NCBI GenBank assembly: GCA_017458145.1
Contig: JAFTGA010000060.1
Coordinates: 1-36,087, forward strand
DNA: 36,087 nucleotides
DNA from: Bacteroidales bacterium
GTDB lineage: Bacteria > Bacteroidota > Bacteroidia > Bacteroidales > UBA932
Direction: 5' to 3'
Each line of letters begins with the position of its first letter. Within the stretch, counting starts at the first letter, position 1. The notes beneath the pieces are model-generated. The model saw nothing but the letters and a program-made list of their open reading frames with translations, had not been told where the DNA came from and did no database searches. The translations under genes and the position numbers were made by a program. This document shows positions 1 through 36,087 of the stretch, one piece after another.

Positions 1-297
1 GACACAGCAGCATTTTCCAACATGACCTTCGACGAGCAGGAAGCCTACATCGCCTCGATGAAGCAGAAATGGGATTACCAGAATTCCATCGACTTTGCCG
101 AGATGAAGGGCGATTCCCGGGGATATGAGAGGGGGAAAGCAGAAGGGAAAGCAGAAGGGAAAGCAGAAGGGAAAGCAGAAGGGATCGCTGAGGGATTAGC
201 CGCCACCGCCCGGCGGATGCTGGCGAAGGGCTATCCACCAGCAGAAATCGCGGAGATGACCGGCTTCAATGAGGAGCAGATCCGGGCGCTTCAGTAG
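1..297 (+). CDS. Rpn-family recombination-promoting nuclease / putative transposase, C-terminal tail (5' partial)
   Basis: The frame is open from base 1, so the gene starts outside the window; the ATG at 22 is probably internal. The visible 98 residues match the end of Rpn/YhgA-like PD-(D/E)XK nuclease-transposase proteins, which in Bacteroidales finish with an AxFSNMTxxEQxAY-type segment, a charged helix and a run of G-[KR]-x-E units. Here the run is GKAE four times in perfect 12-bp DNA repeats, then a degenerate GIAE. The last 35 residues look like a small helical domain (PPAEIAEMTGFNEEQIRAL), as in other members. The catalytic domain lies upstream and cannot be checked. The family assignment is fairly sure; whether the gene is intact is unknown. 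Confidence 0.72.
   Translation, partial: DTAAFSNMTFDEQEAYIASMKQKWDYQNSIDFAEMKGDSRGYERGKAEGKAEGKAEGKAEGIAEGLAATARRMLAKGYPPAEIAEMTGFNEEQIRALQ
133..180 (+). repeat. Four perfect 12-bp tandem repeats (GKAE codons)
   Basis: The unit gggaaagcagaa occurs four times without mismatch at 133-144, 145-156, 157-168 and 169-180, followed by a degenerate fifth unit at 181-192. The unit length is a multiple of three, so copy-number change would lengthen or shorten the Rpn linker without a frameshift. Confidence 0.9.
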
Positions 298-392
298 CTG
301 CTACCGACATCTCGTCCGTCGGCGGTTTTATCCCATTTCGAAAACAGTTCTACACGAAACCGGCCATTCCGCAAGGTCCAAATGTAAATCCC

Positions 393-430
393 TCCCCTGT
401 TCCAGCCTTTTCGAGCTGCAGGACAGGGGA
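393..430 (+). terminator. Possible hairpin terminator downstream of the Rpn gene
   Basis: The 8-bp perfect arms TCCCCTGT (393-400) and ACAGGGGA (423-430) enclose a 22-nt loop that can partly pair. TTTT follows at 432-435. This sits 95 nt after the Rpn stop and downstream of convergent truA, so it could end either transcript. The T-run is short and interrupted, so this is only a candidate. The remaining bases of 298-503 show nothing else I can support. Confidence 0.35.
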
Positions 431-503
431 GTTTTACAGTCCCACTGCTCCGGATGGGGCGGTCTGCACGACATCCGGGAGACGCCTGCGGGGAAAGCGT
501 CTG

Positions 504-1379
504 CTAATACTCCACGCTGCTGAGGAAGAGGGCGTGGCCGGGGACGGATTCGCCGGCCTGGTTCCGCCAGGCCGACGAAGTAGCCTTCACCCCCTGCACC
601 CCCTCCAGGGGGATGGCCGGATCATCGCTGTCGCGATCCGGCGCCAGCGCACCAACGCACGGGGAGGCCGTGTCATCCGGCGGCAGGATCAGGGCGCGGA
701 AGTCCTCCACGCTCCGCTTGCCGCGGCCGACTTCGAGCAGGGTGCCGACGACAGCGCGGACCATGTTGCGCAGGAAGCGGTCGGCGGCGATGCGGAAATA
801 CCAGTAGTCCTCACCGCCTTCCCGCCCCGTCAGGGCGAGATGCGTGGGGGTGTAGCGGTGCCAGCCGGCTTCCGTGACCGTGCAGAGCGAAGTCTTGGAG
901 TCAGCGCCGGTCTTTTCAAAGCAGCGGAAATCGTGGCGGCCCGGCAGAGCCTGCGCCGCACGGTTCATCGCATCGAAGTCCACCCCGGGGAAAGTATAGA
1001 GATAAGAGTAATCCTCCACGAAAGGGTCTTTCACCCTGTGTAAAAAATAAGTATATTCGCGCCGCGTTGCGTCAAACCGGGCATGGAAGTCCGGAGCGGC
1101 CGGAGCAATCGCATGAACGACGATGGAACGGGGCAGGATGGCATTTAATTTGTAGCACAATTGTGCCGTATCAAGCCCCTCGGCTGCGTCGAAATGAGCG
1201 ATGTAGCCGATAGCGTTCACGCCCGTGTCGGTCCGGCCGGCGCCGGTCACGCCCACGGCGGTGCGGAGCAGGGTGGACAAGGCCCCCTCGAGCGTCTGCT
1301 GGACACTGGGAGCATCGGGCTGGATCTGCCAACCGCAGAATTCCGCACCCCGGTAGGAGAGCTTGATCGAGTAGCGCAT
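504..1379 (-). CDS. truA: tRNA pseudouridine(38-40) synthase TruA
   Basis: The protein converts uridines 38-40 of the tRNA anticodon arm to pseudouridine. It begins MRYSIKLSYRGAEFCGWQ, the classic TruA N-terminus, and contains GAGRTDTGVNA, which holds the catalytic aspartate. Further family blocks follow (DFHARFDATRREYTY; FLRNMVRAVVGTLLEVGRGK). Length is 291 residues, usual for the family. I chose the ATG at 1379 because the conserved protein starts there; a TTG four codons upstream (1391) is also open but adds only four residues. The gene runs divergently from the moxR-bat operon, with only 26 bp between the two starts. Confidence 0.95.
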   Translation of the reverse strand: MRYSIKLSYRGAEFCGWQIQPDAPSVQQTLEGALSTLLRTAVGVTGAGRTDTGVNAIGYIAHFDAAEGLDTAQLCYKLNAILPRSIVVHAIAPAAPDFHARFDATRREYTYFLHRVKDPFVEDYSYLYTFPGVDFDAMNRAAQALPGRHDFRCFEKTGADSKTSLCTVTEAGWHRYTPTHLALTGREGGEDYWYFRIAADRFLRNMVRAVVGTLLEVGRGKRSVEDFRALILPPDDTASPCVGALAPDRDSDDPAIPLEGVQGVKATSSAWRNQAGESVPGHALFLSSVEY

Positions 1380-1388
1380 AACGGACTG

Positions 1389-1396
1389 CAAAATTA
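1389..1396 (-). promoter_or_regulatory. Candidate -7 box for truA
   Basis: On the minus strand the sequence reads TAATTTTG, matching the Bacteroidota -7 consensus TAnnTTTG. It lies 10 nt upstream of the truA ATG, implying a leader of only a few nucleotides. No convincing -33 box was seen. No equivalent box was found for moxR in the same gap. Confidence 0.45.
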
Positions 1397-1405
1397 GTTA
1401 ATTAT

Positions 1406-2398
1406 ATGGAAAGTGTAAACATCAAGGAGCTCAACGACCGCATCCAGAAAGAGAGTGCGTTCGTGGATCTCCTGACCATGGAGATGGGCAAGGTGATCGT
1501 GGGCCAGAAGCACCTGGTGGAGAACCTGATGATCGCGATGCTGGCGGACGGCCACATCCTGCTGGAGGGCGTCCCGGGTCTGGCGAAGACCCTGGCGATC
1601 AGCACCTTGTCCAAGGCGGTGGATGCCAAGTTCAGCCGCATCCAGTTCACCCCGGATCTGCTGCCGGCCGACGTGACCGGCACGTTGATCTACTCCCAGA
1701 AGAAGGAACAGTTCGAAGTGCACAAGGGCCCGATTTTCGCCAATTTCGTGCTGGCGGACGAGATCAACCGCGCGCCCGCCAAGGTCCAGTCCGCCCTGCT
1801 GGAAGCCATGCAGGAGCGGCAGGTGACGCTCGGCGACGAGACCTACAAGCTCCCTGAGCCGTTCCTGGTGATGGCCACGCAGAACCCGATCGAGCAGGAA
1901 GGCACCTACCCCCTCCCGGAGGCGCAGGTGGACCGTTTCATGCTCAAGGTCGTGGTCGGTTATCCCAAGAAGGACGAGGAGAAGCTCATCATCCGGATGA
2001 ACAACACCGGCTCCTTCCCGAAAGCGCAGCCCGTGGTGAGCCCGGCCGACATCGTGCGCGCCCGCGAGATCGTGCGCGAAGTATATATGGACGAGAAGAT
2101 CGAGCGCTACATCGTGGACATCGTCTATGCCACCCGCACCCCGGAAGAGTACGGTCTGGCGAACCTGAAGGACCTCATCTCCTTCGGTGGCTCGCCGCGT
2201 GCCAGCATCAGCCTGTCGATGGCCGCAAAGGCCTATGCCTTCATCAAGCGGCGCGGCTACGTGATCCCTGAGGACGTGCGCGCCGTGTGCCCCGAGGTGC
2301 TGCGCCACCGCATCGGCCTGACCTACGAGGCGGAAGCCGAAAACGTGACGCCGGAAGAGATCATCGAACAGATCATCAATGCCGTCATCGTCCCGTAA
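1406..2398 (+). CDS. MoxR-family AAA+ ATPase
   Basis: This 330-residue AAA+ ATPase of the MoxR branch is thought to act as a chaperone-like remodeller working with von Willebrand A (vWA) domain proteins. The Walker A motif is GVPGLAKT (residues 55-62), and the Walker B region is LADEINRAPAK with acidic residues at about 118-119. MATQNPIEQEGTYPLPEAQ is the sensor/linker block typical of MoxR proteins. It is the first gene of the bat operon and overlaps the next gene by 20 bp, so translational coupling is likely. The start ATG at 1406 gives a conserved-looking N-terminus and lies 26 bp from divergent truA. The physiological substrate of Bacteroidota MoxR proteins is not established. Confidence 0.93.
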   Translation: MESVNIKELNDRIQKESAFVDLLTMEMGKVIVGQKHLVENLMIAMLADGHILLEGVPGLAKTLAISTLSKAVDAKFSRIQFTPDLLPADVTGTLIYSQKKEQFEVHKGPIFANFVLADEINRAPAKVQSALLEAMQERQVTLGDETYKLPEPFLVMATQNPIEQEGTYPLPEAQVDRFMLKVVVGYPKKDEEKLIIRMNNTGSFPKAQPVVSPADIVRAREIVREVYMDEKIERYIVDIVYATRTPEEYGLANLKDLISFGGSPRASISLSMAAKAYAFIKRRGYVIPEDVRAVCPEVLRHRIGLTYEAEAENVTPEEIIEQIINAVIVP

Positions 2399-3281
2399 TA
2401 CGCGTGCGACCGAACTCCTGAAGAAAGTCAGGAAGATCGAGATCAAGACCAAGGCGCTCTCCCACCAGATCTTCGCCGGCGAGTACCATTCGGCCTTCAA
2501 GGGCCGCGGCATGGCCTTCAGCGAGGTGCGGGAGTACCAGTGGGGGGACGACGTGCGCTCGATGGACTGGAATGTCACGGCGCGCCTGCGCGCCCCGTAC
2601 GTCAAGGTCTTCGAAGAGGAGCGTGAACTGACGGTCGTGCTGCTGGTGGACGTGAGCCGCTCCGGGCTGTTCGGCACGGCCGGACAGACAAAGCGCGAAC
2701 GGATCGCCGAAATCGCAGCCGTGCTGTCGTTCAGCGCCATCCTCAACAACGACAAGGTCGGCGCCCTGTTCTTCTCCGACCGCGTCGAGAAATTCATCCC
2801 GCCCGCCAAGGGCCGTTCACACCTGCTGCATATCATCCGTGAGATGCTGGAGCTGCAGCCGGTCTCCGACGGCACGGACATCGGCGCGGCGCTGAAGTTC
2901 CTCACGAACGCGATCAAGAAGAAGTGTACCGCCTTCCTGCTCAGCGACATGATCGACGCCGACGAGGCGGGCAACCCCCGCTATGAAGAGGCGCTCAAGG
3001 TGGCGGTGAACCGCCACGACCTCAGCGTGATCAAGGTGCATGACCCGCGGGAGCGCGCGCTTCCGTCCGTAGGGCTGGTGCACATCAAGGACAGCGAGAC
3101 CGGCCGCGGCGCGTGGATTGACACGGACAGCCGCAAGGTACGCTCCGCGTATGAGCGCTGGTTCGCCGAACTCTCGGCCCGGGAGACGGGCCTGTTCAAC
3201 AAATACCAGGTCGACCACGTGGACATCGCCACGGACGCCGACTACGTCAAGGGCCTGATGGCCCTGTTTGCACACAGATGA
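2379..3281 (+). CDS. DUF58 domain protein with vWA-like fold
   Basis: The protein has 300 residues. The DUF58 signature EYQWGDDVRSMDWNVTAR is present (residues 53-70), followed by a vWA-like fold with a MIDAS-type DVSRS at 91-95. DUF58 proteins nearly always follow moxR genes, and the pair is proposed to assemble or activate metal-binding partner proteins. The start at 2379 lies inside the 3' end of moxR. The stop overlaps the next gene's start by 4 bp (ATGA). No signal peptide or membrane segment is seen, so the protein is probably cytoplasmic. Family assignment is strong; molecular function is inferred only from context. Confidence 0.92.
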   Translation: MPSSSRNTRATELLKKVRKIEIKTKALSHQIFAGEYHSAFKGRGMAFSEVREYQWGDDVRSMDWNVTARLRAPYVKVFEEERELTVVLLVDVSRSGLFGTAGQTKRERIAEIAAVLSFSAILNNDKVGALFFSDRVEKFIPPAKGRSHLLHIIREMLELQPVSDGTDIGAALKFLTNAIKKKCTAFLLSDMIDADEAGNPRYEEALKVAVNRHDLSVIKVHDPRERALPSVGLVHIKDSETGRGAWIDTDSRKVRSAYERWFAELSARETGLFNKYQVDHVDIATDADYVKGLMALFAHR

Positions 3282-4240
3282 AACTGTTGATCTTCATATG
3301 GCTGGCGATGCTGGACATCGTCCCGGCGGGGCAGGCCCGGCTCAGGCAGCTCCAGCCCCGGGACTCCATCCTGATCGCCGACCAGATCGAATACGGATTC
3401 CAGCTGGACAGCGTGCCGGACGGGACCGCGCTGCGGCTGCCCGATTTCTCGCAGGCATCCAGCGACACCCTGACCCTGGTGCGCGGCTGGCAGCTCGACA
3501 CGCTCGCCACCCTGAAAGTCCGGCAACCCGGCCGCAAGGACCGGACCCTGCTCCACAATATCCGGGGCAGCATCGTCGTGGCCCCCTTCGAGGAAGGAAC
3601 CTACCAGCTCCCTCCGATCCCCGTGCTGCGCGGCGAGGCGGACACGCTCCTCTTCGAGGGGCTGCAGATGGAGGTGAAGACGATGCCCGTGGACACGGCC
3701 ACCTTCGTGCTGCACGACATCAAGGGCCAGATATCCTACCCGTTGACCTTCAAGGAAATGCTCCCCTGGATCGGGGGCGTCCTGCTGCTCGCCGCCCTCG
3801 CCTGGCTGCTGGTCTGGCTGATCCGCCGCCGACAGTCCGCCGGAGGCCCGGACGCAAGAAAGGACCCCGCCTACATCGTAGCGCTGCGCGAGCTGGAGAA
3901 ATGGCGCGGCGACAAGTTCTGGATGCCCGAGAAGCAGAAGGCCTATTATTCGGGCATCACCGATGCCCTCAAGACCTATATCGAAGACCGCTTCGGCATC
4001 GACGCGCCGGAGATGACCACCGCCGAACTCTTCGCCGCACTGAAGGATGCGCAGGACCTGCCTGCCGACCTGCGCGAGGAGGTCCGGGAGGTCTTCGAGT
4101 GCGCCGACTTCGTCAAGTTCGCCAAGCACGTGGCCTCCGAGGAGGAGAACGCCCGCGCGCTGCCGACGGCCGTGCGCTTCGTCACAACCACCTACCAGTC
4201 AACGCTTGAGGAGGAGCAGAAGAGCGAGAATGAACTTTGA
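3278..4240 (+). CDS. Single-pass membrane protein of the bat operon, unnamed family
   Basis: This 320-residue protein has an N-terminal hydrophobic segment (MKLLIFIWLAMLDIVPAGQA) that looks like a signal peptide. A beta-rich extracytoplasmic region of about 150 residues follows, then one membrane span near 168-190 ending in RRR, and a helical cytoplasmic tail. The tail contains a block (YYSGITDALKTYIEDRFG) resembling the C-terminal cytoplasmic part of BatD-type proteins. Genes of this layout commonly stand between DUF58 and batA in Bacteroidota, so it is probably a structural member of the Bat membrane complex. It overlaps DUF58 by 4 bp and batA by 11 bp. No precise function can be given. Confidence 0.8.
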   Translation: MKLLIFIWLAMLDIVPAGQARLRQLQPRDSILIADQIEYGFQLDSVPDGTALRLPDFSQASSDTLTLVRGWQLDTLATLKVRQPGRKDRTLLHNIRGSIVVAPFEEGTYQLPPIPVLRGEADTLLFEGLQMEVKTMPVDTATFVLHDIKGQISYPLTFKEMLPWIGGVLLLAALAWLLVWLIRRRQSAGGPDARKDPAYIVALRELEKWRGDKFWMPEKQKAYYSGITDALKTYIEDRFGIDAPEMTTAELFAALKDAQDLPADLREEVREVFECADFVKFAKHVASEEENARALPTAVRFVTTTYQSTLEEEQKSENEL

Positions 4241-5213
4241 GAATCCCGCCCTGCTCTGGCTGCTGGTCCTGCCGCTGCTGCTCGTCGCGCTCTATGTCTA
4301 TCGGGAGCTGGCGGAGCGGCGTCCGCACCTGCGCGTATCCGCGTCCGCGCCCTGGCTGCAGGGCGGAATGTCGCCGCTCGCCGTGCTGCGCCACCTGCCG
4401 ATGGTGCTGCGCACCGCCGCGCTCTGCCTGATCATCGTCGCCTTGGCGCGGCCCCGCTCCTCGACCGAGATCGAGAAGATCGACTCCGAGGGCATCGACA
4501 TCGTCTTCGCGATGGACGTCTCGACGAGTATGCTGGCCCGGGATTTCACGCCCGACCGCATCAGCGCCGCCAAGGATATCGCCATCGAGTTCATCGCCCA
4601 GCGGCCTTCCGACCGGATGGGCATCGTGGTCTTCGCGGGCGAGAGCTACACGCAGTGCCCGCTGACCACCGACCGCGCCACGCTGATCAACCTGATGAAG
4701 GAGGTGCAGACCGACCTGATCGAGGACGGCACCGCCATCGGCAACGGCCTCGCCACCGCCGTGGCCCGGATGATGGACTCCGACGCACCGAGCCGCGTGG
4801 TGATCCTGCTGACGGACGGCGTGAACAACAGCGGCGAAGTGGCCCCGCAGACGGCGGCAGAGATCGCCAAGACCTACGGCATCCGCGTCTATACGATCGG
4901 CGTCGGCGCCAACGGGATGGCCCCCTACCCGGTGATGACCCCCTGGGGCGTGGAGATCCAGAAGGTCCAGGTGGAGATCGACGAAGAACTGCTCAAGAAC
5001 ATCTCCGAGACCACCGGCGGGCGGTATTTCCGCGCCACGGACAACACCAAACTTGCGGAGATCTACTCGGAAATCAACAAGATGGAGAAGGCCCGCACGT
5101 CCGTGGACAGCTTCCCCGTCTATAAGGAACTGTTCGGGCGTTTCGGCCTGGCGGCGCTCATCTGCCTGCTGCTCGAACTCATTGTCAGACTTTTGATCAG
5201 GAGGATGCCGTAG
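4230..5213 (+). CDS. batA: BatA, membrane-anchored vWA protein
   Basis: The protein has 327 residues. It opens with MNFENPALLWLLVLPLLLVALY, a membrane segment; a second span lies at about 58-73. A vWA domain follows with the complete MIDAS motif DVSTS (96-100) and downstream TDGVNNSG. A C-terminal span closes the protein (FGLAALICLLLELIVRLLI). This is the usual BatA/BatB architecture: two N-terminal spans, periplasmic vWA, one C-terminal span. Bat proteins were named for Bacteroides aerotolerance, but their biochemical role is unresolved. The frame is open further upstream to 4047; I chose 4230 because conserved BatA sequence starts there and it overlaps the preceding gene by 11 bp. Confidence 0.93.
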   Translation: MNFENPALLWLLVLPLLLVALYVYRELAERRPHLRVSASAPWLQGGMSPLAVLRHLPMVLRTAALCLIIVALARPRSSTEIEKIDSEGIDIVFAMDVSTSMLARDFTPDRISAAKDIAIEFIAQRPSDRMGIVVFAGESYTQCPLTTDRATLINLMKEVQTDLIEDGTAIGNGLATAVARMMDSDAPSRVVILLTDGVNNSGEVAPQTAAEIAKTYGIRVYTIGVGANGMAPYPVMTPWGVEIQKVQVEIDEELLKNISETTGGRYFRATDNTKLAEIYSEINKMEKARTSVDSFPVYKELFGRFGLAALICLLLELIVRLLIRRMP

Positions 5214-5214
5214 T

Positions 5215-6222
5215 ATGTTGATGTTTGCCCGTGCCTATTTCCTGTGGCTTCTGCTGCTCGTGCCCGTGATCCTGATCGGGTATGCGCTGCTGCGCCGCCT
5301 GCGCAGGGAGCGCTTGCGCCGCTTCGGCGACGAGGCGCTTGTCCGCGCGTTGATGCCTTCCTGGTCCCCTGCGAAGGGGTGGTGGCGCACCGTGCTTTTC
5401 TGCATCGGCTTCGCCTGTTTCTCCATCGGCCTCGCCCGGCCGCTGCTCGGCGCCAAGCTCGTCGAGCGCGAGACCAAGGGCGCCGAGATCATGATCTGCC
5501 TGGACGTCTCCAACTCGATGCTCGCCCAGGACTACTCCCCGGACCGCCTGTCACGCGCTAAACTGGCGATCTCGCGTATCGTGGACAAGCTGCAGGGAGA
5601 CCGCATCGGCCTGATTATCTTTGCCGGCAGCTCTTTCGTGCAGCTGCCGATCACCACGGACTACGTGTCCGCCAAGATGTTCCTCGGCTCCATCGACACC
5701 CAGTCGGTGCCCGTGCAGGGCACGGCCATCGGGGACGCCATCCTGACGGCCGCCAAGAGCTTCAGCACCCAGAGCGAGAAGAGCCGCGCAATCATCGTAA
5801 TCACCGACGGCGAGAACCACGAAGACGATCCTGTGGACGCTGCGAAACAGGTGGCGGAGACGGGCATCCGCGTTTACACCATCGGCGTGGGGTCGCTGCG
5901 CGGCCAGCCGATTCCCAAGGACGGCGACCTGATGAAAGACCAGGACGGCAACATCGTCGTGACCCGCCTGGACGAGGAGACGCTGAGGCGCGTGGCTTCC
6001 GCCGGCAACGGCGCATACGTCCACGCCGGCGGCGAAGAATTCGGCCTCAATCCGATCCTCGACGAGATCCGCAAACTCGAGGACGAGCGCTTCAATTCCG
6101 TCGTCTTCGAGGAGTATGACGAGCAGTATATGTATTTCTTTGCCGCGGCGCTTTTCTTCTTCGTGCTGGAGATGCTGATCGGTGAGCGCCGGGCCAAAAG
6201 GAGGTTGTTCGATGAAAACTAA
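5215..6222 (+). CDS. batB: BatB, membrane-anchored vWA protein
   Basis: This 335-residue paralogue of BatA lies 1 bp downstream of it. It has an N-terminal span (FLWLLLLVPVILIGYALL) and a second span near 59-75. The vWA domain carries the MIDAS motif DVSNS (97-101) and TDGENHEDDP. A C-terminal span lies near residues 300-325. Compared with BatA, the vWA domain holds a longer loop (QPIPKDGDLMKDQDGNIV) that carries the usual BatB features. BatA and BatB are expected to work together in the inner membrane with BatC, BatD and BatE. The stop codon overlaps the batC start by 11 bp. Confidence 0.93.
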   Translation: MLMFARAYFLWLLLLVPVILIGYALLRRLRRERLRRFGDEALVRALMPSWSPAKGWWRTVLFCIGFACFSIGLARPLLGAKLVERETKGAEIMICLDVSNSMLAQDYSPDRLSRAKLAISRIVDKLQGDRIGLIIFAGSSFVQLPITTDYVSAKMFLGSIDTQSVPVQGTAIGDAILTAAKSFSTQSEKSRAIIVITDGENHEDDPVDAAKQVAETGIRVYTIGVGSLRGQPIPKDGDLMKDQDGNIVVTRLDEETLRRVASAGNGAYVHAGGEEFGLNPILDEIRKLEDERFNSVVFEEYDEQYMYFFAAALFFFVLEMLIGERRAKRRLFDEN

Positions 6223-6913
6223 GATACTGGCTATCCTATTGATTTTCAGTTGTCTGCCCGGCTTTGCACAGGCAGACAAGCACGATGTCCGCGCGGGCAA
6301 CCGCAAATTCCGCAAGGACCGTTTCAAGGAAGCGGAAATCGACTACCGCAAGGCCGTGGTCAAGGACTCCGCCTCCGTGGCCGCCCAGTACAATCTGGCC
6401 TCCACCCTCTACCGGCAGGAAGACTACGCCGGAGCGGCCCGGTCCCTGGAGAGCGTGGGGAAGCAGGAAGGGCTGCCCGCACAGTACTATTTCAACGCCG
6501 GCGACACCGCTTCGCAGCAGAAGGACTGGCAGGCGGCGGTGGACGCCTTCCGGCAGGCGCTGCTGCGCGATCCGGGGGATCTGGACGCGAAGGAGAACTA
6601 CATCTATGCCAAGAAGATGCTCCAGAACCAGCAGGGCGGCGGGGGCGACAACCAGCAGAACCAGGACCAGAACCAGCAGAATCAGGATCAGGATCAGAAC
6701 CAGGACCAGAACCAGGACCAGAACCAGAACCAGGACCAACAGAATCAGGACCAGCAGCAGGATCAGCAGCAAGGCCAGCAGCCGCAGATCTCGCCCCAGC
6801 AGGCGCAGCAGATGCTGCGCGCCATCCAGGCCAAGGAGAAGGAGACCCAGGACAAGGTGAATAAGGAGAAGGCCGCCCTGCTGAAGTCCCGGCAGAAAGA
6901 AAAGAATTGGTGA
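6212..6913 (+). CDS. batC: BatC, periplasmic TPR protein with Q/N/D-rich tail
   Basis: The protein has 233 residues. The signal peptide is MKTKILAILLIFSCLPGFAQA. Tetratricopeptide repeats cover residues 25-125 (for example VAAQYNLASTLYRQEDYAGA and AVDAFRQALLRDPGDLDAKENY). A low-complexity tail rich in Q, N and D follows (about 140-190), then a charged helix. This is the expected BatC layout; the TPR unit probably serves as a protein-interaction platform for BatA/B. I chose the ATG at 6212 because the signal peptide starts there and it is preceded by AAAGGAGG at 6197-6204 with 7-nt spacing, an unusually good Shine-Dalgarno for Bacteroidota. It overlaps batB by 11 bp and shares one base with batD (TGATG). 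Confidence 0.92.
   Translation: MKTKILAILLIFSCLPGFAQADKHDVRAGNRKFRKDRFKEAEIDYRKAVVKDSASVAAQYNLASTLYRQEDYAGAARSLESVGKQEGLPAQYYFNAGDTASQQKDWQAAVDAFRQALLRDPGDLDAKENYIYAKKMLQNQQGGGGDNQQNQDQNQQNQDQDQNQDQNQDQNQNQDQQNQDQQQDQQQGQQPQISPQQAQQMLRAIQAKEKETQDKVNKEKAALLKSRQKEKNW
6651..6787 (+). repeat. CAG/GAC-rich low-complexity repeat in batC
   Basis: This is an irregular tandem array of codons for Q, N and D, built from units such as caggaccagaac. It encodes the disordered tail of BatC. The array is prone to in-frame length change; long spurious reading frames appear opposite it. Confidence 0.8.
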
Positions 6914-9537
6914 TGAAGAGATTGATCATATTCCTCGCGGCCCTCTGCTTCGCGCTGGCCGCCTTCGCCCAGACCTCCATCAAGGTCCAGGCGCCGAACC
7001 TCGTGGGCGTGAACGAACAGTTCAATATCACGTTCATCATCAGCGGGGAGCACGCCCCGTCCGACTTCAAATGGGAGCCGGGCAGTGATTTCCAGCTGGT
7101 CTGGGGCCCGCAGAAGGGCACGTCCACCTCGGTCAGCATCGTGAACGGATCGCGCACGCGTTCTTCGCAGACCACCTATACCTACGTTCTGCTGCCCAAG
7201 GGCACGGGACGCTTCCAGCTGGCCGCGGCCGAAGCGACGGTCAAGGGCGACAAACTCGTCTCCTCCCGGCCGACCATCGAGGTGGTCAGTGACGGCGCGG
7301 CCGCCTCCGCCCAGGGCCAGGGCAGCCAGGGACAGGGGTCCCAGGGCACACAGGGAGCACAGGGCAGCACCGCCCAGACCGGCACCGTCTCGGCCGAAGA
7401 CATGTTCCTCCGCCTGAATTTCAGCAAGCGCAACGTCATGGTCGGCGAGACGCTGACGGCCACCCTCAAGCTCTACCAGCGGGTCAATATCGCCGGCTTC
7501 GAAGATGCCAAGTTCCCGACTTTCAACGGATTCTGGAGCCAGGAGATCCAGGCCCCGACCAATATCGAGTTCCGCCGGGAGAACGTCGGCGACAAGATTT
7601 ACAACACGGCCGTGCTGCGCAGCTGGACCCTGGTGCCGCAGAAGGCCGGAGACATCACCATCGACGGCGCCGAGCTCGTGTGCCTGGTCAACATCCGCAC
7701 CCAGCGGCCTTCGACCGGCAGTATTTTCGACAGTTTCTTCCAGGATGACTACCAGACCATCCGCAAGCGCGTGACCACGCAACCGGTGACGCTGCACGTC
7801 AGCACCCTGCCCGCCGGGGCGCCCGCCTCGTTCGGCGGCGGAGTCGGCTCCTTCAAGATGAGCGCCGCGCTGACCCGCGACTCGCTCCGGACCCACGACG
7901 CCGCTTCGCTGCGCATCACGATCACCGGCAGCGGCAACACCTCCCTGCTGGAGGCTCCCAAGGTCTCTTTCCCGCCGGACTTCGAGGTCTATGACACCAA
8001 GGTCTCCGACACCCAGGGCGGCAAGGTCTTCGAGTATCCCTTCATCCCGCGCAGCCACGGCGACTTCACCGTCGGCCCCGTGGAGTACAGCTACTTCGAC
8101 ATCGCTTCGCGCAAATACGTGACCCTGAAGAGCCAGCCGCTCCCGATCAAGGTGGACAAAGGCGCCGACACCGGCGGCACTGCGTCCGGGCAGGTGGTCA
8201 CGGGCGTCAGCCGCAAGGACGTGCGCGACGTGGGCAGCGACATCCGCTTCATTTCCGGCAAGCCGGGCAGCCTCGCCCCCGTGGGCCATTTCTTCGTCGG
8301 CTCGACCGCCTTCTGGATCCTGACGCTCCTGCTGCCCCTGCTCGCCGCCGCGCTGTATTTCGCCCTGCGGGGCATGGCCGCCCGCCGCTCCGACGTGGTC
8401 GGAAGCAAGAACCGCGGCGCCACCAAGATGGCGCGCAAACGCCTCGCGCAGGCGGGCATCTTCCTCAAGGGCAACCTCTACACGGCTTTCTATGAGGAGT
8501 TGCACCGCGCCCTGCTCGGCTTCGTCTCCGACAAACTCAACCTCGACGCGGCCGACATGAGCAAGGAAAACATCTCCGCACGGCTGGCGGACAGCGGCGT
8601 GCCCGAGGGACTCGCAGCCGAGTTCACCGGCCTGCTGGACGCCTGCGAATATGCCCGCTATGCCCCCGACGCGGGGCATGAGGCGATGAATACCCATTAC
8701 GAAAAGGCGGTCTCCGTGATCTCCGCCATCGACGAAAGCATGAGAAGAAATCCCCGCAAGGGCGCCGGCGCCGCTGCCGCCCTGCTGGCCCTGCTGCTCC
8801 TGCTGCCCGCGCACCCGGCTCCGGCACAGCAGAAGGCCTATACCGACTCGCTGTGGACGGCGGGCGTCGCGGCCTACACCGACGGCGACTGGGCCGCCGC
8901 CCGGCACGCCTGGGAGCAGCTGCGCTCTCTGGGCGTGGAATCTCCGGAGCTCTATTACAACCTGGGCAACGCCTGCTTCAAGCAGGACGACCTGGCCCAC
9001 GCCATCCTGGGCTACGAGCGGGCGCTCAAACTGGATCCGTCCTATGCCGACGCCCGGTTCAACCTCGCGTTCGCCCAGGGCTTTGTGCAGGACAAGATCG
9101 AAGCCGTGCCGGAATTCTTCCTGGATCAATGGGGCCGCAAGATCTGCTGGCTGCTCCCTTCGGACACCTGGGCCGTGCTGTTCCTGGTCCTGCTCGCCGC
9201 CGCGCTGGGCTGCGTGCTGCTCTTCCTGCTGGGAGGCCGTACGGCGCTGCGCAAGACCGGCTTCATCGCCGGGATCGTGGCCGTCGTGCTCGCGCTGTCC
9301 TGCCTGGGCTTCGCCTTCTGGCAGCGGACCGGCTACCGCAAGGCGGACGGGGCCGTCATCGTGCGTCCCGTCACGACCGTCCGGAGTTCTCCGGGCAGCG
9401 ACTCCGCCAAGGATCTCTTCGTGCTCCACGAAGGCACCCGGGTCAAGGTCCTCGATGCCGTGGGCTCCTGGCGCAACATCGAACTCGCCGACGGGCGGCA
9501 GGGCTGGATGGAAGAGACCAACCTGGAGGTAATCTAG
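6913..9537 (+). CDS. batD/batE: BatD-BatE fusion (in-frame)
   Basis: One uninterrupted 874-residue frame covers what are normally two genes. Residues 1-609 are BatD: signal peptide MKRLIIFLAALCFALAAFAQ, a large beta-rich periplasmic region with a Q/G/S-rich linker (about 133-158), a span at 460-486 and a cytoplasmic helical region. Residues 610-874 are BatE: a hydrophobic signal-peptide-like segment beginning MRRNPRKGAG, TPR repeats (about 645-722), two spans (about 749-772 and 785-805) and a C-terminal bacterial SH3 domain (RPVTTVRSSPGS, GSWRNIEL, GWMEE). Topology is consistent: the old BatE signal segment becomes a span that returns the chain to the periplasm. An in-frame ATG at 8740 could still start a separate BatE. 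The start at 6913 overlaps the batC stop. Confidence 0.88.
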   Translation: MKRLIIFLAALCFALAAFAQTSIKVQAPNLVGVNEQFNITFIISGEHAPSDFKWEPGSDFQLVWGPQKGTSTSVSIVNGSRTRSSQTTYTYVLLPKGTGRFQLAAAEATVKGDKLVSSRPTIEVVSDGAAASAQGQGSQGQGSQGTQGAQGSTAQTGTVSAEDMFLRLNFSKRNVMVGETLTATLKLYQRVNIAGFEDAKFPTFNGFWSQEIQAPTNIEFRRENVGDKIYNTAVLRSWTLVPQKAGDITIDGAELVCLVNIRTQRPSTGSIFDSFFQDDYQTIRKRVTTQPVTLHVSTLPAGAPASFGGGVGSFKMSAALTRDSLRTHDAASLRITITGSGNTSLLEAPKVSFPPDFEVYDTKVSDTQGGKVFEYPFIPRSHGDFTVGPVEYSYFDIASRKYVTLKSQPLPIKVDKGADTGGTASGQVVTGVSRKDVRDVGSDIRFISGKPGSLAPVGHFFVGSTAFWILTLLLPLLAAALYFALRGMAARRSDVVGSKNRGATKMARKRLAQAGIFLKGNLYTAFYEELHRALLGFVSDKLNLDAADMSKENISARLADSGVPEGLAAEFTGLLDACEYARYAPDAGHEAMNTHYEKAVSVISAIDESMRRNPRKGAGAAAALLALLLLLPAHPAPAQQKAYTDSLWTAGVAAYTDGDWAAARHAWEQLRSLGVESPELYYNLGNACFKQDDLAHAILGYERALKLDPSYADARFNLAFAQGFVQDKIEAVPEFFLDQWGRKICWLLPSDTWAVLFLVLLAAALGCVLLFLLGGRTALRKTGFIAGIVAVVLALSCLGFAFWQRTGYRKADGAVIVRPVTTVRSSPGSDSAKDLFVLHEGTRVKVLDAVGSWRNIELADGRQGWMEETNLEVI

Positions 9538-9565
9538 GCTTGCAGCCCAGATTACCGGTTGATGG

Positions 9566-9585
9566 CTGGGGGACGTTTCCCCCAG
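9566..9585 (+). terminator. Perfect 7-bp hairpin downstream of the bat operon
   Basis: The arms CTGGGGG (9566-9572) and CCCCCAG (9579-9585) surround a 6-nt loop, 28 nt after the batD/E stop. No T-run follows directly, so it may act as an RNA-stabilising or factor-dependent terminator hairpin, or be a small dispersed palindrome. The rest of the 94-bp gap shows only the A/T-rich start region of the next gene. Confidence 0.4.
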
Positions 9586-9631
9586 ACCCACTGCGTCGCA
9601 AAGCTCCGGGGCGCGCGGGGAAAAGATTTTT

Positions 9632-10300
9632 ATGATGAAAAACAGATTCTTGATCACAGTCCTGCCGGTGCTTCTGTGCTGCCTGCAGGCTCCTGCGCAG
9701 ACACGCGATGTCTCACTGACCGGCGGCGTCTATGTCCCCATGTACAACGGATCCGACAGTTCGCTCCTTCTGGGAGCGGGTTATGGCCAGTTTTTCAGCT
9801 CCGGTCTGGGATTCCGGGCAGGCTTGCAGTATGCACCCCAGGTTGCGGGTGTGGAGGATCATTTCGGCCTGCCCCTTGCCTTGGCCTGGCGGACGAAAGC
9901 GCGGAGCACAGGCGCTCGCCTGCGATCCGGAGCCCAGGGCGCCTCCGGGGCCGTGGCCACATCCGATCCGCGCTCGGTCCTGGGCTCCTTCCTGCTCAAC
10001 CTCTTCAGCGATCTGGAGTTCCATGCCGGCGTCACGCCCGTCTGGATCAGCGGAGCGTCCTCCTTCCGATCGACCTACTACTTCTACGGCGGAGCTCCCA
10101 CAACGGCCGGAAATCACCGATCCCGCCTTTTCTACTTGCGGATTCGGGCAAATCGTCGTATATTTGTACGATTATGCCCGAATAGGCAGTATTTTTGCTT
10201 GTTTTGTATTAAAACCTGTTCATCAATATGTTGTTTACGCTCCTCCAGACCGACATCGCGCAGGCTGTCCCCGTGCAGCAGGAGATGTCTTATTCCCTGA
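9632..10300 (+). pseudogene. Truncated outer-membrane beta-barrel-like gene
   Basis: The first 150 or so residues look genuine: a signal peptide (MKNRFLITVLPVLLCCLQAPAQ, from ATG 9632 or 9635), then alternating aromatic/glycine sequence typical of Bacteroidota outer-membrane proteins (VSLTGGVYVPMYNGSDS, GLGFRAGLQYAPQ). From about 10100 the frame turns into R/C/S-rich sequence with no protein character, passes through the exbB promoter and stops inside exbB at 10300, in a different frame. The natural C-terminal strand with a terminal aromatic residue is missing. I infer that a deletion or rearrangement removed the 3' part of the gene. Its original function is unknown. Confidence 0.6.
10136..10166 (+). 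promoter_or_regulatory. Promoter for the exbB-exbD-tonB operon
   Basis: TTG at 10136-10138, a 20-nt spacer and TATATTTG at 10159-10166 fit the Bacteroidota primary promoter (-33 TTTG / -7 TAnnTTTG). Transcription would start near 10170, leaving a leader of about 58 nt before exbB. Confidence 0.7.
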
Positions 10301-10923
10301 TCGAAATGGCCGCCAAGGGCGGCGCCCTGATGTGGGTGCTGCTCGCCCTGTCGATCATCGCCATCTACATTTTCGGCAAGAAGTGGTGGATTATCCGCCA
10401 GGCCGGCAAGATCGACAAGGACTTCATGAATGACATCCGCGACTACATCCACGAAGGCAAGATCAAGTCCGCCCGCACGCTCTGCGGCAAGTACGACGCC
10501 CCCGTGGCCCGGATGGTCGAAGCCGGCATCGTCCGCATCGGCAAGCCCGCCGCCGACGTGCAGGCTGCCATCGAGAACGTCGGCAACGTCGAGGTGGGCC
10601 GCCTGGAGAAGGGGCTCCCCTACCTCGCCACCATCGCCGGTGGCGCCCCGATGATCGGTTTCCTCGGGACGGTGATCGGTATGGTCCAGGCATTCTTCAA
10701 TATGTCCAACGCCGGCAACAACATCGACATCACCCTGCTCTCCAGCGGCATCTACACCGCTATGATCACCACGGTCGGCGGCCTGATCGTCGGCATCCTC
10801 GCCTACTTCGGCTACAACTTCCTCTCGGCGCGGATCTCCTCGCTGGTGTACAACATGGAGAGCGCGACCATCAAGTTCATGGATATGCTCGGCGAGAACG
10901 CCGGGGATCCGAAATCCGAATAG
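10228..10923 (+). CDS. exbB: ExbB/TolQ-type proton channel subunit (MotA/TolQ/ExbB family)
   Basis: This 231-residue inner-membrane protein has a first span at about 32-50 (GALMWVLLALSIIAIYIFG), a cytoplasmic helical domain, and two further spans. The second span contains the family block YLATIAGGAPMIGFLGTVIGMVQAF, and the third TLLSSGIYTAMITTVGGLIVGILAYFGYNFL. With ExbD it forms the proton-driven motor that powers TonB-dependent transport through outer-membrane receptors. It stands first in the operon, directly before exbD and tonB (2-nt and 7-nt gaps), which settles the ExbB role over MotA. The ATG at 10228 follows an A/T-rich stretch and gives a normal length. Confidence 0.92.
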   Translation: MLFTLLQTDIAQAVPVQQEMSYSLIEMAAKGGALMWVLLALSIIAIYIFGKKWWIIRQAGKIDKDFMNDIRDYIHEGKIKSARTLCGKYDAPVARMVEAGIVRIGKPAADVQAAIENVGNVEVGRLEKGLPYLATIAGGAPMIGFLGTVIGMVQAFFNMSNAGNNIDITLLSSGIYTAMITTVGGLIVGILAYFGYNFLSARISSLVYNMESATIKFMDMLGENAGDPKSE

Positions 10924-10925
10924 CA

Positions 10926-11336
10926 ATGGCCCTGAAGAGAATCACGAAGGCGGACCCGAACATCTCGATGTCCTCGATGACGGACATCGTGTTCCTGCTG
11001 CTCATCTTCTTCCTGGTGACCTCCACCCTGGTCAACCCCAACGCCCTGAAGCTCCTCCTGCCGAAGAGCACGGGCCAGGTGGGCGCCAAGGCCACGGTAA
11101 GCGTCTCCATCAAGGACTGGGGCGAGGACCGCTACACCTACCACATCAACGGGGAGGAGACGCCCGTGCCCTTCGCCGAGGTCGAGGATTCCCTGGTGGA
11201 CCTGCTCCAGACCGAGGAGGATCCTACCTTCTCGATCTTCTCCGACGAGAGCGTCCCGATCGGAGAGATCGTGCAGGTGATGAACATCGCCAAGCGCAAT
11301 CATTACAAAGTGATCCTGGCCACGCAGCCAGAGTAG
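10926..11336 (+). CDS. exbD: ExbD/TolR-type biopolymer transport protein
   Basis: The protein has 136 residues: a short cytoplasmic N-terminus, one span at about 18-38 (MTDIVFLLLIFFLVTSTLV) and a periplasmic domain. The aspartate of MTDIVFLLLIFF is the conserved ExbD/TolR proton-coupling residue. The periplasmic end IGEIVQVMNIAKRNHYKVILAT is typical. It partners ExbB and TonB, between which it lies. Many Bacteroidales carry two exbD copies in this operon; only one is present here. Confidence 0.93.
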   Translation: MALKRITKADPNISMSSMTDIVFLLLIFFLVTSTLVNPNALKLLLPKSTGQVGAKATVSVSIKDWGEDRYTYHINGEETPVPFAEVEDSLVDLLQTEEDPTFSIFSDESVPIGEIVQVMNIAKRNHYKVILATQPE

Positions 11337-11343
11337 TTTCTAT

Positions 11344-12123
11344 ATGCAGGAAGACCAGATAATCAGACAGAAGCGCGAGCGCAACGCAAAGATCACCGGC
11401 ATCGTGATGACGGCGGCCGCCCACGTGTGCGCCCTCGTGCTCGTCTCTTTCTCCGGTCTGAAATACATCTATCCCCCGCCCCAGGAGCAAAGCATGCTGA
11501 TCGACTTCACGGAAGAGCCGGAAGTCGTGGAGCAGCAGCTGCACGGGCAGGAGCCGTTGGCGGAAGAGGTGGACCTCTCGCGTCCGGTCGAACTCGCGCA
11601 GAAGAGCGAGGCGCCCACCGAGGCGGACCGGGAGAACCTGACCCCCGAGACGCAGCCCGACACGTTCGGCGACGTGGACACCCCGGCCCCCGAGCCGGAG
11701 AAGCCCGCGCTGGATCCCCGCGCTTCGTTCCCGGGCATGGCCCGCAAGGACACCTCGCTCACCGCACCCCACAGCGCGTCCGAAGCATCCGAGAGCTTCA
11801 AGGCCGGACAGGCCCGCGGCAACACGGACAGCGGACGCACCGACGGCAAACCGAACGCCCACGTCCAGGGCCGCAACACCGTGGGGAACATCCCCCGGCC
11901 GGTCTACAACGTGCAGGAGAGCGGTATAGTAGTAGTGGATATCTGGGTGGACAACTACGGCAACGTAGTCAAGGCCGTGCCGGGAGGCGACGGTACCACC
12001 GTTTTGGACAAGACCCTCTATGCAGCGGCGCGCAAGGCCGCGATGGAGACGCATTTCAACATGAGCGCCGACGCACCCGCGATGCAGGAGGGCACGATTA
12101 CCTATTATTTTAATCTCAAGTAG
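11344..12123 (+). CDS. tonB: TonB-like energy transducer
   Basis: This 259-residue protein has one N-terminal span (about 17-40, ITGIVMTAAAHVCALVLVSF). A long acidic, proline- and glutamate-rich periplasmic linker follows (about 50-190). The C-terminal domain (IPRPVYNVQESGIVVVDIWVDNYGNVVKAV ... GTITYYFNL, shown in part) has the TonB_C pattern common in Bacteroidetes. It should carry energy from ExbB-ExbD to outer-membrane SusC/TonB-dependent receptors. Unlike the proteobacterial form, the linker lacks long KP/EP repeats. Confidence 0.85.
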   Translation: MQEDQIIRQKRERNAKITGIVMTAAAHVCALVLVSFSGLKYIYPPPQEQSMLIDFTEEPEVVEQQLHGQEPLAEEVDLSRPVELAQKSEAPTEADRENLTPETQPDTFGDVDTPAPEPEKPALDPRASFPGMARKDTSLTAPHSASEASESFKAGQARGNTDSGRTDGKPNAHVQGRNTVGNIPRPVYNVQESGIVVVDIWVDNYGNVVKAVPGGDGTTVLDKTLYAAARKAAMETHFNMSADAPAMQEGTITYYFNLK

Positions 12124-12125
12124 TA

Positions 12126-13424
12126 ATGGATCAGTTTACTAAAGAAGGCCGAAAACTTAGACCGCGGAAAAACGCAGGGGAGCAGCATCCCCGTTCCGAA
12201 AAAGTAGAGTACACCCCGGGTGTGCACAGCAGCGAATCCCACCACCGTCCGTACGGCGAAGGCCGCTCGAAGCGCCCCTACGGCGAGAGCCGCCCCTACA
12301 ACGACCACCGCAGCGGCTACGGCCCGCAGCGCTCCGACTATGGCGAGCGCCGCTCCTACGGCGAAGGCCGCCCGCAGCGCCCCTACGGCGAGAGCCGCCC
12401 CTACAACGACCACCGCGGCGGCTACGGCCCGCAGCGTTCCGACTATGGTGAGCGCCGTTCCTACGGCGAAGGCCGTCCGCAGCGCCCTTACGGCGAGAGC
12501 CGCCCCTACAACGACCATCGCGGCGGCTACGGAGCCGGTCCGCGCGGACCGAAAGGACCCGGCAAGCCCAAGGGACCCGGCAAGCCGAAAGGCCGCAAGC
12601 CCAATTTCACCCGCGAATCCACGGAAGGCATCAACCGGATGATCAACCGCCGCCCCGTCGTGAACGGCAGCGAAAGCACCGAAGTGCCGTATCCGACCCC
12701 GATCCGCGACACCGTGCGCCTCAACAAGTTCATTGCCAACTCCGGCGTTTGCTCCCGCCGCGAGGCCGACACCCTCATCCAGGCCGGCGTCGTGACCGTG
12801 AACGGCGAGGTGGTGACCGAACTCGGCACCAAGGTCAACGTCTTCACCGACGACATCCGCTTCAACGGCGAGCGTCTCAAGGGCGAAGAGAAGGTCTACA
12901 TCGTGATGAACAAGCCCAAGGGCTTCGTGACCACGGCCAGCGACCCCCACGCCGAGAAGACCGTCGTGGACCTGGTGAAGAACTGCCCGACCCGCGTTTA
13001 CCCGGTAGGACGGCTGGACAAGAATACGACCGGCGTGCTGATGCTGACCAACGACGGCGAGATCGCCGAACGGCTGACGCACCCTTCCTATGACAAAAAG
13101 AAGATTTACCAGGTCGCCCTCGACCGTCCGCTGAGCCAGGAAGACTTCGACCGCATCATGGCCGGCGTGGTGCTCACCGACGGCGAGGTCAAGGCCGATG
13201 AACTGGAATACATCGACGAGAAAGACAAGCGCAAGCTCGGCATCGAGATCCACTCCGGCAAGAACCGCATCGTGCGCCGCATCTTCGAGACGCTGGGCTA
13301 CAATGTCAAGGCTCTCGACCGCGTGTACTTTGCCGGCCTGACCAAGAAAGGTCTCAAGAAAGGCGAATGGCGCTACCTCACCGAGGGAGAGGCCAACATT
13401 CTGAAGATGGGAGCATACGTATAA
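12126..13424 (+). CDS. rRNA pseudouridine synthase, RsuA/RluB family, with repeat-rich N-terminal extension
   Basis: The protein has 432 residues. The first ~190 are a basic, disordered extension with a 35-residue tandem repeat containing RPYGE and SDYGERRSYG (three copies, the last partial), then a GPGKPKG-rich stretch. An S4 RNA-binding domain begins near 197 (VRLNKFIANSGVCSRREAD). The catalytic domain carries PVGRLDKNTTGVLMLTNDG with the catalytic aspartate. The family modifies uridines in 16S or 23S rRNA; the exact target is unclear (RluB-like is my best guess). Such basic R/G/Y-rich extensions are common in Bacteroidota homologues and probably help bind RNA. It begins 2 nt after tonB and its stop overlaps the era start by one base. 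Confidence 0.9.
   Translation: MDQFTKEGRKLRPRKNAGEQHPRSEKVEYTPGVHSSESHHRPYGEGRSKRPYGESRPYNDHRSGYGPQRSDYGERRSYGEGRPQRPYGESRPYNDHRGGYGPQRSDYGERRSYGEGRPQRPYGESRPYNDHRGGYGAGPRGPKGPGKPKGPGKPKGRKPNFTRESTEGINRMINRRPVVNGSESTEVPYPTPIRDTVRLNKFIANSGVCSRREADTLIQAGVVTVNGEVVTELGTKVNVFTDDIRFNGERLKGEEKVYIVMNKPKGFVTTASDPHAEKTVVDLVKNCPTRVYPVGRLDKNTTGVLMLTNDGEIAERLTHPSYDKKKIYQVALDRPLSQEDFDRIMAGVVLTDGEVKADELEYIDEKDKRKLGIEIHSGKNRIVRRIFETLGYNVKALDRVYFAGLTKKGLKKGEWRYLTEGEANILKMGAYV
12258..12533 (+). repeat. 105-bp in-frame tandem repeat (2.6 copies)
   Basis: Copies lie at 12258-12362, 12363-12467 and a partial 12468-12533. They differ by scattered, mostly third-position changes. Each encodes a 35-residue unit with RPYGESRPYNDHRxGYG and SDYGERRSYG. 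The period is a multiple of three, so the repeats can expand or contract without a frameshift. Confidence 0.88.
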
Positions 13425-14305
13425 TGGCGCACCGTTCAGGATTTGTCAATATCATCGGCAACCCGAATGTCGGGAAGTCCACGCTGATGAATGCGCTGGT
13501 GGGTGAGAAACTCTCCATCGTGACCGCGAAGGCGCAGACCACGCGGCACCGCATCATGGGCATCGTCAACGGGGAAGACTGGCAGATCGTGTATTCCGAC
13601 ACGCCGGGCATCCTCAAGCCCAACTACCGCCTCCAGCAGAATATGATGAACTTCGTGGACGGCGCCATCGGGGATGCCGACATTATCCTCTATGTGACGG
13701 ATACGGTCGAGACGCCGGACAAGAACAGCGAGTACGTGGCGAAACTCGCCCGGATCGAATGCCCCGTGATCGTGGTGGTCAACAAGATCGACATCAGCGA
13801 CCAGGCGCGCGTGGTCGAACTGCTCCGCTACTGGCAGGAGCAGCTCCCGGCCGCGACGGTCATTCCCGCCTCCGCCCGGGAGCGCTTCAACCTGGAGAGC
13901 ATCCTGGATGCCGTCGTGTCGAAGCTGCCCGAATGTCCGCCGTGGTTCGACAAAGACGCCTTTACGGACAAGAACCTCCGTTTCTTCGCCTCGGAGATCA
14001 TCCGGGAAAAGATCCTGCTCAACTACAAGGAGGAGATCCCCTACTCCTGCGAGGTCGGGATCGAGACCTTCAAGGAAGGCGCGGAGCGCTACGACATCGG
14101 CGCCGTCATCTATGTGATGCGCGAGTCGCAGAAGGGCATCATCATCGGCCGGCAGGGATCCGCCCTGAAGAAGGTCGGCACCCAGGCCCGCATAGAAATG
14201 GAAGACTTCTTCCAGAAGAAAGTCTTCCTGCAGATTTACGTCAAAGTCGATCCCGACTGGCGGGAAAGCAAGCGCGAACTGCGCAAATTCGGATACGAAG
14301 ACTAG
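13424..14305 (+). CDS. era: GTPase Era
   Basis: This 293-residue GTPase is needed for 16S rRNA maturation and 30S assembly. Motifs are G1 GNPNVGKS, G2-region TTRHRIMGIV, G3 DTPG and G4 NKID. The C-terminal KH RNA-binding domain contains IIIGRQGSALKKVGTQAR. Length is normal. I chose ATG 13424 (MAHRSGFVNIIGNPNVGKS) because the upstream extension is not Era-like and this start overlaps the previous stop by one base (TAATG). Confidence 0.96.
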   Translation: MAHRSGFVNIIGNPNVGKSTLMNALVGEKLSIVTAKAQTTRHRIMGIVNGEDWQIVYSDTPGILKPNYRLQQNMMNFVDGAIGDADIILYVTDTVETPDKNSEYVAKLARIECPVIVVVNKIDISDQARVVELLRYWQEQLPAATVIPASARERFNLESILDAVVSKLPECPPWFDKDAFTDKNLRFFASEIIREKILLNYKEEIPYSCEVGIETFKEGAERYDIGAVIYVMRESQKGIIIGRQGSALKKVGTQARIEMEDFFQKKVFLQIYVKVDPDWRESKRELRKFGYED

Positions 14306-14308
14306 TTT

Positions 14309-16978
14309 ATGGAAGAAGAGAACATCATCACCGAAGAAGAAATCATTGAAGACGACGACAAGGTCATCGGGGAAGAAGCCGAAGAATCCGGACGCTACGA
14401 CCGGCTGCTGGAGAGCGATGCGCGCAAGTTCAAGCTCTCCGGCATGTTCAAGGACTGGTACCTGGACTACGCTTCCTACGTGATCCTGCACCGGGCCGTC
14501 CCCCACATCGTGGACGGGCTCAAGCCCGTGCAGCGGCGTGTCCTGCACGCGATGTACCGGATGGATGACGGCGCCTACACCAAGGTCGCCAACATCGTCG
14601 GACAGGCGATGCAGTACCACCCGCACGGTGATGCTTCCATTCTCGGCGCCCTCGTCCAGCTCGGCCAGAAAGGATTCACCGTGGATTGCCAGGGCAACTG
14701 GGGCAACATCCTCACCGGCGACTCCAACGCCGCACCGCGATACATCGAGGCCCGGCTGAGCAAATTCGCCAAGGAGGTGGTGTTCGACCCGAAGATCACC
14801 CATTGGATGAATTCCTACGACGGGCGCAACCAGGAGCCGACCGAGCTTCCGGTGCGCTTCCCCCTGCTGCTCGCCCAGGGCACTGAGGGCATCGGCGTGG
14901 GCCTCGCTTCCAAGATCCTCCCGCACAATTTCAACGAACTGCTCGACGCCTCCGTGGCCATCCTCGAAGGCAGGAAATACGAGATCTATCCCGACTTCCC
15001 GACCGGCGGATCGGCCGACTGCAGCAAGTATATGGCCGGCAAACGCGGCGGCTCCGTCAAAGTGCGCGCCCGGATCGAGAAGATCGACAGAAACACGATC
15101 GCCATCACGGAAATCCCGTACGGGAAATATACCAAGGACCTGATCGACTCCATCCTCAAGGCCAAGGACAAGGGCAAGATCAAGATCAAGAAGATCGAGG
15201 ATATGACCACGGACAAGGTGGACATCCTGATCCACCTGCCCAACGATGTCTCGCCCGACAAGACCATCGACGCGCTCTACGCCTTCACCGACTGCGAGAT
15301 CAACATCGCGCCCAACGCCTGCGTGATCAAGGACAACAAGCCGCAGTTCCTCACCGTGAACGACATCCTCGAGTACGGCACCTACCACACCCGCGACCTG
15401 CTGCTCCGCCAGCTGGAGATCAAGCTGGACGAGCTCGAGGCCGACTGGCACTACAGTTCGCTGGAGCGCATCTTCTTCGAGAACCGCATCTACAAGATCC
15501 TGGAGCAGGACCAGAAGGACTGGGACACCCAGCTCGAGGACATCTTCAACCAGATGAAACTGTACCAGGATCTCTTCCGCCGCGAAATCGTGATGGACGA
15601 CATCCGCAAACTCGTGGAGAAGCCCGTCCGAAAGATTTCCAAATTCGACACCAAGGCCATCGACGAGAAAATTCTCCAGCTGGAGGACCAGATGGCCGTC
15701 GTGCGCGACGACATCGAGCACATCGACCGCTACACCATCGACTGGTTCAAGGCCCTGAAGAAAAAATACGGCAAGGACTTCCCGCGCCGCACCGAGCTCA
15801 CCGGCTTCGAGACCATCACCGCCACCAAGGTCATCAACAACAACGCCAAGCTCCAGGCCAACCTGGCCGAGGGTTTCGTGGGCATCGGCCTGAAGCGCGA
15901 CGACGGCGGCGAGTTCATCTGCGACTGCTCCGACCTCTCCGAGATCATCGTCATCGGCAAGGACGGCAAGTACCGCATCACCAAAGTCGAAGACAAGGCC
16001 TTCTTCGGCAAGGACCTGCTCTATGTGGGCCTGTTCAACCGGGGCGATTCCCGCACGGTCTACAACGTGATCTACCGCGAGGGCAAGACGTCCATCTACT
16101 ATGCCAAACGCTTCGCGGTCACGTCCGTGACGCGCGACAAGGAATACGACATCACGACCGGCGCCGCCGGTTCGCAGATCGTCTGGTTCACGGTCAACCA
16201 CAACGGCGAGGCGGAAACCGTGCGCGTGCAGCTGCGACCCAAGCCGAAACTCAAGAAGACCTGCTTCGAGTACGACTTCTCCACCCTGGGCATCAAGAGC
16301 AAGACGGCCCGCGGCAATCTGGTGAGCAAGAACATCATCTCCCGGATCACCCTCAAGAGCAAGGGCGTCAGCACCATCTCCGGCAAGGACATCTGGTACG
16401 ACGGCGACATCCAGAAGCTCAACGAGGACGGCCACGGCCAGTACCTCGGACAGTTCAAGGATGACGACAAGGTGCTCGCCGTCTTCCGGAACGGCACCTT
16501 CTACACGACCTCCTTCGACCTGGTCAACAAGTATCAGGGCGACGTGCTGTTCGTGGAGAAATACGACCCCGACAAGACCTTCACCGCCCTATACTGGGAC
16601 GGCGCGGTCAAGAGTTTCTACGTCAAGCGCTTCTCTTTCCCGCTGAGCGACAACACGCCGATGAGCTTCATCTCCGACGCCGCCAAGTCCTACCTGGCGG
16701 GCCTCAGCGGCGACGTCCATCCGCGCTACGAGATCATCTGGAAGCTCTCAGACAAGGAGCCCGAGACCGTCGTGGCCGAGGAATGGATCGCCAAGAAGGG
16801 CATCGCCGCCAAGGGGAAGAAATGCGCCGAGCGCGGCGAGGTCAAGAAAGTCCGGTTCGTCGAGCCGCTTCCTGACGAGCCCGTCGTCATTCCGGCCGAA
16901 GAGCCGGAAACCCCAGCCGACCTCGATGAAGTCCCTGACTTCCCCGGCGGCCTCTTCGAAGAGCCGACGCTGTTCTGA
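14309..16978 (+). CDS. parC: DNA topoisomerase IV subunit A (ParC)
   Basis: This 889-residue type IIA topoisomerase A subunit cuts and reseals DNA to unlink daughter chromosomes. The catalytic tyrosine is Y145 in AAPRYIEARL. The quinolone-determining region reads HPHGDASILG (104-113). The C-terminal half (from about residue 500) contains the repeated blades of the DNA-wrapping beta-pinwheel. I call it ParC rather than GyrA because of the Bacteroidota topo IV-like sequence (QYHPHGDASI ... QLGQK, GNWGNILTGDSNAA) and the absence of a clear GyrA box; the partner parE is not in the window. An acidic N-terminal extension of ~25 residues precedes the core. It ends the operon 3 bp before convergent recJ. 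Confidence 0.88.
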   Translation: MEEENIITEEEIIEDDDKVIGEEAEESGRYDRLLESDARKFKLSGMFKDWYLDYASYVILHRAVPHIVDGLKPVQRRVLHAMYRMDDGAYTKVANIVGQAMQYHPHGDASILGALVQLGQKGFTVDCQGNWGNILTGDSNAAPRYIEARLSKFAKEVVFDPKITHWMNSYDGRNQEPTELPVRFPLLLAQGTEGIGVGLASKILPHNFNELLDASVAILEGRKYEIYPDFPTGGSADCSKYMAGKRGGSVKVRARIEKIDRNTIAITEIPYGKYTKDLIDSILKAKDKGKIKIKKIEDMTTDKVDILIHLPNDVSPDKTIDALYAFTDCEINIAPNACVIKDNKPQFLTVNDILEYGTYHTRDLLLRQLEIKLDELEADWHYSSLERIFFENRIYKILEQDQKDWDTQLEDIFNQMKLYQDLFRREIVMDDIRKLVEKPVRKISKFDTKAIDEKILQLEDQMAVVRDDIEHIDRYTIDWFKALKKKYGKDFPRRTELTGFETITATKVINNNAKLQANLAEGFVGIGLKRDDGGEFICDCSDLSEIIVIGKDGKYRITKVEDKAFFGKDLLYVGLFNRGDSRTVYNVIYREGKTSIYYAKRFAVTSVTRDKEYDITTGAAGSQIVWFTVNHNGEAETVRVQLRPKPKLKKTCFEYDFSTLGIKSKTARGNLVSKNIISRITLKSKGVSTISGKDIWYDGDIQKLNEDGHGQYLGQFKDDDKVLAVFRNGTFYTTSFDLVNKYQGDVLFVEKYDPDKTFTALYWDGAVKSFYVKRFSFPLSDNTPMSFISDAAKSYLAGLSGDVHPRYEIIWKLSDKEPETVVAEEWIAKKGIAAKGKKCAERGEVKKVRFVEPLPDEPVVIPAEEPETPADLDEVPDFPGGLFEEPTLF

Positions 16979-16981
16979 TTG

Positions 16982-18715
16982 TTAAAGGATGTCTTCGCGT
17001 TCGCGCATGTCGCGGATGCGTAGCTGGATGGAGGAATTGCCGCGGTAGTAGTTCTCCACGATGGCGTAGCAGACATCGACCGGATTGCCTTCGCGGATAT
17101 AGTCGTAGTAGTCCGCCATGTTGAAGGCGATGGCGGGAATCTGGTGGTACGGCTGGGACTCCTGGATCAGGTCCAGTTTGAGATGCACGCCGCCGGCGCC
17201 CACTTTGCGGCCGGAGCCGGCATCGTAGACATTCTCCGTCATGAAGATGGGATTGTTGTTGCCGGGGCCGAAGGGCTGGAACTGCTTGAGAATCCGGGAG
17301 AACTTGGGCGTGATCTGGGCAAAGTCGAGACGGGCGTCCGCTTCCACGATCGGAATCAGCATTTCGGAGGTGACTTTGCCGGCGATGAAAGCATCCATCC
17401 GGCGGGCGAACTCCTCTACATTCTCCTCCTTGAGGGTCAGGCCGGCGGCATAGACGTGGCCGCCGAAATTCTCCAGCAGGTCGGCACAGTTCTCGATCGC
17501 CTCGTAGAGGTCAAATCCGGCGATGCTGCGCGCAGAGCCTGTCACGAAGCCGTTGGACTTCGTGAGCACGACCGTCGGCTTGTAGTAGGCTTCCACCAGG
17601 CGTGAGGCCACGATGCCCACCACACCCTTGCTCCACTTGGGATTATAGACGATGGTGGCATTCTCATGCGCCAGGCACTTGCCGGAATGGACCATCTCCA
17701 GAGCTTCCTGGGTAATCTCCCGGTCGATATTCTTGCGCTCGTTATTGTTCTCGTTGATCTTCTCGCCGATCTGCATCGCGGTGTGCACGTCCGTGGCAGT
17801 GAGCAGTTCGACGGCGAGGCGTCCCGACTCCATCCGCCCGGCGGCATTGATGCGCGGGCCGATCTTGAAGACAATGTCGTCGATGGAAATGTGGCCGGGC
17901 TCCAGATTGGACAGGGTGATCATGGCCGCAAGGCCCTTGCACGGATTCTCGTTGAGCTGCTTGAGGCCGAAATGCGCCAGCACGCGGTTCTCGCCGACCA
18001 TCGTCACGAGGTCGGAGGAGATGCTGACTACAAGCAGGTCCAGCAGCGGAATCAGGGATTCGAAAGGAATACCGTATTGCCGGGAATAGGCCTGGACGAG
18101 CTTGAAGCCTACGCCGCAGCCGGACAGGTCATCGAACGGATACCGGCAGTCCTCGCGCTTGGGATCGAGCACGGCCACCGCCGCGGGCAGGCTCTCGCCC
18201 GGCAGGTGATGATCGCAGATGATCACTTCCAGGCCCTTGCTGCGGGCATATTCCACCTTGTCGGTGGCCTTGATGCCGCAGTCCAGGGTGATCAGCAGGG
18301 CAAATCCTCCGTCCGCAGCCCAGTCGATGCTCTTGTAGGACACGCCGTAGCCCTCGTCGTAGCGGTCGGGAATGTAGAAATCCACCTTGTCGGTGAAGCG
18401 CCGGATGAAAGAATAAACCAGCGCCACGGCCGTGGTCCCGTCCACGTCGTAATCGCCGTAAACCAGGATTTTCTCGCCGGAAGCAATGGCCCGGTGCAGC
18501 CGCTCCACGGCAACGTCCATATCCTTCATCAGGAACGGATCGTGCAGCGCATCCAGCGACGGACGGAAAAAGGCGCGGGCCTGCTCAAAGGTCTCGACAC
18601 CCCGCTTGACGAGGAGCTCGGCGAGCACCCTGTCGATACCCACCTCCGCCGAGAGCCGTTCGACCTTCGCCGGGTCGGCCGGTTCCTTGAGGATCCACTT
18701 GCATTCTTTGCCCAT
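16982..18715 (-). CDS. recJ: Single-stranded-DNA exonuclease RecJ
   Basis: This 577-residue 5'-3' ssDNA exonuclease of the DHH superfamily acts in recombination and mismatch repair. Motifs are YGDYDVDGTTA (motif I), a DCGIKA region, CDHHLPGE (the DHH signature) and a C-terminal DHHA1-type block with GGHVYAAGLTL. Length is normal. The frame is open to 18751, but conserved sequence starts at the ATG at 18715 (MGKECKWILKEP), and a -7 box lies just upstream of that start. It is convergent with parC and divergent from the 5-alpha-reductase gene. Confidence 0.95.
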   Translation of the reverse strand: MGKECKWILKEPADPAKVERLSAEVGIDRVLAELLVKRGVETFEQARAFFRPSLDALHDPFLMKDMDVAVERLHRAIASGEKILVYGDYDVDGTTAVALVYSFIRRFTDKVDFYIPDRYDEGYGVSYKSIDWAADGGFALLITLDCGIKATDKVEYARSKGLEVIICDHHLPGESLPAAVAVLDPKREDCRYPFDDLSGCGVGFKLVQAYSRQYGIPFESLIPLLDLLVVSISSDLVTMVGENRVLAHFGLKQLNENPCKGLAAMITLSNLEPGHISIDDIVFKIGPRINAAGRMESGRLAVELLTATDVHTAMQIGEKINENNNERKNIDREITQEALEMVHSGKCLAHENATIVYNPKWSKGVVGIVASRLVEAYYKPTVVLTKSNGFVTGSARSIAGFDLYEAIENCADLLENFGGHVYAAGLTLKEENVEEFARRMDAFIAGKVTSEMLIPIVEADARLDFAQITPKFSRILKQFQPFGPGNNNPIFMTENVYDAGSGRKVGAGGVHLKLDLIQESQPYHQIPAIAFNMADYYDYIREGNPVDVCYAIVENYYRGNSSIQLRIRDMREREDIL

Positions 18716-18721
18716 ATTCAA

Positions 18722-18729
18722 CAAAGATA
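18722..18729 (-). promoter_or_regulatory. Candidate -7 box for recJ
   Basis: The minus strand reads TATCTTTG, a perfect TAnnTTTG match, 7 nt upstream of the recJ ATG at 18715. Its position supports that start over the longer one at 18751. No clear -33 box was found. Confidence 0.55.
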
Positions 18730-18761
18730 GCAAATAATTCGCATTTTTCACGAATCATCCC

Positions 18762-18769
18762 TATATTTG
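18762..18769 (+). promoter_or_regulatory. Candidate -7 box adjoining the 5-alpha-reductase start
   Basis: TATATTTG ends 3 nt before the ATG at 18773, so transcription would begin at or next to the start codon, suggesting a leaderless or near-leaderless mRNA. It lies back to back with the recJ box within a 57-bp gap. No clear -33 box was found. Confidence 0.5.
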
Positions 18770-18772
18770 AGG

Positions 18773-19543
18773 ATGCTTTCCCTGCAGTTTTTCAACCGCT
18801 TTCTCGTCGTGATGGCCCTGCTGGCCACCGCCGTCTTCGCCGCCCTGTACCGGGTGAATGCCGGCTATGGCAAATTCTACACGCCAAAGTGGGGGCCCGC
18901 CGTGGACAACCGGCTCGGCTGGGTGTTGATGGAAGCACCGGTTTTCGTGGCCATGCTGCTTCTCTGGTGGTTGTCCGACCGCCGGACGGATCCGGTCCGC
19001 CTGGTGTTTCTGCTGCTGTTTGAAGCGCATTATTTCCACCGCTCGTTCATCTTCCCCCTGCAAATCCGCGGACGCAGCCGGATGCCGCTGAGCATCATTC
19101 TGATGGGCGCGCTGTTCAATACGCTCAACGCCCTGATGCAGGGCGGATGGATCTTCTGGCTGTCTCCGGCCGACGCCTATCCGGCAAGTTGGCTCACCGG
19201 CTTCCCTTTCCTGTGCGGGACGCTGCTCTTCGCGGTCGGGATGGCTGTCAACATCCGTTCAGACGCCATCATCCGCAATCTCCGCAAGCCGGGGGACACC
19301 GCCCACCACCTCCCCCGGAAGGGACTGTTCCGTTATGTCACGAGCGCCAACTATTTCGGGGAGTGCGTGGAATGGACGGGCTTCGCCATCCTGACCTGGT
19401 CCTGGTCCGGGGCGGTCTTCGCGCTCTGGACTTTTGCGAACCTGGCGCCCCGCGCCGACCGCATCTACTACCTGTACCTGCAGGAATTCCCGGACGAGCT
19501 GGACCCTCAGAAGACCAAGCGCATTCTGCCTTTTATTTACTGA
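18773..19543 (+). CDS. 3-oxo-5-alpha-steroid 4-dehydrogenase family protein (steroid 5-alpha-reductase-like)
   Basis: This 257-residue integral membrane protein has five to seven predicted spans. The C-terminal half carries the family blocks: PRKGLFRYVTSANYFGECVE followed by WTGFAILTWS, then ANLAPRADRIYYLYLQEFPD and a KRILPFIY terminus. It also has the early FIFPLQIRG segment of eukaryotic SRD5A-type proteins. SRD5A enzymes use NADPH to reduce the delta-4 double bond of 3-oxo-steroids. The next gene is an ene-reductase-type flavoenzyme 1 bp downstream, then two SDR genes, matching the logic of A-ring reduction and 3-oxo reduction. Substrate is inferred; fatty or polyprenoid enones are alternatives. 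A TTG at 18767 could add two codons. Confidence 0.85.
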   Translation: MLSLQFFNRFLVVMALLATAVFAALYRVNAGYGKFYTPKWGPAVDNRLGWVLMEAPVFVAMLLLWWLSDRRTDPVRLVFLLLFEAHYFHRSFIFPLQIRGRSRMPLSIILMGALFNTLNALMQGGWIFWLSPADAYPASWLTGFPFLCGTLLFAVGMAVNIRSDAIIRNLRKPGDTAHHLPRKGLFRYVTSANYFGECVEWTGFAILTWSWSGAVFALWTFANLAPRADRIYYLYLQEFPDELDPQKTKRILPFIY

Positions 19544-19544
19544 G

Positions 19545-20783
19545 ATGATTGATTCCAAGATATTTACCCCCGTCTCCATCGGCCCCGTCACTCTGCGCAA
19601 CCGGGTGATCCGTTCGGCCGCGTTCGAGAACATGGCCTACGGCAACAGTCCGTCGCAGGACCTGTACGACTACCACGTCGCCGTGGCCCGGGGCGGAGTC
19701 GGGATGACCACGCTGGCCTACGCTTCCGTCAACCGCAGCGGACTGTCGTTCGACGGCCAGCTGTGGATGCGCGACGAGATTGTCCCGGCGCTCCGCCGGA
19801 TCACGGACGAAGTCCACGCCGCGGGTGCCAAGACCTCCATCCAGCTGGGCCATTGCGGCAACATGACGCACCGCGCCACCTGCGGCTGTACCCCGGTCGG
19901 AGCCTCCGGCGGCTTCAATCTCTATTCGCCCACCTTCGTGCGGGGGCTGCGCGAAGACGAGATTCCCGCCCTGGTGGAAGATTTTGGCCGGGCCGTGGAA
20001 CTTGCCCGGAAGGCCGGATTCGACTGCGTGGAGATCCACGCGGGCCACGGCTACCTGATCAGCCAGTTCCTCTCGCCCTATACCAACCGCCGGCACGACC
20101 GCTTCGGCGGCTCGCTGGAGAACCGGATGCGCCTGATGCAGCTGGTGATCCGGCGGGTGATGCAGGCCGCCGGGGACGATATGGGCGTGCTGGTCAAGAT
20201 GAATATGCACGACGGGTTCCGGCGCGGGATGCAAAGGGAGGAATGCCTGGAAGTCGCCCGCGAACTGGAGCGGCTGGGAGTCCACGCACTCGTGCTCTCG
20301 GCGGGATTCGTGAGCAAGGCGCCGATGGAGGTGATGCGCGGAGCGATGCCCATCCGCACCCTCGCCCACTACATGGACCTGCGGAAATTCTGGTGGCTCA
20401 AGGCGATGCTCCATCTGGCCGGGCGGGTGATGATCCCGACGGTCCCCTATCGGGAAGGCTATTTCCTCGAGGACGCCAAAGTATTCCGCCAGGCCGTGAG
20501 CCTGCCCCTGGTCTATGTGGGCGGCCTGACCTCCCGGCAGAAGATGGAGGAGGTGCTGGATGCCGGCTTCGAAGGGCTGCAGATGGCCCGGGCGCTCATC
20601 CACGACACGGATTTTGTCAACAAGCTGCACCGCGGCGAACTGACCTGCAGCGGCTGCCGCCATTCCAATTACTGCATCGGCCGGATGTACACCCTCGAGA
20701 TGCGCTGCAACCGCTGCGCCGGGGAGCTGCCGCCGGCCCTGCGCCGGGAAATCGACAAAGCGGAGGCAAGATGGTCGCGCTGA
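19545..20783 (+). CDS. Old Yellow Enzyme-family NADH:flavin oxidoreductase (ene-reductase)
   Basis: The protein has 412 residues. It has the FMN-binding TIM barrel of OYE proteins: N-terminal FTPVSIGPVTLRNRVIRSAA, QLGHCGN in the middle, then HAGHGYLISQFLSPYTNRR and FGGSLENRMR, and late VGGLTS and GLQMARALI phosphate-binding blocks. Four clustered cysteines near the C-terminus (CSGC, NYC, MRC) resemble the Fe-S cluster site of 2,4-dienoyl-CoA reductase/BaiCD-type members. Gut bacteria use members of this group to reduce delta-4 bonds of 3-oxo-steroids or bile acids (5-beta-reductase role). Starts 1 bp after the 5-alpha-reductase stop and overlaps the next SDR by 13 bp. I chose ATG 19545 because the conserved OYE N-terminus begins there. 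Confidence 0.88.
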   Translation: MIDSKIFTPVSIGPVTLRNRVIRSAAFENMAYGNSPSQDLYDYHVAVARGGVGMTTLAYASVNRSGLSFDGQLWMRDEIVPALRRITDEVHAAGAKTSIQLGHCGNMTHRATCGCTPVGASGGFNLYSPTFVRGLREDEIPALVEDFGRAVELARKAGFDCVEIHAGHGYLISQFLSPYTNRRHDRFGGSLENRMRLMQLVIRRVMQAAGDDMGVLVKMNMHDGFRRGMQREECLEVARELERLGVHALVLSAGFVSKAPMEVMRGAMPIRTLAHYMDLRKFWWLKAMLHLAGRVMIPTVPYREGYFLEDAKVFRQAVSLPLVYVGGLTSRQKMEEVLDAGFEGLQMARALIHDTDFVNKLHRGELTCSGCRHSNYCIGRMYTLEMRCNRCAGELPPALRREIDKAEARWSR

Positions 20784-21136
20784 TCACGGGAGGCAGCTCC
20801 GGGATGGGGCTGGAGTTCGCACGGCAACTGGCCGCGCGCGGGTACGGCCTGGTGCTGGTAAGCAACCAGGAGCAGGCGCTCGCCGAAGCCGCCCGCGAAC
20901 TGTCCGGCCCGGTGACGGTCCGCACCCGCTGCCAGGACCTCGCGCACGAGCGTGGCGCGGACGAGCTTTTCGCCTGGTGCCGCGCCGAAGGAATCCTGCC
21001 GGACGTGCTGGTCAACGACGCCGGGATGTTTTTCTTCAAGGAGCTGCAGACGGAGGACCGGACGGCAAGTGCGCCAAGCTGTCCACCGTGCTCTCTTCCT
21101 GCAAGGCGGCCGGGGTGGTGGACATCAATGCCGTAG
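20771..21136 (+). pseudogene. Truncated short-chain dehydrogenase/reductase (SDR)
   Basis: Residues 1-96 are a good SDR N-terminus: cofactor motif TGGSSGMG (6-13), then VLVNDAGMFFF in the position of the usual NNAG. At about 21057-21062 SDR similarity ends abruptly and the frame runs 25 further non-SDR residues to a stop at 21136. The catalytic Ser and YxxxK, normally 50-60 residues further on, are absent, so the product cannot be an active SDR. The sequence that follows belongs in another frame to a different protein. I infer a deletion that fused two genes, or an assembly chimera. The intact gene would have been the third member of the 5-alpha-reductase/OYE operon, with a 13-bp overlap with it. 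Confidence 0.8.
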
Positions 21137-21720
21137 CCGCCGGCACACTCTACTGGGGCAAGCTCTTCGAGCCGATCCGCGGGACGAAGAATCCTTTTGC
21201 CAATATCGACTGGGGCATTCCGTTCACCCGACGCCCGGATGCCGTCGTACTGGACTACAAGGCCTTCCTGCAGGCAAGCGGGACGCTTACCCGCGCCAGC
21301 GCCCTGCGCGTGACGCATTTCCCGGGGCAGGATCCGTGCCAGGTGTCGCTGATTCTCCAGCACCGCTGGGAGGATGCCGAGGGCAATGTCCACGCAGAGC
21401 GCGTGGGCACGGCTTTTTTCCGCATCGAGAAGAGCACGGACGGCTGGGTGAAGGACCACAGGATCCCCGTCCGCTACGGCGATGCCAGCCGGATGCCCGG
21501 CTATCAGGCTTATATGGGGCTGATCCAGGGCGCGGGCGCGCTCTACACCGTCAACAGCCAGGGGAAACACGTCCCGATCCTGGAGGAAGGGTGGGCCGAC
21601 GCCGACGCGAGCGTCACACATGCCATCCTCCGGATCGCCTCGGGCAGCGCGGGTGAGTTTACGGGCGAACCCGGCAACATCCTGTGGGTAGATAATCTTC
21701 GATTGGAATATGCCCGATAG
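21057..21720 (+). pseudogene. C-terminal fragment of a PCMD-like (putative carbohydrate metabolism domain) protein
   Basis: From the junction to the stop at 21720 the frame reads like the C-terminal beta-sandwich seen in Bacteroidota PCMD proteins: AAGTLYWGKLFEP, NIDWGIPFTRRPDAV, LQHRWEDAEGNVH, VGTAFF, and a final GEPGNILWVDNLRLEY. Full-length members carry a signal peptide and several hundred more residues, all absent here; the frame extends to an ATG at 20977, but that stretch is the shadow of the SDR. The stop overlaps the next SDR start by 11 bp, which suggests this was a real gene in the same operon before the 5' part was lost. Assignment to PCMD is by pattern only. Confidence 0.6.
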
Positions 21721-22513
21721 AATCATCGTTACAGGCGCCACGGGCGGAATCGGTGCCGCCGTGACGCGCGCGCTGGCCCGGCAGGGCCACACCGTCGTGA
21801 TGGCCTGCCGGGACACCGCCAAAGCGGAGCGGCTGCGGACGCGGATCCTGGAGCAGCAGCCCCACGCCCGGCTGGAGGTGCATCCGCTCGACCTGTGCTC
21901 GCTCGCTTCCGTACGCGCCTTTGCCGCCGGGCCGGGAGGTGCGGGTGCCGATGCCCTGTTCAACAACGCCGGCGTCATCAGCCGGGGTTATTCGCTGACC
22001 GGCGACAGCCTCGAAAACACTTTCAGCGTCAATTATTTCGCCCCCTACCTGCTGACCCGGCTGCTGCTGGAGCGGATGCCGTCCGACGCCCGCATCGTCA
22101 ACATGGTCTCCCTGACCTGCCGCTTCGTCCGGATCGACACCGACTCCCTGCGGCCGGCTCCGGGGGATTTCTCGCAGCTCGGCACTTATGCCCGCTCGAA
22201 GCTGGCGTTGCTGCATTTCTCGCAGGAGCTCGCCCGCCGCCATCCCGGACTGCGGGTCAACCTGGCCGATCCCGGGATCGTCGATTCCGGCATCATCTCG
22301 ATGGGGCGCTGGTTCGATCCGCTTGCCGACGTGCTGTTCCGTCCATTCATCAAGCGGCCGGAGAAGGGAGCGGTTCCTCCCCTGGCGGCACTCACATCCG
22401 AAGCGCGCCTCCGCTATTTCGCAGGCAGCCGCTCCCGGGAGATTCCCGCCGCTTACTGCGACCCGGATCTGCAAAAACGCCTGTGGGAGGAGACGGAGCG
22501 GCTCATTTTCTGA
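21710..22513 (+). CDS. Short-chain dehydrogenase/reductase (SDR), intact
   Basis: This 267-residue classical/extended-retinol-type SDR has cofactor motif TGATGGIG (8-15), NNAG (85-88), catalytic S134 in MVSLTC, and Y160-x3-K164 in TYARSKLAL, so all catalytic residues are present. It has an acidic-free R33 after the second strand (MACRDTAKAE), a pattern typical of NADP(H) preference. It probably reduces or oxidises a hydroxyl/keto group on a hydrophobic substrate. As the last gene of the 5-alpha-reductase/OYE cluster it is a candidate 3-hydroxysteroid dehydrogenase, but SDR substrates cannot be read from sequence. It overlaps the PCMD fragment by 11 bp. Confidence 0.88.
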   Translation: MPDRIIVTGATGGIGAAVTRALARQGHTVVMACRDTAKAERLRTRILEQQPHARLEVHPLDLCSLASVRAFAAGPGGAGADALFNNAGVISRGYSLTGDSLENTFSVNYFAPYLLTRLLLERMPSDARIVNMVSLTCRFVRIDTDSLRPAPGDFSQLGTYARSKLALLHFSQELARRHPGLRVNLADPGIVDSGIISMGRWFDPLADVLFRPFIKRPEKGAVPPLAALTSEARLRYFAGSRSREIPAAYCDPDLQKRLWEETERLIF

Positions 22514-22522
22514 TTTTTTCCT

Positions 22523-22530
22523 TATATTTG
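22523..22530 (+). promoter_or_regulatory. Candidate -7 box for lysS
   Basis: TATATTTG ends 7 nt before the lysS ATG at 22538, implying a leader of about 4 nt. A T-rich stretch lies upstream, but no clear TTG -33 box. Confidence 0.55.
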
Positions 22531-22537
22531 TAAAATT

Positions 22538-24079
22538 ATGGCAGAATATAGCGAACAAGAACTGATCCGCCGCGAATCGCTGGCGAAACTGAGAGAATTG
22601 GGGATCGAGCCGTATCCGGCAGCCGAATATCCGGTCAATGCCACGGCCGCACAGATCCTCGCGGAATATGATCCGGAAAAGGGCAACCTGCAGGAAGTCT
22701 GCATCGCCGGCCGCCTGATGAGCCGCCGCATCATGGGCGCCGCCTCCTTCGGCGAGCTTCAGGATGAGACCGGCCGTATCCAGGTCTATGTCAAACGGGA
22801 CGAAATCTGCCCGGGCGAGGACAAGACGATGTACAACACCGTCTGGAAGAAGCTGCTGGACATCGGCGACATTGTCGGCATCAAGGGTTTCGCCTTCATC
22901 ACCCAGACCGGCCAGCTCAGCGTACACGCCAAGGAGCTGACGCTGCTGAGCAAGTCGCTGCGCGTGCTCCCGATCGTCAAGGAGCAGGACGGCCAGGTCT
23001 TCGACGCCTTCACGGATCCCGAGCTCCGCTACCGGCAGCGCTATGTCGACCTGATCGTCAATCCGCAGGTCCGCGAGACCTTCGTCAAGCGGGCGAAGAT
23101 CATCGCCACGATGCGCGAGTATTTCAACGCCGCCGGCTGCCTCGAGGTCGAGACCCCGATCCTGCAGGGCATCCCGGGCGGCGCCACGGCGCGTCCGTTC
23201 GTCACGCACCACAACGCCCTGGACATCCCGCTCTACCTGCGTATCGCCAATGAGCTGTACCTCAAGCGCCTGATCGTGGGCGGCTACAGCGGGGTGTACG
23301 AGTTCGCCAAGGACTTCCGCAACGAGGGCATGGACAAGACCCACAATCCGGAGTTCACCTGCATGGAGATCTATGTGGCCTACAAGGACTACAACTGGAT
23401 GATGCAGTTCGTGGAGACGATGCTCGCCAAGGTCTCGACGGCCGTCAACGGCACCACGAAGGTGAAGATCGGGGAGAACGAGGTCGATTTCGGCGGGACC
23501 TACCGCCGCCTCCCGATCCTCGACGCCATCAGGGAATACGCCGGCGTGGACGTGAAGGGCATGGACGAGGAGCAGCTCCGCGCCACCTGCAAGCGGCTGA
23601 ACGTCGAGATCGAACCCTCGATGGGCAAGGGCAAGCTGATCGACGCCATCTTCGGCACCTACTGCGAGGACAAGCTCATCCAGCCGACTTTCATCATCGA
23701 CTATCCGGTGGAGATGTCTCCGCTGACCAAGCGCCACCGCACCGATCCCACGCTTACCGAGCGTTTCGAGCTCTTCGTCTGCGGCAAGGAACTGGCGAAC
23801 GCCTATTCCGAGCTGAACGATCCGATCGACCAGCTGGAGCGTTTCGAGGAGCAGGCCCGGCTCAAGAGCAAGGGCGACGACGAGGCGATGTATATCGACA
23901 TGGACTTCGTCCGCGCGCTGGAATACGGCATGCCGCCGACCTCCGGGCTCGGGATGGGCATCGACCGCCTGACGATGTTCATGACCGGCCAGACCACCAT
24001 CCAGGACGTCCTGTTCTTCCCGCAGATGCGGCCTGAGAAGGTTCTTAAAAAAGAGAATAAAGACCAGACCGACCAATGA
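22538..24079 (+). CDS. lysS: Lysyl-tRNA synthetase, class II
   Basis: The 513-residue enzyme charges tRNA-Lys. It has an N-terminal OB-fold anticodon-binding domain ([20 protein letters not shown]) and the class II catalytic core: motif 1 region [23 protein letters not shown], motif 2 [15 protein letters not shown], and motif 3 [12 protein letters not shown] near the end. The length is close to the E. coli enzyme; many Bacteroides LysS proteins have a C-terminal extension that is lacking here. It overlaps the methyltransferase gene by 4 bp (ATGA), so the three genes lysS - methyltransferase - aroE form one operon. Confidence 0.96.
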
Positions 24080-25068
24080 CCGAAGTCATCACCTCCGCTT
24101 CGAATCCGAAGATCAAACGGCTCCTCGCGTTGCAGCAGAAATCCTCTGCACGGCGCGAGGCCGGTCTTTTCGTGGTCGAAGGGAGGCGGGAGCTCCGGCA
24201 CTGCCTCGACGCCGGCTTCGAGATCGACACGATCTTCCACTGCCCCGGACTGCTTTCCACTCCGCCGGGCGGCTGGGTCCCTCCCGTTCACGAAGCCACG
24301 GGCGGCTACGGTTCTTCGGCTGCGCCTGCCAGAAAACCTTTTTCTTCGGAGGCGGTAACTGCCCCAGGAAACCGTGCCACCCTCGGCACCGTAAGAGGGG
24401 GGACCGCAAGCGAAGCGCAGCGGTGGGGTCGAGCGAAGCGAGACGTTTCCGGGGGCAGTTCGCCGCGACGAAATTCTGAAAAGGTTTTCGCGGTAAGCGG
24501 AGACGTGTACCGGAAGATAGCGATGCGTGAGGGGACGGAGGGGGTGATCGCGGAGGTCAGGATTCCGGAGCGGCGCCTGGAAGACCTGTCGCTGCCGGAG
24601 AACCCGCTGGTGATGGTGCTGGAAAGCGTCGAAAAGCCCGGGAACCTCGGAGCGGTGCTGCGCAGCGCCGATGCCGCCGGGGCCGACGCCGTGCTCTGCT
24701 GCGACCCGCTGACCGACCTGTGGAACCCGAACCTCATCCGCGCCTCGGTCGGCGCCGTATTCACGGTCCCCTGCGTGTGCTGCGGTTCGGAGGAGGCGAT
24801 CGCCTTCCTCAAGGCGCGCGGCATCCGCATCCTGACGGCGCAGCTGCAGGATTCTTCCCTCTATTACGACTGTGGCATGACCGGCGGCACCGCCCTCGTG
24901 ATGGGCACGGAGGCCACCGGGCTCACGCCGCAATGGCGCGAAGCGGCCGACGCCCACATCCGCATCCCGATGCTGGGAGCGCTGGACTCGCTGAACGTGT
25001 CCGTCTCCGCCGCCATCCTCCTTTTCGAAGCCGTCAGGCAACGCCAAAACACCCGCAACGATGGATAA
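24076..25068 (+). CDS. SpoU/TrmH-family RNA 2'-O-methyltransferase carrying an internal palindromic insert
   Basis: This SPOUT-class methyltransferase probably acts on rRNA or tRNA ribose. An N-terminal substrate-binding domain begins [19 protein letters not shown] and [14 protein letters not shown] motifs are motif 1 [20 protein letters not shown] with RSADAAGAD, motif 2 [10 protein letters not shown] and motif 3 [20 protein letters not shown]. Length is 330 residues instead of about 255. The excess is residues ~61-135, a low-complexity stretch with no family similarity, inserted between [10 protein letters not shown] and [15 protein letters not shown], which would normally lie close together. 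The insert preserves frame and falls in the linker between the N-terminal domain and the SPOUT fold, so the enzyme may still work. Overlaps lysS by 4 bp and aroE by 8 bp. Confidence 0.87.
24256..24480 (+). repeat. Palindromic insert of ~225 bp inside the methyltransferase gene
   Basis: Nested inverted repeats: GAAAACCTTTTT (24332-24343) pairs with GAAAAGGTTTTC (24478-24489), 11 of 12; AACTGCCCCAGGAAAC (24357-24372) pairs with GTTTCCGGGGGCAGTT (24445-24460), 15 of 16. Inside are smaller stems: GTGCC/GGCAC (24374-24389), ACCGC/GCGGT (about 24403-24424) and the repeated motif GCGAAGCG. The left ~75 bp (24256-24330) has its own small stems but no partner on the right. Exact borders are inferred from where the protein similarity resumes. 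Confidence 0.8.
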
Positions 25069-25720
25069 ATTCGGACTGATCGGCTACCCGATCGCACATT
25101 CCCTCAGCCCTGCACTGTTCCGTGCCGCCTATCACGGAAAATACCTCTATGAACTGATCGAAACCCCCGATTTCGAACAGGCCTGGGCCCGGTTCCTGTC
25201 GGACTACAGGGCCATCAACGTCACCGCGCCCTTCAAAGGGCACGCCTTCGACCGGGCCGACTGGACCAGTCCCGAGTGCACCCGCTGCGGCGCGACCAAC
25301 CTCGTCGTGAAGACCCCGGACGGGCTCAAGGCCTACAATTCGGATTATCTAGGCGTCAAGGCGCTGCTGGAGCCGCTCGGACGCGGCACCGCCGCCGTGA
25401 TCGGATTCGGCGGCGCCGGCAAGGCCGCCCTGGCCGCTGCGGAAGACCTGGGCTTCAACACGACGCTCTGGCGCCACGCGGAGATCGCCCGTGGCGTGCA
25501 GGCCGACGTGATCATCTACACCCTGCCCCGCTTCGCCCCGGGCGCCGACCGGCTCGAATGCACGCACCTGATCGAGGCCAACTACAAGGATCCCTGCCTG
25601 TCCGCCCGTCCGGGCTACATCCCCGGCACGGCCTGGCACCTCCAGCAGGCCGTCCTCGGCTACGCCCTGATGACGGGCGAGGCGCCCGATCCCGCTCCGA
25701 TGCGGACAGTCTATCGCTGA
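25061..25720 (+). CDS. aroE: Shikimate dehydrogenase, compact form
   Basis: This enzyme reduces 3-dehydroshikimate to shikimate in aromatic amino acid biosynthesis. Motifs are YPIAHSLSP (9-17), the shikimate-binding/catalytic lysine K59 in NVTAPFKG, D95 in YNSDYLG, and the Rossmann glycine loop GFGGAGKAA (115-123). The protein is short (219 residues against about 245-280): the stretch after the Rossmann beta-2 strand, which normally holds the NRT-type NADP-binding loop, is reduced to TTLWRHAEIARG. It overlaps the methyltransferase gene by 8 bp and converges with aroK, the next enzyme of the pathway, with a 10-bp overlap of the two 3' ends. Confidence 0.92.
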   Translation: MDKFGLIGYPIAHSLSPALFRAAYHGKYLYELIETPDFEQAWARFLSDYRAINVTAPFKGHAFDRADWTSPECTRCGATNLVVKTPDGLKAYNSDYLGVKALLEPLGRGTAAVIGFGGAGKAALAAAEDLGFNTTLWRHAEIARGVQADVIIYTLPRFAPGADRLECTHLIEANYKDPCLSARPGYIPGTAWHLQQAVLGYALMTGEAPDPAPMRTVYR

Positions 25721-26226
25721 TCCGACATGATTTTTGTAATCTTGAGAATCTCCCCCGCCACTTCGGCGGGGGTTTTTCCGTCCGTATCGACGGTCAGCTC
25801 CGCCTGGGCATAGAGGGGCGCTCGGGCGGCGTAGAGCGCGTCGGCATCCGCGAACAGGGGCCGGGAGGCGTCGGAGGCCCCCAGGCGCTGCCGGATGGTC
25901 TCCAGGCGGGTGCGCAGGAAGACGCTCCGCGTACGCGAAAAGACCAGTTCGCGGGCCTCTGACAGGGTCAGGGCGCCGCCACCGAGAGCGAGCACGGTGT
26001 CCTGTCCGGCCGCATCCGCCTCGTCGAGCACGGCGCGGAGCGTCGCCAGTTCGACGGCCCGGAAAGCCGCTTCGCCGCCTTCCCGGAAGATGTCCGGGAT
26101 GCTCCGGCCCGTCCGGACGACGATTTCGCCGTCCAGGTCGATGAAACGTGCGTCCAGCCGTGCCGCCAGTTCGCGCCCGGTGCTGCTCTTGCCGCAGCCC
26201 ATGAATCCGGTGAGGGAGATGATCAT
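25711..26226 (-). CDS. aroK: Shikimate kinase
   Basis: The 171-residue enzyme phosphorylates shikimate at O3. It begins MIISLTGFMGCGKSSTGREL, whose P-loop is G7-x4-G-K13-S14. The D of DLDGEIV, the R of FREGGEAAFR and the glycine-rich LALGGGALT bind shikimate; LFADADALYAARAPLYAQA is the lid-to-C-terminal region. I chose ATG 26226 because the family starts there; the ORF extends to 26265. It is convergent with aroE, and its last codons contain the apparent aroE terminator. Two decayed partial copies of this gene lie at 27029-27126 and 29995-30174. Confidence 0.95.
   Translation of the reverse strand: MIISLTGFMGCGKSSTGRELAARLDARFIDLDGEIVVRTGRSIPDIFREGGEAAFRAVELATLRAVLDEADAAGQDTVLALGGGALTLSEARELVFSRTRSVFLRTRLETIRQRLGASDASRPLFADADALYAARAPLYAQAELTVDTDGKTPAEVAGEILKITKIMSDQR
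25752..25777 (+). terminator. Intrinsic terminator for aroE, embedded in the aroK coding sequence
   Basis: CCCCCGCC (25752-25759), loop ACTTC, GGCGGGGG (25765-25772) and TTTTT (25773-25777) form an 8-bp perfect GC stem with a T-run, 31 nt after the aroE stop. On the minus strand the same bases encode KTPAEVAGE near the aroK C-terminus. Copies recur in both aroK remnants (27047-27072, 30016-30040). Confidence 0.82.
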
Positions 26227-26246
26227 TATACACCTATTATTCCATA

Positions 26247-26254
26247 CAAATATA
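26247..26254 (-). promoter_or_regulatory. Candidate -7 box for aroK
   Basis: The minus strand reads TATATTTG, 21 nt upstream of the aroK ATG at 26226. No convincing -33 box at the right distance. Confidence 0.5.
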
Positions 26255-26325
26255 CAAGATTTCAAAAACGTATGAGGTGGCTGGAAGCAAATTCGTTAAA
26301 TTCAAAATTAATCATCTGAAAAATT

Positions 26326-26354
26326 TTGAATTTTAGAACTTAACCCTAACTTTG
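26326..26354 (+). promoter_or_regulatory. Promoter for higBA
   Basis: TTG at 26326-26328 (within TTTTG), 18-nt spacer, TAACTTTG at 26347-26354. The predicted start lies near 26358, about 13 nt before the higB ATG at 26371. The surrounding 26227-26346 is AT-rich with several AATTTT/AAAATT stretches that could be operator half-sites for the HigBA repressor, but I cannot define them. Confidence 0.65.
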
Positions 26355-26370
26355 CGACAAAGATCGCCGT

Positions 26371-26670
26371 ATGAGAATTGTGTCACACAGGAAGTTGAAG
26401 GACTTTTACAGCCAGCCCGGAAGAGAAGACGCCAAGGCACCTCTTGAGCACTGGTATGCCATCGCGGATAATGCCGTCTGGTCAGGACTGACGGATATCC
26501 GGAAAGATTTTGCCTCGGCGGATTATGTGGGGAATCAGCACTATGTTTTCAACATCGGAGGGAACAAGTACCGCTTGGTGGTCGTGGCGGAATTCATGAT
26601 GGGCTATCTCTTCATCCGTTTCGTCGGCACGCATCAGGAGTATAACAAAATCGACGCATCAACAATATAG
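26371..26670 (+). CDS. higB: HigB-type toxin (type II toxin-antitoxin, RelE-like mRNA interferase)
   Basis: This 99-residue protein matches the HigB_toxin family: MRIVSHRKLKDF start, APLEHWYAIADNAVWSGLTDI in the middle, then FNIGGNKYRLVVVAEF and LFIRFVGTHQEYNKID at the end. Members cleave mRNA on the ribosome when not bound by HigA. The toxin-before-antitoxin order and the 3-nt gap to the HTH gene support a HigBA pair. It lies between intact aroK and an aroK remnant, so it is probably acquired cargo. Confidence 0.92.
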   Translation: MRIVSHRKLKDFYSQPGREDAKAPLEHWYAIADNAVWSGLTDIRKDFASADYVGNQHYVFNIGGNKYRLVVVAEFMMGYLFIRFVGTHQEYNKIDASTI

Positions 26671-26673
26671 CCT

Positions 26674-27033
26674 ATGGGACGTATCACGGAAATGCAATAC
26701 CAGTATGCGCTGGAGCGCATCGAGGACCTGCTGCCGCTTGTCAGCGGGGAGGATCCGAATGAGGAGAAGGCGGTGGAACTTTCCATCTATTCCGATATCA
26801 TCATCGAATATGAGAAAGAACATTTCCCCATTGAGAAGCCGACTCCCGCTGAATTGATCCAGGAGTCTCTTATTGAGAAACAGCTGACCCAAAAGGAACT
26901 GGCTTCCCGGATCGGGGTCAGCCCTTCCCGGATCAGCGACTATGTCTCCGGCCGGGCTGAACCGACCCTGCGGATTGCCAGCCGCCTCTGTGCCACGCTC
27001 GGGATCACCCCTGCCGCCATGCTCGGTCTGTAA
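26674..27033 (+). CDS. higA: HigA-type antitoxin with HTH domain
   Basis: The 119-residue antitoxin and probable autorepressor of the higBA operon. N-terminal ~65 residues are helical and acidic; the C-terminal HTH_3/XRE domain contains LTQKELASRIGVSPSRISDY and VSGRAEPTL. The longer N-terminal arm fits the HigA type in which the antitoxin neutralises the toxin by wrapping it. Its stop codon lies at the exact edge of a sequence block similar to the aroK 3' end, which supplies a downstream terminator-like hairpin. Confidence 0.9.
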   Translation: MGRITEMQYQYALERIEDLLPLVSGEDPNEEKAVELSIYSDIIIEYEKEHFPIEKPTPAELIQESLIEKQLTQKELASRIGVSPSRISDYVSGRAEPTLRIASRLCATLGITPAAMLGL

Positions 27034-27126
27034 TCCGGAGAAGTTTCCCCGCCACTGCGGCGGGGGATTTTTCGTCCGTATCCACCATGCAGGCGGCCTA
27101 GGCATAGAGCGGAGCGCGGTAGGCGA
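27029..27126 (-). pseudogene. Decayed aroK C-terminal remnant (copy B)
   Basis: Minus-strand translation gives VAYRAPLYA, a TAG stop, AACMVDTDEKSPAAVAGKLL and RITD. This aligns with the intact AroK C-terminus (AARAPLYAQAELTVDTDGKT ... PAEVAGEILKITK). Only about the last 33 codons are present. One CAG has become a TAG stop. DNA identity to intact aroK is roughly three quarters over 85 bp by eye, so this copy is older or from a more distant donor than the one at 29995-30174. It starts within the last bases of higA. Confidence 0.75.
27047..27072 (+). terminator. aroK-derived terminator after higBA
   Basis: CCCCGCC (27047-27053), loop ACTGC, GGCGGGG (27059-27065), then TTTTT at 27068-27072. It starts 13 nt after the higA stop. 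Same hairpin as at 25752, with the loop changed by one base. Confidence 0.72.
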
Positions 27127-27201
27127 CCACGATGCTGCCACCAGAAATTGGGCACAATATTCCAGCCCAGGTCTATGCGATGACCGCATAAGAAGGGAAA
27201 G

Positions 27202-27232
27202 TTTGGAAATAATCAAAAAAAAGCTATTTTTG
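27202..27232 (+). promoter_or_regulatory. Promoter for the subtilase-lipoprotein pair
   Basis: TTTG at 27202-27205, 19-nt spacer, TATTTTTG at 27225-27232: a textbook Bacteroidota promoter. The leader to the ATG at 27303 would be about 66 nt. The rest of 27127-27302 contains no other supported feature. Confidence 0.75.
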
Positions 27233-27302
27233 TATCTAATAACCAAAGAGAGATTAATTTAGAAAACCTGTCAATCAGAGAGTCCCAATCAAACAGCTTC
27301 TT

Positions 27303-29363
27303 ATGAGACATTTTTTCTTTTTGTTTTGTTTCATCGTCCCTTTAATGGGAGGATGTTCGTATCTCTCCTTAAAGGAGCAAAATTTTTCCCTGCCCGCCCA
27401 AGATCAAAATCAAGTTTCAACTAAGGCGCATACGAGGAATGAAATCTTTTATTATTATTTCGACCAAAGAATCTCTTTGCAGGAACGGCGCGATTTACTT
27501 TTTGTACATTTTCGCGATGAACCGTCTCAAGAGCATTTTTTTTCGAACCTCAATTACACAACAAATTTCAAGAAATGGACTCCAGGGGGAGAAGCCTTTT
27601 CTTCCCTTTCCTCTAAGATTTCAGTGATTCAGTCCACCAATGGGGACTTTACGGAAGATTTTACTGTGAGCCTATCGAAGCACGAAGACATTGAGTTCGT
27701 TTCATATGTTTTGGAATATCAAGGGAGGTTTTCTGCTGTTGACAATTCATTTTCAGTTAAATTAAAGAATATCTCTGATTTGGGAAGGGTACAAGCCCTA
27801 ACGGATAAGTATGGGTGTAAACTCATCCAGGAAAAATTATCTGGAGAAAATATCTATTATGTTCAAGTAGGAGAAAAAACCGAACAATCTTCCATCCAAC
27901 TTTCTGATATCTTTTTTGAAACCGGACTCTTCGAATTCAGCTCACCTGCTTTCTACTCCTTTGATGCTTTAGAGTCAGAAGATCCTTTCTTCAGTTATCA
28001 GTGGGCTTTGTCCGGATCCGGGCCTTTTGAACTTACCGGGGCGCCAATCAATATCACTCAAGCATGGAGTATCACCGAAGGCAGCAGCAACATTACTGTA
28101 GCGGTCTTGGATAACGGCGTAGAACTGAATCATCCGGATCTAGCAAGTAATTTAATAACAGGGTATGAATATCAGAGCAGCAATGGGGGTGCTCCTGTAT
28201 ATGGCACAGAATATCACGGAACAGCCGTTGCTGGCATAATTGGTGCCCAAAAAGACAATTCACTTGGCATCAGTGGCGTTGCTCCAGGATGCAAAATTAT
28301 GCCAATTCGTGTATTGGAGAATAATGTTCTCAACTATACAAAAGCCGTGGAAGGCATCTATTGGGCACGCAATAACGGAGCAGATGTCATTAACTGCTCT
28401 TGGCGCGCCAACAATCCTTGTGCATTGTTGACCAATGCACTTAATAACGCGCCTGGTTGCGTTGTGGTGTTCTCTGCAGGAAACGATTATAGCGAGGTAA
28501 ATTATCCCGCCTCACTGCCATCCGTTATTGCCGTTGGAGCGACAGAACTTGACAGAAGCCGTGCTAATTTCAGCAGCTATGGAGTCGAATTGGATCTTGC
28601 CGCGCCTGGTGTTTACATTATGACAACTGACCGCCAAGGGAGCAACGGAACTAATACTAGCACATCATCTTTAGATTGCAGTAACCGAGATTATACTTGG
28701 CTTTTTGGTGGGACTTCAGCAGCAGCGTCGTACGTATCTGGAGTTGCCGCCTTAATTCTTTCCAAATATCCAGACTTAAGTAAATCTCAGGTCCAGCGTG
28801 CTCTTGAACTTGGATGTTCAAAACCATCTGGATACACATACACCCAAGATTCATATTATCCAGTCGGTTATTGGAATAATGAACTTGGATATGGATATAT
28901 TAATGCTTATCAATCTCTTTATCAAGCTTCCATCCTACACCAGCAGAATGTCCTGGACAGTTCAGCGGGCATTGATATTTACGTTGAAAACAATTCAAGT
29001 GTTGACTTAGAGGATGTTTTCGTTCTACTGCAGGGGCAAATCGATGGTGCCACGACCACATTGATTTCTTGCATTATTCCCGATCTGCAAAATGGACATC
29101 CGGAAGGGTATCCGGTTTATCGGGGAGAAACCATTTCAGCAACTCCCGGAACAACTATTACCAACCTGCATCTGGAGATATCCGCACATACCGAAACCTA
29201 CGGACAAGATGTCCGGATTGCGGCAGGCATTGACGAGTCCGTTCTTTCGGACTATGATGATTTTTTCTTCGCGACAAGTGGCAGCACCTATCAATGCACG
29301 CTTCCGAATACCACTGTCCCCAATGCGTCCAGACGCATGTTATATATTGAAATAACTTATTAA
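27303..29363 (+). CDS. Subtilisin-like (S8 family) serine protease, surface or periplasmic lipoprotein
   Basis: The 686-residue protein opens with a lipoprotein signal peptide (MRHFFFLFCFIVPLMGGC, lipobox cysteine C18). A ~230-residue N-terminal region could act as a propeptide. The S8 domain covers about 245-545: catalytic D270 in VAVLDNGVELNHPDL, H305 in EYHGTAVAG, oxyanion N394 in FSAGNDYS, and S472 in FGGTSAAASYVSGVAALI. The last ~140 residues are a beta-rich C-terminal domain. The usual proline after GTSxA is serine here. DNA is visibly AT-richer than the flanking genes, with TTA, ATA and AAT codons common, indicating horizontal acquisition. It is followed 10 bp later by a second lipoprotein gene. 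Confidence 0.92.
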   Translation: MRHFFFLFCFIVPLMGGCSYLSLKEQNFSLPAQDQNQVSTKAHTRNEIFYYYFDQRISLQERRDLLFVHFRDEPSQEHFFSNLNYTTNFKKWTPGGEAFSSLSSKISVIQSTNGDFTEDFTVSLSKHEDIEFVSYVLEYQGRFSAVDNSFSVKLKNISDLGRVQALTDKYGCKLIQEKLSGENIYYVQVGEKTEQSSIQLSDIFFETGLFEFSSPAFYSFDALESEDPFFSYQWALSGSGPFELTGAPINITQAWSITEGSSNITVAVLDNGVELNHPDLASNLITGYEYQSSNGGAPVYGTEYHGTAVAGIIGAQKDNSLGISGVAPGCKIMPIRVLENNVLNYTKAVEGIYWARNNGADVINCSWRANNPCALLTNALNNAPGCVVVFSAGNDYSEVNYPASLPSVIAVGATELDRSRANFSSYGVELDLAAPGVYIMTTDRQGSNGTNTSTSSLDCSNRDYTWLFGGTSAAASYVSGVAALILSKYPDLSKSQVQRALELGCSKPSGYTYTQDSYYPVGYWNNELGYGYINAYQSLYQASILHQQNVLDSSAGIDIYVENNSSVDLEDVFVLLQGQIDGATTTLISCIIPDLQNGHPEGYPVYRGETISATPGTTITNLHLEISAHTETYGQDVRIAAGIDESVLSDYDDFFFATSGSTYQCTLPNTTVPNASRRMLYIEITY

Positions 29364-29373
29364 TATATAAAAT

Positions 29374-29922
29374 ATGAAAAGAGCATTTATCTTACTGATC
29401 TGCCTTCTGCCTTTCATCGGAGGGTGTATGAATAATCTGGAATATATCTTCAACAGTGATGATGCCAATATCCTCGCCCCCGTATCAGATGAAAATGGCG
29501 TTATACTGGTCTTTGACGATAAGGACTGCAACGGTGGTTTCCAGCTGCTGACTCATATGGTACTGGATAAAATGGGGCTCACCTCCAAGATGAAAAGTTG
29601 GGATAAAGATGGCCTGGATGCCGTTGCCGCAGTGATTAATGACCAGAGCCTGTTGGAGAATTACGTCAACGGCGACAACGTGTATCTTTGGCCGGAAATT
29701 GATTTCGAAAAATATTCCCTGGTGATTGGCTGCTATTATGCCACAAGCGGAGGTCAACAGGTTCACAATCAACGTCTCATTCCAAAGAAAGAATCGCTGC
29801 AACTCTACCTTGAGATAAAGGACCTTGGAGGAACTGCCGACATACGCACGAGATTTTTTGGCGCCCTTTTTCCCAGAGTTCCCGATCTTCCGGTCGATGC
29901 CCATCTTTGGAATAACCGATAA
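29374..29922 (+). CDS. Small lipoprotein, partner of the subtilase; unknown family
   Basis: The 182-residue protein has a lipoprotein signal peptide (MKRAFILLICLLPFIGGC, lipobox C18) very similar to that of the upstream protease, so both should be sorted alike. I do not recognise the mature domain. It has alternating hydrophobic strands in the second half (YSLVIGCYYATSGG; LQLYLEIKDLGG) that faintly recall the PrcB protease-complex subunit of dentilisin-type operons, where a subtilisin-like lipoprotein protease and a small lipoprotein work together. This is a guess from architecture only. A role as inhibitor or chaperone of the neighbouring protease is equally possible. Confidence 0.8.
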   Translation: MKRAFILLICLLPFIGGCMNNLEYIFNSDDANILAPVSDENGVILVFDDKDCNGGFQLLTHMVLDKMGLTSKMKSWDKDGLDAVAAVINDQSLLENYVNGDNVYLWPEIDFEKYSLVIGCYYATSGGQQVHNQRLIPKKESLQLYLEIKDLGGTADIRTRFFGALFPRVPDLPVDAHLWNNR

Positions 29923-29994
29923 CTCCGAAACTGTCAAGTTACAGGGTCGTACTTACAATTAGGGACTTCCGGTTCTATCCTCAAATCAAAGACG

Positions 29995-30174
29995 ATTTGA
30001 CGATAGAGATAATCTCCTCCGCCACTTCGGCGGGGGTTTTCCGTCCGTATCGACAGCATCGGGGGCCGGGGCATAGACGGGCTCGCGGGCGGCATAGAGG
30101 GCGTCGGCATCAGCGAACAGGGGCCGGTGCTGCTCTTGCCGCAGCCCATGAATCCGGTGAGGGAGATGATCATT
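29995..30174 (-). pseudogene. aroK: aroK pseudogene with internal deletion (copy C)
   Basis: Both ends of aroK are present but the middle is gone. The 51 bp at 30124-30174 are identical to 26177-26227 of intact aroK (start codon, MIISLTGFMGCGKSSTG). They join directly to sequence matching the C-terminal part (LFADADALYAAREPVYAPAP, then VDTDGK). About 316 bp are missing, at a CCGG shared by both edges, suggesting a microhomology deletion. One T is also missing from the T-run after the hairpin, a second frame break. The C-terminal part differs from intact aroK by scattered substitutions (roughly 87% identical by eye) while the 5' part is identical, so the two halves have different histories. 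Confidence 0.85.
30016..30040 (+). terminator. aroK-derived terminator after the subtilase-lipoprotein pair
   Basis: CCTCCGCC (30016-30023), loop ACTTC, GGCGGGGG (30029-30036, one T-G wobble), TTTT (30037-30040). It lies 93 nt after the lipoprotein stop, in the same position relative to cargo as the hairpins after aroE and higBA. Confidence 0.7.
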
Positions 30175-30193
30175 TTTTTGGAAACTTACCGGA

Positions 30194-30201
30194 CAAAGAT
30201 A
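30194..30201 (-). promoter_or_regulatory. Relic -7 box of the aroK pseudogene
   Basis: The minus strand reads TATCTTTG, 22 nt upstream of the pseudogene ATG (30173). It probably marks an ancestral aroK promoter, which would place aroK next to and divergent from ssb before the cargo arrived. On the plus strand only an imperfect box (TATCTTGT, 30225-30232) is seen ahead of ssb. Confidence 0.4.
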
Positions 30202-30252
30202 CACGCAATCCGGGAAAAAATCCCTATCTTGTGAGACTAAATTTTTATCGTT

Positions 30253-30804
30253 ATGTCACTGAACAAAGTCATGCTGATCGGTAACGTTGGAAGAGATCCC
30301 GAAGTACGTTACCTCGAAGGAAACAACCCCGGCGGACAAGGCCGGAAAGTCGCAACATTCACCCTGGCCACCTCGGAGCGCTTCCGCGACCGCAACGGCG
30401 AGACCCGCGAGAACACGGAATGGCACAACATCGTGGCCTGGGGGCAGCCTGCCGACGTGTGCGAGCGTTTCGTGCACAAGGGCACGCAACTCTATATCGA
30501 AGGGCGCCTGCGCACCCGTAAATATACGGACCGCAACGGACAGGAGAAGTACACCACCGAGATCAACGTGGATACCCTCCAGCTCCTGGGCCGCCGCGAC
30601 GACGGCTATCAGGGCGACCAGCCGCAGGGCGGCGGTTACCAGCGCCAGGGCGGATACCAGCAGGGCGGTGGCTACCAGCAGCATCAGGGCGGCTATCAGC
30701 AGCCCCAGCAGCCCGCCTATCAGCAGCCGGTCCAGCAGCCCGCCCCGCAGGCCCCGGCCGCTCCCGCCGCCGAGGAAGGCCCGACCGACGATCTCCCGTT
30801 CTAA
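30253..30804 (+). CDS. ssb: Single-stranded DNA-binding protein
   Basis: The 183-residue protein has an OB-fold in the N-terminal ~115 residues: MSLNKVMLIGNVGRDPEVRY, FTLATSERFRD, TEWHNIVAWGQPADVCERFV and KGTQLYIEGRLRTRKY. A disordered linker rich in G, Q, Y and P follows (about 118-172). The acidic tip DDLPF recruits repair and replication partners. It is the first gene of a tight run with two MFS genes and dxs (gaps 12, 0 and 3 nt). Confidence 0.96.
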   Translation: MSLNKVMLIGNVGRDPEVRYLEGNNPGGQGRKVATFTLATSERFRDRNGETRENTEWHNIVAWGQPADVCERFVHKGTQLYIEGRLRTRKYTDRNGQEKYTTEINVDTLQLLGRRDDGYQGDQPQGGGYQRQGGYQQGGGYQQHQGGYQQPQQPAYQQPVQQPAPQAPAAPAAEEGPTDDLPF

Positions 30805-30816
30805 TCCCTCCCCGCC

Positions 30817-32442
30817 ATGGCAGACAAACTCCAAACGACGCTTCGCGACTCCGCCGCCATGCGCTGGACAGCCCTGCTGCTCCTCGCCCTGGCGATGTTC
30901 TGCGCCTATATCTTCATGGACATCCTGTCCCCGATCAAGGACCTGATGGAGTCCACGCGGGGCTGGGATTCGAAGGCATTCGGCACGATGGAGGGGTCCG
31001 AGACCTTCCTCAACGTGTTCGTGTTCTTCCTGATCTTCGCGGGCATCATCCTCGACAAGATGGGGGTCCGCTTCACCGCCGTGCTCTCCGGAGCCGTGAT
31101 GCTGGTGGGCGGCATCATCAAATACTACGCAATCAGCGAGCCCTTCATGGGTTCCGGCCTTGAGAACTGGTTCGCCACCCACCTCAACTGGCACACCGGG
31201 ATCGGATTCATCGACGACGTCCTGCCGTTCTACCAGGGGATGCCCGCCTCGGCCAAACTCGCCGCGCTGGGATTCATGATCTTCGGCTGCGGCTGCGAGA
31301 TGGCCGGCATCACCGTCAGCCGCGGTATCGTCAAATGGTTCAAAGGCCGGGAGACGGCCCTGGCGATGGGCTCCGAGATGGCCCTGGCGCGCCTGGGCGT
31401 GGCCACCTGCATGATTTTCTCCCCCTTCTTCGCCAGGCTCGGCGGCCAGGTCAACGTCAGCCGTTCCGTCGCCTTCGGCGTCGTGCTGCTCTGCATCGCC
31501 CTGATGATGTTCATCACCTACTTCTTCATGGACAGGAAGCTCGACAGCCAGACCGGCGAGGCCGAGGAGAAAGACGACCCGTTCAAGATCAAGGACATCG
31601 GCAAGATTCTCTCGAGCCTGGGATTCTGGCTTGTCGCCCTGTTGTGCGTGCTCTACTATTCTGCAATCTTCCCGTTCCAGAAGTATGCCGTCAACATGCT
31701 CCAGTGCAACCTGACCCTGACGGAGCCAGCAGCCGGATCGTTCTGGGCCGGGGAGGCCGTGACCATCATCCAGTACATCATCATGCTGGTGGTGGCCGCC
31801 TGCTCCTTCTCCAGCAATTTCATCAAAGGCAACAAATCCTTGAAATTCGGCCTGATGGCTGCCGCAATCGTGGCGCTGGCCGTCTATTGCGTGATGGGAT
31901 TCAAGCGCGGCACGGCCGAGACGATCTTCGCGGTATTCCCGCTGCTCGCCGTGGCCATCACGCCGATCCTGGGCAATTATGTCGACCACAAGGGCAAAGC
32001 CGCTTCGATGCTGCTCATCGGCTCGGTCCTGCTGGTGTTCTGCCACCTCACCTTCGCCTTCATCCTGCCGCTGTTCAAGGGCAGCGCCGTGGGCGGCGCG
32101 ATTGTCGCCTATGTCACGATCCTCGTCCTGGGCGCCAGTTTCTCCCTGGTCCCCGCAGCCCTCTGGCCTTCGGTACCCAAGCTGGTGGATGAGAAAATCA
32201 TCGGCTCCGCCTATGCGCTCATCTTCTGGATCCAGAACATCGGCCTCTGGCTGTTCCCGATCCTGATCGGCAACGTCCTGACCAGCACCAATGCACCCGG
32301 CACGGCTCCCGACCAGCTCAACTATACCTGGGCGCTGGTGATGCTGGCCTGCCTCGGCGTCGCCGCCATGCTGATCGGGCTGTACCTCAAGGTCGTGGAC
32401 AAGAAGAAGCACCTCGGTCTGGAAGAACCCAACATCCGGTAA
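30817..32442 (+). CDS. MFS transporter 1
   Basis: The 541-residue membrane protein has about 12 spans. The loop motif between spans 2 and 3 is present as GIILDKMGVRFT (variant of GxxxDRxGRR), and repeats in the second half as NYVDHKGKAA. ARLGVATCMIFSPFFARLGG and VPAALWPSVPKLVDEKIIGS are family-like blocks shared with the next gene. Substrate cannot be read from sequence. The first periplasmic loop is long (about residues 100-145). Tandem with a related MFS gene whose ATG follows this stop codon directly. Confidence 0.88.
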   Translation: MADKLQTTLRDSAAMRWTALLLLALAMFCAYIFMDILSPIKDLMESTRGWDSKAFGTMEGSETFLNVFVFFLIFAGIILDKMGVRFTAVLSGAVMLVGGIIKYYAISEPFMGSGLENWFATHLNWHTGIGFIDDVLPFYQGMPASAKLAALGFMIFGCGCEMAGITVSRGIVKWFKGRETALAMGSEMALARLGVATCMIFSPFFARLGGQVNVSRSVAFGVVLLCIALMMFITYFFMDRKLDSQTGEAEEKDDPFKIKDIGKILSSLGFWLVALLCVLYYSAIFPFQKYAVNMLQCNLTLTEPAAGSFWAGEAVTIIQYIIMLVVAACSFSSNFIKGNKSLKFGLMAAAIVALAVYCVMGFKRGTAETIFAVFPLLAVAITPILGNYVDHKGKAASMLLIGSVLLVFCHLTFAFILPLFKGSAVGGAIVAYVTILVLGASFSLVPAALWPSVPKLVDEKIIGSAYALIFWIQNIGLWLFPILIGNVLTSTNAPGTAPDQLNYTWALVMLACLGVAAMLIGLYLKVVDKKKHLGLEEPNIR

Positions 32443-33780
32443 ATGAAGCTGCCGGCCCTGAAAAAATCCGCCTGCTGGATCGCCTTGGCGTGTCTGGTCG
32501 TACCGATGTTCGCATCGTACTTCTTCGACGACATGTTCTCGACGATCTCCTACCTCTTCGAAGACCCCGGCCGCACGCAGCTGGGCTGGGATGCCGTAGG
32601 CTACGGCCTCTACACCAGCGGCTACTCCGTGCTGTGCGTGTTCGGCGGGCTGGTCGTCTGCGGCATCCTGCTGGACAAGTGGGGCGTCCGGGTGACCGGC
32701 TCCCTCTTCGTGGGGATGATGGTCGCCGGCGCGGCGGCCGTGCTCTGGGCCATCACGGCGGGCCTGCCCCCGGAGCGCTCGCTGCGCATCGCCTACGCAG
32801 GCTGCATGTTCTTCGGACTGGGCAGCGAAATCGCAGGCACGGCCGTGACGCGATCCATCGCAAAGTGGTTCCGCCACGGGCCGATGGCCCTGGCCATGGG
32901 CCTGCAGCTTGCCATCGCACGCCTGGGCACGGCCCTCGCCCTCGTGCTCTCCCCGCGCCTGGTGGTGGAGAACGCAGGCCACGTCTATTCCCTGTCCGAG
33001 ACGGCCCGCCCGGCCGTCGTCGGAATGGGGCTGATGGCCGCCGGGCTGATCCTCTGGGCGGTGTTCGTGGCGATGGACGCGCGGTTCGACAAAAGCATGG
33101 AAAGCAGTCATTCCGGGCTTGACCCGGAACCTCCTTTCCGTTTTGCGGACGTGCTGGGCATCCTGAAAAACGGCAACTTCTGGCTGGTCAGCCTGCTCTG
33201 CGTGCTGTTCTACAGCAGCATCATCGCCTTCAAGAAGTTCGCAGGAGCCATCCTGATCCCCCGCTTCGACATCCCGGCGGAGACCGCCGGATGGATGGTG
33301 TCGATGCTCCCCTTCTCCACCGTCATCTTCGCCCCGCTGTTCGGACTGCTGGTGGACCGCTTCGGCAAGGGAACGCGCTGGATGGTGCTCGGCTCGCTGC
33401 TTGCGCTCGCCGCCCACCTCCTGCTCGCCTTCGCGCCGCAGGGTGTGCCGTTCTGGGGCTATCTGGCGATGGTCCTGCTCGGTTTCGGCTATTCGCTGGT
33501 GCCCGCCGCGATGTGGCCTTCCGTGCCGAAAATCGTCCCCGACAAGGTGCTCGGAACCACCTTTGCCCTGGTATATTGGGTACAGAACCTGGGCCTGTTG
33601 TCATTCAAGATGCTGGCAGGCTGGATTCTGGGCAGGAACGCCGGCGCCCAGGCGGGAGCCGTGGCCGTGGAAGGGATGTTCACCGCCCTTTGCGTAGCCG
33701 CCGTAGCGGTGGCGCTGCTCTTCGCCCGCTCCTCGGCGCGGCATCCGGAACTGAAGCTGGACGCTCCCAACAAACTGTAA
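32443..33780 (+). CDS. MFS transporter 2 (paralogue of the preceding gene)
   Basis: The 445-residue, ~12-span transporter is similar to its upstream neighbour along its length (GILLDKWGVRVTGSLF; ARLGTALALVLSPRLV; VPAAMWPSVPKIVPDKVLGT). The pair looks like a tandem duplication and may work as a heterodimer or on related substrates. The central cytoplasmic loop carries SSHSGLDPEPPF, encoded by a perfect small palindrome (33111-33129) absent from the paralogue. It stands directly before dxs. Confidence 0.88.
   Translation: MKLPALKKSACWIALACLVVPMFASYFFDDMFSTISYLFEDPGRTQLGWDAVGYGLYTSGYSVLCVFGGLVVCGILLDKWGVRVTGSLFVGMMVAGAAAVLWAITAGLPPERSLRIAYAGCMFFGLGSEIAGTAVTRSIAKWFRHGPMALAMGLQLAIARLGTALALVLSPRLVVENAGHVYSLSETARPAVVGMGLMAAGLILWAVFVAMDARFDKSMESSHSGLDPEPPFRFADVLGILKNGNFWLVSLLCVLFYSSIIAFKKFAGAILIPRFDIPAETAGWMVSMLPFSTVIFAPLFGLLVDRFGKGTRWMVLGSLLALAAHLLLAFAPQGVPFWGYLAMVLLGFGYSLVPAAMWPSVPKIVPDKVLGTTFALVYWVQNLGLLSFKMLAGWILGRNAGAQAGAVAVEGMFTALCVAAVAVALLFARSSARHPELKLDAPNKL
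33111..33129 (+). repeat. Small perfect palindrome inside the MFS gene
   Basis: TTCCGGG (33111-33117), 5-nt loop, CCCGGAA (33123-33129). It encodes SGLDPE in the cytoplasmic loop between spans 6 and 7. Similar CATTCCGGGCTTGACCCGGA elements are familiar to me as dispersed repeats in other bacterial genomes, so this may be a mobile mini-palindrome inserted at a tolerant site. Confidence 0.55.
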
Positions 33781-33783
33781 GCT

Positions 33784-35655
33784 ATGTTCGAACTGCTCGA
33801 CAAGATCAACACCCCCGCCGATATCAAGAAGCTCGGTATGGAGCAGCTCCGCACCCTGTGCGCAGAACTCCGCCAGTACATCATCGAAACCTGCGCCCAC
33901 AATCCCGGCCACCTGGCCTCCAGCCTCGGGGCCGTGGAGCTCATCGTAGGCATGCACTATGTCTATGACACCCCCGCCGACAAACTCGTCTTCGACGTGG
34001 GCCACCAGGCCTACGCCCACAAGATCCTGACCGGCCGGCGCGACGCCTTCCGGAACATGCGTACAGCGCAGGGAATCAGCGGCTTCCCCAGCCGGGACGA
34101 AAGCCCGTACGATGCCTTCGGGGTCGGGCATTCCTCCACCTCCGTCTCCGCCGCGCTGGGCCTCGCCGAGGCCGCCCGCCTGCAGGGACGGCACGACAAA
34201 GTCGTGGCCCTGATCGGCGACGGCGCGATGACCGGCGGGCTGGCCTTCGAGGGGCTCAACAATGCCGGCGCCGGACACGCCGACCTGCTCGTGATCCTCA
34301 ACGACAACAACCAGTCGATCGAGGGCAATACGGGCGCCATCCACAAATACCTGCTGAACATTACCACCAGCCGCTCCTACAACAACGTCAAGAACAGAGT
34401 CTGGGACCTGCTTGGGGAGAACGCCTTCCGCCGTTTTCTGCAGCGCTGGGTCCGCGCCCTCAAGTCCTGGGCGGTCGGCAAGCCCGGCGGCGGCCTTTTC
34501 GAGGCCCTGGGATTCCGCTATTTCGGCCCGATCGACGGCAACGACATCGAGGAAGTGGTCGGTACCCTGCGCAAGCTGCACGACATCCCCGGCCCGCGCC
34601 TGCTGCACTGTTTCACCCTCAAGGGCAAGGGTTATCCCGCCGCCGAGGCGGACCCCGTGACCTGGCACGCCCCGGGCCGTTTCAACCCCGAGACCGGCGA
34701 ACGCATCCACGCCCCGCACGACCGGGACCGCTACCAGGACGTTTTCGGCGCGGTGCTCTGCGACCTGGCGGAAGCCGACCGGCGCGTGGTCGGCGTCACG
34801 CCTGCCATGGCACAAGGCTGTGGGATGAACCGGCTCTCCAAGACACACCCCGGGCAGTTTTTCGACGTAGGCATCGAAGAGGAACATGCCGTGACGTTCT
34901 CCGCAGGACTGGCCGCCGGCGGGATGAAGCCGTTCTGCAACATCTACTCCGCGTTCTCCCAGCGCGCCTATGACCAGATCATCCACGATGTGGCGCTCCA
35001 GCACCTGCCGGTCGTCCTCTGCTTTGACCGCGCCGGGCTCGTGGGCGAGGACGGAGCCACGCACCACGGGGCTTTCGACCTGGCCGCATACCGCAGCATC
35101 CCGGACATCGTCATCAGCGCTCCGCGCAACGAAACGGAACTCAAACACCTTATGTATAGCGCGTGCGCGCACGAGACAGGCCCTTTCATCATCCGCTATC
35201 CGCGCGGAATGGGTGAAGGCAGCGCCTGGCGGGACACGGCCCCCGAGATCCTGGAGACCGGACGCGCCGAAATCCTGCAGGAAGGGGACGAGGCCGCCAT
35301 CCTGGGCATCGGTCCGGTCGTCAACCGAGCCCTGGAAGCCGCCGCCGCATGGCCGGGACGTGTCGGCGTATTCAACTTCCGCTTCCTCAAGCCGCTGGAT
35401 ACGGAGTTGCTCGGACGGATCGCCTCCCGTTACCGCCACATCATCACCGTTGAAGACGGCGCGGTTGCGGGCGGGTTGTACGGCGCGATATGCGAGTTCC
35501 TGTCCGCACAGGGATCCGGCATCCCTGTCGAGGGCATCGGGATCCCGGACCGCTTCATCCGACACGCCAGTCAGCCGGAGCAATATGGCGCCTGTTGCAT
35601 GGATGCAGCCGGAATTGAAAAAAGTTTACAAAAAATTTTTGAGAATAGGAAATAA
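33784..35655 (+). CDS. dxs: 1-deoxy-D-xylulose-5-phosphate synthase
   Basis: The 623-residue thiamine diphosphate enzyme condenses pyruvate and glyceraldehyde-3-phosphate in the first step of the MEP isoprenoid pathway. Motifs are catalytic H43 in NPGHLASSLG, the thiamine-diphosphate/Mg motif GDGAMTGG (145-152) with NDN at 173-175, FDVGHQAYAHK, and the transketolase C-terminal domain (DVGIEEEHAVTFSAGLAAGG; CFDRAGLVGEDGATHHGAFD; YPRGMGEG). Length is normal. Last gene of the ssb operon; the tRNA promoter overlaps its 3' end. Confidence 0.96.
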   Translation: MFELLDKINTPADIKKLGMEQLRTLCAELRQYIIETCAHNPGHLASSLGAVELIVGMHYVYDTPADKLVFDVGHQAYAHKILTGRRDAFRNMRTAQGISGFPSRDESPYDAFGVGHSSTSVSAALGLAEAARLQGRHDKVVALIGDGAMTGGLAFEGLNNAGAGHADLLVILNDNNQSIEGNTGAIHKYLLNITTSRSYNNVKNRVWDLLGENAFRRFLQRWVRALKSWAVGKPGGGLFEALGFRYFGPIDGNDIEEVVGTLRKLHDIPGPRLLHCFTLKGKGYPAAEADPVTWHAPGRFNPETGERIHAPHDRDRYQDVFGAVLCDLAEADRRVVGVTPAMAQGCGMNRLSKTHPGQFFDVGIEEEHAVTFSAGLAAGGMKPFCNIYSAFSQRAYDQIIHDVALQHLPVVLCFDRAGLVGEDGATHHGAFDLAAYRSIPDIVISAPRNETELKHLMYSACAHETGPFIIRYPRGMGEGSAWRDTAPEILETGRAEILQEGDEAAILGIGPVVNRALEAAAAWPGRVGVFNFRFLKPLDTELLGRIASRYRHIITVEDGAVAGGLYGAICEFLSAQGSGIPVEGIGIPDRFIRHASQPEQYGACCMDAAGIEKSLQKIFENRK

Positions 35656-35667
35656 TTCCTATCTTTG
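35639..35667 (+). promoter_or_regulatory. Promoter for the tRNA cluster
   Basis: TTG at 35639-35641 (end of TTTTTG), 18-nt spacer, TATCTTTG at 35660-35667. Both elements fit the Bacteroidota consensus. The first mature tRNA begins 38 nt downstream. The -33 element overlaps the last codons of dxs. Confidence 0.75.
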
Positions 35668-35705
35668 CAGTCCCAAAAAGTAAGGGGACTTTGAAATAAT
35701 ACATT

Positions 35706-35779
35706 GCCGATGTAGCTCAGTTGGCTAGAGCGTGTGATTTGTAATCTCAAGGTCGTGGGTTCGATTCCCTCCATCGGCT
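35706..35779 (+). tRNA. tRNA-Thr (anticodon TGT)
   Basis: Acceptor stem GCCGATG/CATCGGC, D-arm GCTCAGTTGGCTAGAGC, anticodon arm GTGATTTGTAATCTC with anticodon TGT, T-loop GTTCGATTC. CCA is not encoded. Confidence 0.95.
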
Positions 35780-35802
35780 CACGATCTGCAATGTAAAATA
35801 AC

Positions 35803-35885
35803 GGGCAAGTACCAGAGTGGCCAAATGGGGCAGACTGTAAATCTGCTGGTTTTCACCTTCGGTGGTTCGAATCCATCCTTGCCCA
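35803..35885 (+). tRNA. tRNA-Tyr (anticodon GTA)
   Basis: Acceptor stem GGGCAAG/CTTGCCC, anticodon loop CTGTAAA with GTA, a long class II variable arm, T-loop GGTTCGAATCC, discriminator A. The long variable arm fits bacterial tRNA-Tyr. Confidence 0.95.
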
Positions 35886-35918
35886 CGAAGCGGAAGCGGT
35901 CGGACGACTTTCCAAAAA

Positions 35919-35990
35919 GCGGGGTTCGTATAATGGCTATTATGCCAGCCTTCCAAGCTGGAAATGGGAGTTCGATTCTCCTACCCCGCT
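35919..35990 (+). tRNA. tRNA-Gly (anticodon TCC)
   Basis: Acceptor stem GCGGGGT/ACCCCGC, anticodon stem-loop CCAGCCTTCCAAGCTGG with TCC, T-loop GTTCGATTC. CCA is not encoded. Confidence 0.95.
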
Positions 35991-35999
35991 CAAATGAAC

Positions 36000-36074
<75 letters not shown>

Positions 36075-36087
36075 GAGCCGGTCTAAA

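Follow-up and report, generated by a model that had tools for sequence, protein, structure and literature searches.

Two gene pairs of a gut bacterium, the toxin-antitoxin pair higBA and a protease pair (an S8 subtilase with a partner lipoprotein), appear to have been inserted beside a housekeeping gene, each displacing a copy or an end of aroK. The window, i.e. the whole stretch of 36,087 nucleotides that was analysed, corresponds to contig C20 and carries the complete array in the order aroE, W1, higBA, W2, subtilase/lipoprotein pair, W3 and ssb, with W1, W2 and W3 denoting three copies of aroK (Table 1). The displaced aroK ends thereby form a readable record of unrelated genes that were possibly added without a visible mobile element.

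Table 1. Positions of the genes, aroK copies, junctions and terminator-like hairpins of the array within the window
Feature	Position	Strand	Evidence
aroE (shikimate dehydrogenase)	25061..25720	+	Pfam Shikimate_dh_N
aroK W1, intact, aroE side, without the ancestral promoter	25711..26226	-	Pfam SKI, E 2.4e-35
Terminator-like hairpin and T run in the W1 3′ end	25752..25777	+	-18.8 kcal/mol, p = 0.01 versus synonymous shuffles (n = 100); scan
New junction, 144 bp, aroK W1 start to higB start	26227..26370
higB toxin	26371..26670	+	Pfam HigB_toxin 2.1e-29; PADLOC PD-Lambda-2_A 1.6e-32
higA antitoxin	26674..27033	+	Pfam HTH_3; PADLOC PD-Lambda-2_B 3.4e-16, part of model
aroK W2, displaced 3′ end only, in-frame stop	27029..27126	-	76-79% to W1
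Terminator-like hairpin and T run in W2	27045..27072	+	-17.9 kcal/mol; scan
S8 subtilase, apparent lipoprotein	27303..29363	+	Pfam Peptidase_S8 9.7e-53; lipobox by eye
Partner lipoprotein	29374..29922	+	adjoins the subtilase in 5/5 subtilase copies
aroK W3, native place, internally deleted	29995..30174	-	alignment to W1; 78-bp spacer to ssb
Terminator-like hairpin and T run in W3	30016..30040	+	-15.8 kcal/mol; scan
Ancestral divergent promoter region between aroK and ssb, 78 bp	30175..30252		86-93% over 60-75 bp, best relatives
ssb, fixed anchor side	30253..30804	+	Pfam SSB 5.6e-36

A sequence-only reading had placed three aroK copies on the minus strand, each behind a plus-strand gene block, and this arrangement was confirmed from the sequence, the matches between copies lying far beyond chance (E 1e-31, 1e-19 and 3e-14). 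W1, the sole aroK match in its own genome at E <= 1e-38, overlaps aroE by 10 bp from stop to stop. W2 was borne out as an aroK 3′ end alone with a stop: 27029-27125/6 was aligned to W1 25735-25831 over 97-98 bp, an in-frame TAG was read by eye from the alignment, and the start of the homology overlaps the higA stop by 5 bp. W3 retains both aroK ends, as had been proposed, with 30008-30127 aligned to W1 25744-25864 (86% over 122 columns) and 30124-30174 to W1 26177-26227 (100% over 51); relative to W1, 316 bp are missing from its middle between two CCGG repeats, a length that is not a multiple of three. The -7 box claimed at W3 was found as TATCTTTG (30194-30201, minus strand), which we take to be a -7-type motif. 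The partner lipoprotein gave zero Pfam or PADLOC matches; its fold was predicted with a mean pLDDT of 80.6, and none of the solved structures matched it at E <= 0.001.

W1 differed from W2 in 21/98 aligned columns and from W3 in 17/122. Dating of the copies by divergence, which had been suggested as a check, was dropped as too noisy to order events, since the copies lack the necessary length and two of them (W2 and W3) are dead. The identity of 86% between W1 and W3 exceeds that of W3 to any relative (<= 80%), a pattern of alleles from close lineages, and W2 was no nearer to the aroK of higBA-bearing relatives than to that of others. At the 5′ end, W1 and W3 showed 0/46 differences, versus 26/133 in the remainder (Fisher p 0.0004). 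The 51-bp perfect repeat was considered as a crossover tract or target duplication and dropped, because relatives are equally conserved: in two species pairs, the 5′ end likewise shows 0/46 differences although their 3′ ends diverge by 12-14%. In the junction between W1 and higB, positions 26227-26345 were without a found relative and gave only short weak matches elsewhere in their own genome; homology to the region upstream of the relatives' higB begins at 26345-26346, and a palindrome is located at 26298-26333. The sole intact aroK found lacks the ancestral promoter, and its start lies 144 bp from an oppositely oriented toxin gene.

The proposed original order, aroE-aroK-ssb, was supported by the relatives: aroK adjoins ssb in 19/19, with a spacer of 66-82 bp. 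The native place of aroK is thus beside ssb, so that the deleted W3, not the intact W1, holds the ancestral position. Empty aroE-aroK junctions were also found among the relatives, with overlapping stops in L037, L041 and L045 (8, 9 and 14 bp) and with distances of 40 bp in L047 and 95 bp in L039; by this comparison, the 10-bp overlap of W1 and aroE is the ancestral empty junction. In L044 and L046, higA overlaps aroK by 6 bp. Each copy in the window keeps one ancestral junction, i.e. W1 that with aroE, W2 that with higA and W3 that with ssb. The cargo varies among relatives as had been predicted (higBA, a PIN-domain gene, a PCC-domain gene, BlaI/M56); the variable site is, however, not between aroK and ssb, where the earlier reading had put it, but past the aroK 3′ end on the aroE side, where the extra genes of the relatives sit. 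The expectation that cargo in other genomes would end in aroK fragments was borne out in 0/15 relatives whose gap measures 60 bp or more (the remaining 4/19 have a gap below 60 bp), and aroK repeats were absent in the higBA-bearing relatives. The window is therefore a single case at the aroK locus among the relatives tested.

We propose, with confidence evenly divided for and against, that the array arose by stepwise displacement through host homology-facilitated illegitimate recombination (HFIR). DNA from a related cell, carrying aroK with different genes past its 3′ end, would recombine homologously on the ssb-aroK side, while its far end would undergo illegitimate joining to recipient DNA. 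Instead of being replaced, the old aroK of the recipient, or only the old 3′ end of this gene, would be moved outward, still attached to its old neighbour. In a first event, higBA and aroK would have entered with the junction ahead of the old aroK start codon, so that the entire old gene was displaced beside aroE (W1). In a second, the subtilase pair and aroK would have entered with the junction within the aroK 3′ end, so that only 98 bp were displaced beside higA (W2). The loss of 316 bp from the ssb-side aroK (W3), which is seen in the sequence, would by its presumed timing be the third event, after which W1 would remain as the only intact aroK found; this whole gene, though displaced, seems now to serve as the functional copy. 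Consistent with displacement, the displaced part is attached to its old neighbour at the three junctions of the window and at a DUF389/AKR locus in a second genome, for which four empty sites are known (see below), and more than one displaced part is present (W1 and W2), as successive additions would give. Of the two mechanisms offered earlier, recombination through aroK homology is the better one; for the other, an integrase acting at this site, no tyrosine recombinase was found on the contig. In a mosaic test of the flanks a single donor was not identified, the best relative by piece being L037, L034, L035, L036, L041 or L130; against the proposal, a donor of the window's cargo was not found, and an import tract was not demonstrable in the window.

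An unlikely alternative is that a single crossover between the chromosomal aroK and a circular DNA bearing aroK and the cargo left direct aroK repeats around the cargo. Campbell integration of this kind matches the aroE side being kept by W1 and the ssb side by W3, and integration of circularised incoming DNA by single crossing-over is described for E. coli in the cited part of PMC3240628. It alone leaves W2 unexplained, which is a 3′ end only and adjoins higA in the same way as aroK does in relatives, and Pfam and PADLOC scans of the four cargo ORFs named neither a plasmid gene nor a replication gene.

The same cargo at other sites bears on stepwise displacement as well. The unit of cargo plus aroK end had been regarded as the repeated building block; it is not a mobile unit, as at other sites both the subtilase pair and higBA are accompanied by the ends of other genes or by none. 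Besides aroK, the subtilase pair was found at a DUF389 gene (Pfam) and at ksgA-, gpmI- and TPR-regulator-like genes (assigned by eye). In G119, it has the DUF389 gene on one side and, on the other, a 106-bp copy of the end of this gene, which remains joined to the old neighbour (AKR). The window's own genome has this site empty, as do G008, G015 and G065. Flanking repeats were present at 2/5 subtilase pairs (1/4 excluding the window), compared with 2/600 random intervals; three of the five pairs were without them. For higBA, 30 loci were collected, of which L174 was dropped and L158 and L177 lacked one flank; of the 27 left, some with short flanks, three had flanking repeats (the window, L162 and L178, the last being a pair of paralogous genes), versus 21/600 random intervals. 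A general flanking-repeat rule for higBA was discarded, 3/27 being not clearly above background. In G293, higBA lies between two copies of a terminator that is present once in G127, and at the cargo the identity between both genomes drops from 96% to 82%, as expected if import ends there. In G036, a 46-bp copy of the dnaK terminator flanks a YefM/YoeB-like pair, the only such copy among 29 loci tested (53/61 genomes matched; the best 30 were taken to loci, one of which was too short, and three more had less than 700 bp downstream). Repeat lengths vary (46, 64, about 97 and 106 bp).

Such variable lengths would also fit local duplication without import, by template switching or repair that copies 50-130 bp of neighbouring gene ends beside new genes, or long variable target duplications left by inserts; we judge this a little less probable than a single crossover. 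In G097, copies of 80 and 125 bp that are 97-99% identical form a chain, and the two G119 copies, with 5 differences in their last third, are 95% alike and both <= 75% to other species, so that for G119 duplication within one genome is an equally good reading. The sharp drop in identity at the G293 cargo fits import instead, and W1 is a whole gene, far longer than the other copies.

Merging of strains with different alleles into one contig during assembly is improbable. The source genome is a draft metagenome assembly (64 contigs, 80.5% complete), and the array includes the one exact 51-bp repeat; however, both ends of the array are flanked by the usual neighbours on the same 36-kb contig, the remaining repeats share no more than 76-86% identity and are thus probably too divergent to mislead an assembler easily, and independent genomes hold analogous structures.

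The repeated 3′ ends, each with a hairpin, would also follow from a mobile element, such as a site-specific integrase, that has the aroK 3′ end as its target and rebuilds that end, but this is very improbable. The genome-wide search, which covered tyrosine recombinases (Phage_integrase), gave 7 matches in the genome and 0 on C20, in line with the sequence-only reading, which had seen no integrase; moreover, the subtilase pair sits at unrelated genes elsewhere, repeat length is not constant, and higBA-bearing relatives have no aroK repeats. A transposon with target-site duplication was rejected on the same variable lengths, with no transposase among the four cargo ORFs (Pfam scan), and an integron cassette array on the lack of a tyrosine recombinase on the contig.

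Each of the three aroK 3′ ends in the window forms a terminator-like hairpin on the plus strand behind the genes that precede it, and the scars may therefore plausibly still stop transcription of the preceding block. The hairpins were compared with 100 synonymous shuffles in 20 aroK ends (19 relatives and W1). A strong hairpin with p <= 0.04 was present in 6/20 (W1, L034, L035, L039, L040 and L132), and none in 8/20; L041 has a hairpin but p 0.37, and L047 reached p 0.02, yet with a negligible -1.7 kcal/mol. The four higBA-bearing relatives have no hairpin (L043, L044, L046) or a weak one (L038, -2.5), and higBA thus does not need it. When decay of the W1 end was simulated, a hairpin at least as strong as that of W2 was obtained in 1.7-1.8% of runs with all changes on W2 and in 13-14% with half; for W3, the values were 14% and 46-48%, respectively. 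Substitutions, counted by hand from alignment identities, amounted to 7/66 in the hairpin versus 33/153 in the rest (p 0.058). Based on these simulations and counts, retention of the hairpins by selection is only suggestive.

In bacteria, the integrase-independent addition of small non-mobile cargo is difficult to observe, since successful events are usually traceless. With gene-end scars and an empty site in a sister species, events can be counted and their direction perhaps read. If the scars act as terminators, this would help to explain why new operons survive at convergent gene ends. A recombination accident may also place a biosynthetic gene under new control. That 3′-end displacement is a general route for toxin-antitoxin and other small cargo in this Bacteroidales genus, with ends selected as ready-made terminators and an essential gene open to relocation, is a speculative extension that we doubt.

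A literature search for an aroK/aroE insertion hotspot in Bacteroidales returned a match only on amino acid biosynthesis. Integron cassette arrays consist of tandem cargo-plus-hairpin units, a layout shared by the aroK array; here, the contig carries no integrase, and the hairpins are aroK coding ends, not known attC sites. HFIR has been obtained in E. coli, and earlier in three naturally competent species, as rare laboratory events whose ends, one homologous and one illegitimate, are like those proposed here (PMC3240628, cited part). A likeness is also found in the orphan immunity-gene arrays of the Vibrio cholerae T6SS, for which HFIR was proposed, evidence of an integrase being absent from the cited part of the study (Kirchberger et al. 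2017, PMC5361080): according to that part, insertions there are also successive at a fixed anchor, with parts of old genes displaced outward. The T6SS anchor is an effector locus that receives effector-immunity modules, in contrast to a biosynthetic gene that received toxin-antitoxin and protease pairs, and, unlike in the T6SS arrays, the whole displaced gene seems here to be the working copy now. C-terminal displacement at Rhs/CDI loci, as treated in the same part of PMC5361080, similarly leaves displaced 3′ ends lined up behind a 5′ part that stays constant. In Rhs, the ends are toxin domains, whereas those of aroK lack a toxin and would seem to serve at most as terminators. With similar arrays proposed for the Vibrio T6SS and Rhs loci, the aroK array would be a variant of a known process.

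The three minus-strand copies of aroK proposed in the sequence-only reading, which had placed one behind each of three plus-strand gene blocks, were confirmed at their positions. The window is the entire contig C20 of a draft assembly that totals 2.18 Mb over 64 contigs and is 80.5% complete. W1 is the sole aroK match at E 1e-38 or better in this genome. W3 retains both gene ends but lacks 316 bp, a length not divisible by three, between two CCGG motifs, and the gap looks like a simple deletion across this 4-bp repeat. The 3' part of W3 shares 86% identity with W1 and at most 80% with any relative, which indicates that the copies share a lineage or stem from closely related ones; the nearest match to W2 is likewise W1, rather than the aroK of higBA-bearing relatives. 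W1, the only intact aroK found, lies head to head with higB, and the interval holds a palindrome that may serve as a HigA operator. In PADLOC, higBA hits the defence system PD-Lambda-2, through its A model and over a portion of its B model.

Coordinates and contents of features in the window and in stretches from related genomes
Feature	Sequence	Positions	Strand
Hairpin-rich extra segment, in frame within SpoU methylase gene (by eye)	window	24345–24495	
W1, complete aroK, aroE side	window	25711–26226	minus
Interval W1 start to higB, 144 bp	window	26227–26370	
Palindrome, candidate HigA operator	window	26298–26333	
higBA	window	26371–27033	plus
W2, final 98 bp of aroK, stop included	window	27029–27126	minus
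Subtilase and partner lipoprotein	window	27303–29922	plus
W3, internally deleted aroK, ssb side	window	29995–30174	minus
Transporter gene after ssb	window	30817–32442	
BlaI and M56 peptidase	aroK–aroE gap, L035		
PIN-domain gene and HicB-like partner	aroK–aroE gap, L044		
PCC-domain gene	aroK–aroE gap, L046		
Y1-type transposase-like gene (by eye) between repeats	L084	6167–7523	
ksgA-like gene with apparent insert	L153	about 5250–5530	
Chain of gene-piece copies	L200 (G097)	6292–10176	

The ancestral state was assessed in 19 relatives (16 loci, L034–L049, and three stretches, L130–L132); L133, of the same 8,570-bp size and in the same place as L038, and L050, a more distant locus with different gene order, were excluded. 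In all 19, aroK and ssb point away from each other, their start codons separated by 66–82 bp. Stop-to-stop overlaps of aroK with aroE measure 8 bp in L037, 9 bp in L041 and 14 bp in L045; in L047 and L039 the two stops are 40 bp and 95 bp apart. These empty junctions, with aroK beside ssb throughout, support aroE-aroK-ssb as the original order, as had been suggested. In L034, L036, L042 and L131 aroE is on the other strand relative to aroK, and the lysS-rlmB-aroE block looks as if inverted; aroE was not found on L130 and L132, and the contig of L038 ends with no aroE visible. The aroK–aroE gap holds higBA in L038, L043, L044 (broken) and L046, and other genes elsewhere (Table), so that the region past the aroK 3' end is variable across the clade. 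The anticipated variation of cargo among relatives was thus found, but past the aroK 3' end and not between aroK and ssb. The expected genomes with different cargo ending in an aroK fragment did not appear: no relative among the 15 whose gap reaches 60 bp or more carries a second aroK piece, the only DNA match being 20 bp in L034. A direct-repeat scan of 88 sequences (1.46 Mb) returned aroK 3'-end repeats, judged by coordinates, in the window alone, and a 120-bp, 72% repeat starting within the aroK of L085. The transposase-like gene of L084 lies between 122-bp, 89% repeats directly after aroK. Alleles of the transporter gene after ssb are very different within the clade (nucleotide identity 89% to L037, about 80% to L035, L047 and L131, about 66% over part to others).

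In the window, every copy still has one of the ancestral junctions. Between W1 and aroE the overlap is 10 bp, like that in the empty relatives; the higA stop and the W2 homology share 5 bp (higA and aroK overlap by 6 bp in L044 and L046 and are 58 bp apart in L038 and 238 bp in L043); W3 lies 78 bp from ssb. The three new junctions are those that precede the W1 start codon, link W2 with the subtilase and link the lipoprotein with W3. One ancestral and one new junction per copy is the pattern predicted by displacement, in which the old gene or gene end would be pushed outward with its old neighbour still attached and the newest aroK would sit at the anchor. Displacement resembling homology-facilitated illegitimate recombination (HFIR) is the best-rated explanation of the array, at about an even chance. 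A Campbell event (single crossover) is unlikely; it accounts for W1 and W3 but leaves W2 unexplained.

Parallels were found at other genes. At E 1e-60 or better, the subtilase occurs in 3 of 300 genomes of the genus, in five copies, each adjoined by the partner lipoprotein gene; the lipoprotein family is also found apart from the subtilase in several of 200 genomes searched. The partner lipoprotein of the window gave neither a Pfam match nor a solved-fold match at E 0.001. In genome G119 a DUF389 gene precedes one pair, and a 106-bp copy of the DUF389 gene end (95% identity) follows it; this copy still overlaps the gene after it, which encodes an aldo/keto reductase. A close reductase occurs in 9 of 151 genomes; in G008, G015, G065 and the window's own genome the DUF389 gene reaches it directly with a single gene end, and this is an empty site. 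In the other four cassette-free reductase genomes no DUF389 gene was found ahead of it. In G293, higBA lies between two terminator copies (64 bp, 95% alike); G127 has a single copy, and the two genomes are 96% identical across the 1.87 kb that lead to the cargo and 82% identical across 3.0 kb beyond it. In G036, a YefM/YoeB-like pair lies between two identical 46-bp dnaK terminator copies, the one such case among 29 dnaK loci tested; by eye, the dnaK terminators of L203–L232 are apparently unrelated between species. Of the 5 subtilase pairs, 2 have repeats in their flanks with an E of 1e-6 or better (1 of 4 with the window excluded), versus 2 of 600 random intervals of the same length; the settings differed slightly, with flanks of 1500 bp for the pairs and of 1200 bp with default scoring for the random intervals. 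For higBA there is no clear excess over background (3 of 27 usable loci versus 21 of 600, the three including the window and one paralogue pair).

Local copying without import would explain the variable repeat lengths and the chain of 80- and 125-bp copies (97–99% identity) in G097, one piece of which is an apparent short-chain dehydrogenase gene fragment; it also fits G119, where the two copies resemble one another more than either resembles any relative. It is rated slightly below the Campbell event. An assembly fault as the source of the duplicated aroK segments is improbable. The integrase targeting this site that the sequence-only reading had offered is very improbable, as no tyrosine-type integrase lies on contig C20 and seven lie elsewhere in the genome.

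Terminator-like sites numbered 12 in 25000–30400 versus 6.0 in shuffles, and the three aroK ends rank highest by number of G-C pairs, their hairpins all reading in the direction of the preceding genes. The W1 hairpin exceeds synonymous shuffles (p 0.01), with five relatives similar; 8 of 20 aroK ends have no hairpin, and in the relatives that carry higBA it is weak or absent. The aroK end therefore doubles as a putative terminator for the gene converging on it, but only in part of the clade. The W2 hairpin (−17.9 kcal/mol) is retained at about 21% divergence, an outcome reached in 1.7–1.8% of simulated decay runs with all changes placed on W2 and in 13–14% with half; retention in W3 is unremarkable, so selection keeping these hairpins is possible only. 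Separately, the insert in the ksgA-like gene of L153 seems similar in kind to the extra segment of the SpoU methylase gene.

A literature search aimed at this locus found nothing on it. Arrays formed by successive displacement are described at Vibrio T6SS loci in PMC5361080, which suggests HFIR, gives no integrase evidence and also mentions Rhs loci; HFIR itself has been demonstrated experimentally (PMC3240628). Successive displacement, with HFIR as the proposed means, would be common to those arrays and the window, whereas the anchor here is a biosynthetic gene and the cargo also differs. What is new is a biosynthetic gene as anchor, the kind of cargo, the apparent switch to another working copy and, at other genes, the evidence from empty sites.
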